From the IMG/VR virus record IMGVR_UViG_3300025645_000038, positions 1 through 64,000 of that record: a DNA stretch of 64,000 nucleotides. One strand, 5' to 3'. The notes beneath the pieces are model-generated. The model saw only the letters and a list, made by a program, of their open reading frames with translations, did not search any database and was not told the DNA's origin. Below, in pieces: positions 1-64,000 of this stretch; position 1 is the first letter of the stretch, and each line of letters begins with the position of its first letter. The stretch comes from a virus. The translations under genes were made by a program, and so were the position numbers.

Positions 1-2
1 TA

Positions 3-125
3 GTAGAGCTAACTAAATCTGTTAGTGAGATAAAATCTATACTAACAGTAACGGAACCATTACACCAAATGGAACATATGTATCCTTGGCATAGTACGAA
101 TACAAGCTTAGACGAGGAGATGTAG
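3..125 (+). CDS. C-terminal fragment of a gene entering from the left
   Basis: The frame is open from the window edge to a TAG at 123-125 and ends in SLDEEM. Only about 40 residues are visible, with no recognisable domain. The stop lies 2 nt before the next ATG, and the GAGGAG that serves as that gene's RBS overlaps this gene's last codons, so the two are probably cotranscribed. The product cannot be assigned. Confidence 0.55.
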   Translation, partial: VELTKSVSEIKSILTVTEPLHQMEHMYPWHSTNTSLDEEM

Positions 126-127
126 AT

Positions 128-268
128 ATGGCTAAAATGATATTTGGTGGTGGTAAAGAAACTAAGTCTCGTAAAAAAACAAGGCAAGGTCAAGGTCGTG
201 GAACTAAACATAGTACTAGAGTTGGTTCTAAACGTTTTAAGAAAAAGTATAGAGGACAAGGTAAATAG
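128..268 (+). CDS. small basic protein, 46 aa
   Basis: The start is ATG 8 nt after GAGGAG (114-119). The product is very rich in Lys, Arg and Gly, starts MAKMIFGGGKETKSRKK and ends KKKYRGQGK. Such short Lys/Arg/Gly proteins recur in T4-like marine phages, from memory, and could bind nucleic acid, but no function is known to me. The next gene begins 2 nt after the stop. Confidence 0.7.
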   Translation: MAKMIFGGGKETKSRKKTRQGQGRGTKHSTRVGSKRFKKKYRGQGK

Positions 269-270
269 TT

Positions 271-807
271 ATGGCTAATCATGTAAGAAGTAGAGTTGAA
301 GTAGAATCTCCGACTAAAGAGATTCATGAGTTCATGAGTAAATTTGATGATTCTTGTACAGGTTTATTTGAAACTGAGTCATGTGCTAATACTTGTAAAG
401 TTGTGTTTGGTGATGACTGGAAATATAATATAGATGATATTGGTTCTAAATGGATATTTGCAGAAGAAGCAGCTTATTCAGATTTTGAAGAAGGTATTAC
501 AGATGAGTTAGTATTTACATCGGCTTGGTCTTTTCCTGAAGATTTCTTTCGTAACCTAACCAAAAAACTACAAGAGATAAGTGATGACTTTGAGTTAACA
601 GTAACTTGTGATGAAGAAAGTGAAGACTTTGTTGGTGGTGGTGTAGGAAATAAAAATGGATTTGCTTATGTAGAAGATGATGAAATAGAACCATTAGATT
701 ACGATAATGATGATGATGAATATATTGATGAACATTGGGATCTGATTAGTGAAGAAAAATGGTCTTGTGTTGAAGCTGCTAGAAATGGACTTAAAAATGA
801 AAAATAA
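271..807 (+). CDS. acidic protein, possible Api92/YubB-like ferredoxin-fold protein
   Basis: 178 aa. The N-terminal MANHVRSRVEVE followed by a mixed alpha/beta pattern, with a central FTSAWSFPEDFF segment (about residues 83-94) and a C-terminal EHWD, resembles the ferredoxin-like Api92/YubB (DUF1281) proteins of phages and plasmids, whose role is unknown. Residues 115-160 are strongly acidic. The assignment rests on pattern recall, so the family is tentative while the gene itself is well supported by length and spacing. Confidence 0.6.
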   Translation: MANHVRSRVEVESPTKEIHEFMSKFDDSCTGLFETESCANTCKVVFGDDWKYNIDDIGSKWIFAEEAAYSDFEEGITDELVFTSAWSFPEDFFRNLTKKLQEISDDFELTVTCDEESEDFVGGGVGNKNGFAYVEDDEIEPLDYDNDDDEYIDEHWDLISEEKWSCVEAARNGLKNEK

Positions 808-808
808 A

Positions 809-958
809 ATGAAAGTTAAAAGTACTTTAACAACTATAGATGGAACTTTATATGAAGACGAAGTTGTTAGTGTAGAAGGAAAAGAAAAAAATGGAGACCT
901 CAGAGTTAAAGATACTATGGGGCGAATTTGGTTTTTAAAAGAGGAGATGTTAAAATGA
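809..958 (+). CDS. small hypothetical protein, 49 aa
   Basis: A long frame is open from 749, but ATG at 809 (MKVKSTLTTIDG), one base after the previous stop, gives a compact beta-rich protein ending WFLKEEMLK. An ATG at 797 is an alternative start. No strong RBS is seen, so translational coupling to the upstream gene is likely. The stop overlaps the next start (ATGA). The fold could be a small SH3-like barrel (inference); no family is recognised. Confidence 0.55.
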   Translation: MKVKSTLTTIDGTLYEDEVVSVEGKEKNGDLRVKDTMGRIWFLKEEMLK

Positions 959-1125
959 AAAACATGTTACAAGTTATGAATGAGTTTACAGAATTTATTC
1001 TTGGAAAAGAAGAAACAGAAAGTCTTGTAGATAAAAAGAAAAAAACTATGGGTTTTGTAGCTGAAGGAGTTAAACCTAAGCGCAAATACACTAGAAGGAA
1101 AAAGAAAAATGCCACAAAGAAATAA
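955..1125 (+). CDS. small basic protein, 56 aa
   Basis: The ATG at 955 overlaps the previous stop (ATGA) and follows GAGGAG at 941-946 with good spacing, which decides this start over the further-upstream one. The product begins MKNMLQVMNEF and ends in a Lys/Arg-rich tail (KPKRKYTRRKKK). Function unknown; the tail suggests nucleic-acid or membrane contact. Confidence 0.65.
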   Translation: MKNMLQVMNEFTEFILGKEETESLVDKKKKTMGFVAEGVKPKRKYTRRKKKNATKK

Positions 1126-1252
1126 AAGTAAACGTACATATCGTAGACAAAATATAGTTGGAAACTTTAGAGGTTCTGAAGATGTCTTCATGACAAAAGT
1201 TCGTGATGGATTCATTAAATTTTTAGAATCACCATTCAAAGGATTTTTTTGA
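1109..1252 (+). CDS. small basic protein, 47 aa
   Basis: ATG at 1109 overlaps the end of the previous gene by 17 nt and sits after AGAAGGAAA. The product starts MPQRNKSKRTYRRQN and ends FKGFF. It is basic at the N terminus with an amphipathic C-terminal half. No family is recognised, and small size leaves some doubt that it is translated. Confidence 0.5.
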   Translation: MPQRNKSKRTYRRQNIVGNFRGSEDVFMTKVRDGFIKFLESPFKGFF

Positions 1253-1277
1253 TTTTTAATATTCTTTCTAATTCATT

Positions 1278-1291
1278 ATATTTATTATTGA
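1278..1291 (+). promoter_or_regulatory. late-promoter-like motif ATATTTATTATTGA
   Basis: One of about nine similar 14-mers (best form ATATTTATATATGA) in gaps ahead of genes. It lies 16 nt before the TTG start of the holin-like gene and within the 55-nt gap after the small-gene cluster. Confidence 0.4.
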
Positions 1292-1307
1292 ATAATGGAG
1301 AAAAAAA

Positions 1308-1622
1308 TTGGACTCAAAAGATTTAGTAACTAAAGATGCTAGACAAAACCAAAAACATTTTATAAATGTAAAGTTAGTAGAACTAATAAATTATAGACAA
1401 TCACGAAAGTGGTATGTTAGTATTGCTGTTGTAGGTATGTTTGCTGTAATACTAATGCTTATGATTTATTTTATGGGACAAGGAAAAGATGTTACTGATG
1501 GGTGGAAAGAAATCCTACTCTTAATGTTAGGTGGATTTGTTGGTTCATTTGCAAAGGTTATTGATTTTTGGTTTAACAATCAAGAGAATGATAACAAGCT
1601 CTTAGAACACGCAGACGACTAA
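1308..1622 (+). CDS. two-TM membrane protein, holin candidate
   Basis: 104 aa. TTG start with GGAG at 1297-1300; the nearby ATG at 1295 is in another frame that closes after 12 codons. A charged N terminus of about 33 residues is followed by two hydrophobic segments (about 36-57 and 69-88) and a short acidic tail. Size and topology fit small holins, and an endolysin without a signal peptide lies 0.9 kb downstream in the same direction. The holin role is inferred from topology and context only. Confidence 0.6.
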   Translation: MDSKDLVTKDARQNQKHFINVKLVELINYRQSRKWYVSIAVVGMFAVILMLMIYFMGQGKDVTDGWKEILLLMLGGFVGSFAKVIDFWFNNQENDNKLLEHADD

Positions 1623-1837
1623 TGAAGAAAAAACATTTAGTATCTTTAGTAACAATAATCAAAGATAATTTATACGCATATAGAAAAGCAAATTGGGAAG
1701 ACAAAGATGTTGTAGAAACAGTATCTGAAGTTATTACTAAAAGTTTTGCTAATTACATGAAAGACCAAGAAGGTTTAGAAAAGTTAGGTAAAACCGAAGA
1801 AGATTTTCTTGCTCCACCAAATGGACTAAATCAATGA
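1622..1837 (+). CDS. small helical protein in lysis cluster
   Basis: 71 aa, beginning at an ATG that overlaps the previous TAA (TAATG) and ending with ATGA overlap into the next gene, so it is tightly coupled on both sides. Mostly helical and charged, ending PPNGLNQ. No family recognised. Confidence 0.65.
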   Translation: MKKKHLVSLVTIIKDNLYAYRKANWEDKDVVETVSEVITKSFANYMKDQEGLEKLGKTEEDFLAPPNGLNQ

Positions 1838-2487
1838 ACATCGCTACATTAGCTGGACATCTAGCATTCGGACTTATAGCTTTTTCTTTCTTAGTCAAAG
1901 ATATATTTTGGTTAAGAATAGTTTCTATAGTAGCCAGTCTATTTTCAGTATTCTATAATTATGTTATACCATTGGAACCAATGTGGTTAGCTATTAATTG
2001 GAATTTTATTTTTATCGGAGTAAACTTGTTTCATATTGGTGTTATACTATATGAGAAACGAGCAGTTAAGATGGATGCTAAAAACGAAGAGTTGTATTCT
2101 ACCTTATTTAAAGATATGACTCCTGTAGAATACTTAAAGATTAGTAGAGCTGCACAATGGGAAACGTTAAAACCAAATATGAGAGTTATAACTCAAGGTA
2201 TGCCTGTTCCTGATTTGTATCTTATATACAATGGAACAGTAGATGTTATTGTTGATAATGAACACATAGCTGAATTAAGAGATGGTGAGTTTGTCGGTGA
2301 AATGTCTTTTCTTACAGAGAAGACGGCTACTGCTACTTGTAAGGTTAGACACGAGTCACAATGCTTAGTTTGGAAGCAAAGAGAATTTAAAGAGTTACTA
2401 AAGCGTAACCCATCACTATACTTTACTATACAATCTGTACTATCAGCGCAAGTATCAGATAAGTTAGTAAGTAGTACAAAGAAATAG
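1834..2487 (+). CDS. Popeye-like membrane protein with cyclic-nucleotide-binding fold
   Basis: 217 aa. Three predicted membrane helices occupy about residues 5-75 (LAFGLIAFSFLV, LRIVSIVASLFSVFY, WNFIFIGVNLFHIGVIL). A cupin-type cyclic-nucleotide-binding domain follows (about 95-205), with the phosphate-cassette pattern GEFVGEMSFL then TATATCKV. In canonical cAMP-binding domains the cassette has GEL.L....R.A; here the Arg position reads Ala, so classical cyclic-nucleotide binding is doubtful. Three TM helices plus a degenerate cNMP fold is the Popeye (POPDC) architecture. It lies between a holin-like gene and the endolysin, suggesting a lysis-timing or membrane role (inference). Confidence 0.75.
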   Translation: MNIATLAGHLAFGLIAFSFLVKDIFWLRIVSIVASLFSVFYNYVIPLEPMWLAINWNFIFIGVNLFHIGVILYEKRAVKMDAKNEELYSTLFKDMTPVEYLKISRAAQWETLKPNMRVITQGMPVPDLYLIYNGTVDVIVDNEHIAELRDGEFVGEMSFLTEKTATATCKVRHESQCLVWKQREFKELLKRNPSLYFTIQSVLSAQVSDKLVSSTKK

Positions 2488-2496
2488 GAGATAATA

Positions 2497-2973
2497 ATGT
2501 TAACTAAATTTGACGATATAATAGAAGTAGTATTACACCACGAAGGTGGATATGTAAACGATCCTAAAGATCCTGGCGGTGAGACTAATTTTGGTATAGC
2601 TAAAAGAAGTCATCCCGATGTGGATATAAAGAACTTAACTAAAGAAGGTGCTAAAGAAATTTATTACGAAAATTATTGGTGTGATAATAAAGTGCCTGAT
2701 ATGCCAGATGATTTAAAACACATATACTTTGATATGTGCGTAAACCAAGGTAGAGGTAGAGCAGTCAAAATTTTACAAAGAGCTGCTAATGCCAAGGGAG
2801 CAGAACTTAAAGTAGATGGTGGTATGGGTCCTAAGACTTTAGCTGCTATGAAAGGTGTGGAGTTAGATAGAGTTAGAGCATACAGAATAAAATACTACGC
2901 TGACTTAGTTACCCGTAAACCCGACTTAGAAAAGTTTTACTTTGGTTGGTTTCGTAGAGGATTAGAAGTATAA
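2497..2973 (+). CDS. endolysin, glycoside hydrolase family 108 with peptidoglycan-binding domain
   Basis: 158 aa, RBS TAGGAG. The N terminus carries the family motif HHEGGYVNDPKDPGGETNFGI (within residues 14-34), with Glu16 as the expected catalytic acid; such enzymes are N-acetylmuramidases that cut the glycan backbone. Residues 85-150 (AVKILQRAAN, VDGGMGPKTLAAM, RIKYYADLV, FYFGWFRR) match the C-terminal PG_binding_3 domain. There is no signal peptide, so release through a holin is expected, consistent with the two-TM gene upstream. Confidence 0.93.
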   Translation: MLTKFDDIIEVVLHHEGGYVNDPKDPGGETNFGIAKRSHPDVDIKNLTKEGAKEIYYENYWCDNKVPDMPDDLKHIYFDMCVNQGRGRAVKILQRAANAKGAELKVDGGMGPKTLAAMKGVELDRVRAYRIKYYADLVTRKPDLEKFYFGWFRRGLEV

Positions 2974-3095
2974 AATAATTGTAAAAAAAATACATTTTTA
3001 TTAATTTTCTTTATATATATTATAGAAGTTACTAATGTCGCTCAAAAGAGGATATTAGTGTTTGACTAAATAGTAAACAAAATAGGAGAAATACA
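2974..3095 (+). other. 122-nt gap between endolysin and Hsp20 genes
   Basis: AT-rich. A TTTATATATATTATAGA stretch (3010-3026) resembles the late-promoter-like motif. An ACTAAT/ATTAGT inverted repeat flanks a short loop around 3032-3060. The RBS AATAGGAG precedes the Hsp20 start. No gene is seen. Confidence 0.4.
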
Positions 3096-3557
3096 ATGAC
3101 TAGATTAATAGTTAATCCACAGCATCTCAACAGAGATGAATTTTTAACCCCATTCGATAAAATATTTGACCAAATGATGAGTAAGCAGTTTCCTGCTTTT
3201 CAAGAAGAGGTTGGTGTATCTTTCAACAAAGGAGCTTATCCTAAAGTGAATATCTATGAGTATGATGACAATATTGGTATCATAGCTGAGATTCCAGGAT
3301 TGGATAAGAAGAATGTTTCGGTAGAAGTTGAAGACAACGTACTAACAGTTTCAGGTGACAAACATGGATTCGAAGATGATGGTGGTAAATGTATAACAAG
3401 AGAATTAAAACATTCTTCATTCAAAAGGTCTTTTAACTTAGGTGACCATTTAGATGGAGATGATGTTAGCGCTACATTTAAAGATGGAATGTTATCAATA
3501 ACAATTCCAAAAATAGAGCCAGAACTCCCTAAAAAGAAGATGGTAAAAATATCATAA
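3096..3557 (+). CDS. small heat-shock protein (Hsp20/alpha-crystallin)
   Basis: 153 aa, RBS AGGAGAAATACA. An alpha-crystallin domain spans about residues 48-145: YPKVNIYEYDDNIGIIAEIPGL opens it, then LTVSGDK, RELKHSSFKRSFNL and the diagnostic ATFKDGMLSITIPK (A-x-x-x-G-x-L). Small heat-shock proteins hold unfolding proteins and are common in T4-like cyanophages, where they are thought to aid virion assembly. The gene stands alone between gaps with its own late-type signal. Confidence 0.95.
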   Translation: MTRLIVNPQHLNRDEFLTPFDKIFDQMMSKQFPAFQEEVGVSFNKGAYPKVNIYEYDDNIGIIAEIPGLDKKNVSVEVEDNVLTVSGDKHGFEDDGGKCITRELKHSSFKRSFNLGDHLDGDDVSATFKDGMLSITIPKIEPELPKKKMVKIS

Positions 3558-3583
3558 AAAAACTTATCACAGTTAATGATATT

Positions 3584-3748
3584 ATGTATATTGTTCGTGG
3601 AACGGTATTGGCTCAGGTTGCAGAAGCTTCTGGTGGTACAGAAGAATTAAAAAAAAGATACAATAATGTCGATACCGTTCTTCGGAACGGCGATACATAC
3701 TATATGTGTGATACTATTCAGATTGCAGAATTTACAGACATAAATTAG
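3584..3748 (+). CDS. possible small protein, 54 aa
   Basis: The frame starts MYIVRGTVLAQVAEASGG and ends TIQIAEFTDIN. It fills the gap after Hsp20 but lacks a good RBS. The DNA within it also forms a perfect 6-bp hairpin with a TTCG loop at 3675-3690. Existence is uncertain. Confidence 0.4.
   Translation: MYIVRGTVLAQVAEASGGTEELKKRYNNVDTVLRNGDTYYMCDTIQIAEFTDIN
3675..3690 (+). other. hairpin CCGTTC-TTCG-GAACGG
   Basis: Perfect 6-bp GC-containing stem with a stable UUCG tetraloop, notable in this AT-rich DNA. No U-run follows, so it does not look like an intrinsic terminator. It could be an RNA stability or processing element inside the small frame. Confidence 0.4.
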
Positions 3749-3755
3749 GTTTTTA

Positions 3756-3769
3756 ATATTTATTATAGA
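3756..3769 (+). promoter_or_regulatory. late-promoter-like motif ATATTTATTATAGA
   Basis: Same family as the site at 31317. It lies 16 nt before the GTG start of the membrane coiled-coil gene, with RBS AAATAGGAG between. Confidence 0.4.
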
Positions 3770-3785
3770 TAAATAGGAGAACATC

Positions 3786-4694
3786 GTGTTTGAACAAAGT
3801 AAAAACTTTTCTAATCTAGTAGGACTTTCAGCTCTACTGATTGCATTTAGTGCAGCTTTCTTTTCAGTATTTGGATTATCAAAACTATTCGCTGGAGCAG
3901 AACTCTCAGTAATTATTATGGCTAGTTCATTAGAATTTGGTAAATTAGTAGCTGCTTCGTTCTTATATCGATATTGGGATAGGATTAATCTATTACAAAA
4001 ATTTTATATGACATTCGCTACAGTAATTCTTATCATCATAACATCCGCTGGTATATTTGGGTTCCTATCCAATGCTTATCAAGGTGCTACAGTAGAATTT
4101 GAAAAAGAATCTACTAATCTAATATTCAAAGAAGATAGACTAAAACAACTACAAGAAGATAAAGTATATCTTAAAGAGGAATTGGAACAAGCTATAGCAG
4201 AATTACCAGATAACTATAGAACCGCTCGTAGAAAACTCAGAGAAGATTACCAACCACAGATATCGGCAATCAACAAACAGATGATTGATTTGAAAGGTGA
4301 GATAGGTGAACTAAAAACTGCGTTGGTAGAAACAGGCGTGGATGTAGGACCTGTGATTTATTTAGCTAGAACTTTTCAGACAGACATAGATACTGTAGTT
4401 AAGTTTTTTATCTTTGTTCTTATCTTTGTGTTTGACCCGATGGCAGTCATGTTTGTTATAAGTTATAATGTGGCGCTAGAGTATAGAGATGAAGAAGATG
4501 AAACCCAAGCTGTGGTAAAGAAAAAGAAAAAGAAATGGCCTGTTTATGGTGAAAAGAAAAAAGAAGTAGAAAATGAAAATGAAGTTTCTGTTAGCAAGAG
4601 TTTGTTAAAAAAAATTATAAATCAAGCTAAAAGTAAAGTAACACTTGGTGGTAGAGACGAAACTGATATGAATAATTTAGAAAAAAAAATATAA
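3786..4694 (+). CDS. membrane protein with central coiled coil
   Basis: 302 aa, GTG start after AAATAGGAG. Three hydrophobic segments lie in residues 10-100 (LVGLSALLIAFSAAFFSVF, ELSVIIMASSLEFGKL, TFATVILIIITSAGIFGF). A long charged coiled coil (about 110-185) follows, then another membrane segment (VVKFFIFVLIFVFDPMAVMFVIS). The tail is rich in Lys and Glu with a run of six Lys. The topology resembles DUF4407-type membrane proteins, but I do not recognise it with confidence. A role in host-envelope modification or superinfection control would be speculation. Confidence 0.75.
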   Translation: MFEQSKNFSNLVGLSALLIAFSAAFFSVFGLSKLFAGAELSVIIMASSLEFGKLVAASFLYRYWDRINLLQKFYMTFATVILIIITSAGIFGFLSNAYQGATVEFEKESTNLIFKEDRLKQLQEDKVYLKEELEQAIAELPDNYRTARRKLREDYQPQISAINKQMIDLKGEIGELKTALVETGVDVGPVIYLARTFQTDIDTVVKFFIFVLIFVFDPMAVMFVISYNVALEYRDEEDETQAVVKKKKKKWPVYGEKKKEVENENEVSVSKSLLKKIINQAKSKVTLGGRDETDMNNLEKKI

Positions 4695-4695
4695 A

Positions 4696-4733
4696 TAAAG
4701 CTTGACTTATACTGGTTTTCTTTCGTAGCTTTA
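4696..4733 (+). promoter_or_regulatory. promoter-like repeat, copy 1 (TTGACT-N18-TAGCTT)
   Basis: TAAAGCT (4696-4702) and AGCTTTA (4727-4733) form inverted arms. TTGACT (4702-4707) and TAGCTT (4726-4731) are 18 nt apart, like -35/-10 boxes. The inner sequence differs from the other three copies. The gene start is 27 nt downstream. Confidence 0.55.
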
Positions 4734-4757
4734 GGAGTAAAAGAAAGGAAATAATTA

Positions 4758-5132
4758 ATGAATAATGAAAATAAACAAAAATATAATTCTTCAGTAAATA
4801 AACTACTAGAGAATATCAAAGTAAACTACGCCGGCTGGGGTAGTAATCCTAATGATTTGGAAGATTCACAAAAGAAGAGAAGACTTCAAATGATTGACGA
4901 GTTCAACAATGGACTTCGTGTTAAGTCTGGTAGAAAATTTGATAAGGTTATCCAAGGTTCTTCAGTATGGGGATTTATCGCTAAAACAGATGGAGTGTTA
5001 AAAGGTATTCCTTACTTTGTTGGTGATGTATTCAAAGCTGCTGGTTGGAGAGCTCCAGCAAAGCATGTGAGGGGTACTATCTTCTCTTCAGAAACTAATT
5101 GGTTTAGTTGGACAGGTCCGAGGTATTTATAA
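4758..5132 (+). CDS. hypothetical protein, 124 aa
   Basis: Starts MNNENKQKYNSSVNKLLEN after AAAGGAAA. Conserved-looking aromatic and glycine patches (NYAGWGSNP, GSSVWGFIAK, NWFSWTGPRYL) imply a folded protein. It is preceded by promoter-like repeat copy 1. No family recognised. Its TAA overlaps the next ATG, so the two genes are coupled. Confidence 0.7.
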   Translation: MNNENKQKYNSSVNKLLENIKVNYAGWGSNPNDLEDSQKKRRLQMIDEFNNGLRVKSGRKFDKVIQGSSVWGFIAKTDGVLKGIPYFVGDVFKAAGWRAPAKHVRGTIFSSETNWFSWTGPRYL

Positions 5133-5578
5133 TGAGTCAAGATTGGATAGAAAGAAATAAAGAACAGTTTGGTGTTCAGATAATCGAACTCAAAAAGATT
5201 ATCGAAAATCAAGTTCTTGCTTCAGGCAAATCAGATGAGTTTACTTCCGATATGTATGTAGCTTTAATTAGTGGTAGGAAGATTACCGAAAAGATGGAAG
5301 CTGCTATAGATAAACTAATCAAATCTAATTCACCAGACGAACTATTAAAACGAGAAGAGTGGGTTGATAAGGTGGTTCCTAAACTACTGATGGTAGAAAG
5401 TCTGGTTGAAGAAACGGATTGGACAGATAGTTATAAAGCTAGTACTAAATATTTCTTAAAGAGTATTATAAAACAAGCCAAAACAAGAAAGACATTATCT
5501 AAGAAACAGATGGAATCTGTTAGTAGTGTATATGCTAGAATCAAAAAAAATCTTAAAAAAAGTGAAAATAAAGCTTGA
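5132..5578 (+). CDS. hypothetical helical protein, 148 aa
   Basis: The start at 5132 (MSQDWIERNKEQFG) overlaps the previous stop (TAATG) and replaces a longer in-frame start at 5108. The product is all-helical and charged, with a Lys-rich C terminus (AKTRKTLSKKQME). Its TGA stop lies inside promoter-like repeat copy 2. The C-terminal segment KSIIKQAKTRKTL resembles KKIINQAKSKVTL at the end of the 302-aa membrane protein, suggesting a shared short motif. Function unknown. Confidence 0.68.
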   Translation: MSQDWIERNKEQFGVQIIELKKIIENQVLASGKSDEFTSDMYVALISGRKITEKMEAAIDKLIKSNSPDELLKREEWVDKVVPKLLMVESLVEETDWTDSYKASTKYFLKSIIKQAKTRKTLSKKQMESVSSVYARIKKNLKKSENKA

Positions 5579-5605
5579 CTTTTAGCAAATTTATTCGTAG
5601 CTTTA
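5569..5605 (+). promoter_or_regulatory. promoter-like repeat, copy 2 (TTGACT-N17-TAGCTT)
   Basis: Arms TAAAGCT (5569-5575) and AGCTTTA (5599-5605); TTGACT 5575-5580 and TAGCTT 5598-5603 with 17 nt between. The interior is nearly identical to copies 3 and 4. It overlaps the stop codon of the upstream gene. Confidence 0.6.
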
Positions 5606-5626
5606 GATATAATGAAAGGGAAAAAT

Positions 5627-5947
5627 ATGAAAGATTTGTTTTTAGACGGTTATTGGGTTAATAAAAAGAGTGGAACTATCCACTTCGTTTCGGAAAGTAT
5701 AAATGAGTATACAGGTACTAAAACTTTATGGGCTCAAACTCAAAACCTTCCGTATGAAAGAGATTACTTTTTCAATGATAAGAATGGTGGTATTGATAGG
5801 TTCTTAAAAAACTATAAGTTTATTTGTGATGGTGCTGACACCCCACATGATTTCTATCATTATGTTTTACATAATGCGACTTTGAAAAATAGATTTAGTC
5901 GTGGTTTTATTTGTAAAGAAGAATTTTTTGCTAGAATTTTTAATTAA
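5627..5947 (+). CDS. hypothetical protein, 106 aa
   Basis: ATG at 5627 (MKDLFLDGYWVNKKSGTIHF) has GAAAGGG just upstream, which favours it over an in-frame ATG at 5612. The protein is aromatic-rich and beta-leaning (TKTLWAQTQNLPYERDYFF), probably a compact domain. It is transcribed from repeat copy 2 in this reading. No family recognised. Confidence 0.65.
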   Translation: MKDLFLDGYWVNKKSGTIHFVSESINEYTGTKTLWAQTQNLPYERDYFFNDKNGGIDRFLKNYKFICDGADTPHDFYHYVLHNATLKNRFSRGFICKEEFFARIFN

Positions 5948-5962
5948 TAAAAAGGAGAATAA

Positions 5963-6241
5963 ATGACATACATTTATAAAACAATATGGAGTGGTTCAGA
6001 AATTATAGCTGAGTATTGCTACTCATCATTACACAACAAGATTAAGGTTGTGGAGTTAACAGTAGATGGTAAGTTCCATAGGACTAATTGGATGGGGCCT
6101 AATGGTAGGGATAAGTTAATGGGTGAGTTGATGAGTGATTATGATAAGATTATGTTTGCTCAACAAGATCCTGATTATGATTCGGAGATTGATTTAGATA
6201 GGGATGTTCCAATTTCTCAATTAGCTGGTGCATGGAGATAA
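5963..6241 (+). CDS. hypothetical protein, 92 aa
   Basis: RBS AAGGAG. Begins MTYIYKTIWSGSEIIAEYCY and contains a tryptophan-glycine patch (HRTNWMGPNGRDKL) and an acidic C-terminal part. Function unknown. Confidence 0.65.
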   Translation: MTYIYKTIWSGSEIIAEYCYSSLHNKIKVVELTVDGKFHRTNWMGPNGRDKLMGELMSDYDKIMFAQQDPDYDSEIDLDRDVPISQLAGAWR

Positions 6242-6244
6242 CTT

Positions 6245-6421
6245 ATGGAGTATAAAGAAATACTACTCAAGTTAGAACTTATAGAGTGTGAGTTAGTAGA
6301 CGCTTACAACACAGGCTACGACAACGAAATCAATAGTGATTCATTACACTATATTGATTGTGCAAAAGATGAGTTGTATAGTCTTAAATCTGAAATTGAA
6401 AAGGTTGTGTCAAATGACTAA
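6245..6421 (+). CDS. small helical acidic protein, 58 aa
   Basis: ATG 3 nt after the previous stop. The product MEYKEILLKLELIECELVD... is predicted fully helical and ends EIEKVVSND. It overlaps the next start by 8 nt. No family recognised. Confidence 0.6.
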   Translation: MEYKEILLKLELIECELVDAYNTGYDNEINSDSLHYIDCAKDELYSLKSEIEKVVSND

Positions 6422-6641
6422 TCAACAGTTAATGGATACTATTATTAATAAGTTTGATGGTGAAATAGTCGTTCCTAATCAATGGCGGGTTGATGGTTCC
6501 AAAGGTAAACAGTACACTGTAAAGTGGGATAAGTACCATAGAAACTACAGTTGTAACTGCTTGGGTTATACTTATAGAAGAAGGTGTAAACATACTACAC
6601 AAATAAGTGATTCTTTCAAACAACAATATGGAGTAAAATAA
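6414..6641 (+). CDS. SWIM-type zinc-finger protein, 75 aa
   Basis: Start at 6414 (MTNQQLMDTIINKF). The C-terminal half has YTVKWDKYHRNYSCNCLGYTY followed by RRRCKHTTQI, which fits the SWIM pattern C-x-C-x(n)-C-x-H with ligands at about residues 48, 50, 58 and 60. SWIM fingers bind DNA or protein in transposase-, SNF2- and recombination-linked proteins. As a stand-alone mini-protein its partner is unknown. Overlaps genes on both sides, so coupled translation is likely. Confidence 0.72.
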   Translation: MTNQQLMDTIINKFDGEIVVPNQWRVDGSKGKQYTVKWDKYHRNYSCNCLGYTYRRRCKHTTQISDSFKQQYGVK

Positions 6642-7171
6642 TGATATCAACAGAAAAAGCAATAGCTGGTTTAATAGCGGTAACATTAGCAAATGGTTTT
6701 TTCTCAACCACAATGTTTACAGAATACAAAGAAATGTATTCAGATAAAATAGAAAGGTTGGAATCAGAAAATTCAGAATTAAGAGATGAACTATCTCACT
6801 ATGATGAATACGGTATTCAAGTAGATGTAACAATGTATCAGCCAAATGAAATTCAATGTGATGATACACCAAACATAACTGCTGATGGAACTAAGATTCG
6901 TATCAGTAAAGCATCTAACTATAAGTTTGTTGCACTATCTCGTAACCTACTCAAACGATGGGGTGGGCCTTTTGACTATGGTGATTTCATATTACTAAAG
7001 GGAACAGACCACAAAGATGGTGTGTATCAGGTAAGAGATACTATGAATCCTAAATGGGTTAATGTAGTAGACATTTTAGAATCAGAACATGTACAACCAT
7101 ATAAGTTTACGGATGTACATATTTACAAATTAAATTGGTTAACAAAAGAAAAGGAAATAACAAATGGGTAA
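6641..7171 (+). CDS. membrane-anchored 3D-domain (RlpA/MltA-like barrel) protein
   Basis: 176 aa. An N-terminal hydrophobic anchor (AIAGLIAVTLANGFFSTTMF, about 7-26) precedes a coiled-coil linker (YSDKIERLESENSELRDEL) and a beta-barrel domain: VTMYQPNEIQCDDTPNITADGT, VALSRNLLKRWGG, DFILLKG, GVYQVRDTMNPKWVNVVDI. The two Asp residues in that last segment match the conserved acidic pair of 3D-domain lytic transglycosylases. It may act on peptidoglycan in the periplasm during lysis or entry; activity is not proven. Confidence 0.7.
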   Translation: MISTEKAIAGLIAVTLANGFFSTTMFTEYKEMYSDKIERLESENSELRDELSHYDEYGIQVDVTMYQPNEIQCDDTPNITADGTKIRISKASNYKFVALSRNLLKRWGGPFDYGDFILLKGTDHKDGVYQVRDTMNPKWVNVVDILESEHVQPYKFTDVHIYKLNWLTKEKEITNG

Positions 7172-7592
7172 AAGTACATTTGAAAAAAATGGTGGTTACT
7201 TCATCGATGGAGTAGCATATATGGATTGTAAGGTAACAGGTGAACCTGTTGCTAATGTAAGTGAAGATTCGGTATCTGTAATAGGTAGTAGGGCTGTGAT
7301 GGGTATGGTAGGAATGCCAGACGAACCTAAACAAAAAGTATCAACTGGCAGACCTGCTGGTTGGCATTTTATGAATGAGTTCGTAGATAAAGATGGTAAT
7401 GTATTTCACAAGGGTAAAGAACAACCTAAGTTAAAAGGTACTTTACCACCTACGAAAGTTCAGCCTGTAAAGAGGAAGAAACGTAGAAGTAAAGAACAGA
7501 TTCTTCTTGATAGACAAAAAGAGAAGAAAGCAGCTCTTAAAAAAGCAGTTCAGAAACAGAAGGATTTTATAAACCATAAATTTGGAGATTAG
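7164..7592 (+). CDS. hypothetical basic protein, 142 aa
   Basis: RBS AAAAGGAAA. The N-terminal half (MGKSTFEKNGGYFIDGVAYM, SVIGSRAVMG) looks beta-rich, with a central STGRPAGWHFMNEFVDKDGNVFH patch spread over about residues 58-80 and a Lys/Arg-rich helical tail (KRKKRRSKEQ). Possibly a nucleic-acid-associated or virion protein; no family recognised. Confidence 0.65.
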   Translation: MGKSTFEKNGGYFIDGVAYMDCKVTGEPVANVSEDSVSVIGSRAVMGMVGMPDEPKQKVSTGRPAGWHFMNEFVDKDGNVFHKGKEQPKLKGTLPPTKVQPVKRKKRRSKEQILLDRQKEKKAALKKAVQKQKDFINHKFGD

Positions 7593-7892
7593 ATGGCTAA
7601 GAAAAATCAACCGTTAGATAGAGAGTATTTCAAAAGAAGAGCTAATCCTACTATTAAAAAAGGCCCACAACTAACAAAATGTTGTGGTCAGGATAAAGAT
7701 TACGATAGTCTAAATGTTAGAAATAGTGAAGATTGGAAACTGATTGAAAACTATATTGAAGAACATCTTAGGGAGTATACTAAACACATAAGTGTTACTC
7801 CTGTTTCTTGTGATAAGTGTGGTATTCTTTTAGAGTATTCTACTGATATTGATATAGATAAGACATTGGGTTACTATGAAAAAGCTGGCTAA
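7593..7892 (+). CDS. small protein with possible zinc site, 99 aa
   Basis: Start directly abuts the previous TAG, RBS GGAG. Cys pairs occur at about 30-31 (KCCGQ) and 73-76 (CDKCG), compatible with one zinc site. The remainder is charged and helical. The next ATG overlaps its TAA. Function unknown. Confidence 0.65.
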   Translation: MAKKNQPLDREYFKRRANPTIKKGPQLTKCCGQDKDYDSLNVRNSEDWKLIENYIEEHLREYTKHISVTPVSCDKCGILLEYSTDIDIDKTLGYYEKAG

Positions 7893-8527
7893 TGTTATCA
7901 AAAGAGTTTCTAACAGAACGAGGGTATTGTTGTGGACACGGTTGTTTGATGTGTCCATACGAACCTAAACACATAAAGGATAATACTATATTGAAAGTCA
8001 TAAATTGTTTTAAAGAAGACAATCCATTAATTCAAAAAACTTTAAGGAGAGTAACAGTTGAAGAAGGAGAAACTATTGCAACAAAACTATTTCAGATACT
8101 TAACGAAAGAGGGGACGGTATTGGGTTGGCAGCTAATCAAGTGGGAATTGATGCGTCAGTTGCCGTGGTTAACGTTAAAGAGCCAATCATTCTTATCAAT
8201 CCTAAAATCGTTAGGAGAGAAGAAGAAACAAGATACTACGAAGGTTGTTTAAGTTATCCGAAAAAAGGTTGTCATACTAAAAGATATAAGATTGTAGAAG
8301 TAGAAGTAGACAACTATGAGAGTAACCTAACCTTTGGCGCTGGTGATACTGAAGTAGATTTGTTAGAGTCTGTTTGTGCTCAACATGAGATTGACCATCT
8401 TAATGGTATGAGAATATTAGATAGGGTTGTGGATACAACTTACAGAGCTGAAATAAAGCCGGGTCGTAATGAACCTTGTCATTGTGGTAGTGGTAAAAAA
8501 TTTAAAAAATGTTGTATTAATAAATAA
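7892..8527 (+). CDS. def: peptide deformylase with N-terminal DUF5522-like and C-terminal SEC-C zinc motifs
   Basis: 211 aa. The deformylase motifs are complete: GIGLAANQVG (76-85), EGCLSYP (117-123, metal Cys119) and HEIDH (165-169). The enzyme removes the N-formyl group from new proteins. Before it lies a Cys-rich segment, RGYCCGHGCLMCPYEP (10-25), matching the DUF5522 pattern. After it lies GRNEPCHCGSGKKFKKCC (191-208), a SEC-C zinc motif like the one at the C terminus of SecA. Typical phage deformylases lack both extensions. The SEC-C tail may target the enzyme to ribosomes or nascent chains (inference). Confidence 0.93.
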   Translation: MLSKEFLTERGYCCGHGCLMCPYEPKHIKDNTILKVINCFKEDNPLIQKTLRRVTVEEGETIATKLFQILNERGDGIGLAANQVGIDASVAVVNVKEPIILINPKIVRREEETRYYEGCLSYPKKGCHTKRYKIVEVEVDNYESNLTFGAGDTEVDLLESVCAQHEIDHLNGMRILDRVVDTTYRAEIKPGRNEPCHCGSGKKFKKCCINK

Positions 8528-8545
8528 TAAATAGGAGTAATAATA

Positions 8546-8704
8546 ATGTATAAAATAAATGATAAGGTTGAGTTCAAAGCTAACTCATTAGATATAGGTA
8601 CAGTAGTAGGTTTGCCTGATGAGGATACTCACATGTATTCTATAGAAACAATATCTGGTAATATAATTAGATGTACAGAACACTACATAAAACCTAGTAA
8701 ATAA
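8546..8704 (+). CDS. small beta-rich protein, 52 aa
   Basis: RBS AAATAGGAG. Sequence MYKINDKVEFKANSLDIGTVVG... with IIRCTEHYIKPSK at the end looks like a small SH3/KOW-type barrel, resembling in style the 83-aa protein at 10293. The TAA overlaps the next ATG. Function unknown. Confidence 0.6.
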   Translation: MYKINDKVEFKANSLDIGTVVGLPDEDTHMYSIETISGNIIRCTEHYIKPSK

Positions 8705-8871
8705 TGTTACATAAAAAAGTAAAAAGTCTCAAAGATTTTTTAGAACTACTAATTTTTCTTTTAATTTCACCTATCATTGGGATACTTATGTTAGTAGGAA
8801 TGATAGCTACTTCTATAGCTATGATTTGTATATACATTAAAGATTTTATTATGGGAAAGTTTTATGAATAA
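8704..8871 (+). CDS. small hydrophobic membrane protein, 55 aa
   Basis: Overlaps the previous stop (TAATG). A basic start (MLHKKVKSLKDF) is followed by one long or two short hydrophobic stretches (LLIFLLISPIIGILMLVGMIATSIAMICIYI). Overlaps the next gene by 8 nt. Could be a small holin-like or regulatory membrane peptide; no family recognised. Confidence 0.55.
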   Translation: MLHKKVKSLKDFLELLIFLLISPIIGILMLVGMIATSIAMICIYIKDFIMGKFYE

Positions 8872-9181
8872 GATTAGATTATATTGGGATATAATATCTC
8901 CTACATTAGGAATAGTATTTATATCTGCAATTATGTTTTTTGTAGTTGGTATGGTATTAAGTATTCCTCTATGTTTGTTATGGAATTGGTTAATGCCATT
9001 CATATTTGGTTTACCAAAGTTAAGTCTATTACAGACATTTGGATTATCGATATTGATATCTTTACTCGCTCCAAGAAAAATTGACTTGGGTAAGAAAGAA
9101 AAACCAACTAAAATTGACGAAGATTTAAATAAGAATTTAGAAGATTTACTACAGGATTTATCATCACAATTTAACGCTTAG
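8864..9181 (+). CDS. two-TM membrane protein, 105 aa
   Basis: Start MNKIRLYWDIISP. Two hydrophobic segments (TLGIVFISAIMFFVVGMVLSI and about 46-68, with PFIFGLPKLSLLQTFGLSIL) precede a charged tail (DLGKKEKPTKIDEDL). The W-x(2)-P-x-x-F-G-L-P-x-x-S-x-x-Q pattern resembles small conserved membrane proteins seen in phages and bacteria, function unknown. Confidence 0.65.
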   Translation: MNKIRLYWDIISPTLGIVFISAIMFFVVGMVLSIPLCLLWNWLMPFIFGLPKLSLLQTFGLSILISLLAPRKIDLGKKEKPTKIDEDLNKNLEDLLQDLSSQFNA

Positions 9182-9182
9182 A

Positions 9183-9196
9183 CTATTTATATCCGT
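9183..9196 (+). promoter_or_regulatory. weak late-promoter-like motif CTATTTATATCCGT
   Basis: Divergent member of the ATATTTATATATGA set in the 32-nt gap before the 52-aa gene and tmRNA. It could drive transcription of the RNA genes. Confidence 0.3.
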
Positions 9197-9213
9197 AACT
9201 ATAGGAGATATGA

Positions 9214-9372
9214 ATGTTAGATTTTGAATGGATGACAAATACTTTAAAAGAAGCTATTGAAAATGATGACTGGGAATTGGTTAGAGAAGTTATAGCTTAC
9301 TTAAAGGCGGATGATGTCTTTGAAGATTACAGACAAGAAGAAGACTGGTTTAGAGGCGCAGAAGATAATTAA
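9214..9372 (+). CDS. small acidic protein, 52 aa
   Basis: RBS TAGGAG with ATG at 9214 (MLDFEWMTNTLKEAIENDDW). Predicted helical, very acidic, ending FRGAEDN. It stops 5 nt before the tmRNA 5' end, so the tmRNA is likely processed from a transcript shared with this gene. Function unknown. Confidence 0.65.
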   Translation: MLDFEWMTNTLKEAIENDDWELVREVIAYLKADDVFEDYRQEEDWFRGAEDN

Positions 9373-9377
9373 GATAT

Positions 9378-9796
9378 GGGGCTGTATTGGAAATCGACAG
9401 GTGTTATTTGACAATTGAGTGCAGCAGAGATTGAGTATGTCTCGTAAAAAAAGACTCACAAACCTAATTGACGAATCTAATTCGTTAGACGGGTTGGTCA
9501 TTGATTGGCACCTAGCTGAGTATGATTACTCACCTATGGTTCCAGTCGTTAATGACGAACCAACTTACGCATACGCTGCTTAAGTTACTGAGTTGTCTAA
9601 CACTCGGTCATAAAATAAGTTAGACGAACTCTCTTTAGTTAGGATAGAAGTTAGAGATTAAAGAAACTACCAGTTGGTAACTCTGAGTAAAGTTATAAAG
9701 TAGTTTGTCAGTTACTTCTTATTGAAACTGAACTAAGCTGTAAATGACTCATTGAAAAAAACATACTGGACAGGAGTTCGAATCTCCTCAGCTCCA
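9378..9796 (+). ncRNA. ssrA: transfer-messenger RNA (tmRNA), one-piece
   Basis: tmRNA frees stalled ribosomes and tags their products for proteolysis. The 5' end GGGGCTGTATTGG..ATCGACAGG matches the tmRNA consensus. The acceptor stem GGGGCTG/CAGCTCC has the G3-U70 wobble that specifies alanine, with discriminator A at 9796; CCA is not encoded. The T arm is AGGAG-TTCGAAT-CTCCT (9772-9788). A first pseudoknot like that of E. coli is visible: GAGA/TCTC plus GAGT/ACTC around CTCGTAAAAAAAGACTC (about 9427-9457). The tag frame ends VNDEPTYAYAA-stop (9548-9583), preceded by AGTC as in E. coli. Length (about 419 nt) exceeds the usual ~360 because of extra sequence between pseudoknot 1 and the tag. 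Confidence 0.96.
9548..9583 (+). other. tmRNA tag-peptide reading frame (conventional reading)
   Basis: Codons GTT AAT GAC GAA CCA ACT TAC GCA TAC GCT GCT TAA encode VNDEPTYAYAA, comparable to E. coli ANDENYALAA with the protease-recognised hydrophobic-Ala-Ala end (YAA). The preceding AGTC matches the resume-codon context. The same frame is open upstream to ATG 9437, so the real resume codon could lie earlier, just after pseudoknot 1 near 9470. Confidence 0.75.
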
Positions 9797-9814
9797 CAAA
9801 ATATAAGGAAACTA

Positions 9815-10219
9815 ATGTCAAGTATATTACTATCACCAGCAATAGCAGCTAAAGGTTTTGTTGATTCAGCAGTAACAATAAATGGTACTGCTACATCAGC
9901 CGGTTCAGGTTATGGTGGCGCTATAACATCAGCAGTAGCTAATTTGGTATCAGCTTCGACATCGATTACTGTTATACAAACTGCTCTAATTCCTATTGGA
10001 GCAACAACGCCACCAGCTAAAATAGGAGTAAATATAACTGGTGCTATATTAGCTCAGATAGTTACTGTAAACGCTACGATAGTAGCTACTACTGCACAAT
10101 CAATTGCAAGTTTGGGATTACCATCACCAACATTTCCAACATCAGCCGCTTTGGTAAATACACAACTAAAAGCTATATCAGACTCTATACAAAAAGGATT
10201 AATACAACCACAACAATAA
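9815..10219 (+). CDS. Ala/Thr/Ser-rich protein, 134 aa
   Basis: ATG at 9815 after AAGGAA (MSSILLSPAIAAKGFVDSAV); a longer in-frame opening from 9752 runs inside the tmRNA and is rejected. The protein is rich in Ala, Thr, Ser and Ile with low charge (VNATIVATTAQSIASLGLP), like a structural or surface protein. It lies 18 nt after the tmRNA. No family recognised. Confidence 0.65.
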   Translation: MSSILLSPAIAAKGFVDSAVTINGTATSAGSGYGGAITSAVANLVSASTSITVIQTALIPIGATTPPAKIGVNITGAILAQIVTVNATIVATTAQSIASLGLPSPTFPTSAALVNTQLKAISDSIQKGLIQPQQ

Positions 10220-10231
10220 AAAAAATAAAAA

Positions 10232-10267
10232 AAAGCTTGACTTTTAGCAAAATTATTCGTAGCTTTA
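10232..10267 (+). promoter_or_regulatory. promoter-like repeat, copy 3 (TTGACT-N17-TAGCTT)
   Basis: AAAGCT (10232-10237) / AGCTTT (10261-10266) arms; TTGACT at 10237-10242 and TAGCTT at 10260-10265. The interior TTTAGCAAAATTATTCG is identical to copy 4. The following gene starts 27 nt after TAGCTT. Confidence 0.6.
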
Positions 10268-10292
10268 GGTATAACAAAAAAGGAAATAAACA

Positions 10293-10544
10293 ATGAATAT
10301 AAAACTAGAAATCAGTAAACTAAAAAGTCTTTCGGAATTGAATGAGTTATCATCATTCGTTAATGAATGTAAAACTCTGTTAGGTAAAGCAGCTCTGTCT
10401 GTTGGAGCTAATGTCTTCGTAGTTCAGAAAACTAAAAAGACTCCTGGTGTAATCACTAAGATGAATGTTAAGAAAGCTATTGTGGAGATGAGTGGTATGA
10501 AATACAGCGTTCCATTTTCAATGTTGGAACTAAGGTATAGTTAA
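10293..10544 (+). CDS. small KOW/SH3-like protein, 83 aa
   Basis: RBS AAAAGGAAA. A helical N-terminal third (MNIKLEISKLKSLSELNELS) is followed by a beta-rich part, GANVFVVQKTKKTPGVITKM and KKAIVEMSGMKYSVPFSMLEL, typical of a KOW-like barrel. It may bind RNA or a ribosome/polymerase partner (inference). It is flanked by promoter-like repeats 3 and 4. Confidence 0.65.
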   Translation: MNIKLEISKLKSLSELNELSSFVNECKTLLGKAALSVGANVFVVQKTKKTPGVITKMNVKKAIVEMSGMKYSVPFSMLELRYS

Positions 10545-10556
10545 AATAGTTTAAAA

Positions 10557-10593
10557 TAAAGCTTGACTTTTAGCAAAATTATTCGTAGCTTTA
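10557..10593 (+). promoter_or_regulatory. promoter-like repeat, copy 4 (TTGACT-N17-TAGCTT)
   Basis: TAAAGCT (10557-10563) / AGCTTTA (10587-10593) arms; TTGACT 10563-10568 and TAGCTT 10586-10591, 17 nt apart. The gene start is 26 nt downstream of TAGCTT. Confidence 0.6.
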
Positions 10594-10617
10594 GGTATAA
10601 ATTAAAGGAAATAAATA

Positions 10618-10857
10618 ATGAATATAGATGAATATAAAATAAGTAATGAAGAGTTTGAAGACATGGGATTCAAAGATATAAAGGTTCCAGACCCAAAAGA
10701 CTTTGGTCTTAAAGAGGATTTGAAGGAGTTAGAAGGTGTTTCTAACTTTGAAGGATATCCTTTTTTCGCTATGGATATTGAGTCAGATGGTACACCAGGT
10801 TTCTTCGATAGTAGTTCGTATGATGTCGAAGATTATGATGGTGACATATTAGACTAA
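10618..10857 (+). CDS. small acidic protein, 79 aa
   Basis: RBS AAAGGAAA. Highly acidic (MNIDEYKISNEEFEDMGFKD ... VEDYDGDILD) with few basic residues, the kind of composition seen in DNA-mimic or host-takeover proteins, although no specific family is recognised. It is expressed from repeat copy 4 and lies just before the tRNA gene. Confidence 0.65.
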   Translation: MNIDEYKISNEEFEDMGFKDIKVPDPKDFGLKEDLKELEGVSNFEGYPFFAMDIESDGTPGFFDSSSYDVEDYDGDILD

Positions 10858-10908
10858 AATAATTGAAAATATATTTGTATTTGAGTATATACTTATATAA
10901 TTATTATT

Positions 10909-10980
10909 GCGGAGGAAGTGTTATAGGAAACACACTTCTTTTCCAAAGAAGAGATATTGGTTCGACTCCAATCCTCCGCT
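10909..10980 (+). tRNA. tRNA-Gly (anticodon TCC)
   Basis: A complete 72-nt cloverleaf: acceptor GCGGAGG/CCTCCGC, D stem GTGT/ACAC, anticodon stem CTTCT/AGAAG with loop TTTCCAA (anticodon TCC, reading GGA/GGG), T stem ATTGG/CCAAT with loop TTCGACT. Discriminator T; CCA not encoded. Phage tRNAs often supplement codons used more by the phage than by the host. Confidence 0.95.
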
Positions 10981-11038
10981 CAAAATTTTGGCCAGCTAGG
11001 CTATTTACTAATTGAATATTAAATAAAGAGAGTACCAT

Positions 11039-12232
11039 ATGAGTTTTAATGATTTCTTCGATGAAGAAAAATTTGACTTCGAAGCTGAACGCAAGAAGTT
11101 TATCGATAACTTAGACTTTCTCAAGTCTATGTCTGTACAAGAACAAACATTATATAAGAAGTGGATGGAGTTTAATGCTGATGTCTATTCTATGACACAG
11201 AAAGCTACACACTTTTCTAAGATAGAGAAATCTATTTGGACACCAAAAGATATTAATAATAAAGAACAAACTATCAAAGAGATAGAAGCCTTAGAACCTT
11301 ACGTTGAAGCAACCGAACAAGGTAACACCAAGCATAATGAAGAGTGGACATTGGTTCGTAGGTTGATTCATACTATGGAGTTTACTGCTAATCCTGGCAG
11401 AAACCTAAAGTTCTATGTCAAAGATAAAGTATCAGGTAAAATATTAGGTATTATTTGTTTGGGCTCTGATGTAACTTCATTGGGTGCTAGAGATAACTTT
11501 ATCGGTTGGACTAAAGACAATAAATTTAAAGATGGTAAACTTAAATATACCTCTATCGGTACAACTATATGTTGTGCTCAACCATTAGGATTCAACTTCT
11601 TGGGTGGTAAGTTAGTAGCAGCTATGGTTACATCATCGGTAGTTAGGGATGCTTGGAAGAAGTTATATGGACAAACATTAGTTGGTTTATCTACTACCTC
11701 TTTGTATGGTATTCACTCTATGTATAACTCTATACCACTTTGGAAAACATTAGGTTCATCATCAGGTAAGATAGCTCTTAAACCAGATGACTCTACATAT
11801 GATGTCTGGCATCAATGGTTGAAAGAAAACCAATCAGAAGAGTATCTGAAACAGACTACACAAAAAGAAGGTGTAGCAGGTCCTCCAACAGGTGTAAAAC
11901 AAAAGGTTATCAATATGATATTCAGAGCCGTTGGAGTTAAAGCATCAACCTATATGCATGGATTTAAGAGAGGTATCTTCTACGCTGATATGTATGAGAA
12001 TGGTAAGGAGTTCCTAAGAGGAGAAATAGAAGAAAAAGATTTGAAGATGAAACAGAAGTATGTTGATGATAGTGATTACATTATGAATTGGTGGAAACCA
12101 AAGGCTATCAAAAGATATATTAAGTTATTTGATGAAGGTAAACTTAAACCAGAGAAGTTATTCTACGGCGACATCGTAGGAAAGACTTGGGAAGAAACAA
12201 AAGAACAATATTTAGGAGAAGTAGGAAGATAA
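11039..12232 (+). CDS. DruA-like (DUF4338) protein
   Basis: 397 aa, RBS AAGAGAG. Residues about 100-260 match the DUF4338/DruA pattern: LKFYVKDKVSGKILGIICLG (123-142), then GARDNFIGWT (149-158), a segment of hydrophobic strands (TICCAQPLGFNFLGGKLVAA), and LVGLSTTSLYGIHSMYN. DruA is the shared protein of the Druantia anti-phage system; its activity is not established. Here no other Druantia gene (such as the DruE helicase) is visible. As a lone phage-borne copy it could act against competing phages or in mobile-DNA functions (inference). A late-like CTATTTACTAATTGAA lies at 11001-11016. Confidence 0.75.
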   Translation: MSFNDFFDEEKFDFEAERKKFIDNLDFLKSMSVQEQTLYKKWMEFNADVYSMTQKATHFSKIEKSIWTPKDINNKEQTIKEIEALEPYVEATEQGNTKHNEEWTLVRRLIHTMEFTANPGRNLKFYVKDKVSGKILGIICLGSDVTSLGARDNFIGWTKDNKFKDGKLKYTSIGTTICCAQPLGFNFLGGKLVAAMVTSSVVRDAWKKLYGQTLVGLSTTSLYGIHSMYNSIPLWKTLGSSSGKIALKPDDSTYDVWHQWLKENQSEEYLKQTTQKEGVAGPPTGVKQKVINMIFRAVGVKASTYMHGFKRGIFYADMYENGKEFLRGEIEEKDLKMKQKYVDDSDYIMNWWKPKAIKRYIKLFDEGKLKPEKLFYGDIVGKTWEETKEQYLGEVGR

Positions 12233-12328
12233 ATGGGCGCTTTTTACTTTTTCTGGATACTTATATGTACACAAACTTTAAACCATACATTTTGTATGGA
12301 AAAAACCGAATACTTAGGTATTCACTAA
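12233..12328 (+). CDS. possible small membrane peptide, 31 aa
   Basis: ATG immediately after the previous TAA, with AGGAAG upstream. Sequence MGAFYFFWILICTQTLNH... has one hydrophobic segment. It fills the gap before the 650-aa gene; translation is uncertain. Confidence 0.4.
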   Translation: MGAFYFFWILICTQTLNHTFCMEKTEYLGIH

Positions 12329-12341
12329 TAAGGAGACGCTT

Positions 12342-14294
12342 ATGTGCACACTTAAATTGGGTAAACACCCTACAGTAAAACTTATAAATGTAAATGGTCA
12401 AAGGCAAATAGATACTAATTATATCGAAGAAACACTAAAACTTAGAAACTATTTGATAAGTAAAAATTTTCTTTCGAAAGTTGTTTTCTATCAGTTTGAC
12501 AAAGAAGTAATTTATAAATTAATCCAAAATTATCATCAGCCCGTAGAAGGTTACGTTGATGAATGTGGAATATTTCAACCATTGTCGCAAAGAGTTATCG
12601 GAGGACACTCTAGTGATTACGATTACAATTTCTTTATTTGTAGATTATATGGCTTTTCAGAAGTAAATCTAAGATTAGCTCATGCTTTGGATAAGAATCC
12701 AAAAATGATTTGGTACAATATTGACCAACAACACGCGTTATTTTTTGAATACCTATACACAGTACGTAATGAAAGTTTTGATATAGAGTTGTTTAAAAAA
12801 GCTCATGAGTTAGTTGTTACTGAAAATGGTGTTGATAAAAACAATGTGGTTTACAAAGAGATACAAAGGTGGATTAGAAAAGCTAAAAAACAAAATGTTA
12901 TGAATTGGCAACAAATCTCTAATAATCAAACAGGAGAATTTGAGTTTATAAAAGGTAGTGTAAATAAACCATTTATGGTAGAGTGTACTTTTGGAACACA
13001 AAAAGTAATAACAAACAAAACTCAAAAAATAAATGATAATCCTTTTGGTTGGGGTGATTGGCAGAAAGTAAGAAATCAGTTAACAAATAATGATGAATTG
13101 TATCAAACAGTATTTACAGAAGATGGTAACTTAAATTACTTTTTGGGTAAAGTAAAAGATAATAGTTTTTGGTACAAACTTGATGCTTTTATCAAAAGAC
13201 AATATTTTGCTACAAACGCTCAACCATCAGATAAAAAAATCTATAGTGGTGAAGTAGAATGTGCTTACTTTAAGTTTCTACTTACTTTTTTAGATAATGA
13301 TGGTAAAATTGATATGAAAACATATGGTCTCACAAAATTGCAATCCGATTTAACTAAAGATGGTATACTATATCCAAGTTTAGATACTGTAATTACTATA
13401 TGGGATAAGCTTAACAAATACTATCAGAGTGATAAAGAAGTTGTAAAAGATGAATTGGATACTTTAAGAAATTACTTCTTAGACTACTTTGATAGTATGA
13501 CAAACATAGCTTCTAAACCAAAAGGTTTGTGTGCTAAAATTAATAGAAGTCTAGCAGAGAAAGCAAAACATTATGCTGAAACTATTTCAAATGATGGTAA
13601 ACAACCTCTGAATGTTAAAGACCAAAGAATAACTAAGTATGAAAACTCAATTTGGTTTATTAAAAACTCTATTATATTATATCATAAGTTTCATGAGAAG
13701 TGTTCTTTTTCACTATATGGAATGACAGAAGCTTATTTAAAGTTCTATCTAAATCATTTTAGTAATGGGTGGTTTAATGATAGCGCTATGAAATTAATGG
13801 TTCAGGGTATTTCTACTGGAACTGCCGGTAGGTATTCTACTATAAGTAGCCATCATACTAAATTAGTAAATGAAACCGAAAAGTTGTTAAAGGAGAAAAA
13901 GACAACTACTGATCCAGGTTTAAGAAGGCAACATAATGAATTATGGGAGTCTGCTAAAGATGAGGTTCTTACTGATGTTGAATACAATGGTTACTACTTT
14001 TGCCCAAAAGAAGGCAAAATGCTTGATGAAACAAATACTGATTTAGGTCATGATTTATTAAAAAAATGGGGTAGAGAAGCTAAATTAGAAACTACATTTA
14101 TACAAGGAAGAAAAGAGAATAGGAAATGGAATAAAGGTAACTTTCCAAAACCTGCTGATTATTTAGATGGTGTGTTAAAAACATACAATCATATGATGAG
14201 TAATCAACAAAATGTTGAACAAGAAGTTTTGATGAAGATTTTACCTTGTATACCAGTAATTAAAAAGGTTATAGAAAAATACAAAGAATTATAA
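12342..14294 (+). CDS. unrecognised 650-aa protein with possible C-terminal HNH-like segment
   Basis: RBS AAGGAG. Soluble, Lys/Asn-rich and without membrane segments. The N-terminal third contains VVFYQFDKEVIYKLIQNYH and QRVIGGHSSDYDYNFFICRLY; the middle is helical. Near residues 550-600, YYFCPKEGKMLDETNTDLGHD is followed about 20 residues later by GRKENRKWNKG, an arrangement like the His-Asn-Lys part of HNH nucleases but without the usual zinc cysteines. It lies directly after the DruA-like gene, so the two may form a functional pair. No family can be named. Confidence 0.65.
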   Translation: MCTLKLGKHPTVKLINVNGQRQIDTNYIEETLKLRNYLISKNFLSKVVFYQFDKEVIYKLIQNYHQPVEGYVDECGIFQPLSQRVIGGHSSDYDYNFFICRLYGFSEVNLRLAHALDKNPKMIWYNIDQQHALFFEYLYTVRNESFDIELFKKAHELVVTENGVDKNNVVYKEIQRWIRKAKKQNVMNWQQISNNQTGEFEFIKGSVNKPFMVECTFGTQKVITNKTQKINDNPFGWGDWQKVRNQLTNNDELYQTVFTEDGNLNYFLGKVKDNSFWYKLDAFIKRQYFATNAQPSDKKIYSGEVECAYFKFLLTFLDNDGKIDMKTYGLTKLQSDLTKDGILYPSLDTVITIWDKLNKYYQSDKEVVKDELDTLRNYFLDYFDSMTNIASKPKGLCAKINRSLAEKAKHYAETISNDGKQPLNVKDQRITKYENSIWFIKNSIILYHKFHEKCSFSLYGMTEAYLKFYLNHFSNGWFNDSAMKLMVQGISTGTAGRYSTISSHHTKLVNETEKLLKEKKTTTDPGLRRQHNELWESAKDEVLTDVEYNGYYFCPKEGKMLDETNTDLGHDLLKKWGREAKLETTFIQGRKENRKWNKGNFPKPADYLDGVLKTYNHMMSNQQNVEQEVLMKILPCIPVIKKVIEKYKEL

Positions 14295-14334
14295 ACTAAA
14301 AAACGTATGAACGAATAGATATCTGAGGATATCG

Positions 14335-15735
14335 ATGAAGAGCACTTTGGTGTTCGATTATTTCGACATAATAAATTTATGGAGAAATATATTGAATATT
14401 TACGATTTTTCGAATGAAAAAGATAATGAAAAAAGATATAATTACAAAATACTCGTATACCCAAACATCACCTATATGCGTGATTTGGAGAAGGATTCTT
14501 ATGTCGTAGTTCTGCGAAATGTAATCAAAGAGCTTAACAAAGTTCGTGATGATGTTCATTGGACAATAATGTCACCTGGTGATATTAAAAGCCTGACATT
14601 TGAAAATACAACGCAGATACCAATTAATTTACCATCTTATCCAAATGCGATGAGATGTCATTTTAATTACAATGAAATAAAAAGTAATCTAAGATGGAAG
14701 CATACAGATTACGATGTAGTGTATTCTCATTTACCCGAACATACACTACAACTTAAAAATCTATTAGTCAATGATACTAATATAGACCCAAAGGTTGTAG
14801 GATATTGTCATTGGTATGAGGTAGATGAAAATACAAACTACAGCGAAAGGATGCTTTTACATAATTACAATGGAATGTTAAGAATGGAAGAGTGTGGTGT
14901 AAATAGTATATGGTTGAAGGAATTGGTTTTGGAGAAGGCTAGAGATATATTTTCTAAACAAATAATATCTAAGTTAGATAAAATCATTCAACCTCATTAT
15001 CTTGGTATAGACAAAATAAATAATATGGAAGTTCAAACAAAAAAGAAAACAATTATCTTTAATCATAGAGATAACTACTATACAGGTTGGACATGGTTCA
15101 TAGATAGTATGGATGAATTATATAAACAACGCCAAGACTTTACAGTCTACACCACACTCGCAGATTTAGATAGGCCTTATGCTAAAAGAGTAAGGATAAG
15201 TGACAGAGATGAATACTTAGATTTTATTCGTTCAATGCATGTTGGTGTTGGAACATTTCAAAAATACTCTGCTTGGTCAATATCAACAACTGATTCACTT
15301 AGTATGGGTGTTCCTTATATTCTACCAAACAAACTATGTTATCCAGAAATGGTTGGTAAAGATTATCCTTTACTATATGAGGGTAGAGATGGGTTCTTAC
15401 AGAAACTAAATGGAGCGCTTGACGATGATGGTAGTGTAGATAAAGCTAAGACTTATCTTAAAACAAAGATACAAGAGTTTCCTTGGGCTAACAGAGTTCC
15501 ACAATGGTTTGGTGGTTGGAACTTTCTTACTCCTAATTCATTTGATATGATTGGTGAGAAGAGTGAATCTTATCCTAAGATAGTAGACTTTATTCACAAA
15601 AAGAAATCGGTTACTAAAAAAGAAATCTTAGATTATTTAGGTTGGGGTGTGAGAATATCATTTAGCCCTTATCGTAATAGATTGAGAACGGAACCAACAA
15701 TTAAATTTACAAAAAATAGATATGAGGTTAGATAA
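14335..15735 (+). CDS. glycosyltransferase, GT-B fold
   Basis: 466 aa; ATG follows GAGGATATC. The C-terminal domain shows the nucleotide-sugar-binding layout of GT-B enzymes: KTIIFNHRDNYYTGW (new Rossmann strand, about 235-250), VYTTLADLD, then SMHVGVGTFQKYSAWSIS and TDSLSMGVPYILPNKLCYPE (about 300-350). The last 50 residues (SVTKKEILDYLGWG) look like a helix-turn-helix appendage. T4-like phages use such enzymes to glucosylate DNA or modify surface glycans; the acceptor is unknown. A GATATC inverted repeat flanks the RBS at 14317-14331. Confidence 0.8.
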   Translation: MKSTLVFDYFDIINLWRNILNIYDFSNEKDNEKRYNYKILVYPNITYMRDLEKDSYVVVLRNVIKELNKVRDDVHWTIMSPGDIKSLTFENTTQIPINLPSYPNAMRCHFNYNEIKSNLRWKHTDYDVVYSHLPEHTLQLKNLLVNDTNIDPKVVGYCHWYEVDENTNYSERMLLHNYNGMLRMEECGVNSIWLKELVLEKARDIFSKQIISKLDKIIQPHYLGIDKINNMEVQTKKKTIIFNHRDNYYTGWTWFIDSMDELYKQRQDFTVYTTLADLDRPYAKRVRISDRDEYLDFIRSMHVGVGTFQKYSAWSISTTDSLSMGVPYILPNKLCYPEMVGKDYPLLYEGRDGFLQKLNGALDDDGSVDKAKTYLKTKIQEFPWANRVPQWFGGWNFLTPNSFDMIGEKSESYPKIVDFIHKKKSVTKKEILDYLGWGVRISFSPYRNRLRTEPTIKFTKNRYEVR

Positions 15736-15962
15736 TGTTAATAACAATTGTATATAGTGAACAATTTACAGATAATGCAAAATCACTTAGTGGTGCTGTA
15801 AAGAACAAATGGTCAGATGCTAGTGTAAATCTTATGGGTACATTTGGCAAAACAGATAGCTTTAGTAGGTATCAGGTACAGATTGGTAGAGATATAATAT
15901 ATCATAGCGATTCTGTCACAGATAATAATTCAATAATAGACTTAATAGAGGAGAGGTTATAA
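15735..15962 (+). CDS. small protein, possible degenerate SelW/Rdx-like fold
   Basis: 75 aa. The layout LITIVYSEQFTD, then a helix, VNLMGTFGKTDSFSRYQVQI and GRDIIYHSDSV, parallels SelW/Rdx proteins (VVYCxxC..., FEV.V.G.LI.SK). The CxxC/U redox site is replaced by Y-S-E-Q, so redox activity would be lost. Weak similarity judged by eye. Overlaps both neighbours by one base. Confidence 0.55.
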   Translation: MLITIVYSEQFTDNAKSLSGAVKNKWSDASVNLMGTFGKTDSFSRYQVQIGRDIIYHSDSVTDNNSIIDLIEERL

Positions 15963-16144
15963 TGAAAAATCAAAACAACGACCCAATAGCTTGGGGAACA
16001 AGAATCGAAGGTAGACAATTAGTAGTGGAGTGTCCGTTTGGAAACCATGAACATTTACATGGGGTTTCAGAAGGTGGAAGAGTACCACATTGTGATGGTG
16101 GAAACTTTTATGTCGTAAAACATAAACCAGGATTAGAAATATGA
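15962..16144 (+). CDS. small Cys/His-rich protein, 60 aa
   Basis: RBS GAGGAGAGG. The core VVECPFGNHEHLHGVSEGG with RVPHCDGGNFYVV resembles small zinc-ribbon-like proteins of phages and actinobacteria with CPxCGxxHxHG...RxxHC; here the second Cys reads Gly/Asn. Likely metal-binding, function unknown. Overlaps the next gene by 4 nt. Confidence 0.65.
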   Translation: MKNQNNDPIAWGTRIEGRQLVVECPFGNHEHLHGVSEGGRVPHCDGGNFYVVKHKPGLEI

Positions 16145-16902
16145 AACAACTTACAGAGAAACAAATATTAGATAATTGGAATAAGTTAATGAAACTTATT
16201 GAAGATACATTTGATGGAGAACGTAAAGAGAAACTCTTAGAGATGTATAAGTACTTTGAGAATAGAATGGTAACAGCGCCAGCTAGTGGTAAAGCAGCTT
16301 ATCATAATGCTATGGTGGGTGGTTATGTAGAACATGTATTACATGTAACTGATTGTGCTCTTAAAATCAAAAACCTTTGGGAATCTGAAAGGGCTATGAT
16401 TAACTTTACGGATGAGGAACTTATCTTTGCCGCTATGCATCATGACTTAGGTAAGGTTGGTGACTTAGAACAGGACTACTATATCCCACAGGACTCTGAA
16501 TGGCATCGTAAGAACAGAGGTGAGATATTTAAGCACAATCCAGCTCTTCAGTATATGACTGTAACAGATAGAGCTATCTTTATCCTTAACCACTTTGGTA
16601 TTAAGATGTCACAATGGGAATACATCGGATTAAGACTTACGGATGGTATGTATGAGGAAGCTAACAAGTCTTATTATATGTCCTACAATCCTGATTGGTC
16701 ATTGAAGTCTAATATAGCTTACATCTTACATCAGGCTGATATGATGGCTACACACATTGAGTTCGATGAGTGGCAAAGAGAAGATGAAGAAGTTAGTAAC
16801 AACTTTAAGAAAGCGGTTGTTACGGAAGAGAAACCACAACCATCAGCAAAGATGAGTGAGAAATCACAAGATTTATTTGATGAACTTTTTGGAGATAAGT
16901 AA
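16141..16902 (+). CDS. HD-domain phosphohydrolase
   Basis: 253 aa. HD-superfamily metal ligands are visible: AYHNAMVGGYVEHVLHV (His55, His65), AAMHHDLGKVGD (His101, Asp102) and a C-terminal ILHQADMMA that can supply the last Asp. The arrangement resembles YhaM-type 3'-5' exoribonuclease HD domains and dNTPase-like enzymes. The substrate cannot be told from sequence; nucleic acid or nucleotide is likely. The acidic C terminus (about 225-253) looks disordered. It sits just upstream of the late sigma gene. Confidence 0.85.
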   Translation: MKQLTEKQILDNWNKLMKLIEDTFDGERKEKLLEMYKYFENRMVTAPASGKAAYHNAMVGGYVEHVLHVTDCALKIKNLWESERAMINFTDEELIFAAMHHDLGKVGDLEQDYYIPQDSEWHRKNRGEIFKHNPALQYMTVTDRAIFILNHFGIKMSQWEYIGLRLTDGMYEEANKSYYMSYNPDWSLKSNIAYILHQADMMATHIEFDEWQREDEEVSNNFKKAVVTEEKPQPSAKMSEKSQDLFDELFGDK

Positions 16903-17162
16903 TGTTTTTAGAAATAGGTCTTGTATTTATGGTCATTTTATTCGTAGCTTCCTGTTATGTAATATGGAATTTAAATACGAAGTTAGAAGCATTAGAAGAT
17001 TGGATAACAAATTTCATGAACATAATAGATAAAGTACAATCGGAGCTTACACTAATAGACCACAGAGGTTCATTTGAGTCAGACGATGAAACAGGTGCAA
17101 TCTTCGAACAAATTAAAACAACAGTAAGTCAATTAAACAGATTCAAAGGAGAAGAACAATAA
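16902..17162 (+). CDS. small membrane-anchored protein, 86 aa
   Basis: RBS GGAG. One N-terminal TM helix (LVFMVILFVASCYVIWNL) is followed by a helical region (KLEALEDWITNFMNIIDKV) and an acidic tail. Overlaps the sigma-factor gene by one base. It resembles other small membrane proteins next to gene 55 in T4-like phages, from memory; function unknown. Confidence 0.65.
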   Translation: MFLEIGLVFMVILFVASCYVIWNLNTKLEALEDWITNFMNIIDKVQSELTLIDHRGSFESDDETGAIFEQIKTTVSQLNRFKGEEQ

Positions 17163-17944
17163 TGGCAACAGCAGTTACATCAAGTATCGCAACTAAGAAA
17201 CCAAAACCAGTAATTAAGAAAACTCGTAAAAGAAAGAAGAAAGGTAAAAACTATTATTTTAATATAGGAACTGAAAAAGCTATAATCCGTTACAACAAAA
17301 CGGATGATGCTGGATTAAAGAATATAATCTATAACGAACATATTCACAAAGCTTTCGATAAGTTAGCTGAGAATATAATTCATACATTTAAGTTTTACTA
17401 CTTTGATGTTTCATCGGTAGAGGTAAAACATGAGGTAGTTTCATTTATGGTTATGAATATGCACAAGTTCAAAGAAGGTAAGGGTAAAGCGTTCTCCTAC
17501 TTTAGTATTGTAGCTAAAAACTATCTTATACTCCACAACAATAAGAACTATAAGATGGGTAAGATACACTCTCAGATGGATGTATTGGACTATAAAAGAA
17601 ATCTTATGGGTGAGAGTACAACGACAGAAACTGCTGAAAAGTCTGTTTTGTTTGTTGATGAACTACATAGGTTTTGGGATACTAACTTATCTAACATCTT
17701 TCGTAGAGATAAAGATATTAGGGTTGCTGATTCTGTATTACATATCTTTCGTATAAAAGAGAATATTGAAAACTTTAATAAGAAAGCTCTCTACATTCTT
17801 ATTCGTGAGATGACGGGTTCTAACACTCAACATATAACTCGTATAATTAATGTTATGAAAAAATATAACAAAAGGTTACAGTATGAGTTTGATAGATACG
17901 GGACTGTTGATGTTAGCCACACCGGCTCGATAGTCAACGAATAA
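17162..17944 (+). CDS. 55: late-transcription sigma factor, T4 gp55-like
   Basis: 260 aa, RBS AAAGGAG. A Lys-rich N terminus (KKTRKRKKKGKNYYFN) is followed by the sigma region-2-like core: HKAFDKLAENIIHTFKFYYF, VKHEVVSFMVMNMHKF, GKAFSYFSIVAKNYLILHNN (about 60-125). This matches the T4 gp55 pattern of helix, MNMHKF-like and AF.YF segments. gp55 directs host RNA polymerase to late promoters with the clamp. The ATATTTATATATGA sites in this window are candidate targets. A strong terminator follows. Confidence 0.82.
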   Translation: MATAVTSSIATKKPKPVIKKTRKRKKKGKNYYFNIGTEKAIIRYNKTDDAGLKNIIYNEHIHKAFDKLAENIIHTFKFYYFDVSSVEVKHEVVSFMVMNMHKFKEGKGKAFSYFSIVAKNYLILHNNKNYKMGKIHSQMDVLDYKRNLMGESTTTETAEKSVLFVDELHRFWDTNLSNIFRRDKDIRVADSVLHIFRIKENIENFNKKALYILIREMTGSNTQHITRIINVMKKYNKRLQYEFDRYGTVDVSHTGSIVNE

Positions 17945-17946
17945 AC

Positions 17947-17974
17947 AAAAAAGGGAGTTTTTACTCCCTTTTTT
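17947..17974 (+). terminator. intrinsic terminator
   Basis: Perfect 12-bp stem AAAAAAGGGAGT / ACTCCCTTTTTT with a TTTT loop and a T tract. It lies right after the late sigma gene and ends the 11-18 kb transcription unit. The clearest terminator in the window. Confidence 0.93.
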
Positions 17975-18012
17975 TGTGCCTTACAATATTTTTATTAAAA
18001 TTTCAAAGTTGA

Positions 18013-18026
18013 ATATTTATATATAA
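18013..18026 (+). promoter_or_regulatory. late-promoter-like motif ATATTTATATATAA
   Basis: It lies between the terminator and the first baseplate gene, exactly where a late promoter is expected. GTTG/CAAC arms flank it. The start codon is 34 nt downstream. Confidence 0.55.
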
Positions 18027-18059
18027 CAACAATTCCAATAAATATCAATGAGGTACAAT

Positions 18060-18449
18060 ATGGCTAATGATTATGAAATATTTGAGGGTAAATCCTTGTC
18101 GGGTTTATTTCAAGATATTTACGAAAATACAAAAACAAATAAGACTCAATTAGAAGTTCTTATGAAAGAGGTTGTTGGTTTTATAAAAGATGGTGATACT
18201 GCTGTACAGATTATCCCTATGTTGAAAGAATATTTAGAAATCAACGTTAAAAACGATGACCAATTAGTAAAGGTAGCTGCTATCGTACAGCGTATAATAG
18301 CCGCTGAAAGTAAGGGTGGTTCTGAAGAAGAGTTCGGTTTATCTGAAGCTGAAAAAGAACAACTTATGGGAGCAATAGAAGATGCTGCTACAGACTTACA
18401 AAGTCATTCAGACGAAATAACAGATGACATTAAGAGGGTTGAAAATTAA
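18060..18449 (+). CDS. hypothetical helical protein opening the baseplate operon
   Basis: 129 aa. ATG at 18060 (MANDYEIFEGKSLSGLFQDI) follows GAGG with 6-nt spacing, preferred over ATG 18048. All-helical and acidic, ending DEITDDIKRVEN. Size and place before the spike gene resemble small assembly factors of T4-like phages such as UvsY or baseplate helpers, but no specific match is recognised. Overlaps the next gene by one base. Confidence 0.68.
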   Translation: MANDYEIFEGKSLSGLFQDIYENTKTNKTQLEVLMKEVVGFIKDGDTAVQIIPMLKEYLEINVKNDDQLVKVAAIVQRIIAAESKGGSEEEFGLSEAEKEQLMGAIEDAATDLQSHSDEITDDIKRVEN

Positions 18450-19645
18450 TGCCTTTTTTTAAAAGTAGAAAAAATAAAAACAGAAGAACAGATGGAACAG
18501 GATTCTTAACTTATGCAGATGCTTATCAATTAATAAAAGAAAACATTGATGAGGCTGTAGAGTTTTATGAATTAGAACCTGCTATTGTAACTCAAGTTTT
18601 ATTAAACCCATCAGACTTTCCAAGAAAAAGTACGCCTGATGGTAATGGTAAAATGCCTGATTATTCTTTTTTAGGAACTGTTAGAGCAAGGTTTGTAGAA
18701 AGTCAAGATACTGGTGATGAGATTGACGATTACATAAAACCACTTTCCCCTCACATGGTAGCATATCCTTTAATCGGTGAGGTTGTAAATATAGCTAAAC
18801 ATGGCAATCAGATGTACTACTACCAACCTTTGAATATGAGAAACCATGTAAATATGAACGTAGCCAATAACGTTCCTACAGACCCAAAGGTTACAGCACA
18901 AACCACAGAACACAATAGGAATCTACTAAGTGAATATGGTGATGTGGTTATAAATGGTAGATTTGGTAATGGTATAAAGTTTGGTAGCGATCCGTTCTAT
19001 CAGTATCCCGACATAAAAATTACGAATAGACAATCTGTTCCACCACAAAAAATACAAGATGAACATTATCCCCATTTACAAAATATAAATGCAGATGGTT
19101 CTTCTATATTTATCACATCAGGTCCAGCAAGAGAAGTAGATGCTTTGATACCAGCTGCTTTCAATCTAACAACACCTGAAGTATTAGATGGTGATATGAT
19201 TACACTTAATTCTGATAGATTAGTTTTTAATTCTAAAAAGACAGACATACATATGTTTGCTAAAAGAAATCTAAACTTATCAGCTAATGAAGAAATAAAT
19301 TTAGAATTAGGTTTAAATGCTTTTGGTGGTAGAATATCATTGGGTGATGCTGAATCTACTAATCCTATGGTGTTGGGGAATCAATTAGAAGATTTATTTG
19401 AGAAACTATTTTCATCACTACAGAGTTTTTCCAACTCGACATCAGCAGCTACAGGAGTAGCTGAAATAGCAGATGCAGGTGAAGTACTAAAAAAAGATAT
19501 TGAAGACATATCTACAAATATTTTACCAAAGATACTAAGCGATACAGTCTATATAACAGAAAATCAATCTAATGAAGTTACTTCCATAAATGAGGTGGAA
19601 GGTGATGTACAACCAATAGTTCAGGTTGCAGGAGTGAGAGGATAA
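18449..19645 (+). CDS. baseplate spike/hub protein, gp5-like with OB fold
   Basis: 398 aa, RBS GAGGG. After an N-terminal helical part, residues about 65-130 form an OB-fold barrel (FLGTVRARFVES, KPLSPHMVAYPLIGEVV, YYYQPLNMRNH). The C-terminal half contains repeated short beta segments (VFNSKKTDIHMFAKRNLNLSA, EINLELGLNAFGGRISLG), like membrane-piercing spike proteins. No lysozyme domain, unlike T4 gp5. It lies with gp25- and gp6-like genes, which supports the hub role. Confidence 0.75.
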   Translation: MPFFKSRKNKNRRTDGTGFLTYADAYQLIKENIDEAVEFYELEPAIVTQVLLNPSDFPRKSTPDGNGKMPDYSFLGTVRARFVESQDTGDEIDDYIKPLSPHMVAYPLIGEVVNIAKHGNQMYYYQPLNMRNHVNMNVANNVPTDPKVTAQTTEHNRNLLSEYGDVVINGRFGNGIKFGSDPFYQYPDIKITNRQSVPPQKIQDEHYPHLQNINADGSSIFITSGPAREVDALIPAAFNLTTPEVLDGDMITLNSDRLVFNSKKTDIHMFAKRNLNLSANEEINLELGLNAFGGRISLGDAESTNPMVLGNQLEDLFEKLFSSLQSFSNSTSAATGVAEIADAGEVLKKDIEDISTNILPKILSDTVYITENQSNEVTSINEVEGDVQPIVQVAGVRG

Positions 19646-19647
19646 CT

Positions 19648-20154
19648 ATGAGCGCTTTATCAGATAGAATTAAGAAAACCATCAAATCTGTATTTGATTT
19701 GCCTAAAAAAGAAATAGAAGCTAAGATAGACTCAATCGTAAATGCTACAAGACAAGGACAATCACAAGGACAACAGATTAAAGACATACTGGCTACAATA
19801 GAGGATGTGGAATCTAAAGTAGAAACAATACAAGGTTTAATAAAAAGTGCTAATTCAGTTATAACAACTTTGAATGCTGCTTCTAAAGTCGCAGAAGTTG
19901 GTGAGAAAGCAGCTGCTACAGCATCAGCACTTAATCCAGCTGCTGCTGCTACAGCATTAGTTCAGAGAACTATAAGAGAAAAGGTTGAACAAGAAATTGA
20001 AGAAGGTAAAAATGCATTAAATGTAACACCAAACCTAATACAAAATTTTAAAAAGTTTATAGAAGAAACAAAAACAAAATTAAAAAAAGTAAAAGCAGAA
20101 CAAGAAAAAAAGAAAGCTTTACGTGAGCAAAGAATGAGAAAATTAAATTCTTAA
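19648..20154 (+). CDS. coiled-coil structural protein, 168 aa
   Basis: RBS GAGAGG. Almost wholly helical: RIKKTIKSVFDLPKKEIEAK, ILATIEDVESKVETIQGLIK, then an Ala-rich stretch (KAAATASALNPAAAATAL) and a basic C-terminal coiled coil (KTKLKKVKAEQEKKKAL). Likely a baseplate or tail assembly component by position. No family recognised. Confidence 0.68.
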   Translation: MSALSDRIKKTIKSVFDLPKKEIEAKIDSIVNATRQGQSQGQQIKDILATIEDVESKVETIQGLIKSANSVITTLNAASKVAEVGEKAAATASALNPAAAATALVQRTIREKVEQEIEEGKNALNVTPNLIQNFKKFIEETKTKLKKVKAEQEKKKALREQRMRKLNS

Positions 20155-20167
20155 TATTTATATGTAA
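20154..20167 (+). promoter_or_regulatory. late-promoter-like motif ATATTTATATGTAA
   Basis: In the 25-nt gap before the 158-aa gene, overlapping the stop region of the previous gene and followed by AAATAGGAG. Possible internal late promoter in the baseplate operon. Confidence 0.45.
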
Positions 20168-20179
20168 ATAGGAGTTATC

Positions 20180-20656
20180 ATGTCAAATACTAAAAAAATC
20201 ATAGGTTTAATTAGAGAAATAGTTAAACAAGAGGTACAAAAAGAGGTAAGAAAGATACTTATTAGTGAAGGAGCTAAGGCTATATCTAATAATGTGAATG
20301 ATGTGCCTGAAGTAATACCAAAGCCTGTTCCTCAAAAGTCTAAGCCTGAAGAAGTAAGTTATACTAAAAACCCAACGTTAAATAAAATACTAAATGAAAC
20401 CGCTCGTGGAGATGAGTTCGAAGAGTATCCAACAATGGGTAATAAAACTTTTGATAGTACAAAAATGGCTGAGGCTATGGGTTATGGTGGAATAGCAGGT
20501 AGTGCTGAAGATAAGAGAAAGATGGGAGCTATGCAAACTGCACAAGCAGCTGGTGCTGATACATCAAATAAAGCAGTACAAGATGTGATGCAAGATTTAA
20601 CAAAAGATTACAGAGGTGTGATGAACGCATTAAAAAAGAAGGATGGTAAATTGTAA
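20180..20656 (+). CDS. hypothetical tail-region protein, 158 aa
   Basis: RBS AAATAGGAG. The N-terminal helix (IIGLIREIVKQEVQKEVRKI) is followed by a Pro-rich linker (EVIPKPVPQKSKPEE) and an Ala/Met-rich C-terminal part (MAEAMGYGGIAGSAEDKRKM). The N-terminal helix resembles the start of the protein at 62819 (KLKEIIRELIKRELDE), a helix type repeated in virion-assembly proteins of such phages. Overlaps gp25 by one base. Confidence 0.65.
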   Translation: MSNTKKIIGLIREIVKQEVQKEVRKILISEGAKAISNNVNDVPEVIPKPVPQKSKPEEVSYTKNPTLNKILNETARGDEFEEYPTMGNKTFDSTKMAEAMGYGGIAGSAEDKRKMGAMQTAQAAGADTSNKAVQDVMQDLTKDYRGVMNALKKKDGKL

Positions 20657-21075
20657 TGGGTGTAATTGAAAACGACTTAAATGAAGATACTTTTATTGGT
20701 TTAGAGTTACCTTTAACTCATACACCAGATGGATACTTTAAGAGAACCAAAACAGCTTTAGAGCAAGCTAGGTCTAATATAAAGAATCTTCTATTGACTA
20801 ATAAAGGAGAGAGGTTAGGTAATCCTACATTTGGAACTAATCTTTTATCTTTAGTTTTCTCACAAGAAAATACAGACCTTGAAGCTAGAGTCGAAGAAGA
20901 GATTAGAGCTGCTATGAGTGAATTTTTACCATTTATAAATATTGTAAGTATTGAAACCAATTTTTCAGATGAAAATATGTCTACTGCTATTGTCAATTTA
21001 AGATTTACTCTTAATGTCGATGTTACCTCTGAAGAAAATTTAACTTTAGATTTTTCAAATTACAATATTGGTTAA
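20656..21075 (+). CDS. 25: baseplate wedge protein gp25
   Basis: 139 aa, close to T4 gp25 (132 aa). The GPW/gp25 pattern is clear: TALEQARSNIKNLLLTNKGE, then RLGNPTFGTNLLSLVF with the characteristic NP.fG..L, RVEEEIRAAM and a C-terminal strand pair (TAIVNLRFTLNVD). gp25 is part of the wedge that connects baseplate to sheath and has a lysozyme-derived fold. Immediately before gp6, as in many contractile-tail clusters. Confidence 0.93.
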   Translation: MGVIENDLNEDTFIGLELPLTHTPDGYFKRTKTALEQARSNIKNLLLTNKGERLGNPTFGTNLLSLVFSQENTDLEARVEEEIRAAMSEFLPFINIVSIETNFSDENMSTAIVNLRFTLNVDVTSEENLTLDFSNYNIG

Positions 21076-21088
21076 CAGGAGAAAGTAA

Positions 21089-23038
21089 ATGCCATATTCA
21101 GTAACAAAGAAATCAGTAAAAGAAGTTAGGTATCTAAACAAAGATTTTACATCTTTCAAAGATAACCTAATAGAATTTACTAAGATATACTTTCCAAATC
21201 AATATAATGATTTTAATGAAGCATCGCCGGGTATGATGTTTATTGAGATGGCTTCATATGTTGGTGATGTACTTTCATACTATGTGGATAATCAATTTAA
21301 AGAAAGTCTACTAGCATTTGCTGAAGAAAAGAGAACAGTATACAATATGGCTCAGTCTTTAGGATATAAACCAAAATTATCTTCAGCTTCCACAACTGAT
21401 ATCGATGTGTTCCAAACAGTACCAGCAACGGGAACAGGAACAGGAGCTAGTTACACCACTAAACCTGATTTGAATTACGCTATGAGTCTAAAGGCTGGAA
21501 TGGAAATACAATCAGATACAGGAGTGTCTTTTATAACAACAGAAGATTGTAACTTTAAATTTTCAAGTTCTTATGACCCGATGACTATTACAGTTTACGA
21601 AAGTTCTAATAATATACCAGTTACTTACTTATTGAAAAAAGGTGTAAGATCTTCAAGTGGGGCTGTTGTAACAGAGTTCTTTACTTTTAATGCAGCTGAA
21701 AAATATAAGAGGATAGCTTTAGCAAATCAAAATGTTTTAGAAATAATTTCTTGTAAAGATAGTGATGGTAACGATTGGTATGAAGTTCCTTTTTTAGCTC
21801 AAGATACAGTATTTACAGATATGGAAAATACATCTAAGAATGATGACCAACTATACACTTATGCTGACCAAGCTCCTTATCTACTAAAACTTTTAAAAAC
21901 ATCAAGAAGATTTACAACTTTTATTAGGGAAGACGGTAAAACGGAATTACGATTTGGTGCAGGAACATCAGATAGTCCTGATGAGGAAATCATTCCTAAT
22001 CCAGATAGTGTTGGTTCTTCTTTACCAGGTTCACCAACATACCTAAATACAGCTTTCGATCCATCTAACTTTTTAGCAACAAAAGCATACGGACAAGCTC
22101 CATCTAACACACAATTAACTATCACTTATAGATATGGTGGAGGTGTTGGTAATAACGTAAGAGCTAATAGTATTAGAAGTATACAATCAGTTAATATAGA
22201 ATTAGACGAAACAGGTTTGAATGCAGGTTTAGCACAGACAACTAAAAATTCTGTAGCTATAAATAATCCGTTACCTGCGGCTGGTGGAAGAAGTGCTGAA
22301 AGTATTGTCGAAGTAAAAAATAACGCACTAGCTTACTTTCAAACTCAACAAAGAGTGGTTACAAAAGAAGATTATATAACAAGAGTATATGCTTTACCGC
22401 CTAAGTTTGGTAATGTAGCAAAAGCCTATGTAGTACAAGATAGTCAATTAGATAGTAAATCAGGTGCTAATGCAGATGCTCGTATAGCAAATCCATTAGC
22501 TCTTAATATGTATCTATTAGGATTTGACGCGAACAAAAAATTGACAACAGTAAATCAAGCAGTAAAAGAAAATGTACAAACTTATCTAACTCAGTTTAGA
22601 ATGGTAACTGATGCTGTAAACATAAAGAATGCTTTTGTAATTAATATCGGAATAAAATTTAATTTACTTACAAGAACCGGTTACAATAAGGAAGAAGTTG
22701 TTTTAAAAGCTATACAAAGAGTAAAAGACTACTTTAATGTTGATAACTGGCAAATCGGACAACCAATAGTTTTAGCCGATATAGCTTATCAATTATCATT
22801 AATTGATGGAGTATCAGCTGTTGTTCCTCCTGAAGAAGATAATCCTAATGGACACTCTGTATTAATTACTAATAAGTTTCAAGCAAGTAGTGGTTACTCA
22901 GGCAATGCTTATGATATCAATGGTGCTACAAGAGATGGAATTGTATATCCATCGTTAGACCCAAGTTGTTTTGAATTAAAATTTCCAAATACAGATATTG
23001 AAGGTAGAGTAGTTGGTAATACATCAGGAGGTAACTAA
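21089..23038 (+). CDS. 6: baseplate wedge protein gp6 (baseplate J family)
   Basis: 649 aa, similar to T4 gp6 (660 aa). N terminus YLNKDFTSFKDNLIEFTKIY then ASPGMMFIEMASYVGDVLSY (residues about 45-68) is the hallmark of gp6/J proteins; later, TYRYGGGVGNNVRANS, QRVVTKEDYITRVYALPPKF and a C-terminal ferredoxin-like part (VVLKAIQRVKDYFNVDNW, VLADIAYQLSLIDGV) fit the family. gp6 dimers form the continuous ring of the baseplate. RBS CAGGAG. Confidence 0.94.
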   Translation: MPYSVTKKSVKEVRYLNKDFTSFKDNLIEFTKIYFPNQYNDFNEASPGMMFIEMASYVGDVLSYYVDNQFKESLLAFAEEKRTVYNMAQSLGYKPKLSSASTTDIDVFQTVPATGTGTGASYTTKPDLNYAMSLKAGMEIQSDTGVSFITTEDCNFKFSSSYDPMTITVYESSNNIPVTYLLKKGVRSSSGAVVTEFFTFNAAEKYKRIALANQNVLEIISCKDSDGNDWYEVPFLAQDTVFTDMENTSKNDDQLYTYADQAPYLLKLLKTSRRFTTFIREDGKTELRFGAGTSDSPDEEIIPNPDSVGSSLPGSPTYLNTAFDPSNFLATKAYGQAPSNTQLTITYRYGGGVGNNVRANSIRSIQSVNIELDETGLNAGLAQTTKNSVAINNPLPAAGGRSAESIVEVKNNALAYFQTQQRVVTKEDYITRVYALPPKFGNVAKAYVVQDSQLDSKSGANADARIANPLALNMYLLGFDANKKLTTVNQAVKENVQTYLTQFRMVTDAVNIKNAFVINIGIKFNLLTRTGYNKEEVVLKAIQRVKDYFNVDNWQIGQPIVLADIAYQLSLIDGVSAVVPPEEDNPNGHSVLITNKFQASSGYSGNAYDINGATRDGIVYPSLDPSCFELKFPNTDIEGRVVGNTSGGN

Positions 23039-24168
23039 TGCATTATTTTGTTTTTCCAGAAATAGATACGACAATTTATCAGGCAAGTGGTAGTAGTAAC
23101 GCAGGTAGAGATGAAATTTTAGAGGTGCAAAAAGCAATGAGCCCCTCTGGTGGTAATGTTAAAGTTTCTCGTATTTTAATAAAATTTGATATTACTAAAA
23201 TATCTTCTTTTATAAGTAGTGGTTTAATATCGTCTGATAGAAAATTTTATTTAAATCTTTACGATGCTGGTTCAGAAGCTCTAAAGGTAAGTCAATCTTT
23301 ATTTGCTTATCCCGTAAGTCAAAGTTGGGTTGAAGGACAAGGAACTTTTAATGATACACCGGCCACGACAGAAGGTGCTAGTTGGCAATATAGAGATGGT
23401 CAAAACTTGAAAACTCCTTGGAGTGGTTCTGCTACAGAACTTATCGGTGGCGGTTGGCACGAAGAGGTTTACGCGTCACAATCTTTTAAATATGAAGATA
23501 CTGATATGAGAATGGATGTAACACCGATAATGAATAAATGGTTGGATGGTACATATCCTAACAATGGTTTTATTGTGAAGAGAAGCGGTAGTTTTGAAAA
23601 TATAAATACAAATGAAGACGAAGGTAGTTCAGAACATTTAGGTAACTTTAAATTCTTTTCAAGACAAACCAATACAATATATCCACCAAAATTAGAAGTT
23701 GAGTGGTTTGATACAAAGTGGAGTACAGGCTCATTGAGTGGTTTATCTTCTACTGAATTAGAAGACATGTCTATTTACATGAAAAATTTAAGACCTGAGT
23801 ACAAAGAAAACTCTAAGATAAAATTTAGATTATGTGGTAGAGCTAAATATCCAACTAAATCTTTCTCAAACACATCGTCAGAGTACCTTACTCAAAAATA
23901 TCTTCCAAGTGGTAGTGTAGAAAATATTGGTGGTGATGGTGTTTACTACTCAGTATTAGATGGACAAACAGACGATGTAATAGTACCATTTGGTTCAGGC
24001 TCTTTAGTAAGTTGTGACTCAACAGGAAACTATTTTAACTTATGGATGAACGGATTGCAAGCAGAGAGATATTACAGATTTTGTTTTAGGGTTGTAAGTG
24101 GTAGTAACACAACAGAGGAAACTATACAACATTTTGATGATGATTTTGAATTTAAAGTAGTGAGATAA
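23038..24168 (+). CDS. tail/baseplate structural protein, possible DNRLRE-like domain
   Basis: 376 aa, RBS AGGAGG. The N-terminal 200 residues have the style of DNRLRE-type carbohydrate-associated beta domains: IDTTIYQASGSSNAGRDEIL, VSRILIKFDI, FYLNLYDAG, FAYPVSQSWVEGQGTFND, MRMDVTPIMNKWLDG. The remainder is beta-rich (LEVEWFDTKWSTGSLSGLS). It sits between gp6 and the giant tail protein; a baseplate-periphery role is likely. Family call tentative. Confidence 0.7.
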   Translation: MHYFVFPEIDTTIYQASGSSNAGRDEILEVQKAMSPSGGNVKVSRILIKFDITKISSFISSGLISSDRKFYLNLYDAGSEALKVSQSLFAYPVSQSWVEGQGTFNDTPATTEGASWQYRDGQNLKTPWSGSATELIGGGWHEEVYASQSFKYEDTDMRMDVTPIMNKWLDGTYPNNGFIVKRSGSFENINTNEDEGSSEHLGNFKFFSRQTNTIYPPKLEVEWFDTKWSTGSLSGLSSTELEDMSIYMKNLRPEYKENSKIKFRLCGRAKYPTKSFSNTSSEYLTQKYLPSGSVENIGGDGVYYSVLDGQTDDVIVPFGSGSLVSCDSTGNYFNLWMNGLQAERYYRFCFRVVSGSNTTEETIQHFDDDFEFKVVR

Positions 24169-24171
24169 AAA

Positions 24172-24474
24172 ATGCCTTACACACAAGAGGAATTACAGAA
24201 GTTAGATTTTTACCAAAATCTAATCAATGAAGATGAACAACAATATCTACAGAAAAAAGCTGATTTAGAACTTCAAGCAGATATCTCAGGCTCTGCTAAT
24301 AGAGGTGCTATTGTAAGAGATAAATCAAACACAATCCTTTTATTTGAAGACCCTTATCAAAATCAATTACAAGAGGATGAGTCTTCTAAAATAGTTTATG
24401 ATTTAAAAGTAAAAAAATTAAAAACAGATGATTCTATAAACCAAATATTATCAAGAGAATTTAGAGAGTTATAA
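24172..24474 (+). CDS. small tail-region protein, 100 aa
   Basis: Helical and acidic: MPYTQEELQKLDFYQNLINE ... SINQILSREFREL. Three nt after the previous stop and one-base overlap with the next gene, so it is tightly embedded in the baseplate operon. Probably a linker or assembly protein for the large gene that follows; no family recognised. Confidence 0.7.
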   Translation: MPYTQEELQKLDFYQNLINEDEQQYLQKKADLELQADISGSANRGAIVRDKSNTILLFEDPYQNQLQEDESSKIVYDLKVKKLKTDDSINQILSREFREL

Positions 24475-27400
24475 TGGCTAGTAAATTAAACGAAAGAGAT
24501 AAGGCACTTTTAGATGGTAATCTTTTTGATATCGTTGGTAATAAACCCTATGAAAATGGTAAATGGGGAACCAACGAAAAAGATTGTGTCTATTTAGAAA
24601 TATTTGATACTAATGGAAATCTAATAGAATACAATACTTTATCTGTTTCACAATTTATTGTAAATTCATCAAATGATAATATAGAGTTTTATCCTGGCTC
24701 ACATATAAGAGGATTGGGTTTTGAGAGCGGTACATTTAGGGTAAGATATAATTTTATCAGAAAATTAGCTGGTGATGAATCAGCAGTACTACTTCATACA
24801 TTAGATAAAAATAATACTAAGATTGGTGATGTTTATACGAATACAGATAAACTTTATATAACAGAAGATGGTATAGTATACAACGTAACAGAACAAGAGT
24901 TCAAAGATAGTCCAGCTACTGCTGAACAACTAGCAGTAGAAGATTTGAAGTATCAAATAGATGAGATATCACCAAGTAGAACGGAAGTTAGACTAAAAGC
25001 TAAAAGAATAAACAGTTCTTACATAGATGATTTTATAAATATACAAACAAAAAATAAGTATGAAAGTGTTGTATCAAATATAAATTTTGTAGGTTCTAAC
25101 AAATACGAATCTTTAGATTTAATTCTCACACCAGAAAATAATAGTTTTCGCTTTACTCAACAAATGGTAAATGGTACACTAACTTTACCGGATGTTTACA
25201 AAGTAGATGAAATAGAAAGTGCTGTTAGGTCAGAGGTAAATGTTGTAGAAAACGCTGCTCTTGAAAATCTAAGGTTAGATGAAAATGGAAACATAAATTT
25301 CTATGGTGACAGAAGAGGATGGGATCCTGAGTTACATCAAGATGCGGTAAGAGCAGAAGGTTGGGAAGTAGGTTTTAGAAGTAACACTCAATTTGGAAGT
25401 GGTGGAATTTGGGAAGGTACAGAGCATTTAGGTTATCACGCAAAGGTTGTACAAAAAGAAGGTATAGCTGGTGGTAACTGTATAAAGTTTACAGACAACA
25501 ATGGTATATTCGAAGCTTCTCCGGAATGGCCTACAGGATACCCTCACAGATTACAACTTATTGGTCAGTATGGCTTACAAAAACTTAGTAGTTTAGGGGT
25601 AAAGGCGGGTGACTTTATTAATATCAAAATGGATATTAAGAGTACTGTGCCTGGAAAAGGAGTAAGTACTGCTATAGCTTATGCAGGTGAACTTTTAACA
25701 GAAGATAAGCCTGAAAATCCACCACAAGGATTTTTCGATCCTAATAATCCTGGTCCAACAGAAACAAAACCTGCTAATCCACCTGAAGGTTATCAAGCAA
25801 ATACAGCAGCTGCGGCTAGTGAGGTAGAACCAAAACCTGGAGAGACTCTATCACAAATTTTAACGGATAATCCTGACTTAGTAGCTATTGGATTTGGAAA
25901 AGTTAGAAGACCTAACCTACCAATAATTCCGGCAGAAATAGGAGACACCACCGCGAATACAAACCTCGATGGAAAAGGAGCTTGGAAAATATTTAATATA
26001 TTTGACGATGGTGATATAGTTTACACTTGGTCTCCAAACTTAACAGAAAATTTATTAGTTGGAACTTCAAGTACTGGAGGTGAGTGGGTTTGGAATGGTA
26101 ACGCGTGGAATCCATCACCGGATGTTGCTGATAGTCCATTACCACCCGCAGGAGTTGTAAATAACCCTAACGCCGTAAATCATCACCCTTATGTAGTAAA
26201 AGATTCACCTGAGGAGTATGTTGGTAATTCATTTTATCCAAGACAAACATACAGAGGTCAGAACAGAGGATGGCAAACAGGTACATTCATGCATCAAGAA
26301 GAGGAAAGTATTGTAAGAGGTTCCAATAGTTCAGAATATAAAACTACAACTATGCTTGTTAAGGATGATTTAATTTGGTTTACGGATTTTACAAGAGGTA
26401 GTACGGATAATAAAGCTATAGTGGTTAAAGATTTTGATACTTTTTTTCCTAACATACGAAATGAGATAATTGATACCGAAACCAATAAATCTTTATACGA
26501 TGATATATTCGAAAAAGGTTTTATACAATCTATAACCAGAGATGCTGACAAAGACTTTATAATATTTTACAACAACGGAGATACCAACGATGATGGCTCT
26601 GCGACTTCAAACTCTAATAAATGGTTTGCATTAGATAAAGATGGTGACAATTACAATATAAAAACGATAGATGATAAAAAAGTTTTACTTTTATCCGATA
26701 TTAACAATGGACTAAACGACCTTGTTGCTTTAGAACCAAAAAGATTTGAGGTGTGTTATGGTAATCCAACAAATAATCCAGGTGATTTTCCTGATGGTTT
26801 TCTTTTTTCTTTCTTCACATCAGACCAAGTTTTTATAAGCACCAAAGATAAGTCTGAAGATTTAACTCCTTTAGCATTCGATAGAACTGATACATATGGA
26901 CAGAATGGTCGTTACTTTAAAGGTTTAGGACCGAACCTTTTTCCTCATGTAATGATTGGACAAGGTGGAGAACATAGTGGTGGTAGGACAGAATCATTTT
27001 TAGCTATAACTCAAGATTCTGGTGAGTTTGTTAGAGTTTACAAAACTACAGGAACAGAAGGATCATCCTTTGATGATATTCAAGAATATTTTTACGATTG
27101 TGGTGTGGTTGGTACTGATGGAGATCCTTTAAGTTATGGTGTTAGAAATTCAGGTGCTGAAAATTATGGTAGGTTGAATGAAGATGGTACTATTACTACA
27201 TTTAGTCTTAATAACGATAATCCTTTTCTCGATATTTTATACGACAACGGAACAGCTATATTTGATTTTGAAATAAATCCTCGACAGATAGGTGTTGAGA
27301 GTGAAGAACGTTTGTGGAAATGGAATGGTTATGAATGGGTTGATAATGGATTGATGCCCCCAAGATATGATTATCAAGAAACAGGAAGAATTACTGTAGC

Positions 27401-30400
27401 ACCATCAGAAGCTGGTGTATGGGAAACAATAGAGGTTAGTACTATAATACCTGCTGATTGGACAGTTGACCAATCTTGGAACTTTTGGTTATATGGAAAT
27501 GGAAGACAACTTGAAGGTGATGAAAGACAACAAGGAATAGTATGGGTTGATAATGTATTTATAGATTTTACATACACAGACCAATCGGAAACGAGAGATG
27601 TATTGAGACCTTATCAAGCTCAAATTCAATCTGTTAGTGCTGATGGATTGGCAATTCAAGTAGATAAAAATTACACAGAGATAGCTATACAAGAAGGACA
27701 GCAAGATATAAACGAAACTGTAGATGGTTTCCAACCGCCTGAATTACCAGAATCATTTGATAATTTCTTTGTAACTTATTTTAATTTAAATCCTAAAGAT
27801 TTAAGAACATATTTAAAGTTTGATAATCAAATGTTACTAACAACAAATTTTAAACAAGATGTCATATCCGTAACAGAGTATCCAAACTCGGTGGTTTATA
27901 AAATGTATGAACCTTTACCAGCAGAGTATCAAAAGTTAGACGAATGTATAGTAGTTAAAGAAATGACAGAACCTTTAGAAGAAACAATAAACATTGTAGA
28001 TTTTATACCTGAAGAAGAACCAAGATTAGTGTTAAAAACACCTGATTTGAAAAATGTAGAAAGTCCTATACAAGTTAGGTCGTCTAATTACAAATCTGAA
28101 ACTGAAATCTTAACAGCAGACACTAATGTATCGAGTGAGTTAAGAAATGAATTTTTAAGTCAAAGTTTAGATAGTGTAGAAATAAATACAGATTATTCTC
28201 GTTATGAAAACTTTGTTAACTTTAGCTCTATAGAAAAAAGACTTAGAAATTTTAAAACGAAATTAGAAAATATAGATAGTTACAAAGTAAGTAGCGCTTC
28301 TTATGTTGGCGTAAGTGGTTCAGCATCTGATTTAAAAATATATCATAATAAGATACAAGAAACTAAGAATACTTTAGATAGTTTTGAGAGCTACATGTAC
28401 TTTGAAAGTTCATCATATCAAAGTGGTTCTTTAGGAGTGTTTTACGATAATGCTTGGCCTAAAACAAGCGGAGATGGCTCATCTTTAAATCCATATGTTT
28501 TAGCAGAAACAAACTCTGCAAAAGCTAGGTCTTGGTTTAACAATGCTATAACATCAGCTTCATTGTATGATAATGAAAACAACAACAAATTAAGTAGTAT
28601 ACTTCCTGAATTTATAAAATTTGATAGTAGTAATCAAGAATACTTAACCTTTACAGATATGATTGGTCAACACTTTGATGGTATATGGGAGTATATAAAT
28701 GCTTTATCAGACACATACGACAGAAGAGATAAATTAGACGAAGGTTTATCAAAAGAATTACTTTACAACGTAGCAAAATCTTTAGGTTGGAATTTAAGTG
28801 ATGGTAAAGATTTAATAGATTTGCCAAGATACGCTTTAGGTAAAGAAGTAAGTGGCTCAACTTTTTCTGATTATTCTGTAATACCTGAAAGAGATATAAG
28901 TAGAGAGATATGGAGCAGGATAGTAAACAACATGCCTTTCTTCTTAAAGAACAAGGGTACTGTTAGGGCTCTAAAAGGATTGATAAATATCTATGGTATA
29001 CCATCTACTATATTAAGAGTTAAGGAGTATGGTGGGCCTAATGTTCCTGATAATAAAAATCCACAATTTGAGATAACAAGAAAGTTTACCAAAGCATTAG
29101 ACTTTAGAGGTGGACAATCGGTTAAGACTGCTTGGACTAATGATGGTTCTACAGGTAGAAAGCCGGATACTATAGAATTTAGGTTTAGAGCAGCTACTGG
29201 TTCTAATCAAATACTTGTGGAAAAACAAGATAGTAACAATCAAGACTTTTTTATTAGAATTAAAGACAATGGTTCTTCAGACAACTATGGCTGTGTTTCT
29301 TTTATGATGTCTGGTTCAAAGGTTGGTATTGACCAAGGAGAGTATAAAGAAATAACTTCATCTGCTTTACCTGTATACGATGGGGATTTCTATTCTGTTA
29401 TGGTTGCTAGAACTTCTGGTAGTGATGATACTGCTATATCACAATCATATCAACTAAACGTTGGTAAATATGATGCTAGTAGAAGTAAGATACATCTTTA
29501 CAGCACATCTACTATGGATGTTACACAAGCTGCTTCGTCTTCGTTTAGTAATGCTTGGACAGGCAGTGGTGACCTTTACATTGGTGGTAGTGGTAGTGCG
29601 GCTAATGTGGGAGTTCAGTTTAGTGGTTCTATTATGGAGTATCGTCAATGGACAGAAACATTAAATACATCTTCATTTAAAAATCACATAGCTAATCCAA
29701 AAGCGTATGATGGTAATAGTGTTTCTTCATCATACGAAAACTTAGTGTTGAGATATTCATTTGATGACAATAAAAATTTAACTTCCGATACAGAAGGTAT
29801 TAGAGATGTTAGTTCAAATCAAACAACAACATTATCAGGTTCTCACGCAGGATTTACAGGAAACTTTTTTAGAAGTGTAGTTGATGAACAGAAAACTCAC
29901 ATACCAAGTATTGGTGCTCTAAGAAGAAGTACTAATAAAGTTAGAATAGAAAGTAATCCGATAGTAAACGACCAAGCTTTAAATCCAGATAGAAGGGTTA
30001 CAAATAGTTCTTACGATACAGCGCCAACCGATTCTAATAAAGTAGGTATATTTTTTGCTCCTACCGATGTTATAAATAATGATATAATCAATTCGGTTGG
30101 GGATTTGAACTTTGAAAACTTTTTAGGTGACCCGAGAGATAAAACGGAGTTAAGCTATAGAGGATTGAATTATGTAGCTGATAACTATTGGAAAAAGTAT
30201 ACAGCACCAAATAACTTTTGGGATTATATGAGATTGATAAAATATTATGACCAATCTTTATACCCACAGTTAAGAAAACTAATACCTGCTAGAGCAAAGC
30301 CAGATATTGGTTTATTGATAGAACCTAATATTTTTGAGAGACCAAAGGTAGTAGTTGGTAAAAAACCGACTGCTGAAAATAAATTTTATAGTGCTTCTAT

Positions 30401-31295
30401 AGATGTTTCTAAAGAAGTATTAGTTATAACAGGTTCTTACAATCATGGTTCTCTTGTAACAAGTTATGAAGCATACGATGGAAAAATAAACATCTATAGT
30501 TATGAGACTGGTTCTTCTGTTGTTTCTTCAAGTGGTGCTAATCTACTAAAAGAAGCTAGTGGTTCTGAAGTAAGAGACTCTTTTATAGATAGAAGTATTT
30601 GGCAAAGATTGGGTGAAGGTGATTACTCGAATGTTACGATGTCATTTGGTGATACTCTTAATGGTGTTAAAGGTGGACAACAAGATATTATTAGTGGTTC
30701 AAGAATTTACAGAGTCAATCAAAAGACTAATAACTTCTACACTTCATCAGCTGATGCTCTAATAGAAAATGCAAACTCATCTTCTTTTGAAAATACGGAT
30801 TTAGATAACTTTAGTCACCTATTTCAAGGACTCAGAAATTCATTTTATGAAGGTGTAAAGAATAATAATAAAACAACTATAGATGGTAAGCCTGTAATCG
30901 AAGTGATTATATCAGCACCAACTAAGTTAGTTACAACAGAAGAAGGTGAATCAACTCTTAAAACAGGTGATGGTATAGTACCAGATTTTAAAGAAGACGA
31001 TAAAGACATAGAACAACTAACAGAAACCTTTGAAGAAAAAAGAAGGAAAATTAAAAAGAAGAAAAGAAAAAGAGGGTTGATGAATATGAAAGTTAGACCT
31101 GAAACGGATACTGATAGAAAAATGAAAATAAATCTTGATAAGATAAAGTCTAAAATAGCTAAAGGTCAGTTAATTGTAGAAAACGATGCAGATGGTCAAC
31201 CAATCAAAAAACAAGAATTTAAAGACTCATTCGTAAAAGAAATTGGTACATCAGATGATGGTATAGACGATGGAGTTTTAAATAATGAAAAATAA
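24474..31295 (+). CDS. giant baseplate/tail protein with LamG-like domain, 2273 aa
   Basis: It occupies the gp7 position after gp6 but is twice the size of T4 gp7 (1032 aa). The N terminus (YLEIFDTNGNLIEYNTLSVS, about 35-55) is followed by repeated beta domains. A Pro-rich linker lies near 400-450. About residues 1515-1770 form a LamG/concanavalin-like module: KALDFRGGQSVKTAW, DTIEFRFRAATGSNQ, FYSVMVARTSGS, GDLYIGGSG, GSIMEYRQWTETL. The C-terminal region carries KRRKIKKKKRKRG (about 2185). LamG modules bind carbohydrates, so it may contribute to host recognition as well as wedge structure. Uninterrupted frame. Confidence 0.85.
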   Translation: MASKLNERDKALLDGNLFDIVGNKPYENGKWGTNEKDCVYLEIFDTNGNLIEYNTLSVSQFIVNSSNDNIEFYPGSHIRGLGFESGTFRVRYNFIRKLAGDESAVLLHTLDKNNTKIGDVYTNTDKLYITEDGIVYNVTEQEFKDSPATAEQLAVEDLKYQIDEISPSRTEVRLKAKRINSSYIDDFINIQTKNKYESVVSNINFVGSNKYESLDLILTPENNSFRFTQQMVNGTLTLPDVYKVDEIESAVRSEVNVVENAALENLRLDENGNINFYGDRRGWDPELHQDAVRAEGWEVGFRSNTQFGSGGIWEGTEHLGYHAKVVQKEGIAGGNCIKFTDNNGIFEASPEWPTGYPHRLQLIGQYGLQKLSSLGVKAGDFINIKMDIKSTVPGKGVSTAIAYAGELLTEDKPENPPQGFFDPNNPGPTETKPANPPEGYQANTAAAASEVEPKPGETLSQILTDNPDLVAIGFGKVRRPNLPIIPAEIGDTTANTNLDGKGAWKIFNIFDDGDIVYTWSPNLTENLLVGTSSTGGEWVWNGNAWNPSPDVADSPLPPAGVVNNPNAVNHHPYVVKDSPEEYVGNSFYPRQTYRGQNRGWQTGTFMHQEEESIVRGSNSSEYKTTTMLVKDDLIWFTDFTRGSTDNKAIVVKDFDTFFPNIRNEIIDTETNKSLYDDIFEKGFIQSITRDADKDFIIFYNNGDTNDDGSATSNSNKWFALDKDGDNYNIKTIDDKKVLLLSDINNGLNDLVALEPKRFEVCYGNPTNNPGDFPDGFLFSFFTSDQVFISTKDKSEDLTPLAFDRTDTYGQNGRYFKGLGPNLFPHVMIGQGGEHSGGRTESFLAITQDSGEFVRVYKTTGTEGSSFDDIQEYFYDCGVVGTDGDPLSYGVRNSGAENYGRLNEDGTITTFSLNNDNPFLDILYDNGTAIFDFEINPRQIGVESEERLWKWNGYEWVDNGLMPPRYDYQETGRITVAPSEAGVWETIEVSTIIPADWTVDQSWNFWLYGNGRQLEGDERQQGIVWVDNVFIDFTYTDQSETRDVLRPYQAQIQSVSADGLAIQVDKNYTEIAIQEGQQDINETVDGFQPPELPESFDNFFVTYFNLNPKDLRTYLKFDNQMLLTTNFKQDVISVTEYPNSVVYKMYEPLPAEYQKLDECIVVKEMTEPLEETINIVDFIPEEEPRLVLKTPDLKNVESPIQVRSSNYKSETEILTADTNVSSELRNEFLSQSLDSVEINTDYSRYENFVNFSSIEKRLRNFKTKLENIDSYKVSSASYVGVSGSASDLKIYHNKIQETKNTLDSFESYMYFESSSYQSGSLGVFYDNAWPKTSGDGSSLNPYVLAETNSAKARSWFNNAITSASLYDNENNNKLSSILPEFIKFDSSNQEYLTFTDMIGQHFDGIWEYINALSDTYDRRDKLDEGLSKELLYNVAKSLGWNLSDGKDLIDLPRYALGKEVSGSTFSDYSVIPERDISREIWSRIVNNMPFFLKNKGTVRALKGLINIYGIPSTILRVKEYGGPNVPDNKNPQFEITRKFTKALDFRGGQSVKTAWTNDGSTGRKPDTIEFRFRAATGSNQILVEKQDSNNQDFFIRIKDNGSSDNYGCVSFMMSGSKVGIDQGEYKEITSSALPVYDGDFYSVMVARTSGSDDTAISQSYQLNVGKYDASRSKIHLYSTSTMDVTQAASSSFSNAWTGSGDLYIGGSGSAANVGVQFSGSIMEYRQWTETLNTSSFKNHIANPKAYDGNSVSSSYENLVLRYSFDDNKNLTSDTEGIRDVSSNQTTTLSGSHAGFTGNFFRSVVDEQKTHIPSIGALRRSTNKVRIESNPIVNDQALNPDRRVTNSSYDTAPTDSNKVGIFFAPTDVINNDIINSVGDLNFENFLGDPRDKTELSYRGLNYVADNYWKKYTAPNNFWDYMRLIKYYDQSLYPQLRKLIPARAKPDIGLLIEPNIFERPKVVVGKKPTAENKFYSASIDVSKEVLVITGSYNHGSLVTSYEAYDGKINIYSYETGSSVVSSSGANLLKEASGSEVRDSFIDRSIWQRLGEGDYSNVTMSFGDTLNGVKGGQQDIISGSRIYRVNQKTNNFYTSSADALIENANSSSFENTDLDNFSHLFQGLRNSFYEGVKNNNKTTIDGKPVIEVIISAPTKLVTTEEGESTLKTGDGIVPDFKEDDKDIEQLTETFEEKRRKIKKKKRKRGLMNMKVRPETDTDRKMKINLDKIKSKIAKGQLIVENDADGQPIKKQEFKDSFVKEIGTSDDGIDDGVLNNEK

Positions 31296-31316
31296 TAACA
31301 AAAATTTAATATTGTG

Positions 31317-31330
31317 ATATTTATATATGA
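31317..31330 (+). promoter_or_regulatory. late-promoter-like motif ATATTTATATATGA
   Basis: In the 82-nt gap before the next structural genes. It is flanked by perfect TGTGAT/ATCACA arms (31313-31318 / 31331-31336), giving a hairpin or operator shape. Identical 14-mers occur at 53629 and 61930. Confidence 0.55.
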
Positions 31331-31377
31331 ATCACATTATACAAAAATTTCAAAAAAAATATAATTAGGAGTAAATT

Positions 31378-32034
31378 ATGGGATTTCTAAATAACACTAC
31401 TGTAACTGTAGACGCTATTCTAACCAAAAAAGGTCGTGAGTTATTAGCTCAAGGTACAGAAGCATTCAATATAACTAAATTCGCTTTATCGGATGATGAA
31501 GTTGATTACAATTTATTCGATGTCACCCACCCAAATGGAAGTGACTCTTTTGGAAAAGTAATTGAAAACATGCCTTTGTTAGAGGCAATACCTGATGAAA
31601 ATCATGTGATGAGGTATAAACTAATTACTTTACCTAAAAATACAATTAAGATGCCAATAGTAAGTGTATCAATAGACTCTATAACATTCAATGCTTCTGA
31701 AGGAGTAAATCAACCAGCTAGATTGGTTACTGCTACAACAGCAAATGTGACTGATAGTAGTTACACATTTATATTACACGATCAAAGTGTAGCTAGTATG
31801 ACTGTATCAGAAGGAGCTGGTGGTGGAGTTGGCGCTACAACGCCTTTCTTCTTAGGTGAAGATGACGCTCCTAATAGTAAAACAGTTGTTGCGACATCGG
31901 TAAATATTAATGTTGGTGCACCTGTTAATAATGTGAAAGCAACACAATTAACAATTATCGGTAATGACACAGGCGCTACTAAATCAATAACGATTACCAA
32001 TAATGTAACAGTAGCATCTTTAATCAATAGATAA
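31378..32034 (+). CDS. tail-associated structural protein, 218 aa
   Basis: RBS TTAGGAG. The N terminus MGFLNNTTVTVDAILTKKGR followed by ELLAQGTEAFNITKFALSDD is a pattern I associate with structural proteins of marine T4-like phages. The rest is beta-rich with a Gly-rich loop (SEGAGGGVGATTPF). Probably a baseplate-peripheral or short-fibre protein; exact role unknown. Confidence 0.75.
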   Translation: MGFLNNTTVTVDAILTKKGRELLAQGTEAFNITKFALSDDEVDYNLFDVTHPNGSDSFGKVIENMPLLEAIPDENHVMRYKLITLPKNTIKMPIVSVSIDSITFNASEGVNQPARLVTATTANVTDSSYTFILHDQSVASMTVSEGAGGGVGATTPFFLGEDDAPNSKTVVATSVNINVGAPVNNVKATQLTIIGNDTGATKSITITNNVTVASLINR

Positions 32035-32048
32035 GGTAGGAGTAAACA

Positions 32049-33095
32049 ATGGCAATTTATAAAGATTTTAATATACAACCTGAGAATAGTTTAGTTTCAA
32101 GTGATGTTGTTACTAATGTAAAAGATACTGTTTCTTCAGGAATGTGGGCTGATGGGGCTAGTAGTATCTCGGCTTACTTTACATCTTCCACACAATCAGG
32201 TTCATCAGGTATTTATTATTTAGATGTTTATTCAGCTAATCCACAATCAGACTCTACTGCTAAACCACAATTTTCTGTTGCTTATGGACATTTTAATGGA
32301 AGTGGTTCAGCTGGAAAAGTAGGAGTTGATGGTAATAGAGCATCAGCTGCTATATACAGACAATTAACAAATACTCTTTTAGGACCTAACGAAGAAAAAT
32401 TTACATTTGCTGGTAGTGGAACCAATATAACTCCTAATTATGTATATGCTATTTCAATAGCTAGACAACAACTTCGTGAGAAGATGGATCCAGGTAATTG
32501 GGAACTTCATCTAACAGGTAGTGGTAACACTAAATTAAAACTGATAGACGATAGTGGAGCTACAACCAATCCTACTGTAAATCAAGGTGGTAGGGTGTTC
32601 AACATTGTTAGTGGTTCTATTGCTAGTGGTACTGCTGTAACTAAAACAACAGCTGCGGCTCAGCCAGGTGGTGGTTTTGGATTATTTTATCCAGATTTAG
32701 GTATTTTAGTACTAAATGGACCTGTTTTAAATGCTTCTGCTTCTTTATCAACGACAACAACATCAAATCTTGAAGGTGGAAATGTTGGTAAATTTTATCA
32801 GGCAATAAGAGGTGAAGATAAATTTCAAGCTCGTAGAGAAGAAGTGATAACTTCACAACACTACTTTTGTAGAGTTCCTAATAAGGAGTTTAACTTTAGT
32901 GCTAATCCAACCTTTACTTCTGGTTCAAATGGAGATTTTACGGTTTCTACATTTTTTAAGAATCCTAAAACTTTTATTACGCAGGTAGGATTGTACAATG
33001 ATAATAATGAACTACTGGCTATTGCTAAGTTAAGTAAACCATTAGAGAAATCGTATTCGAAAGAAGCTATTATCAAAGTTAAGCTAGATTTCTAA
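32049..33095 (+). CDS. tail structural protein, paralogue A, 348 aa
   Basis: RBS TAGGAG. Beta-rich, Ser/Gly-rich. Its last 45 residues (FITQVGLYNDNNELLAIAKL, SKPLEKSYSKEAIIKVKLDF) closely match the end of the next protein, and both carry a preceding YFCRVPNKEFNFSANPTF-type or equivalent segment, indicating duplication. Likely a baseplate-edge or fibre-connector protein. Confidence 0.75.
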   Translation: MAIYKDFNIQPENSLVSSDVVTNVKDTVSSGMWADGASSISAYFTSSTQSGSSGIYYLDVYSANPQSDSTAKPQFSVAYGHFNGSGSAGKVGVDGNRASAAIYRQLTNTLLGPNEEKFTFAGSGTNITPNYVYAISIARQQLREKMDPGNWELHLTGSGNTKLKLIDDSGATTNPTVNQGGRVFNIVSGSIASGTAVTKTTAAAQPGGGFGLFYPDLGILVLNGPVLNASASLSTTTTSNLEGGNVGKFYQAIRGEDKFQARREEVITSQHYFCRVPNKEFNFSANPTFTSGSNGDFTVSTFFKNPKTFITQVGLYNDNNELLAIAKLSKPLEKSYSKEAIIKVKLDF

Positions 33096-33113
33096 GCTTG
33101 GGAGATATAGGTC

Positions 33114-34088
33114 ATGTTTAAAAGACTCGACCCAAGAGACATCAATATAACACCTTTTAAGGTTTACAAAGAGTTTACTGTAACCAATACAGATAGTGGT
33201 AGTGGAGTCTATGGTTTTAGAGCAATCAGTTCAAGTCTACATAACTTCGATACAGATACATCATCAAAAACTACTTTTGATTCAGCTAGCTTTTATCATA
33301 TACCGACTTGGTTTATGATTAATCATATGTATTACAGAGATACTGAAAATAACTTTAATAACTTTGGTCAGAATAATGGTAAACAATATAGGTTATTACA
33401 ACCATCAGCTTCCATAATTTCAGTATCTAAAGATTTATATGGTGAGAGGATAAAGCCAGGTTCAATAACTCTAACTGATGACAGTGGTGCATCAACCCTA
33501 ACAATAAAAGACGATAGAAATGGTAATCTATATGATAATGCATTTTCATCAAGTTTTGCTACATTTGCTTCAGGTGGATTTGCTGATTCGGATATTGTAA
33601 AATCAACAGGAAGTTTTGTTGGAAATGTTTTTTATGAACAAGGTGTTTTAGTATTTACAAATACAGGTTCAAGATTTGTAGATATAGGAACTAAAACAGG
33701 CACAGATGGGTATAGTTTAAAATATAAAGCTCAAATAACAATAAGAGAACACTCTTACACTTGTGTAATCGGAGAAGGTGAATACAATGGAACTATGAAT
33801 ATATCAGCTACTAAAGAAAGAAGTGGCAGCATCTCCGTATCAGGTTCTGAAAGTCATAAACTCTTTCCTCCTGGTCACGCTACATTTCAATCAGGTTCTT
33901 ACAGACATAGTTACGAAGCAACAAACACCTATAATAATTTTGTAACACATTCTGAATTTCAACCATATATCACTAAAGTTGGTTTATATAATGATTTTAA
34001 CGAACTTATTGCTGTAGGACAACTTTCTAATCCTGTAAAAAATGAAAAAGAATTATCTTTAGCTATAAACGTAAGGTTTGATGTATAA
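33114..34088 (+). CDS. tail structural protein, paralogue B, 324 aa
   Basis: RBS GGGAG. The N terminus MFKRLDPRDINITPFKVYKE is followed by Ser/Gly-rich beta sequence. The C-terminal YITKVGLYNDFNELIAVGQL plus SNPVKNEKELSLAINVRFDV aligns with the upstream paralogue. The central TLTDDSGASTLTIKDDRNGN matches LKLIDDSGATTNPTVNQGG there. A tandem-duplicated structural pair. Confidence 0.75.
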   Translation: MFKRLDPRDINITPFKVYKEFTVTNTDSGSGVYGFRAISSSLHNFDTDTSSKTTFDSASFYHIPTWFMINHMYYRDTENNFNNFGQNNGKQYRLLQPSASIISVSKDLYGERIKPGSITLTDDSGASTLTIKDDRNGNLYDNAFSSSFATFASGGFADSDIVKSTGSFVGNVFYEQGVLVFTNTGSRFVDIGTKTGTDGYSLKYKAQITIREHSYTCVIGEGEYNGTMNISATKERSGSISVSGSESHKLFPPGHATFQSGSYRHSYEATNTYNNFVTHSEFQPYITKVGLYNDFNELIAVGQLSNPVKNEKELSLAINVRFDV

Positions 34089-34810
34089 TGGGTAAGTTTA
34101 AGAAAATGATGGAAGTGACATCCAACGTAGGTGGATACAGTGCTGATGAAGGAGAACCAGACACAGGTTTTATCAGAGGTGATAAAGAAAGAGTATTGGG
34201 TGGATTAGCTGGAAAACCTGAACCTTGGTTTGATAGAGGTGGTTACAAGCAGGTTGAATTTCCTAAAGCTGACTACATATATGGTAAAGGTGAAGAAGAG
34301 GATTATGCTGTAATAAAGACTGCTTATGTATCTCAGATAAACAAAGACTTCGAAGCACATTTTGATAGTTGGGAAAATTGGATAGCTGATGAAGACTTCC
34401 AACCACAAAATACTGAAAAACTAAACGACTCAAAATATAGGAAGGTTATGAATAACTTATTATTAGAAAGGATAGACTACTTAGATTTAGCAACAACTTT
34501 GGTAAAACAATATGGACTAAAATCTAAGGTAAAGTTTGGTAGTGGAAAAGATATGGGAGAGTATGTACCTGAAACCGATACTGTAACTCTAAGAAGGTCT
34601 TACCCAAATGTAAAAGAGTTTCTGATGACTATACTACACGAAATAGGACATGCACTTGATGCTAAAAGATTAGGAGTCAGAAAGTATATAAAGAAGTATA
34701 CACAAGCTGGAACAATGGCTACATATCAAGGATTAGACCCGCATGATGATAATAAATGGGAAGAGAAGGCTGAAAGGTTTGCTAGAAAAGAATTATCAAA
34801 ATGGTTGTAA
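34088..34810 (+). CDS. zinc metallopeptidase-like protein, 240 aa
   Basis: Residues 181-192 read TILHEIGHALDA, a complete HExxH zinc-protease motif (His184, Glu185, His188). A Glu in WEEKAERFARKEL (225-229) could be the third ligand, as in gluzincins. The N-terminal half is unlike known protease domains. It is coupled by one-base overlap to the tail genes, suggesting a virion-associated or assembly-processing protease. Substrate unknown. Confidence 0.8.
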   Translation: MGKFKKMMEVTSNVGGYSADEGEPDTGFIRGDKERVLGGLAGKPEPWFDRGGYKQVEFPKADYIYGKGEEEDYAVIKTAYVSQINKDFEAHFDSWENWIADEDFQPQNTEKLNDSKYRKVMNNLLLERIDYLDLATTLVKQYGLKSKVKFGSGKDMGEYVPETDTVTLRRSYPNVKEFLMTILHEIGHALDAKRLGVRKYIKKYTQAGTMATYQGLDPHDDNKWEEKAERFARKELSKWL

Positions 34811-35008
34811 ATAAATTCGTATAATACTTTTTTTCTGTATATATATTACTATGTTAACATACAATTAGGTTTTAAAAAATTCTATTAGGTTTTTTAATAA
34901 GAAATCTTTGCCCTGTTTTTTAAAACTTTAATTAAATATTAACTAATAAGCAATAAGCAATTAACTAATAAGCTTAAGCTATTAAGCTATTAAATAAGTT
35001 TTAAATAT
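34811..35008 (+). repeat. AT-rich intergenic region with short direct repeats
   Basis: 198 nt with no gene. ATTAGGTTTT occurs twice (about 34865 and 34885). TTAACTAATAAGC-like units recur between about 34935 and 34975, followed by AAGCTATT twice. A TATAAT lies at 34820-34825. It separates the tail genes from the replication/recombination genes; candidate roles are promoter region or replication origin. Confidence 0.5.
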
Positions 35009-35362
35009 ATGAAATCAAGAAGTGCCAAGAATAAAGGTAAGAGACTTCAGAATAACGTAAGAGATCTTTTACTAGAAACATTCAATCAGTTAGAGCCCGA
35101 TGATGTTCGTTCAGCTATAATGGGTGAACAAGGAGAAGATATCAAATTATCTCCAGCGGCTAGAAAACTAATCCCTTACTCATTCGAATGTAAAAATCAA
35201 GAAGCATTAAATATATGGTCATCCCTACAACAAGCTGAAGAAAATAGTGGTGATTACGATCCTGTCTTGATATTTAAAAGAAACAGAAGTAAAACTTATG
35301 CAGTTATCAACATAGAAAAATTTATAGAACTAATCAATGAAAATAATAAATCTTCTCAATAG
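35009..35362 (+). CDS. PD-(D/E)XK nuclease, putative Holliday-junction resolvase-like
   Basis: 117 aa. KNKGKRLQNNVRDLLLE (helix with basic start), GEQGEDIKLSPAARKLIPYS with the acidic Asp, and FECKNQEA with the E-x-K pair match the nuclease core; the last strand is DPVLIFKRNRSKTYAVINI. Such small phage enzymes cut branched or repair DNA. It heads the replication/recombination island. No clear RBS, and a 26-nt overlap with the primase gene. Confidence 0.75.
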   Translation: MKSRSAKNKGKRLQNNVRDLLLETFNQLEPDDVRSAIMGEQGEDIKLSPAARKLIPYSFECKNQEALNIWSSLQQAEENSGDYDPVLIFKRNRSKTYAVINIEKFIELINENNKSSQ

Positions 35363-36278
35363 AGTTATAGGAAATCACGGTAGACGACTCAAGAAATCAA
35401 ATGAGTATATGTTTTGGTCACCATTCATCTCACATCACAAACCTAAACTCCAAATAAACACACAAACACAGAAATGGCATTGTTGGGTATCCAATCAAGG
35501 TGGTCACAATCTATTTCAGTTATTTAAGAAGTTAAAAGCTAGTAGAGAACAATTTGATGAACTATCAGACATAGTAGGAAAGCCCAAATCACTATCATCA
35601 AAATATGAGAAAAACAAGCAAAAAGATATAGTAAGATTGCCGAATGAATTTAAACCACTTTGGAAAGATGATGTTAGTATTATAAAAAAACATGCTATGG
35701 CTTATCTAAATAGTAGAGGCATTAAAATAATTGATATCATAAGATATGGTATGGGTTATTGTGAGGAAGGTTTATATGCTAATAGGATAATCGTACCATC
35801 TTACAGTTCAGATGGAGATTTAAATTACTTTGTTGGTAGAGATATCTATGGTGGCGGCTTTAAATATAAGAATCCACCTGTATCTAAGGATGTTATAGGA
35901 TTTGATTTATTTATTAATTGGAATGAACCGATTGTATTATGTGAGGGAGTATTTGATGCTATAGCAATCAGAAGAAACGCTATCCCTCTTTTTGGTAAAA
36001 CCATACCAAAATCATTAATGAAAAAAATATACGAAAAACAAGTTAAACAGATATATATATTATTAGATAGTGATGCTATTTCAGATTCTATAAAAATGAC
36101 AGATAATCTGATGAAGAATGGTATCAATGTTTATTACGTTAATCTTTCAGAGGAAGATCCTTCTGATATGGGATTTAAAAAAGTTATTAATCTTATAAAA
36201 GAAACCGAACAAACTTCTTTCTCTGATTTGATGAGGATGAAACTACATGGCAAAACAAAAAAATATATGGAAATTTAA
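35337..36278 (+). CDS. DNA primase, DnaG/T4 gp61-like
   Basis: 313 aa. A TOPRIM domain is clear: EPIVLCEGVFDAIAI (197-211, catalytic Glu203), then ILLDSDAISD (241-250, DxD). Upstream, RGIKIIDIIRYGMGYCEEG and ANRIIVPSYSSDGDLNYFVGRD (149-170) match the DnaG core. The N-terminal zinc-finger region (FWSPFISHHKPKLQI ... WHCWVSNQGGHNL) keeps the shape but has Ser where two Cys ligands are expected. The product makes RNA primers with the replicative helicase. Confidence 0.88.
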   Translation: MKIINLLNRVIGNHGRRLKKSNEYMFWSPFISHHKPKLQINTQTQKWHCWVSNQGGHNLFQLFKKLKASREQFDELSDIVGKPKSLSSKYEKNKQKDIVRLPNEFKPLWKDDVSIIKKHAMAYLNSRGIKIIDIIRYGMGYCEEGLYANRIIVPSYSSDGDLNYFVGRDIYGGGFKYKNPPVSKDVIGFDLFINWNEPIVLCEGVFDAIAIRRNAIPLFGKTIPKSLMKKIYEKQVKQIYILLDSDAISDSIKMTDNLMKNGINVYYVNLSEEDPSDMGFKKVINLIKETEQTSFSDLMRMKLHGKTKKYMEI

Positions 36279-36468
36279 TGATGAGGAATGGAAAATCCAC
36301 ATTACTGATGTCGAGCTTTTTGAACAGACAAAGAAAAAATTTGATTTGGGAAATTCTGTCACTATTTATTATGAAAGTGGCAGTTTATCCGAAGAAACAT
36401 CTTGGGATATAATAGTACCAAATAGCAAAATTAATAAAGTCAAAAAATTCATAAAGGATAATACTTGA
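36247..36468 (+). CDS. small hypothetical protein, 73 aa
   Basis: Start overlaps the primase gene by 32 nt, RBS GAGG. Begins MAKQKNIWKFNDEEWKIHIT, mixed alpha/beta, ends KKFIKDNT. Its TGA overlaps the TTG start of the next gene (TTGA). Function unknown; position suggests a replication accessory factor. Confidence 0.6.
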   Translation: MAKQKNIWKFNDEEWKIHITDVELFEQTKKKFDLGNSVTIYYESGSLSEETSWDIIVPNSKINKVKKFIKDNT

Positions 36469-39400
36469 TTAAAGAAAATGTTGTAAAAGTACCTTTTCGT
36501 AAATTAAAGCACATTCATCATATATCTGATATCCAAATCAGAAATTTAAAGCGACATAAAGAATATGAAGAAGTCTTTGAGCGTACATACGAAGAAGTAA
36601 AAAAACATAAAGATAATGCCGTAGTCTATATCGGTGGTGATATAGCTCATTCAAAAACCGAAATGTCGCCTGAATTAGTCGATCAGCTTTCTCGTTTATT
36701 TAAGAATCTTTCTGATATCTGTCCTACGATATTAATCGCAGGTAATCACGATTGTAACTTAAATAACATATCGAGAATGGATGTTCTTACTCCTATAGTA
36801 AATAACTTACAGCACCCCAACTTACATTATTTAAAGAATAGTGGCGTGTATAAATGTGCCGATGTAAAGTTTGTCGTATGGGATGTGTGGGAAAAAGAAG
36901 ACGATTATATTGAGGCTAAAGATGTTGAAGGTGATACTAAAGTAGTTCTGTTTCATGGAACAGTTGATAAGTCAGAAACGGACTTGGGATTCAAACTGCC
37001 ATCTGATGTAAATATATCCAAGTTCAAAGGTTACGATATGGGATTGCTAGGTGACATCCACAAAAGACAGCATCTCAATAAAGAGGAAACCATTTCTTAT
37101 TGCGGTTCATTGGTTCAACAGAATCATGGAGAGGGATTAAGTCATGGTTATTTATTGTGGGATGTTCCTAAGAGAACTTCTGAGTACATAGAAGTACCGA
37201 ATGACTACGGCTATTATACGATAAACATAGATGATGGTAAGGTACCTGATTGTCCTGATATACCACAAAAGGCTAGATTAAGAGTTAGAGTAGCTAACAC
37301 CACACCATCACAACTAAAGAAAGCTATGAGTCTTATTCATAGTAAATATGGAATCAAAGAAGTATCTGTTACAAAGACAGACTCTATATACTCTACAGAT
37401 AAGGTTAGAGGACAACACATAGCAGTTGGTAACATAAGAGATGCTGATTATCAGTTCAACCTAATAGATGAATACCTAAAAACAAATCACTTCGTAGATG
37501 ATGCTACTCTGATTGATATCAAAAAGATAAACGAAGAGTTAAATGGTAGATTACCTGAAGATGATGTGAATAGAGGTGTGAACTGGCAAGTCAAGAAGTT
37601 AGAGTTTGATAATATGTTTTCTTATGGGGAGGGTAACATAGTTGACTTTACTAAACTAAATGGTATTGTTGGTTTGTTTGCTCCAAATGCTCAAGGTAAA
37701 TCTTCTTTATTAGATACTCTTTCTTTCTGTCTATTCGATAGGTCTTCAAGAGCTTACAAAGCAATCAATGTTCTTAACAATAAAAAGGATTGGTTTAGTT
37801 GTAAAGCTACATTAGAGGTTGAGGGTGTAGAATACTTTATAGAAAGAAATGCTAAAAAACAATCAAATGGTCATGTTAAGGTCAATGTAGATTTCTATAC
37901 TTATGATGATGCTAATGAAAAAGTATCTTTAAATGGTGACCAACGAAGAACTACAGATGTAAATATCCGTAAGTTAATAGGAACTTATGATGACTTTATA
38001 ATGACAGCACTTTCTCTACAAACAAACTCAACTGTATTTATTGATAAGACACAAAAAGAAAGAAAAGACTTACTTGCACAATTTATGGGTATTGGTGTAT
38101 TTGACCAACTTTATAATTTAGCTAGTGATGAGATACACGATGTCCAATCTCTACTAAAATCTTTTAGAGATAATAACTACGATACAGATTTAGCTCAGAT
38201 AAAAGAAAGTCTAACTGATTTTAGAAAAGAGTCAAGAGAGTTAACTGCAACTAAAAAAGAAATGGTTGCTGATAAAAAGAAGTCTGATAGAAAGATTATA
38301 AGTCTTACTAAGAAACTCAAAAAGGTTGATGATACTGTTGGTAGCTTAGATGAATTAGAAGAAAGAAAATCTTCTCTTAATAATAGTCTAGCTTCTACAG
38401 ATGAAAAGTTTGGTAAACTTAAAACACTTTCTGAACAACACAAGGTTGAAGAAACTGAACTAACTGAAAAGATAAATATCTTTAAAGAAAATGAAGTAGA
38501 TAAAAAGTTTGCTCAGTTTGAACAATATAGTTTAGAAAAATCAAATCATCAGATAGAGATAGACAAACTAAAGATTGAAGTTCAACATAAGTTAGAAAAG
38601 ATTGAAAAGCTAGGTAACTTAGAACACGATCCTAATTGTGATTATTGTATGAGTAATCCTTTTACATTGGATGCTATAGAGACAAGAGAAAAACTGAATG
38701 AAGATAAAACTTTAGCAGATACTTTTCTAAAGAAGTCATCTGAATTAGAAACTATTATAAATGGTTTATCTCACATTACAGCACATAAAGAACAGATGGA
38801 TTCTTGTATAAGTGATTTTAATTTATTGACTTCCAATATTAGTAAAGTAGATAGTGAACAGAAACTAACTACAGAAAAGAAAAAGAATCTTATAAGTCAA
38901 TTAGCTATTATTGAAGATAAGATTAATCTTTATCATGAACAAGAAAAGGATATTTTGTTTAACAAAGACTTACACAACTCTATTGATGCTGAACAAAATG
39001 ATTCTGATAGATTAGAGAATGATATAGAAGAGTTAGATAAAAAGTTACAATCTGTAAATGGTGAAATAAAAGTATTAGAAACTAATCGTAGAAACATAAT
39101 GTCTAATATCAAAAAGGTAGAGGAATTAGAAGGTAAGTATGCTGCTTATCAATATTATATGGATGCTATCAAGAGAGATGGTATACCTTACGAACTAATA
39201 TCTAAAGCTCTACCGACTATCGAAGGTGCCGTAAATGATATACTTGCACAAATTGTAGACTTTTCTATGATATTAGAAATGGATGGTAAGAATATAAATT
39301 GTTACATAGTGTATGATGATGATAATGTATGGCCTCTTGAATTAAGTAGCGGCATGGAACGATTTATCTCCTCTCTAGCTATGCGTGTGGGATTGATAAA

Positions 39401-39620
39401 TGTTTCTAACTTACCAGCTGCTAACTTCTTAGCAATCGATGAAGGTTGGGGAACTATGGATTCAGACAATTTAAACTCAGTTTATAATCTGTTTCAGTAT
39501 TTAAAAACTCAGTTTCAATTTACAATGATTGTTTCTCATATAGATTCTATGAGAGATGCTGTGGATACTTTATTAGAAATTAAGAAAGAAGATAAGTTTT
39601 CTAACGTATCTTTTGACTAG
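36465..39620 (+). CDS. fused SbcD-SbcC (T4 gp47-gp46) exonuclease, 1051 aa
   Basis: TTG start. The N-terminal third is a Mre11/SbcD calcineurin-like nuclease: HHISDIQIRN (18-27), YIGGDIAHS (55-63), IAGNHDC (91-97), VLFHGT, LLGDIHKR. The C-terminal two thirds is a Rad50/SbcC ATPase: LFAPNAQGKSSLLDT (Walker A near 404-418), long coiled coils, a zinc hook CDYC (725-728), signature-like LSSGMERFISSLAM and Walker B NFLAIDEGWG (about 987). T4 encodes these as separate genes 47 and 46. No stop or frameshift separates the halves. The complex resects DNA for recombination-dependent replication. Confidence 0.95.
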   Translation: MIKENVVKVPFRKLKHIHHISDIQIRNLKRHKEYEEVFERTYEEVKKHKDNAVVYIGGDIAHSKTEMSPELVDQLSRLFKNLSDICPTILIAGNHDCNLNNISRMDVLTPIVNNLQHPNLHYLKNSGVYKCADVKFVVWDVWEKEDDYIEAKDVEGDTKVVLFHGTVDKSETDLGFKLPSDVNISKFKGYDMGLLGDIHKRQHLNKEETISYCGSLVQQNHGEGLSHGYLLWDVPKRTSEYIEVPNDYGYYTINIDDGKVPDCPDIPQKARLRVRVANTTPSQLKKAMSLIHSKYGIKEVSVTKTDSIYSTDKVRGQHIAVGNIRDADYQFNLIDEYLKTNHFVDDATLIDIKKINEELNGRLPEDDVNRGVNWQVKKLEFDNMFSYGEGNIVDFTKLNGIVGLFAPNAQGKSSLLDTLSFCLFDRSSRAYKAINVLNNKKDWFSCKATLEVEGVEYFIERNAKKQSNGHVKVNVDFYTYDDANEKVSLNGDQRRTTDVNIRKLIGTYDDFIMTALSLQTNSTVFIDKTQKERKDLLAQFMGIGVFDQLYNLASDEIHDVQSLLKSFRDNNYDTDLAQIKESLTDFRKESRELTATKKEMVADKKKSDRKIISLTKKLKKVDDTVGSLDELEERKSSLNNSLASTDEKFGKLKTLSEQHKVEETELTEKINIFKENEVDKKFAQFEQYSLEKSNHQIEIDKLKIEVQHKLEKIEKLGNLEHDPNCDYCMSNPFTLDAIETREKLNEDKTLADTFLKKSSELETIINGLSHITAHKEQMDSCISDFNLLTSNISKVDSEQKLTTEKKKNLISQLAIIEDKINLYHEQEKDILFNKDLHNSIDAEQNDSDRLENDIEELDKKLQSVNGEIKVLETNRRNIMSNIKKVEELEGKYAAYQYYMDAIKRDGIPYELISKALPTIEGAVNDILAQIVDFSMILEMDGKNINCYIVYDDDNVWPLELSSGMERFISSLAMRVGLINVSNLPAANFLAIDEGWGTMDSDNLNSVYNLFQYLKTQFQFTMIVSHIDSMRDAVDTLLEIKKEDKFSNVSFD

Positions 39621-39771
39621 ACAATAAGTTCTTAGGTTTTTCTCCCCCTCGTTTAAGTCTTAGTATATGCTGATTAAGTACAGCACTCATAGTAGTGCTT
39701 TCTTCTTTAGCATATACTCTAAACCAATCCATTAGGTTTTCTTCTATAGTAAAAGAATATTTCTTTTTCAT
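39601..39771 (-). CDS. ribbon-helix-helix DNA-binding protein, 56 aa
   Basis: Minus strand, convergent with and overlapping the end of the SbcDC gene by 20 nt. The start at 39771 (MKKKYSFTIEENLMDWFRVY) has GGAG 9 nt upstream, favouring it over ATG 39786. A beta strand (KYSFTIEE), helix (LMDWFRVYAKEES) and second helix (MSAVLNQHILRLKRG) match the MetJ/Arc-type ribbon-helix-helix fold. The only convincing minus-strand gene in the window. It may bind the palindrome at 39825-39845. Confidence 0.72.
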   Translation of the reverse strand: MKKKYSFTIEENLMDWFRVYAKEESTTMSAVLNQHILRLKRGGEKPKNLLSSQKIR

Positions 39772-39824
39772 ACCGATAATCTCCATATTTTGTACATATA
39801 ATAAATATTAAAATAATTAAGTTA

Positions 39825-39845
39825 TGATATTTATTAATGATATCA
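39825..39845. promoter_or_regulatory. palindromic late-promoter-like site between RHH and fibre genes
   Basis: TGATAT/ATATCA arms enclose TTATTAATG; the site contains ATATTTATTAATGA (39827-39840). Read on the minus strand it gives TAATAAATA, similar to the T4 late box TATAAATA. It is placed for control of the fibre gene and possibly autoregulation by the RHH protein. Confidence 0.45.
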
Positions 39846-39864
39846 AAATATAGGAAAATCATTA

Positions 39865-42800
39865 ATGGCCATCGTAAAAAGATTCAATAGATTACTTGGA
39901 CTTGAAAAAATAGATGTATTGGTAGATGAGAAGGATAAATCCAGACACATCATAATATCCGATATGCCAGAAAGTCTGCCTCAAGGTAAGAGTTCCTTTC
40001 TTATAGAGGTTTCTCCTTACATGAGAAAAGGAATCGAGCTTCAAATAGACTTTATCGACTCAAAAGGTAATAGTATCTATGTTGAACCCGTATCTAATTA
40101 TTTAGAGGGAACATCAAGAACTGTATCTGTAGAGGTTTACAACACAGTAGCACCAGGTGTTGCTACTATGATAATAGTCGGTGAGTTAGAAAGTATACCT
40201 TTAGATGCTGGTAATTTTAGTGATACTCAAGAAGTACCAGATGACTTTAAAGGAGTTTATAATGTAAGACTTACCAAAGAAGTTATAATAAATACAGCAG
40301 AGATAAATGTACAACCTATAAAATTCTATTCATCTCCAAGATTAACTGCAACAGAAAAACGCTTTGGTTCTATGGAGAGAGAAGTTGTTAGTGGAGAAAC
40401 AACATCTTCAGCATTCTCTATTATTGGTAGACCAACTCAACAAGAAGAGTTTTCTATATTTGAATCGAGAGAATCGGAAATAGACTCTCTTGGAGCTGGT
40501 GTTACGGATATAGACGGAGTTCCAAGACCACCTGACGGCGATATAAAAGGTGATGAGGCTGATAAGGAAAGACAAAAAAGACATATAAAGAAAAAAAGTA
40601 TTCGTGCTAGTAGTAGATTTAAAAGGTCAAAAAGGATTAGAAGAAGAAGGTCACCTGAAGAATATCCATACGTATTTACTATAAACGATAGTAATCACGA
40701 ATTTACTACTGAGGAGATAGGTGGTGAAATAAAGTTTTCTAATATTAAAAATGTCTACGATACAAATCAGCTTGATGAAGCAGGATTGGATAGTTCTGTA
40801 TCTTTTAATGTGGTTTCGGATACAAATGATGAAAACTTTCCAACACATTACACAGCATCTATTGCTAAATTAGAAAACAATAAAAGTGCTTATGTGAACA
40901 CACCATTTACAAAACAAGATAAAAATGGTAACTATAGATTACTGCCGATGGAAGCTACTGGTAAAGTTCATTACACCAAAGAACCATCAGCATCATATAG
41001 CATCACAAACATAGTTTCTTACGCAGATGTCACTCTAAGTCATCTTAGAACCTTTTCTGGTGAACTATTTAAAGCTAAAGTTTATGTAAAAGCTGAGGGT
41101 TCTTTTGATGATTACAAATTATTAGCTGAAGTTCCAATAGAATCGCCTGAACTGATGATAAATAACAACTCAGTTGGTATCGGTGAAAGAACAGGATACT
41201 TCGTATCAGACACAGATTTAAATACATATTGGGAAAAGTTTGGTGGGACAAATGGATTGAGTACTGCTACAGCTACATCGACTGCTTCTTTTGATAATAG
41301 TGGTTCGTTAGACTCTGCTATGGTTTCAGGTAGCATATCGTCTTTTACAGACCAAATAAGATTTCAACAAAAGGATGCATATAAATTCAATCTCACAAAA
41401 GGTATTGATTATGACTTATCGTTTAATGCTGTAGGTGAAAAGGGAACTGATGGTAGAGCATTGTTGATGGTTTATGTTTCTGGTTCTTCTTTAAATCAAT
41501 CAAATGAATTACACCACGATGAAAAGGAAGGTTTAGACATAACCGAACCATCTCAGTATGGTAAACGAATGGGTGTGTTGGAAATTGAAGCAGGTGATAA
41601 TGTAAAGAAAGAATTTGGTTTAATACGACATAACTTTAATTCCAACTCAACAGGTGATGCAAAAGTTCAGTTTAGAATTATATCAGGTAAATGGAACTTG
41701 TCAGATATATCTGTAGTACCATCAACCGATACAGGCTTCTCACCATCCTTTGTAAACTTTAAACAAGAACTACCACCTGAGTTGATTCATAAAAGACCAG
41801 AAACTTTAGAGTTCTTGACAGAGTTTTATGATATAAATAATAATTTAGCAGATGAGATAGCTGTAACAACAGGTTCTGTTTTTACAGGTGCTAATATTGT
41901 TATTACAGGTGACGACAATGTGTTATCACATAACTTATTCATCGGTGGTGATACTACAGGTAGTGGTATTCATATGGGTGGAACAAGTTCAACATTACCT
42001 GATGATAACTATTCAGAAGGTGCTACTGGTTCAGGCTTTATTCGTTCATTAGGTTACTTAGGATTTGAAAGTGCTTCTAATGCAGCGTTAGGTGGTAAAA
42101 AAGGATTCATGATTTACAGTGGTTCTGTATTGCCAAATAGTGGAGAGGATTATAAAGGTGTTGGTTTAGAATTAGTTGGAGCTAGCGGTTCATTAAAATT
42201 TAGAACAAGTCCGTCAGTATTCGATGTACAAGCAGATTCATTCTTTGTGGGAAAAACTACATCACAATTTATAAGTGGTTCAGGAGAAAAGATAGAAATA
42301 AGTTCTTCTAACTTTCATTTAGATAATGCTGGTAATGTGGATATGACAGGAACAATTACTGCTCAAGCTGGTAATATAGGTGGTTTTAATATTGAAGATA
42401 GTAAACTAACTGCTGGAATTGGTAATAGTGCTGTTACTATGAGTGGTGCTGACCAATTATTTAGATTTGGTAGTGGTTCACAATTTGATACGACTGCTGT
42501 AGATGGTATTCTATTTGGTAAAGATACGGATGGTAAGTACAAGTTTGCTGTTGGTAAAGGAGACTCTTACATTGTATTTGATGGTACTGCCGTTAACATA
42601 AGGTCAGAAGACATAAACGTTACTGCTTCTGTATTTTCAATCGATGTTGATGTGTTTAAGTTAAGCTCTAATAATTTATTCATAAGTTCTAGTGATGGTG
42701 GTTTTATATCTGCTGGTAATCCTAGACCATCTGGTATAACAGGAACAAGTAAAGGTATCTTTATAAATGGTAGAGATCCTTCTGATACTAAACCAAAGTT

Positions 42801-45800
42801 TTTAGTTGGTGCAGCTGATGGTAATAGAATATCATTTGATGGTGATAATATATTTATGTCTTCATCTGGTTTCTTTTTAGGTTCTTCTGCACAATTTGTA
42901 AGTGGTAGTGATGGAAACATAGAGATAAGTTCTTCTAACTTTCATTTAGATAATAGTGGTAATGTTATTATGAGTGGTAAAGTTACTGCTAACGAAGGTT
43001 CTATTGGTGGTTTTAATATTACTAATGATGCTCTATCTTCTGCTAACTTTTTAATTAGTGGTTCTTCTACAGGAAATAATTTTTTCATATCATCATCTAA
43101 TTTCAATGTAAAGGCTAGTGGTGATGTAACTGCGTCAGCTTTAGACTTAACTGGTGGTTCTGTTGGTGGTTTAACTGTTACGGAAGGTCAAATTGCTGTT
43201 GGTTCAGTTCTTAAACTAAAAGATAGTGGTCAGATAACAGGTTCATCTGTATTATTTACAGGTGGAAAGATTGGTGGATTTACAATAGATGCTGATGAGA
43301 TAAAGTCTACAAATGTTCTTATAGATTCAGCTAACGAAAAGATTACATTAGGTTCTGCTAATGCTATAAAACTACAAGGTGGTGGAACAGATAACTTTAT
43401 AGCTATGGGTAGTAAATCTACTTTCTCCAATGAGGGAACAGGAACTGCTGGTATCATTATTGGTATGGATGGGACAAATCCACAAGCAGAGTTCGTAAAG
43501 AATAGTACTAACTACTTTATATTTGATGATGGTATTGATATACAAACAGATACATTGGTTGCTAGTGGTAGCTCAATTACATTAGAAACACCTAAATTCT
43601 TTTTAGGAAAAAAGAGTACACAATTCGTAAGTGGTAGTAATGGTAATATAGAAATAAGTTCATCACAATTTCATTTAACTAAAGAGGGTAATGTTACAGG
43701 TTCAGCTATACTACTAGGTAACAAAGGTGCTGGTCAGTTTTTACAATTTGTAAATAATACCTTAACAGTACAAGGTGCTATTACAGCTGATAGTATCGCA
43801 GTTCCATCTGCAGCTCCAACACCAAGTTCATCTATATCATCAGGTGGTTTACTTACAACTGTTTCAGCTTCTATTGGTGGATTTGATATAACATCAGCTG
43901 AGATAAAGGATAGTGATAGTAACCTAAGACTAAAATCAAGTGGACAGATAACAGGTTCAAAAGTTCTATTCAATGGTGGAACGATAGGTGGATTTACAAT
44001 TGACGCTGATGAGATTAAGAGTGGAACTAATATAGCTTTAGATTCTACAAACAAAAAATTAACAATTAATAATGCTACATTTGGAAATGAAGGTATACAA
44101 TTAGAGTTCAATAGTGGTACACCAAGACTCTATGTGGGTGATGGTTCGAATGAGTTTGTAAAGTACGATGGTAGTAGTGTAGATATTAGAACTAAAAAAT
44201 TGAATGCTAGTGGTAGTAACATCACATTAGAAACTCCAAAGTTCTTTTTAGGTAAAAAAAGTAATCAGTTCGTAAGTGGTAGTAATGGTAATATAGAAAT
44301 AAGTTCATCTAACTTCCACCTTACACCACAAGGTAATGTCACAATGAGTGGTGAGATTACAGCAGCTGGTGGTACAATCGGTGGTTTTATAATTGGTGAC
44401 GAATTAACATCTACTGCTGGTACATTGATACTTAGAGGTGCTAGTGGAAGAATTACAGCATCAAATGCTCTAATAACCGGTGATATAAATGCTAACACAA
44501 TAACAGCCAATACTGCTGGTACAATAGCTAACTTTAATATAAATTCAACGGAGATAGCTTCTTCTAATAATAAACTTAGGTTAAAAGCTAATGGACAAAT
44601 AACTGCTTCAGAAGCTCAAATTACAGGAAAAATTACGGCTACGAGCGGACAAATTGCAGGATTTACTATTAATGGTACAAAACTACAACAAGGAACATCT
44701 TTCAATTTGGATGGAAATGCTTCTGCTGATTTCTTTATATCATCTTCTGATTTTCAAGTCACACCAAGCGGTGATGTTAGTGGCTCTAAAGTATTATTTA
44801 CGGGTGGAACAATAGGTGGTTGGACACTAACTTCAGACAGATTAAATAGTTTAGATGATAATTTTAGAATTAGTAGTGCTGGTTCTATAACCATAAAAAA
44901 TCACTCATTTGGACAATCAGGATTTCAAGTTATAGAAAATAGTGGCACTACTCAATTTTATGTTGGTAATGGTTCTACAAGATTTATAAAATTTGATGGT
45001 AGTAATGTTGATATTGGAACTGAAAAATTAACTGCTAGTGGTAGTTCGATAAACTTAGGTGCACCAAGTTTTAGATTAGGAAGTGCTTCAAACTTTATAA
45101 GCGGAAGTGGTGGTTCGTTAGTCATACAAAATACTGGAACTACTATTCTTAGTGGTAGTAATGTGAGAATAGAAACTCCTAGATTCTTTTTTGGAAAAGC
45201 TAGTTCTCAATTTATAAGTGGTAGTGACGAAAAGATAGAAATAAGTTCATCTAAGTTTCATTTGAAAAATAATGGTGATGTAATAATGAACAACATTACA
45301 GCCTCTAACGCAAATGTTAGTGGTAAGATGACTGCTACAAGTGGTGAGATTGGTGGTTTTACAATTGGTGATGATTTATCTAATTCTGCTGGTTCAACAT
45401 TAAAACTAAAAGGTAGTAGTGGACAGATTACAGCATCAGCTGCTCAGATTACAGGAGATATAACTGCTAATACTATTACTGCTAATACGGCTGGTACAAT
45501 AGCTAATTTCCAAATTAATTCAACAGAAATAAAATCAGCTAATCAAAATCTTAGATTAAAAGCAAATGGTCAAATTACAGCATCAGCTGCTCAAATCACA
45601 GGAAAGATTACAGCAACAAGTGGACAGATAGCTGGATTTTCAATTAGTGGGAATACCCTAACTGCTACAAACTTCACATTGGATGCTAGTGGTAAAAGAA
45701 TTACATTAGGAACTGGTAACAATATTTTTATAGCTGATGGTGATGAAGGTATTCAATTAGGACATGCTACTTTTGCTAGCGCTCCTTTTAGTGTTACAAA

Positions 45801-48800
45801 AGCTGGTCTTGTAAAAGCTACATCGGGTACTATTGGTGGTTGGACACTAAGTGGTACGCAGATATCAAGTAATAATTTAATAATGGATTCAGCTGGTGTG
45901 ATACAAACCTCTGATTACGCAAGTAATACTAAAGGTTGGAGATTAAGTCCTGCTAATGGTGGTGAAGCTGAATTTCAAAATGTAAAAATTAGAGGAACAC
46001 TATCTACTGCTGTGTTTGAAAAGGAAACAGTAAATGCAGTTGGTGGACAACTTTACATAGCTAACTCTACTGCTATAACTGGTTCAGCTACAATAGCTGC
46101 TACAGCTGCTACAATGAGTGTTGCTAATGTTGGTGGGTTTGTAGCCAATGAAGTTCTATCAGCTAAGAAGGTAAGTGCTACAGGCTTTGCTACAGAGTAT
46201 ATGTTGGTACAGAGTGCTTCAAGAGATTTCCCATCAAGTGAAACAGATTTTCGTGGTAAACTTTTTGTAGTAAGAGGGTACAATAGTGGAAGCACAGGTG
46301 ACTCTGGTTCTTTGGGTGATGTAGCTAATACATCACAATCATTTGAACCAGGTCAGGTTATAGTATCAACAGGAAAAATTGGAACTGGTTTCATAAGACT
46401 GAACGCTAATCCAAATGATGTAACAACTCCTTACATAGATATTGTTGAAAGAACTGGTAGTGGAGTTTATGATGTAGATTTAAAAGCTCGTTTGGGTGAT
46501 TTGAGTGGATTGAGTAGTGGGTTGTTATACGGAAACGCTTCACCTGGTTTTGGATTGTTCACAGAGAACGTATTTTTACAAGGTGCTATAACTGCTACTA
46601 CAGGTTCATTTACAGGTAAGGTTCATGTTGGTACGACAAATGGTATTGTTATAGATGGTAACGCAAAAAAATTATTCCAAGGTACAGGAACACATAACAA
46701 TCAAAATACTGGTTTTTATATGGATAGTACTGGTAAATTTAGTTTGGGTGATAAGTTAGTTTGGGATAGTAGTACAGAAACCTTAACGATAACAGGAACA
46801 ATAAACATAACAGATGGTAGTGGATTTGCTACAGCAGCTTCAGTAAGTGGTAGTTTTCCAAGTGCTACTTCGGTATCTGCTAGTTTGAATGCTTCGTCAA
46901 GTGCTTTACAAACTAACATAAACGCGGTAGAAGCAAATGTATCTGGTGCATTCACAAGTACCTCTGCCTCTATCGCTACAAAGATTATGACAGATGCTAG
47001 TGGTAAGATAGTACAAACTCCAAGTACTTCTGGTTTAAGTGGATTGATATTAAAATCTACTCACCTTGGTTTTGCTAGTAGTGGAACATTCAAAGCCTTT
47101 ATCGGTAATACAGGAAACTTTCTATTTAAAAATGATGATGATAACCTAATATCATTTGGACAATCAACGTCTGTTGGTGATGGAACAACCACATCTAACT
47201 TAGTTATTAAAGCAGCTAACGCTTATCTTAGTGGTTCGTCTATAAACCTACTAACATCAAGATTTTTCTTTGGTGATAGTTCTAATTTTATAAGTGGTAG
47301 TGGTGGTAATTTAAAAATATTTAGTACTGGAGAAACAACACTATCAGGTAGTTCTGTAACAATTGAGACACCCAAGTTTTTCTTAGGTAAAAAAGGTTCT
47401 CAGTTTGTAAGCGGTAGTAATAATCAAATAGAGATAAGCTCTTCTAAGTTCCATCTAAATAATGATGGTAATGTTATAATGAATCAAATTACTGCTTCTG
47501 ATGCAAATGTGTCAGGTAAAATTACAGCCGATAGTATTGTTGCAAATACAACAGGAAGTATAGCTGGTTTTACCATTAATAGTGAGGAGATACGTTCTTC
47601 AAATAATAATCTCAGACTAAAAGCCTCAGGAAATCTAACCGCTTCTAATTATTTATTTAATGGTAATGGTGTGATAACTGGCTCAGTTACTATCGGAACA
47701 AGTGCTACAATACTAGGTTCGTTGTCTGCTGGTAGTATTGCTACACCATCTTCTGGTCCTCCGTTTAAGTCTGAAATCAATTCACAAGGTTTTGCTAGAT
47801 TTACATCTGCTTCTATAGCTGGTTGGGATATAGATTCTACATCGATAGCTTCTGTAGATGATAAAGTTATAATAGATTCTTCTAACAAAAGAATCACAAT
47901 TAATAATACATCTTTTGGAAGTGCTGGTATTCAATTAGATTACAATAGTGGAACACCAAGATTTTTTGCTGGCAGTGCTACAAAGTTTGTAAAATTTGAT
48001 GGTTCTAATGTAGATATAGTTACGGAGAAACTAACTGCTAGTGGTAGTTCTATAAACTTAGGAGCACCGAGCTTTAAGTTAGGTTCTTCTAGTAATTTCA
48101 TAAGTGGTAGTGGTGGTGATTTAGTTATACAAACTACTGGTACAACTACATTGAGCGGTAGCGCTATAAACATACAGACTCCTAAGTTTTACTTAGGTCA
48201 AGGAACATCTCAGTTTATAAGTGGTTCAGATGGAAACATTGAGATAAGCTCTTCAGCATTTCATTTAGATCCTGCTAATAACACTATGGTAATTAGTGGT
48301 TCTATAACTGCTACTACAGGTAAAATTGGTGGTATGTTGTTAGAGAATAATAAACTTAAATCACAATATGGTGATGGTTCGGTTATCACAAAAATTGTTA
48401 CTGTTGAGGGTTCTAGTAAATACTATATAGATGGAGTACAACAACCAACATTAGAATTAAAAGTTGGTAACACATATAGATTTGATAATTCACATAGTTC
48501 TAATGGCGCACATCCATTTAGATTTGCTACATCAGCAGATGGGACACAATATAATACAGGAGTTAGTGTGGTAGGTACTCAAGGTAGTGGTGGAACTGCT
48601 TATGTACAAATAACAGTTACAGCTGATACACCGACTACATTATACTATAAATGTACTGCACATGGTAGTATGGGTGGTCAGCTAAATATTGTTACAATTG
48701 GAACATTGGAACTCAATGGTGTAAACGGACAGATTACAGGTTCAAAGGTATTGTTTGAAGGTGGTAAAATTAGTGGTTCTAATTTAGAAATAAATGTACC

Positions 48801-51800
48801 TAATGTTACAATGAGTGGTAGTTCTGTTGATATAAGAACATCACAATTTTTCTTAGGTAGTAATAGTCAGTTTGTAAGTGGTAGTAACAACAACATAGAA
48901 ATAAGTTCTTCAGCTTTTCACCTAAACCCATCTAATAATACTATGACTATTAGTGGTTCGATAACTGCTACAGATGGTAACATAGGTGGTTTCACAATAG
49001 ACTCCGATGAGATAAAGAGCACGGCTTTAGCTGGAGAAACAGTGAACTATACTGTTACTAATAATGGTTCAAGTAATTACCTTATAGATGGTGTGTCCAA
49101 ACCAGCTCTAACATTCTTAGTCGGTAACACATATGTGTTTACTATGGATAGTGGAGTGATGAGTGCTCATCCATTTAGAATTGGAACATCTGCTAATGGT
49201 AGTGCTATAACCGATGGTGTGACTGTAACAAGCACATCACTAACTATCGTGGTTAGTGCTAGTACACCAACATCACTTTACTATTTCTGTACTGCTCATA
49301 GTGGTATGGGTAATTCCATAACAGTTAATGCTGGTATACCAAAACTTTTGCTAAATGGTGAGTTAGGTCAGATTACTGCTTCAGCAGCTAAAATTACAGG
49401 TGATATAGTTGCTAATACGATTACAGCGAATACTGCTGGTACTATCGGTCAATTTACGTTAGACTCCGTAGGACTAAAAAGTTCAGATGGGGCATTAGTA
49501 CTCTCCGGTTCAGGTCAGATAACTGCTTCAGCCGCACAGATAACTGGTAAAGTTACCGCAACTAGCGGAGTTATCGGTGGGTGGACTGTTGGTTCTACTT
49601 TATCTGCTACAAATATTTTATTAGATCCTGCTACACCAAAAATTACTTTGGGTAGTAAGGGAACATTAACTGATAGCAATACGGGATTTTATGCAGGAAC
49701 TGATGGAATTGCATTGGGTGCTAGCTCGGTATTCAAAGTGACATCTGCTGGTGCTTTAACAGCAACTTCTGCTACTGTCACGGGCGATATAATTGCTAAC
49801 ACAATAACAGCAAACACTGCAGGAACAATAGGAAACTTTAGTTTAAACTCGGTAGGGATAAAAAGTTCTAATTCAAAACTGATTCTTTCAGCATCAGGAC
49901 AGATTACTGCATCGGATGCAAAAATTACAGGTGATATAGTTGCTGAAAATATTACAGCAAATACTGCGGGTACTATTGGTCAATTTACATTAAATTCTGT
50001 AGGATTGAAAAGTTCAGATGGCGCATTGGTTCTATCTGGTTCAGGTCAAATAACAGCATCAGCCGCAAAAATAAGTGGTGATATAACGATTACAGGAGGT
50101 TCTTTAGCCGGAGTAACTGCTGATACAATTAGTGGTTCTGTTGATGCAGTATCATCATCATTAGCTGGTAGACAAACTCCATTCGAAACACAAGTTGTTT
50201 TAAGTAGTGGTGGAATGTCACTTAATAAAAATGATGGTACAAGTTTAGCTGAGTATGGAGCGATAACAAGAATTGGTTTAGCAGCACAAGAACACATATC
50301 TGCTAGTTCAGCTGGTATAACTATTAAGGATGGTTCTACAGTAAGAGGAACATTTGTAGCTGGTGGGGTGACAATAGGAAATACCTCACAAGGTCATGTT
50401 TCAATGTCAACCGCTGATGTAAGTATTAAAAAAGATGCGAATAATTTTGCTAAAATAGATTCTGATAGTTTTGATATTGTTCTTAATGGACAAACAACTG
50501 CTTCATTTGGGGGAACTACTACAATCGGTTCTACTGTTGGTAGACATTTGAAACTTACAGGTCCTGCTTTAGAAATAAAGACAGATGCAAACACAACCGC
50601 TCTATCAGCATCAGCTGCTGGTTTAGAGATGAGTGGTAAGGTAGTAGCTACTGAAGGTGAAATAGGTGGATTCAATGTTAGTGGCTCAAGATTATTATCT
50701 ACAAAAATTGGAGTAGGTGATGGTGGTGCTACAGTATCAAGTTCTGTATTCATGACGCCATCAATCGGATCAAATGCACCTTTGCCTGCTATGGGATTAC
50801 ATGCTAAAAGTGGTTCACTAGGTTCCGGATTTTCTATATTTGCAAAAAATAGTTCCACCCAAGCTGGTTTGGATATTAACATAGGTGAGGTTAGTGGATT
50901 TGGTGTTGCTTTAGCAGATGCATCATCAAGAGGACTAAGAATTATCAACATAAAAAATCCATCAAATGATTCTGACGAGCTTGCAATAATCGGTAACGGT
51001 GGTGTTTATAATAGTTCATTTACCAGCACAAACACTAAATCTGGTTTTAGGTTTGTTGCAACAGATGATGTAGTAACGTTTCAAGTAGGTAAAGCAGATG
51101 GTGCACATCTAAAATTCTCATCAGCTGATAACCTGATGTACATAAGTTCATCTAACTTTTTCTTAGGTAATTCCTCAACTAATTTTATTAGTGGTTCAAA
51201 TGGAAACATAGAAATAAGTTCTTCTAACTTTCATTTATCACCATTGGGTAATCTAACCGCTTCAAACGCAAACTTTGAAACTGTAACTATTCGTGGTGGT
51301 ACTGCTGCTAACGATGTTTCTTCAGACTCAAATCAATCTTTTGTAGGTGGTGGAACTTTTAATTTAATACAACAATCAAGCTTTAACTCTGTTATCGGTG
51401 CTGGTGCACACAACCTTATAAACCTTGGTTCAGATTTCTCATCAATACTATCAGGAGTTTCTTGTTCTATAGATTCACATAGCGATAGGTCTTTTATAGG
51501 TGCTGGTAGTGGAAGTAAAATTATTTCTTCTTCTAATCAATCATTCTTAGGAGCTGGTGCAGCTAACACTATAAAGTTTGCTTCCTCTTCATTCATAGGT
51601 GCTGGTATAAATAATAGTATAGTTGGAGATCCCTCTCTAACACCTAATGATGTAAGAGTTGGTGATTTTCCACAAGATGATTTTTCTGCTAAAGAATCTG
51701 TTATTGTTGCTGGTAGTAATAATAAAATTACATTAGCATACCAATCTTTTATAGGCAGTGGTCAAAACAATGTAATAAGCGGTTCTGTTGGAACTATTAA

Positions 51801-53616
51801 TACCGGATTTGGTATCTATCTCGATGATTTACCTTTTTTAAGTAGTATTGTGGGTGGTTTGGATAATGAGATAAAAAATCTTCAATATGGTTCTTTTATA
51901 GGTGGTGGTCAGTTAAATAAAATAAAACATACAGCAGCTGTAACTAATATAGGACAGGCAGGACTTTTCAATAGTATTGTTGGTGGCCAGTATAACGAAA
52001 TTACAAGTAATAACTCTGTTGGATCTTTTGCGGGTTGGAATTTTATTGGTGGTGGTAGTACAAACAAAATATCAGGTAGTGCATATTCTCTTATCGGTGG
52101 TGGTAATGTAAATATTATACATAGTAATGTTAATTATTCTACAATAGTTGGTGGAAGAACTAATGTGATTGGAAGTAGCACATCACAACCAGATTACTCT
52201 TTTATAGGTGGTGGATATCAAAATGAAATAACAGGAGATGAAGGAGATTATAATGTTGTAGTTGGTGGTGAAGATAATACAATAACAGGTACTGGTAATT
52301 CGAATTTTATAGGCAGTGGTGAAGATAATGTAATATCCAGTACTGGAAACTATAATGCTATTTTAGGTGGTGAAGCTAACACAATCGGTAGTAGTTACAC
52401 AGACACCTTTATCATAGGAAGTGGGATAACTGCAAATGCAAGTAATACAACTTTTGTTGAAGGTTTGAATGCTAGTGGTAATATAATCGTAGGTGGTACT
52501 GTAGATGGTATCAATATAGCTGATAGTTTAAACCAAGCAGTTAAGACAACATCCTCACCAACATTTGCTGCTGTAACTATAACTGGTGATATAGATTTAA
52601 ATGGAAACCTTGTAGGTGATGATGCTACCGATATAACAAACATTGAGTCTATATATGCAGACCACTTACGTTCAGATGCTGATGGTGCAAACAACTATAT
52701 TAATTTAGATGATAATGATTTTTCTTTTATTATTAACGGAAATGAAGTAGCATCATTTGAAGATAATACGATTAATTTAAACGATGGTGGAAATAATGTA
52801 GATGTTAGGATGGAAGCACAATCTGGTCAAGGTGGTGCATTTAGTAAGGCAAACTTATTTCATCTCGATGCCAGTTTAGGTATAGTTTGTATCGGTAACA
52901 CACCACAAAGTACAGACGCATCAAGACTTTTTCAAGTAACAGGTAATAGTGCTACAGACATCGTTAGGATATTTAACGATGGTAATAATGAAAATCGAAG
53001 TGGTATGCAACTAAGACTTGGTACTGATAATGGTACTGGTACAAATGAGTACATTATGTTTAGACGAGGTGATGAAACAGCAATTGGGTTAATTAGTGCT
53101 ACTAGTGGTGTTGTATCTTATGGAACATTTACAGGTGTTCACAATGCTAGTATTTTAGAATCAGATTCAGCATCAGCAAATGTTATTACTGGAATGCCAT
53201 CATCAAGTCAATATCACGAATACCCACAAGGAACTGTGGTTTCAATGGTAAGTTCTAGTTATGATGGTTCACTACAGCCAGTAAGTTTTGTAGTATCCTC
53301 ATCAGCTTATCAAGACAAAAGAGCATTTGGAGTTTATTTAGGTAGCCACAATTGGGATGATGACCAAAAAAGTCACGCTATAGATAAACACCTTATAATG
53401 TCTGTTGGTGATGGTTATGTAATGGTATGTAATCAAAATGGTAATATAGAGACAGGAGATTACATAACAACTGCATCTGGTTCAGGTGGATATGGATGTA
53501 AACAAAGCGATGATTTACTACACAACTATACAGTAGCAAAAGCATGTGATTCTGTGGATTGGAGTAATGAATCTACAACCTACAAACTTTTAGCTTGTAC
53601 ATATCATTGTGGATAA
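39865..53616 (+). CDS. giant tail fibre/adhesin, 4583 aa
   Basis: Single open frame of 13.75 kb, RBS TAGGAAA. Residues 1-230 form an N-terminal attachment part, then a Lys/Arg-rich linker (KRSKRIRRRRSPEEYP, about 252-267). From about 800 to 3800, nine copies of a QF(I/V)SGS..IEISSS.FHL module alternate with IGGFTI/IGGWTL segments and ITA(T/S)..A repeats, forming a repetitive shaft. Two cupredoxin-like domains are inserted (about 2842-2943 and 3059-3155). Residues about 3830-4190 are tandem FIGGG..N.I repeats like YadA-type left-handed beta helices. The C terminus (GSGGYGCKQSDDLLHNYTVA, ending CTYHCG) resembles phage fibre chaperone or peptidase-G2-like ends. Role: host recognition. Confidence 0.9.
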   Translation: MAIVKRFNRLLGLEKIDVLVDEKDKSRHIIISDMPESLPQGKSSFLIEVSPYMRKGIELQIDFIDSKGNSIYVEPVSNYLEGTSRTVSVEVYNTVAPGVATMIIVGELESIPLDAGNFSDTQEVPDDFKGVYNVRLTKEVIINTAEINVQPIKFYSSPRLTATEKRFGSMEREVVSGETTSSAFSIIGRPTQQEEFSIFESRESEIDSLGAGVTDIDGVPRPPDGDIKGDEADKERQKRHIKKKSIRASSRFKRSKRIRRRRSPEEYPYVFTINDSNHEFTTEEIGGEIKFSNIKNVYDTNQLDEAGLDSSVSFNVVSDTNDENFPTHYTASIAKLENNKSAYVNTPFTKQDKNGNYRLLPMEATGKVHYTKEPSASYSITNIVSYADVTLSHLRTFSGELFKAKVYVKAEGSFDDYKLLAEVPIESPELMINNNSVGIGERTGYFVSDTDLNTYWEKFGGTNGLSTATATSTASFDNSGSLDSAMVSGSISSFTDQIRFQQKDAYKFNLTKGIDYDLSFNAVGEKGTDGRALLMVYVSGSSLNQSNELHHDEKEGLDITEPSQYGKRMGVLEIEAGDNVKKEFGLIRHNFNSNSTGDAKVQFRIISGKWNLSDISVVPSTDTGFSPSFVNFKQELPPELIHKRPETLEFLTEFYDINNNLADEIAVTTGSVFTGANIVITGDDNVLSHNLFIGGDTTGSGIHMGGTSSTLPDDNYSEGATGSGFIRSLGYLGFESASNAALGGKKGFMIYSGSVLPNSGEDYKGVGLELVGASGSLKFRTSPSVFDVQADSFFVGKTTSQFISGSGEKIEISSSNFHLDNAGNVDMTGTITAQAGNIGGFNIEDSKLTAGIGNSAVTMSGADQLFRFGSGSQFDTTAVDGILFGKDTDGKYKFAVGKGDSYIVFDGTAVNIRSEDINVTASVFSIDVDVFKLSSNNLFISSSDGGFISAGNPRPSGITGTSKGIFINGRDPSDTKPKFLVGAADGNRISFDGDNIFMSSSGFFLGSSAQFVSGSDGNIEISSSNFHLDNSGNVIMSGKVTANEGSIGGFNITNDALSSANFLISGSSTGNNFFISSSNFNVKASGDVTASALDLTGGSVGGLTVTEGQIAVGSVLKLKDSGQITGSSVLFTGGKIGGFTIDADEIKSTNVLIDSANEKITLGSANAIKLQGGGTDNFIAMGSKSTFSNEGTGTAGIIIGMDGTNPQAEFVKNSTNYFIFDDGIDIQTDTLVASGSSITLETPKFFLGKKSTQFVSGSNGNIEISSSQFHLTKEGNVTGSAILLGNKGAGQFLQFVNNTLTVQGAITADSIAVPSAAPTPSSSISSGGLLTTVSASIGGFDITSAEIKDSDSNLRLKSSGQITGSKVLFNGGTIGGFTIDADEIKSGTNIALDSTNKKLTINNATFGNEGIQLEFNSGTPRLYVGDGSNEFVKYDGSSVDIRTKKLNASGSNITLETPKFFLGKKSNQFVSGSNGNIEISSSNFHLTPQGNVTMSGEITAAGGTIGGFIIGDELTSTAGTLILRGASGRITASNALITGDINANTITANTAGTIANFNINSTEIASSNNKLRLKANGQITASEAQITGKITATSGQIAGFTINGTKLQQGTSFNLDGNASADFFISSSDFQVTPSGDVSGSKVLFTGGTIGGWTLTSDRLNSLDDNFRISSAGSITIKNHSFGQSGFQVIENSGTTQFYVGNGSTRFIKFDGSNVDIGTEKLTASGSSINLGAPSFRLGSASNFISGSGGSLVIQNTGTTILSGSNVRIETPRFFFGKASSQFISGSDEKIEISSSKFHLKNNGDVIMNNITASNANVSGKMTATSGEIGGFTIGDDLSNSAGSTLKLKGSSGQITASAAQITGDITANTITANTAGTIANFQINSTEIKSANQNLRLKANGQITASAAQITGKITATSGQIAGFSISGNTLTATNFTLDASGKRITLGTGNNIFIADGDEGIQLGHATFASAPFSVTKAGLVKATSGTIGGWTLSGTQISSNNLIMDSAGVIQTSDYASNTKGWRLSPANGGEAEFQNVKIRGTLSTAVFEKETVNAVGGQLYIANSTAITGSATIAATAATMSVANVGGFVANEVLSAKKVSATGFATEYMLVQSASRDFPSSETDFRGKLFVVRGYNSGSTGDSGSLGDVANTSQSFEPGQVIVSTGKIGTGFIRLNANPNDVTTPYIDIVERTGSGVYDVDLKARLGDLSGLSSGLLYGNASPGFGLFTENVFLQGAITATTGSFTGKVHVGTTNGIVIDGNAKKLFQGTGTHNNQNTGFYMDSTGKFSLGDKLVWDSSTETLTITGTINITDGSGFATAASVSGSFPSATSVSASLNASSSALQTNINAVEANVSGAFTSTSASIATKIMTDASGKIVQTPSTSGLSGLILKSTHLGFASSGTFKAFIGNTGNFLFKNDDDNLISFGQSTSVGDGTTTSNLVIKAANAYLSGSSINLLTSRFFFGDSSNFISGSGGNLKIFSTGETTLSGSSVTIETPKFFLGKKGSQFVSGSNNQIEISSSKFHLNNDGNVIMNQITASDANVSGKITADSIVANTTGSIAGFTINSEEIRSSNNNLRLKASGNLTASNYLFNGNGVITGSVTIGTSATILGSLSAGSIATPSSGPPFKSEINSQGFARFTSASIAGWDIDSTSIASVDDKVIIDSSNKRITINNTSFGSAGIQLDYNSGTPRFFAGSATKFVKFDGSNVDIVTEKLTASGSSINLGAPSFKLGSSSNFISGSGGDLVIQTTGTTTLSGSAINIQTPKFYLGQGTSQFISGSDGNIEISSSAFHLDPANNTMVISGSITATTGKIGGMLLENNKLKSQYGDGSVITKIVTVEGSSKYYIDGVQQPTLELKVGNTYRFDNSHSSNGAHPFRFATSADGTQYNTGVSVVGTQGSGGTAYVQITVTADTPTTLYYKCTAHGSMGGQLNIVTIGTLELNGVNGQITGSKVLFEGGKISGSNLEINVPNVTMSGSSVDIRTSQFFLGSNSQFVSGSNNNIEISSSAFHLNPSNNTMTISGSITATDGNIGGFTIDSDEIKSTALAGETVNYTVTNNGSSNYLIDGVSKPALTFLVGNTYVFTMDSGVMSAHPFRIGTSANGSAITDGVTVTSTSLTIVVSASTPTSLYYFCTAHSGMGNSITVNAGIPKLLLNGELGQITASAAKITGDIVANTITANTAGTIGQFTLDSVGLKSSDGALVLSGSGQITASAAQITGKVTATSGVIGGWTVGSTLSATNILLDPATPKITLGSKGTLTDSNTGFYAGTDGIALGASSVFKVTSAGALTATSATVTGDIIANTITANTAGTIGNFSLNSVGIKSSNSKLILSASGQITASDAKITGDIVAENITANTAGTIGQFTLNSVGLKSSDGALVLSGSGQITASAAKISGDITITGGSLAGVTADTISGSVDAVSSSLAGRQTPFETQVVLSSGGMSLNKNDGTSLAEYGAITRIGLAAQEHISASSAGITIKDGSTVRGTFVAGGVTIGNTSQGHVSMSTADVSIKKDANNFAKIDSDSFDIVLNGQTTASFGGTTTIGSTVGRHLKLTGPALEIKTDANTTALSASAAGLEMSGKVVATEGEIGGFNVSGSRLLSTKIGVGDGGATVSSSVFMTPSIGSNAPLPAMGLHAKSGSLGSGFSIFAKNSSTQAGLDINIGEVSGFGVALADASSRGLRIINIKNPSNDSDELAIIGNGGVYNSSFTSTNTKSGFRFVATDDVVTFQVGKADGAHLKFSSADNLMYISSSNFFLGNSSTNFISGSNGNIEISSSNFHLSPLGNLTASNANFETVTIRGGTAANDVSSDSNQSFVGGGTFNLIQQSSFNSVIGAGAHNLINLGSDFSSILSGVSCSIDSHSDRSFIGAGSGSKIISSSNQSFLGAGAANTIKFASSSFIGAGINNSIVGDPSLTPNDVRVGDFPQDDFSAKESVIVAGSNNKITLAYQSFIGSGQNNVISGSVGTINTGFGIYLDDLPFLSSIVGGLDNEIKNLQYGSFIGGGQLNKIKHTAAVTNIGQAGLFNSIVGGQYNEITSNNSVGSFAGWNFIGGGSTNKISGSAYSLIGGGNVNIIHSNVNYSTIVGGRTNVIGSSTSQPDYSFIGGGYQNEITGDEGDYNVVVGGEDNTITGTGNSNFIGSGEDNVISSTGNYNAILGGEANTIGSSYTDTFIIGSGITANASNTTFVEGLNASGNIIVGGTVDGINIADSLNQAVKTTSSPTFAAVTITGDIDLNGNLVGDDATDITNIESIYADHLRSDADGANNYINLDDNDFSFIINGNEVASFEDNTINLNDGGNNVDVRMEAQSGQGGAFSKANLFHLDASLGIVCIGNTPQSTDASRLFQVTGNSATDIVRIFNDGNNENRSGMQLRLGTDNGTGTNEYIMFRRGDETAIGLISATSGVVSYGTFTGVHNASILESDSASANVITGMPSSSQYHEYPQGTVVSMVSSSYDGSLQPVSFVVSSSAYQDKRAFGVYLGSHNWDDDQKSHAIDKHLIMSVGDGYVMVCNQNGNIETGDYITTASGSGGYGCKQSDDLLHNYTVAKACDSVDWSNESTTYKLLACTYHCG
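42261..51240 (+). repeat. nine in-frame copies of the fibre module QF-SGS-IEISSS-FHL
   Basis: Copies begin near 42261, 42891, 43618, 44262, 45207, 47399, 48210, 48868 and 51180, within the fibre gene. They are separated by 0.6-2.3 kb. Nucleotide identity is partial, with codon changes between copies, pointing to old duplications or recombination between modules. Confidence 0.85.
48391..49332 (+). other. two cupredoxin-like domains within the fibre
   Basis: First domain about 48391-48696, second about 49042-49332. Each has GNTYRF or GNTYVF, a His in AHPFR, and a C-terminal loop, CTAHGSMGG in the first and CTAHSGMGN in the second. The His, Cys, His and Met match a type I copper ligand set. Confidence 0.65.
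51340..52440 (+). repeat. YadA-head-like tandem repeats (FIGGG..N.I) in the fibre
   Basis: About 20 units with the pattern S-x-I-G-x-G-x-x-N-x-I, such as SFIGGGQLNKI and NFIGSGEDNVI. This spacing is typical of left-handed parallel beta-roll heads of trimeric adhesins, suggesting a trimeric receptor-binding head. Confidence 0.75.
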
Positions 53617-53628
53617 TTGATAAACCTT

Positions 53629-53642
53629 ATATTTATATATGA
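53629..53642 (+). promoter_or_regulatory. late-promoter-like motif ATATTTATATATGA
   Basis: In the 44-nt gap after the fibre gene; flanked by CTTAT/ATAAG arms (53626-53630 / 53643-53647). Identical in 14 bases to the sites at 31317 and 61930. Confidence 0.55.
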
Positions 53643-53660
53643 ATAAGAACATAGGAAATT

Positions 53661-56600
53661 ATGGATAAACTTACAGAATTTTTAACAAAACCATTTCTAA
53701 ACGAAGGAGCTAGAGATCCTGGCATCTTCAAAGCTATCTTTTTAGCTGGAGGACCTGGCAGCGGTAAATCATTTGTAGCACAAAAGTTATTCGGTATACC
53801 TGAAAAGATAAACGTATCTAAGACAGGTTTAAAGATGGTAAATCAAGATAGTGAACTTGAACTTTTGTTAAAAAAGTATTTTGGAACAACAGATATAGAC
53901 AATATGCCTGATGAGTTATTTGCTGATTTGACTGGTGTAGATAAAAAAGGTAAACCTGTAGATTATGATACAAGTGGATTAAGAAAGTTTGCTAAGTCAT
54001 TAAGTAAAGAAAGATTGAGATTATACACCAATGGAAAATTAGGTGTTATTATAGATGGTACAGGACACAACTTTAGTAAAATTAAAAAAAGAAGAAAAGA
54101 TTTGATGGATATGGGTTACGATACCTATATGGTTTTCGTAAATACCTCATTAAAGATTGCTAGGGAACGAAACGAAAAGAGAGATAGGGTTGTACCAGAT
54201 GCTATCGTTGAAAAAAGTTGGGAAGATGTTCAAGGTAATTTGGGTGCCTTTCAAGGTTTGTTCGGTGGTTCTAACTTTATGATTGTTCAGAATAATAAGA
54301 TGTTATCAGATTCTCAAATAACTAAACATTTTAAGATGTTGGTTAGCAAGGGTATAGATTCATTTTTAAAGAAACCGATTAAAAGTAAAGTTGGTAAAGC
54401 TTGGTTACGAAGAGAAAAGAAACATCAAAAGGTATTTAAAGATCCAGGCCAATCTAAGTTTTTTGAATCCATAAAAGTTCCTGTTGATATCGGTGATACA
54501 GTTCTTATGGGTAGATTTAAAAATAAAAAGGTAGTTGTTAAGTCTATCGATTATAATGAAAAGGGAGACTTACTTATCAATGGTAGAACTGCTTTAAAAT
54601 TTAGAATAATGAAGAAGGATACAAACGAAGAGTTTGGTGCACCTGCTGGTACATTACCATCACCAAGTCGTAAGATGGTAAAGAAGATGAAGAGAAAAGG
54701 TAACACTTCAGTTCCTTATGGTAGTGGTTATAAGAAAGTAAATGAAAATGATAAAGCTGAGTTATACAAATTGTATAGTATGGGTATGAAAGCATTTACT
54801 GGTAGTGCTAAACATAAAGAAATACTAAAGAAGATAAAAGTTTTAAGAAAAAAATTAGGAATGAATGAAGCTCAAAAGACTGTAACAGATAAAGTTTTTG
54901 ATAAGAAAAGAGAATCTGGTGCTTGGACAGTCATAGGACATATAAAAAAGAAAGGTAAATCTACCTTTCATGTTAGAGACGAAAAGACAAAGAAAAGATT
55001 TGATGTCAAATTGATGGAACAGAAACAAATCAAAAAAACTATCGGTGTATTTGGTGGAAGATTTCAACCATTTCATAGTGGGCATTTAGCCACATACAAT
55101 TGGTTAAAAACGCAGGTAGATGAGGTTTACATAACAACATCTAACATCAAACAACCACCAAGACATCCAATGGACTTTAAGGAAAAGGTTCGTCACATGA
55201 CAAAGATGGGTATAAAGAAGAATAGAATCATACAGGAGAAAACTCCGTATGTAGCAGTTAACCTATTGAAAAAATTTAATCCAGACACAACCGCTGTGGT
55301 TTATGCATTTGGGAAAAAAGATGCCGGTCGCCTCAAAGGTGGAACTAAGAAGAGTGGTGGTAAGACTTACTATCAAGACTATAAGAAGAATAAAAACAAC
55401 TTAGAAGGTTTTGAAACACATGGTTACTATATCACCGCTCCACAGTTCGGTTCGGTTAGTGGAACACAGATGAGAAAACTTTTAGGTGACCCGAAGATTG
55501 ATGATAGTGAAAGAGAGAAAGCATTCAAAAAAGTATTTGGATACTATGATAAAGGTATCTACAATATGATGACTAATAAGTTTAAAAAGTTATTTGAGTC
55601 TTACGATTTAACAGATGAGTTAATAAAAGAATTTTTAATAGAAGCAACTGGTACAACAGGTGGAAACTTAGACGATGGTCCTTCTACATTCTATACGGAT
55701 TATCCTACATACAAAAAGACTTCTAAAGAATGGTTGGATTCTATATATTCTGATGCTGGTTGGAAAATTCTTGATTATATTTTGGATGACAATGCTAAAA
55801 ATTCTATAGAAAAAAACTATCATTCTGTCCCACTTACTTTTTTAGATCACGGACAACAAGGTGGTTCTGTAGGAGCTGTAAATAAATACAAAAATTGGAT
55901 GAGTGAAGTTGTAAAACCATTAGGTTGGCAAGTTGTGAGTTGGATGGGAACTGAAGCCGCTATTAATAATATCATTGGTAGTCTTTTTGCAGCTGGTGCT
56001 GATGGTGATGAGTACACAGAAGAAGATTTCAAACTTACTGAAAAGATAAACTTAGACAAAGAAGTTAAACTATTATTAGAAGGTGGGGCATATGGACACC
56101 TTAATCATCCGTTTGATGATAAAAATTTGACATTTTCAGATTTTAAAACACTAATTATTAATACACTACAAGGTAAACTTGATAGTGAAGGAGCAGTCAC
56201 AGAAAAAACAGATGGTCAAAATATAATGGTAAGTTGGAAGGGTGGAAAACTTATCGCCGCTAGAAACAAAGGTCACATCAAAAACCACGGTGCTGGTGCA
56301 TTAGATATCAACGGAATAAAGAATATGTTTGCTGGTAGAGGTGAGATAGAAAAAGCCTTTGTATATGCTATGAGAGATTTACAGAAAGCGGTTGGTGGTT
56401 TAAGTGATGCTCAAAAAAATAAGATATTTGATGAGGGTAAGAAGTTTATGTCTTTAGAGGTTATATATCCTAAGACAGCAAATGTGATACCTTATGATAA
56501 ATCTTTACTTCAGTTTCATGGAACCATAGAATATGATTCTGCTGGTTCTCCTATAGGTGAGGATAGAGGTAGTGCGAGAGTATTAGCTGGTATGATAAAA

Positions 56601-57305
56601 CAAATAAATCAAGATGTACAGAAAGCGTTTAAGATTGAGAAACCTTTTATATCTAAGTTACCACAAGTAAAGGACTTTAGTAAAAGACAAAGTTACTTCT
56701 TAGGTAAGTTAAATAAATTACAGAATGAATTTAACCTAAAGGGTAATAATACACTATCAGATTATCATCAAGCTTATTGGATGGAGTATATTTATAATGC
56801 AGGAAAACAATTTAAGTATAATGTTCCAAATAACATATTAGTTAAATTAACTCGTAGATGGGCATTTTTAGACAAGTCTTACAAAATACCACAAATTAGA
56901 AAAGATATAAAGAATGAAAAGTTTTTAAATTGGATATTAAAAACAGACAAAATGGATTTAAAAGGGTTACAAAAGAAACATATTAGAGATTGGGAAGTTC
57001 TTTTCTTTGAGTTGGGTGCTGAAATATTGAAAAATCTTAGTGATTTTATAGCAGCTAATCCAGATAAAGCAGCTCAACAAATTCGTAAGGATTTAGTGAA
57101 AGCAGTTTCAAAAGTCAAAACTTCAAAAGATCCAAAGGTACTAAACACATTAAAAACTCAATTGGATAGATTGAAAGCTATCGGTGGTTTAAAATCTGTA
57201 GTTCCGAGTGAAGGTATTACTTTTGTATTTAAAGGAAAGTTATACAAGTATACTGGTGCTTTTGCTCCAGCAAATCAAATCTTAGGTATGTTAAAATTCG
57301 TATAG
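53661..57305 (+). CDS. kinase-nucleotidyltransferase-ligase-like fusion, 1214 aa
   Basis: RBS ATAGGAAA. Three catalytic-looking parts. Residues 24-245 form a P-loop kinase of the polynucleotide-kinase/zeta-toxin type: FLAGGPGSGKSFVAQKLFG (27-45), GVIIDGTGHN, then a lid-like RERNEKRDRVV. Residues 459-640 form an NMNAT/cytidylyltransferase-like domain: GVFGGRFQPFHSGH (462-475) and a late GSVSGTQMRKLL, matching the ISST-type motif. Residues about 820-1050 contain TEKTDGQNIMVSW with Lys849 in the KxDG nucleotidyl-ligase motif, plus FMSLEVIYP and HGTIEYD. The whole could repair RNA or DNA ends or modify NAD-like nucleotides; no reaction is proven. It lies between fibre and terminase genes. Confidence 0.85.
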   Translation: MDKLTEFLTKPFLNEGARDPGIFKAIFLAGGPGSGKSFVAQKLFGIPEKINVSKTGLKMVNQDSELELLLKKYFGTTDIDNMPDELFADLTGVDKKGKPVDYDTSGLRKFAKSLSKERLRLYTNGKLGVIIDGTGHNFSKIKKRRKDLMDMGYDTYMVFVNTSLKIARERNEKRDRVVPDAIVEKSWEDVQGNLGAFQGLFGGSNFMIVQNNKMLSDSQITKHFKMLVSKGIDSFLKKPIKSKVGKAWLRREKKHQKVFKDPGQSKFFESIKVPVDIGDTVLMGRFKNKKVVVKSIDYNEKGDLLINGRTALKFRIMKKDTNEEFGAPAGTLPSPSRKMVKKMKRKGNTSVPYGSGYKKVNENDKAELYKLYSMGMKAFTGSAKHKEILKKIKVLRKKLGMNEAQKTVTDKVFDKKRESGAWTVIGHIKKKGKSTFHVRDEKTKKRFDVKLMEQKQIKKTIGVFGGRFQPFHSGHLATYNWLKTQVDEVYITTSNIKQPPRHPMDFKEKVRHMTKMGIKKNRIIQEKTPYVAVNLLKKFNPDTTAVVYAFGKKDAGRLKGGTKKSGGKTYYQDYKKNKNNLEGFETHGYYITAPQFGSVSGTQMRKLLGDPKIDDSEREKAFKKVFGYYDKGIYNMMTNKFKKLFESYDLTDELIKEFLIEATGTTGGNLDDGPSTFYTDYPTYKKTSKEWLDSIYSDAGWKILDYILDDNAKNSIEKNYHSVPLTFLDHGQQGGSVGAVNKYKNWMSEVVKPLGWQVVSWMGTEAAINNIIGSLFAAGADGDEYTEEDFKLTEKINLDKEVKLLLEGGAYGHLNHPFDDKNLTFSDFKTLIINTLQGKLDSEGAVTEKTDGQNIMVSWKGGKLIAARNKGHIKNHGAGALDINGIKNMFAGRGEIEKAFVYAMRDLQKAVGGLSDAQKNKIFDEGKKFMSLEVIYPKTANVIPYDKSLLQFHGTIEYDSAGSPIGEDRGSARVLAGMIKQINQDVQKAFKIEKPFISKLPQVKDFSKRQSYFLGKLNKLQNEFNLKGNNTLSDYHQAYWMEYIYNAGKQFKYNVPNNILVKLTRRWAFLDKSYKIPQIRKDIKNEKFLNWILKTDKMDLKGLQKKHIRDWEVLFFELGAEILKNLSDFIAANPDKAAQQIRKDLVKAVSKVKTSKDPKVLNTLKTQLDRLKAIGGLKSVVPSEGITFVFKGKLYKYTGAFAPANQILGMLKFV

Positions 57306-57314
57306 GAGTAGGTT

Positions 57315-57845
57315 ATGGGATATAGTAAAGAGTCAGAAAGACAAAACAAAGCATTAGGAGATTTACTATCTGGTAAAACTCCTGAAAAAAGAGTAATGGT
57401 TGGTTACAAAGGTAAAGAACAAGAAAGTGGTGACCAAATCAGTAGACTTTCAGATATTATGAAAGAGGCTAGAATGCCTATGTTTTGTCCTAAGTGTGAT
57501 GTTATTATGAAAAAAAGACTTGATAATAAGTTTTGGAGTATGTTTGGTCATTGTTTTGATTGTCAGGTAAAAATAGAGAACAAGATGAGAATTGATGGTA
57601 CATATAAAGAATGGGAAAAAAATAAAATAAAAGAAAACAAAATATCTTTTGTAAAAGAACAAATACAGGCTATAGAAGAATGGAAAGATATGAAAGCTCC
57701 TGAATTTTACAATAATGTTGGTGTTAACGAACCAATGTTAGAAAAAGAAAAATGGGATGTTAATGTTGAAAAAATTCAAAAAGAAGCTAAAGAGGCTTTA
57801 GAAAAATACACAGAAGTTTTAGAACAATTGGAGAACGAAAAATGA
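57315..57845 (+). CDS. zinc-ribbon protein, 176 aa
   Basis: RBS TAGGAG. A four-Cys zinc ribbon sits near residues 57-83 (MFCPKCDVIMKKRL ... GHCFDCQVKIEN). The N-terminal part is GLSx-like and basic; the C-terminal half is an acidic coiled coil (KIQKEAKEALEKYTEVLEQL). Located upstream of the terminase where T4 has gene 16, so it or a neighbour could serve packaging, but no small-terminase features are evident. Overlaps the next gene by 4 nt. Confidence 0.7.
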   Translation: MGYSKESERQNKALGDLLSGKTPEKRVMVGYKGKEQESGDQISRLSDIMKEARMPMFCPKCDVIMKKRLDNKFWSMFGHCFDCQVKIENKMRIDGTYKEWEKNKIKENKISFVKEQIQAIEEWKDMKAPEFYNNVGVNEPMLEKEKWDVNVEKIQKEAKEALEKYTEVLEQLENEK

Positions 57846-58150
57846 AGTTATGGAAAATAATACTTGGTATCTTAGGAGCCGTTGGTGCTCTTTTTGCTGC
57901 TTCTTCAAAGAGTAAAGAAGTAAGAGAACTTAAAAAGGTTATCAACGAAAATAAGAAAGAAGAAAAGAAAGTTGAAAAGCAAATAAAAAAGTTAGAAGAA
58001 ACTAAAACGTCTTCTAAAAAAGAAGTTGGTAATCTTAAAAGAAAACTAACTAATTCTAAAAAGAAAACTCAAAAGATGCAAGAGGTTTACGATAACGATG
58101 AAGTAGAATCAGCTGAAGATTTTTTGAGAAAGTTCGCTAAAAGCAAATGA
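57842..58150 (+). CDS. membrane-anchored coiled-coil protein, 102 aa
   Basis: RBS GGAG. One N-terminal TM helix (IILGILGAVGALFAAS) is followed by a Lys/Glu coiled coil (EVRELKKVINENKKEEKKVE) and a small acidic end. This is the shape of an inner-membrane spanin (Rz-type), but the location next to the terminase leaves other roles open. Overlaps the next gene by 4 nt. Confidence 0.65.
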   Translation: MKLWKIILGILGAVGALFAASSKSKEVRELKKVINENKKEEKKVEKQIKKLEETKTSSKKEVGNLKRKLTNSKKKTQKMQEVYDNDEVESAEDFLRKFAKSK

Positions 58151-58530
58151 AGATAGCTGTAAAAATATTAAAATACTTTTTGATATCATTCTTCGTGTTG
58201 TCAGTTGCTAGTAGTCAATCTTACACACAAGCTGAAGTATTGGAGATGATAAAAGAAAGAGACTTACAGTGGGAAGGTAAAGTAGACAATGCAAATAATC
58301 TAATTGCGTCTCAGAAAGAAGTCATTGATGACTCTGATAAGTTGATAAAAGAATTGGAAAGTCAAGTAAAAACTGATTCTTTACTGCTTTTTAAAAAAAG
58401 TGAACAGATTGAGTTGTTGAAAGAAAGAGATGAGGCTAATCAAAAGATGATTAGGTTAGTAAAACCAAGGCTATGGGAACATAGATACCTTTGGTTTGTT
58501 GTAGGAATTTACTTAGGGAAGCTATTATGA
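58147..58530 (+). CDS. membrane coiled-coil protein, 127 aa, spanin candidate
   Basis: Signal-anchor-like N terminus (ILKYFLISFFVLSVASSQSY) precedes a periplasmic-looking coiled coil (ASQKEVIDDSDKLIKELESQ) and a second hydrophobic stretch at the C terminus (YLWFVVGIYLGKLL). Two membrane-facing ends with a coiled coil between could bridge membranes, as unimolecular spanins do; no lipobox is seen. Overlaps the terminase start (ATGA). Confidence 0.62.
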   Translation: MKIAVKILKYFLISFFVLSVASSQSYTQAEVLEMIKERDLQWEGKVDNANNLIASQKEVIDDSDKLIKELESQVKTDSLLLFKKSEQIELLKERDEANQKMIRLVKPRLWEHRYLWFVVGIYLGKLL

Positions 58531-60104
58531 AACCAGGTGTTCTAAAAGATGTGATAAAAAAAGAGTACTCTAAGTGTGCTAAAGACCCTATATACTTTTT
58601 AAAAAAGTATTGTGTGGTTCAGCACCCAATGAAAGGTAAAGTTCCTTTTCATCTTTATCCTTATCAAGAAAAGTCTCTTGCTACATTTGAAGAACATAGA
58701 TTTAACATCATACTAAAAGCTCGTCAGTTAGGATTATCTACATTGACTGCTGGTTACTCTCTTTGGATGATGACATTTCATCAAGATAAAAACATATTAG
58801 TAATCGCAACTAAACAAGATACTGCTAAAAACTTAGTTACAAAGGTTAGGGTGATGCACGCTAACTTACCATCTTGGTTAAAACAAAAATGTACGGAAGA
58901 TAATAAACTATCTCTACGATATAATAATGGTTCACAGATAAAAGCTGTTTCAAGTGGTGAAGATAGTGGTCGTTCAGAAGCTCTATCTCTACTGATACTT
59001 GATGAGGCTGCTTTCATTGATAAGATTGAACCGATATGGGCTGCTGCTTCACAGACACTATCTACTGGTGGACAATGTATTGCACTATCTACACCAAATG
59101 GTATAGGTAATTGGTTTCATAAGACTTGGGTTGGTGCAGAAGATGGTAGTAATGATTGGAACTTCATTAAACTTCATTGGAATTTGCATCCTGAGAGGAA
59201 TGATGAGTGGAGAGCAGAACAAGACAAACTATTAGGCCCGTCATTAGCGGCTCAAGAATGTGATTGTGACTTTCTAACCTCTGGTCAAACTGTTATAGAT
59301 GGTGTTATACTAGAGGAGTATAGAGAAAAACAGACTCAAGACCCTTTAGAAAAAAGAGGAGTTGATAGTAACCTTTGGATATGGCAACCACCTAACTATA
59401 CAAAAGATTATGTGTTGAGTGCTGATGTTAGTAGAGGAGATGGCTCGGATTACTCCGCATTTCATGTTATGGAAGTAGAGACTATGGAACAAGTAGCAGA
59501 ATACAGAGGTAAGATATCAACAAAAGATTTTGGAAACTTATGTGTAAATACAGCAACAGAATATAACAACGCCTTATTAGTAGTTGAAAATAACAATATA
59601 GGTTGGGCTACATTACAACAATGTATTGATAGAGGTTATGAAAACCTTTTTTATACAAGTAAAGATTTAAAGTATGTAGATACAGAACATCAAATAAATA
59701 ATCGATATAGAAACCAAGATAAGAATATGGTAGCTGGTTTTTCTATGACAATGAAGACAAGACCTCTGGTAATAGCTAAATTAGAAGAATATTTTAGAGA
59801 AAAGTCAGTAATTGTTCGTTCAAATCGATTAATTGATGAGTTGTTTGTATTTATATATAACAATAATAAAGCTGAAGCGATGCAGGGATACAACGATGAT
59901 TTAGTGATGAGTTTTGCTCTCACTCTTTGGGTAAGGGATACTGCATTGAGATTACGAAATGAAGGAATAGAACTAACTAAAAGAACTTTAAGTGGTGTAA
60001 CATCACAGATGATACCACAAAAACCAACCAATCAAACGAACTCTTGGGAAATAGAAGTAGGACCCAACGGAGAAAAAGAATCGTTAGATTGGTTACTTAA
60101 CTAA
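58527..60104 (+). CDS. 17: terminase large subunit, gp17-like
   Basis: Start ATG 58527 overlapping the previous TGA, with AGGGAAG upstream, preferred to the ORF opening at 58491; 525 aa. ATPase motifs: KARQLGLST (64-72, variant Walker A as in T4 SRQLGKTT) and LLILDEAAFI (Walker B). The nuclease domain has VLSADVSRGDGSDYSAFHV (first Asp), VVENNNIGWA and GYNDDLVMSFAL (last Asp). It pumps DNA into the prohead and cuts concatemers. Confidence 0.96.
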   Translation: MKPGVLKDVIKKEYSKCAKDPIYFLKKYCVVQHPMKGKVPFHLYPYQEKSLATFEEHRFNIILKARQLGLSTLTAGYSLWMMTFHQDKNILVIATKQDTAKNLVTKVRVMHANLPSWLKQKCTEDNKLSLRYNNGSQIKAVSSGEDSGRSEALSLLILDEAAFIDKIEPIWAAASQTLSTGGQCIALSTPNGIGNWFHKTWVGAEDGSNDWNFIKLHWNLHPERNDEWRAEQDKLLGPSLAAQECDCDFLTSGQTVIDGVILEEYREKQTQDPLEKRGVDSNLWIWQPPNYTKDYVLSADVSRGDGSDYSAFHVMEVETMEQVAEYRGKISTKDFGNLCVNTATEYNNALLVVENNNIGWATLQQCIDRGYENLFYTSKDLKYVDTEHQINNRYRNQDKNMVAGFSMTMKTRPLVIAKLEEYFREKSVIVRSNRLIDELFVFIYNNNKAEAMQGYNDDLVMSFALTLWVRDTALRLRNEGIELTKRTLSGVTSQMIPQKPTNQTNSWEIEVGPNGEKESLDWLLN

Positions 60105-60115
60105 GAGGCATAAAA

Positions 60116-61921
60116 ATGGCAGATAAAGATTTATTTTCGAGACTAAAACGACTATTTTCTACGAATACAATTGTTCGTAATATTGGTGGAAGAAAGTTAA
60201 AGATTGTAGACACAGGACAATTACAATCTAATGTACAGACTAATTTAGTTGATAGATATAGTAAGTTGTATTCTAATATGCAACAATATGGTTACAATGA
60301 CCAACTATATCAACAACAACTTCGTTTAGGATTATTTAGGGATTATGAATCAATGGATAGTGATTCCATAATCGCCTCTGCATTAGATATCTATTCTGAT
60401 GAATCTACTATGAAAAACGAGTATGGTAAGGTATTGGATATTACAACAGATAATGACCAGATTCATGACATACTCCATAACCTATTTTATGATATCTTAA
60501 ACATAGAGTTTAATCTATGGCCTTGGGTTCGTAATATGAACAAGTATGGTGATTTCTTTTTACAATTAGAGATTACTGATAAGTATGGTATCACAAATGT
60601 AACTCCTATGTCTGCTTATGATGTGGCTAGAATGGAAGGACACCAGCCCGATAATCCACAAATGGTTCAGTTTATGCTAACACCACAGGGTGATAGTAGT
60701 AGACACTCAGCTAAACAGAAAGACCCAAAGACATTTGAGAACTATGAGGTAGCTCACTTCAGATTACTTTCAGATTCTAATTATGTACCTTATGGTCGTT
60801 CTATGTTAGAGGGTGGTAGAAAGGTGTGGAAACAATTAACTCTTATGGAAGATGCTATGTTGATTCATAGGATTATGAGAGCTCCTGAAAAAAGAGTATT
60901 TAAATTAGACATTGGTAATATACCACCAGCTGAAGTTGATAACTTTATGCAACAAACAATTAATAAGATGAAGAAGGCTCCTGTTATCGATGAGAAGACA
61001 GGTGACTATAATCTTCGTTACAACATCCAAAACCTTACAGAAGATTTCTTTTTACCGGTAAGGGGTGGAGATAGTGGAACTAACATCGAATCACTTAGTG
61101 GTTTAGACTATGATGCTGTTGACGATATTGAATATTTAAGAAACAGACTTATGGCTTCTCTGAGAGTTCCAAAGGCTTTCTTAGGATATGAAGAAGGATT
61201 GGGTTCTAAAGCTACGTTGGCTGCTGAAGATGTAAGGTTTGCTAGAACAATCGAAAGAATACAGAGAATTGTAGTTAGTGAGTTGACTAAGATTGCTGTA
61301 GTTCATCTGTATGCTCAAGGTTATCGTGACCAAGAGTTGGTAAACTTTGACTTAAAACTTACCAATCCATCTACTATATACGAGCAAGAAAAGCTTGAAT
61401 TGTGGAATCAAAAAGCTTCTTTAGCAGACTCTATGATAAGAGATGGTTTGATGTCAACAGAATGGATTTACAAAAATGTGTTTGGCTTTAGTGACGAAGA
61501 AATGAAAGAGAACGATGACCAAATAATTTTTGATTACAAAAACAAGTTTAGAAGACAACAGATTGAAGCTGAGGGTAACGATCCTGCTAAAAGTGGTCAG
61601 TCACAAGGTACACCATCTGATTTAGCTATGGGTAGAACAGGTCATGAGTTAGAAGATGAGGGTGGTTCGGAAAAAGGTGGACAACCAGGTGCTGGAAGAC
61701 CAAAGGAAGCTAACAAATATGGTAAGGATAGTGGAGCTAGAGGTAGAGATCCATTAGGAGCACATGATAAGAAGATGGCTCATGGTGCTGTAGCAACACA
61801 TCACTATGAAAATCTGTTTAAACATTTAGGTAAAAACGCGAAGACACTACTTTCTGAGTCAAGTGAGTTGGAAAATGAATATAAATCAGAAGTATCTTCC
61901 CTTAATACTAAGAAAAATTAA
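60116..61921 (+). CDS. 20: portal protein, gp20-like
   Basis: 601 aa, RBS AGAGG. The sequence matches T4-type portals: MDSDSIIASALDIYSDESTM (clip/stem entry), WPWVRNMNKYGDFFLQLEI, EVAHFRLLSDSNYVPYGRS, LMEDAMLIHRIMRAPEKRVF and LRVPKAFLGYEEGLGSKATL. The C-terminal 100 residues are Gly/Lys-rich. The portal forms the dodecameric DNA channel and terminase docking site. In T4 genes 18 and 19 separate 17 from 20; here they do not. Confidence 0.95.
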   Translation: MADKDLFSRLKRLFSTNTIVRNIGGRKLKIVDTGQLQSNVQTNLVDRYSKLYSNMQQYGYNDQLYQQQLRLGLFRDYESMDSDSIIASALDIYSDESTMKNEYGKVLDITTDNDQIHDILHNLFYDILNIEFNLWPWVRNMNKYGDFFLQLEITDKYGITNVTPMSAYDVARMEGHQPDNPQMVQFMLTPQGDSSRHSAKQKDPKTFENYEVAHFRLLSDSNYVPYGRSMLEGGRKVWKQLTLMEDAMLIHRIMRAPEKRVFKLDIGNIPPAEVDNFMQQTINKMKKAPVIDEKTGDYNLRYNIQNLTEDFFLPVRGGDSGTNIESLSGLDYDAVDDIEYLRNRLMASLRVPKAFLGYEEGLGSKATLAAEDVRFARTIERIQRIVVSELTKIAVVHLYAQGYRDQELVNFDLKLTNPSTIYEQEKLELWNQKASLADSMIRDGLMSTEWIYKNVFGFSDEEMKENDDQIIFDYKNKFRRQQIEAEGNDPAKSGQSQGTPSDLAMGRTGHELEDEGGSEKGGQPGAGRPKEANKYGKDSGARGRDPLGAHDKKMAHGAVATHHYENLFKHLGKNAKTLLSESSELENEYKSEVSSLNTKKN

Positions 61922-61929
61922 GTTATCAT

Positions 61930-61943
61930 ATATTTATATATGA
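61930..61943 (+). promoter_or_regulatory. late-promoter-like motif ATATTTATATATGA
   Basis: In the 50-nt gap after the portal gene. The TCATATA/TATATGA self-complementary sequence spans it. The next start is 29 nt downstream after TGGAG. Confidence 0.55.
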
Positions 61944-61971
61944 AGAATTATATAAACGATTGGAGTATAAT

Positions 61972-62826
61972 ATGAGTTCAAAGACAAAACACTCAAAGAT
62001 CCGTAATACTGGTATCTTATTTGAGTTGTTGACAAGACAAATTACAGTTGATGTCCTTAATAATGATAAAAAAGGTTCAGCGGCTAATATATTAAAGGAG
62101 TTTTTCAATAATAAGACTCAATTAGGAAAAGAGTATGAATTGTATAGAGTTTTGACTGTAGAAAATTATACATCTGAAATAAAAGCTAATCATTTAGTAG
62201 ATGCTGTAGTAAAGGCTCGTCAAAAACTAAATGGTTCTCAATTAAAAAGAGAAAAATACAATCTAATTAAAGAAATAAAGAAGACTTATAATATAAATGA
62301 CTTCTTTATGGCTAGGATTCCAAATTATAAAGTAAATGCTTCAATATTTAAAGTCTTTGATTCTAATACTGATGGAAATCCAGCGTCTGAAGTAGATAGT
62401 AGGTTCACAATCGTAGAGCATGTAACAAGAAAACAGATTTCTAACAAAAAAGAAGACAAGAAACTTGTTGAGGGCTACAAAAAGCAAGAAAAAGACTTGA
62501 GATTACTTGCTTATGGTATATTAGTCGAAAAATTTAACAAAAAGTACAGTTCTTTAAGTAAATCACAGAAAAAACTACTTAAAGAGTACATAAATAACAT
62601 TTCTAACACCAATTCTCTTAAAGAGTTCGTAGAAACTGAAACAATTAAGGTAAAATCTAAACTCCAATCGTTTTTACCTAAAGTTAGTGATAAAGTTACT
62701 AAGATTAAGCTTCAAGAAGCTATTAATCAAGCAGAAACTCTTATGAAGGGAAGAATTGTTGAAGATAAACAAGTAGTTACGCTAATGAGGTATTATCAAT
62801 TAGTTAAGGAGCTTGAAAATGTCTAA
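61972..62826 (+). CDS. prohead-region protein, 284 aa
   Basis: ATG at 61972 (MSSKTKHSKIRNTGILFELL) after TGGAG; the in-frame TTG at 61960 overlaps the RBS and is not used. Helical and Lys-rich (QKKLLKEYINNISNTNSLKE), no membrane segments. It follows the portal gene, where T4 has prohead core genes 67/68, so a head-assembly role is likely. No precise match. Confidence 0.72.
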   Translation: MSSKTKHSKIRNTGILFELLTRQITVDVLNNDKKGSAANILKEFFNNKTQLGKEYELYRVLTVENYTSEIKANHLVDAVVKARQKLNGSQLKREKYNLIKEIKKTYNINDFFMARIPNYKVNASIFKVFDSNTDGNPASEVDSRFTIVEHVTRKQISNKKEDKKLVEGYKKQEKDLRLLAYGILVEKFNKKYSSLSKSQKKLLKEYINNISNTNSLKEFVETETIKVKSKLQSFLPKVSDKVTKIKLQEAINQAETLMKGRIVEDKQVVTLMRYYQLVKELENV

Positions 62827-63247
62827 AATGGATAAACTCAAAGAGATAATCAGAGAGTTAATCAAAAGGGAACTTGATGAGGCTTCTACTTCAGCTGCCA
62901 CACCAGGTTACCAAACACCTTACGCATTTAGTGGTGGTAGAAGTAAAGATAAGAAGAAAAAGAAGAAGATAGCTACAAACTCTACTGGATACAGTAAGGT
63001 AAATGAGGGTAAGTATCACGATTATAGAAATGACGATACTTTATCACCAAAACAAAAAATTGGTCGTTCAATGAGAGAGATTAGAGATAGTCTTAACGAA
63101 TTGAACAAGTTAGTAAAGATGAATGTTCGTCTTAAAAATGAATTAAAAGTTGATTCTAGGTCATATTGGAAAAATACACATAAGGCTTTAAATAAAATAA
63201 GTGAGAGGTTAGTAAAACTAGCAAACAAAGTTGGTCAATTACAGTAG
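62819..63247 (+). CDS. prohead-region protein with conserved TPYAFSGG motif, 142 aa
   Basis: ATG 62819 with AAGGAG upstream, overlapping the previous gene by 8 nt. The N-terminal helix (KLKEIIRELIKRELDEAS) is followed by PGYQTPYAFSGGRSKDKKKK, a motif I recall in head-region proteins of marine T4-like phages, and a helical C-terminal half (NELNKLVKMNVRLKNELKV). Likely structural or scaffolding. Confidence 0.7.
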   Translation: MSKMDKLKEIIRELIKRELDEASTSAATPGYQTPYAFSGGRSKDKKKKKKIATNSTGYSKVNEGKYHDYRNDDTLSPKQKIGRSMREIRDSLNELNKLVKMNVRLKNELKVDSRSYWKNTHKALNKISERLVKLANKVGQLQ

Positions 63248-63254
63248 CTTCGCT

Positions 63255-63440
63255 ATGGCGTTTGAAGACAAAAAGAAATCCTATATGGATACTCTTTTTA
63301 GTATTTCGACTCTGTTAAAAAGATGGCAGGTTGAGATACAAAGAAAAGATGTAGATAAGACTTATATGTTAAGAAGACTTGGACAATGGATAGAACAGTT
63401 GGAAAGTCTTAAACATGAAATAATGATGGAGAAAGATTAA
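63255..63440 (+). CDS. small helical protein, 61 aa
   Basis: ATG 63255 (MAFEDKKKSYMDTLFSISTL) is 7 nt after the previous stop; an in-frame TTG at 63231 is an alternative. Helical (LLKRWQVEIQRKDVDKTYML), charged. TAA overlaps the next ATG. Probably a head assembly component by position. Confidence 0.65.
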   Translation: MAFEDKKKSYMDTLFSISTLLKRWQVEIQRKDVDKTYMLRRLGQWIEQLESLKHEIMMEKD

Positions 63441-64000
63441 TGATATCACTATTAGAAATAGCACATAGTATGAATGAGGCTGATGACGATAAGTATGTAT
63501 CTATCGGTTTTGGTAGGTTCAAACTTAAAGGTAAGGAAGATGACGATGATGCTGATGTCTATGCAAAAACCGACTCTGGTGAGTATGTAAAATCTGCTGA
63601 CCAAGAGAGTGATGACGATGGTGGTGAAAAAGACAAACCAGAACCACAGGGTAGTAAGTTAAGTGGTAGTGATTTTGAAAGAGATAGTAGTGACAACGAA
63701 GAAAGTGATGATGTAGAAATATCAGATGCTAACTCTGGTCCTATCGATACGGATGATATTATGGACATGTTAAAAAATGATTCTGAAGTTGTTGATAAGA
63801 TGGGCGATGATGTGTATTGGGATGGTATGGATTTAGTTAGTTCAAAGTATGATGATGATACAATAGCATCTATACCTGATGATGCTGATATGACTTTAGG
63901 AGATTTGAAAAAACAAATAATGGATTACGAAGAAGAACAAGACGAATCAATCAAAGTAATCGATGGAAAAAAATATAAAGCAATAAAGGAATCAAAAAAG
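63440..64000 (+). CDS. acidic prohead-core or scaffold-like protein, truncated at window end
   Basis: Open from ATG 63440 (overlapping the previous TAA) to the window edge, at least 187 codons. Starts MISLLEIAHSMNEADDDKYV; extremely acidic (SDDDGGEKDKPEPQGS, DSSDNEESDDVEISD). Position after portal and other head genes fits a T4 gp67-like acidic core protein or a scaffold. The C terminus is not visible. Confidence 0.7.
   Translation, partial: MISLLEIAHSMNEADDDKYVSIGFGRFKLKGKEDDDDADVYAKTDSGEYVKSADQESDDDGGEKDKPEPQGSKLSGSDFERDSSDNEESDDVEISDANSGPIDTDDIMDMLKNDSEVVDKMGDDVYWDGMDLVSSKYDDDTIASIPDDADMTLGDLKKQIMDYEEEQDESIKVIDGKKYKAIKESKK

What the first reader, a model, noticed from the sequence alone, without database searches (positions are those of the whole stretch)
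9437..9583. tmRNA has an 86-nt insert between pseudoknot 1 and the tag that is open in the tag frame
In E. coli only ~11 nt separate pseudoknot 1 from the resume codon. Here the pseudoknot ends near 9457, but the AGTC-GTT tag context is at 9544-9550. The interval contains two hairpins (CGAAT-CTA-ATTCG and TGAGTA-TGAT-TACTCA) and has no stop in the tag frame back to ATG 9437. Either the resume codon is near 9470, giving an unusually long tag of about 37 residues, or the insert is a new structural element before a normal 11-residue tag. Both would be new tmRNA variants to my knowledge.
Basis: partly seen in the sequence, partly recalled or inferred. Interest (0 to 1): 0.85.

Follow-up and report, generated by a model that had tools for sequence, protein, structure and literature searches.

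The report
Phage tmRNA with very long tag
A marine phage carries its own ribosome-rescue RNA (tmRNA), and comparison with 88 relatives shows that it adds a conserved tag of about 37 amino acids, instead of the usual ten or so, to proteins from stalled ribosomes, which suggests that the phage changes what happens to those proteins.

Summary
The tmRNA at 9378-9799 is real (Rfam RF00023, 85.7 bits; ARAGORN). The interval between pseudoknot 1 and the supposed 11-residue tag is not a structural insert. It is the first part of a 37-codon tag that resumes at GAC 9470-9472, 11 nt after pseudoknot 1, and stops at TAA 9581-9583: DESNSLDGLVIDWHLAEYDYSPMVPVVNDEPTYAYAA.

I collected 89 unique full-length sequences of this family, nearly all from IMG/VR phage contigs (77 clusters at 90% identity). 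In all of them the tag frame is open for 34-42 codons, while the other two frames hold stops in 87 and 89 of 89. Length changes inside the tag are multiples of three. The frame is under coding constraint (pN/pS 0.43, against 1.4-1.5 in the wrong frames). A at -4, the frame-setting base, is invariant at the proposed resume codon and not conserved at ARAGORN's site. The context matches Bacteroidota tmRNAs, whose tags are 9-10 aa.

Hairpin 2 is not conserved.

Long tags are known in Mollicutes (M. florum, 26 encoded residues, degraded by Lon), so this is a new variant: longer, phage-borne, with a conserved internal motif (SLxGLxIDWHLA) whose function is inferred only.

The parts
9378..9799 (+). 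tmRNA gene (ssrA); acceptor stem GGGGCUG/CAGCUCC with the G3-U70-type wobble, 3' end not encoding CCA
   Evidence: Rfam RF00023 85.7 bits, E 2.7e-33; ARAGORN; termini read
9426..9458 (+). pseudoknot 1: S1 GAGA/UCUC, S2 UGAGU/ACUCA (3' arm 9454-9458)
   Evidence: read from the sequence; S1 is GAGU in 47 and GAGA in 38 of 89, with matching changes on the 3' side in the alignment
9459..9469 (+). 11-nt single-stranded spacer CAAACCTAATT; A at -4 (9466) and T at -1 of the resume codon
   Evidence: A(-4) and T(-1) in 89/89; same context (TAATT|GAC, TAATT|GGC) in Bacteroidota tmRNAs
9470..9472 (+). resume codon GAC (Asp); GGC in most relatives
9470..9580 (+). tag reading frame, 37 codons: DESNSLDGLVIDWHLAEYDYSPMVPVVNDEPTYAYAA
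   Evidence: open in 89/89; lengths 34-42 codons, all in frame; pN/pS 0.43
9471..9485 (+). hairpin over the resume codon, ACGAAT-CTA-ATTCGT
   Evidence: GGCGA/UCGCU-type stem in relatives; G-C to A-U (window, L003, L253) and C-G to U-A (L199, L219, L276) compensatory changes
9479..9517 (+). conserved N-terminal tag module SLxGLxIDWHLA (window: NSLDGLVIDWHLA)
   Evidence: L, G, L, D, W, H, L, A invariant in 89/89; part of it was in the search pattern, but 18/18 complete tags found through a neighbouring gene have it too
9562..9586 (+). short helix-5-like stem AACUUA/UAAGUU around the last tag codons; its 3' strand holds the stop codon
   Evidence: 94-100% paired per position, with A-U to U-A and G-C changes
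9581..9583 (+). tag stop codon TAA
   Evidence: TAA 81, TAG 7, TGA 1 of 89

Best explanation
This is a complete one-piece, Bacteroidota-type tmRNA carried by a T4-like marine phage. After charging with alanine (inferred from the G-U pair in the acceptor stem) it enters ribosomes stalled without a stop codon, with host SmpB. The ribosome resumes at GAC 9470, four bases after A9466, and translates a 37-residue tag before stopping at 9581. The tag has a conserved N-terminal module (SLxGLxIDWHLA), a linker variable in length, and a C-terminal degron-like end (QPTYAYA or YAYAA). Shown by comparison: that the whole frame is translated, where it starts, and that its amino-acid sequence is under selection. 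Inferred: that the C-terminus sends the tagged protein to a host AAA+ protease (ClpXP or Lon), and that the long N-terminal module adds a second contact (protease, adaptor or unfoldase), as the extended Mycoplasma tags do with Lon, so that the phage tag competes with or redirects the host's short tag during infection.
For: tmRNA identity. 89 unique full-length sequences, 77 clusters at 90% identity. Frame open in 89/89, stops in 87/89 and 89/89 in the other frames; pN/pS 0.43 in frame against 1.52 and 1.36 in shifted frames, 0.56 without the codons fixed by the search pattern, 0.52 in the pattern-free subset. The interval from GATTGG to PK2 takes nine lengths, 88/89 equal modulo 3; the one exception (L243) is an insertion after its stop codon. 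Controls: the PK1 interval and the PK2-PK4 interval vary freely modulo 3. A(-4) in 89/89 at the proposed resume codon against 34/89 at ARAGORN's site; A86 sets the frame in E. coli (PMC2481249). Bacteroidota tmRNAs have ...TAATT|GGC|GAA and ...TAATT|GAC|AAT with 9-10-aa tags. No SmpB, ClpP or Lon match in the 164,845-base record, so host factors are implied.
Against: No expression or proteomic data. The hairpin covering the resume codon must be opened to start, though E. coli can also pair this region in a mutant (PMC2481249). The degradation and second-contact step is only an analogy. Most relatives come from a DNA-pattern search that fixed part of the tag; 18 complete tags came from a search free of that bias.
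Confidence: 0.9

Rival explanations
1. A new structural element is inserted before a normal 11-residue tag (VNDEPTYAYAA, resume codon GTT 9548).
For: ARAGORN calls that tag; AGTC-GTT looks like E. coli UAGUC-GCA; the region contains a conserved hairpin.
Against: The ARAGORN resume context is not conserved (A at -4 in 34/89, codon GTT in 3/89), and ARAGORN picks different starts in close relatives. Indels in the insert are multiples of three and the frame is under coding selection. Hairpin 2 is not conserved.
Confidence: 0.05
2. An ordinary small protein gene (for example from ATG 9437, 48 codons) overlaps the tmRNA and is initiated by normal means.
For: The frame is open back to ATG 9437 in the window.
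Against: 56/89 have a stop in that frame within 60 nt upstream; 79/89 lack an in-frame ATG there; 37/89 have a stop and no ATG, GTG or TTG before the resume codon. Frame conservation starts just after PK1, with 1-2 nt indels inside PK1.
Confidence: 0.02
3. The long tag is translated, but its extension has no function of its own: it is a neutral spacer, or is kept for RNA folding, and the C-terminal YAYAA is the only working part.
For: The middle of the tag varies in length and sequence; the resume-codon hairpin and the helix-5-like stem show RNA-level constraint; in E. coli much of the tag template can be replaced without loss of tagging (PMC4236655).
Against: The N-terminal module keeps its amino acids (L, G, L, D, W, H, L, A in 89/89, with synonymous changes in Leu codons), and a second phage tmRNA family keeps a different long conserved tag.
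Confidence: 0.25

Closest known systems
Extended tmRNA tags of Mollicutes (M. florum AANKNEENTNEVPTFMLNAGQANYAFA; [quoted passage not shown]
   Same: Long tag ending in Tyr-Ala-aromatic-Ala
   Different: M. florum encodes 26 residues, here 34-42; cellular rather than phage; unrelated internal sequence; in Mollicutes the tag is read by Lon in hosts lacking ClpXP
Bacteroidota one-piece tmRNA (GENNYALAA, DNNYSYRLAA)
   Same: Same resume context TAATT|GGC|GAA or TAATT|GAC, similar C-terminus (SYAMAA, NYAYAA)
   Different: Tags of 9-10 residues in 29 of 30 genomes sampled, the other being a probable ARAGORN miscall
Second phage tmRNA family with tag (D/A)VELSTMTFEDAMAFVGADYAVAA
   Same: Phage tmRNA with a long conserved tag, in-frame 3-nt indels
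   Different: 24-26 residues, different motif and sequence
Other phage tmRNAs (Melnitz and marine myophages, PMC9004378; mycobacteriophages and phage G, PMC4131195; Stenotrophomonas phage Marzo)
   Same: tmRNA gene in a tailed phage
   Different: Melnitz is two-piece; Marzo's is called by ARAGORN as permuted with a tag of ordinary length

Membership tests
tmRNA (RF00023, one-piece) | Covariance-model match over the whole model above the gathering score | tested here: met
   85.7 bits against 47, model 1-374
tmRNA (RF00023, one-piece) | tRNA-like domain with acceptor stem and alanine-type G-U pair | tested here: met
   GGGGCTG / CAGCTCC
tmRNA (RF00023, one-piece) | PK1 followed by about 11 nt, conserved A(-4), open tag frame with stop | tested here: met
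tmRNA (RF00023, one-piece) | Works with SmpB to tag proteins | not testable with these tools
   No SmpB match in the phage record; a host SmpB would be needed
Extended Lon-directed tags (Mollicutes) | Tag much longer than about 10 residues | tested here: met
   34-42 codons
Extended Lon-directed tags (Mollicutes) | C-terminus NYAFA | tested here: not met
   TYAYA or TYAYAA; last three residues YAA 42, AYA 28, AFA 1 of 89
Extended Lon-directed tags (Mollicutes) | Recognised by Lon | not testable with these tools
   No protease assay; no Lon_C match in the phage record

The most novel reading that the evidence does not exclude
The conserved SLxGLxIDWHLA module is a functional domain of its own: phage tmRNAs of this group append a bipartite signal that changes the fate of proteins from stalled ribosomes (another protease, an adaptor, or protection) and so override the host's short tag during infection. 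Different phage lineages have evolved different long tags for this.
Probability: 0.4. Interest if true: 0.85.

Novelty: new variant of a known kind. Interest (0 to 1): 0.7.

Why it matters
tmRNA tags are read as short, near-minimal degrons (most often 10 aa). A widespread marine phage group with tags of 34-42 residues that keep a conserved internal motif suggests that phages reprogram the output of ribosome rescue and do not just supply more of it. It also shows that a standard tool (ARAGORN) misplaces such tags, so other long-tag tmRNAs may be mis-annotated. The claim can be tested directly with one reporter fusion.

Tried and rejected
blastn of the tmRNA against cultured phages: no match. 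tblastn of the tag against phages: one chance-level hit, Microcoleus phage, E = 6. Pattern search of 84,980 species genomes: 16 hits; the only one where I found the tmRNA was a contig of the TMED198 MAG that is probably phage DNA; ARAGORN was run on just a few of the others. Structural-insert reading: rejected. Ordinary ORF from ATG 9437: rejected. Hairpin 2 as a structural element: rejected (19/89). Phage-encoded SmpB, ClpP or Lon: none found in this record. A first regex-based modulo-3 test was discarded because its anchors matched at several offsets; it was redone on the alignment. Sigma-70 promoter and terminator scan: nothing. Primary papers on the Mollicute tags were not held. One protein alignment used locus coordinates off by 12 nt and was not used further. 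The longest tag in the 97,179-sequence tmRNA database could not be looked up.

Full report
What it is. The window is the first 64 kb of a 164,845-base IMG/VR virus record with T4-like tailed-phage genes; its terminase is closest, among cultured phages, to Microcystis phage Mel-JY01 (57%) and the Flavobacterium immuto phages (54%). A complete one-piece tmRNA lies at 9378-9799: Rfam RF00023, 85.7 bits, full model, and ARAGORN, which calls the tag VNDEPTYAYAA* at 9548-9583.

Check of the observation. PK1 ends at 9458. On its own this is weak (P about 0.135), so I looked for relatives.

Relatives. A search with a neighbouring gene (11039-12229), which does not depend on the tmRNA, gave 80 loci. 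About 20 carry a homologous tmRNA, and all 18 that cover the region have the same long frame. A DNA pattern from the most conserved part of the frame found 117 stretches in IMG/VR. Together these give 127 full-length hits, 89 unique (the window included), 77 clusters at 90% identity. One of the 89 (L291) comes from a genome-collection contig that is probably phage DNA.

The insert is coding. (i) From the codon at 9470 to the stop, 0/89 have an internal stop; the other frames have stops in 87/89 and 89/89. (ii) The distance from GATTGG in the tag to the PK2 anchor takes nine lengths, 88/89 equal modulo 3; the exception, L243, has an insertion after its stop codon. PK1 and the PK2-PK4 region vary freely modulo 3. 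(iii) In close pairs pN/pS is 0.43 in frame and 1.52 and 1.36 in the shifted frames; it is 0.56 without the codons fixed by the search pattern, and 0.52 in the pattern-free subset. (iv) Upstream of 9470 the frame is not conserved: 56/89 have a stop within 60 nt, and 37/89 have a stop with no possible start codon before 9470. This excludes an ordinary ORF from ATG 9437.

Where the tag starts. In E. coli the base at -4 (A86) sets the resume codon (PMC2481249). At 9470 the -4 base is A in 89/89 and -1 is T in 89/89; at ARAGORN's site -4 is A in 34/89 and the codon is mostly not GTT. The PK1-to-resume spacing is 11 nt, as in E. coli, and 11-13 in most relatives (the count of 16 at spacing 3 comes from a chance second ACTCA in AACTCAAAT). 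Bacteroidota tmRNAs use the same contexts, TAATT|GGC|GAA (Pedobacter) and TAATT|GAC|AAT, but with tags of 9-10 residues. So the window's tag is DESNSLDGLVIDWHLAEYDYSPMVPVVNDEPTYAYAA, 37 residues, plus the alanine from the charged tmRNA (inferred).

Anatomy of the tag. Lengths are 34 (4), 35 (11), 36 (27), 37 (11), 38 (27), 39 (3), 40 (3), 42 (3). The consensus is (G/S/D)(D/E)xSLxGLxIDWHLA, a variable middle (EYDYS.. or NxEMGFDNFVEP..), then QPTYAYA(A). The last residue is Ala in 88/89. GGGTTR and GATTGGCAYYTRGC were in the search pattern, so their invariance across all 89 is partly by selection; the pattern-free 18 agree.

RNA structure. Two pairs show changes on both sides: G-C to A-U in window, L003, L253, and C-G to U-A in L199, L219, L276, the latter by synonymous changes on both arms. 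It covers the resume codon, so RNA and protein constraints overlap there. These six sequences may reflect only two events. Hairpin 2 is not conserved (19/89): it is the codons of EYDYS. A short helix-5-like stem AACUUA/UAAGUU around the last codons shows covariation.

Mechanism. Shown: the frame, the resume codon and amino-acid selection, by comparison. Inferred: host SmpB delivers the tmRNA (no SmpB, ClpP or Lon match in this record); tagged proteins go to host proteases through the C-terminal YAYAA; the N-terminal module gives a second contact. The nearest precedent is the Mollicute tag (M. florum, 26 encoded residues, ending NYAFA, read by Lon; PMC9382460, PMC9097571). Lytic infection breaks down host mRNA, which would raise the number of stalled ribosomes; a phage tmRNA with its own tag could control what follows (inference; PMC9004378 makes a related suggestion for phage Melnitz).

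A second case. A more distant record (G030, L302) has a tmRNA with another long tag, AVELSTMTFEDAMAFVGADYAVAA, kept in 24 IMG/VR loci (18 unique) found with a pattern from that tag, with 3-nt in-frame indels. Long conserved tags therefore occur in at least two phage tmRNA families.

Novelty. The 2025 tmRNA database paper gives 10 aa as the commonest length and counts 79 phage sequences among 97,179 (PMC11915505). I found no report of these phage tags in the open-access library, but could not check the longest tag in that database. I rate it a new variant of a known kind.

Noticed in passing
L302; L361-L392: Second phage tmRNA family with a different conserved long tag, (D/A)VELSTMTFEDAMA(FVGA or WMNSF)DYAVAA, 24-26 aa, in 24 loci.
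   Followed up: partly
L005 and L023, about 2440-2547: Two close relatives keep only a PK3/PK4-like remnant of the tmRNA and no tRNA-like domain: the gene appears to have been lost.
   Followed up: partly
L291 (NHIV01000037.1, 6025-6475): The TMED198 MAG contains a contig with this phage tmRNA, while the same MAG has its own tmRNA with tag ADYGYAAAA (L298): probably a misbinned phage contig.
   Followed up: partly
window 7892-8527: A gene that reads as peptide deformylase with a SEC-C-like end lies about 0.85 kb upstream of the tmRNA; named from the translation only.
   Followed up: no
G017, G018, G026 (L393-L395): More distant relatives carry a ClpP-family protease gene; two of the three matches contain a TAA.
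   Followed up: no
ARAGORN calls on L002-L042: ARAGORN places the tag start at different, wrong sites in these tmRNAs (EYDYS.., VNDE.., GDYQ..), so database tags for such phages may be truncated.
   Followed up: yes
L426 (Stenotrophomonas phage Marzo): The annotated tmRNA is called as permuted by ARAGORN, with a tag of ordinary length.
   Followed up: no
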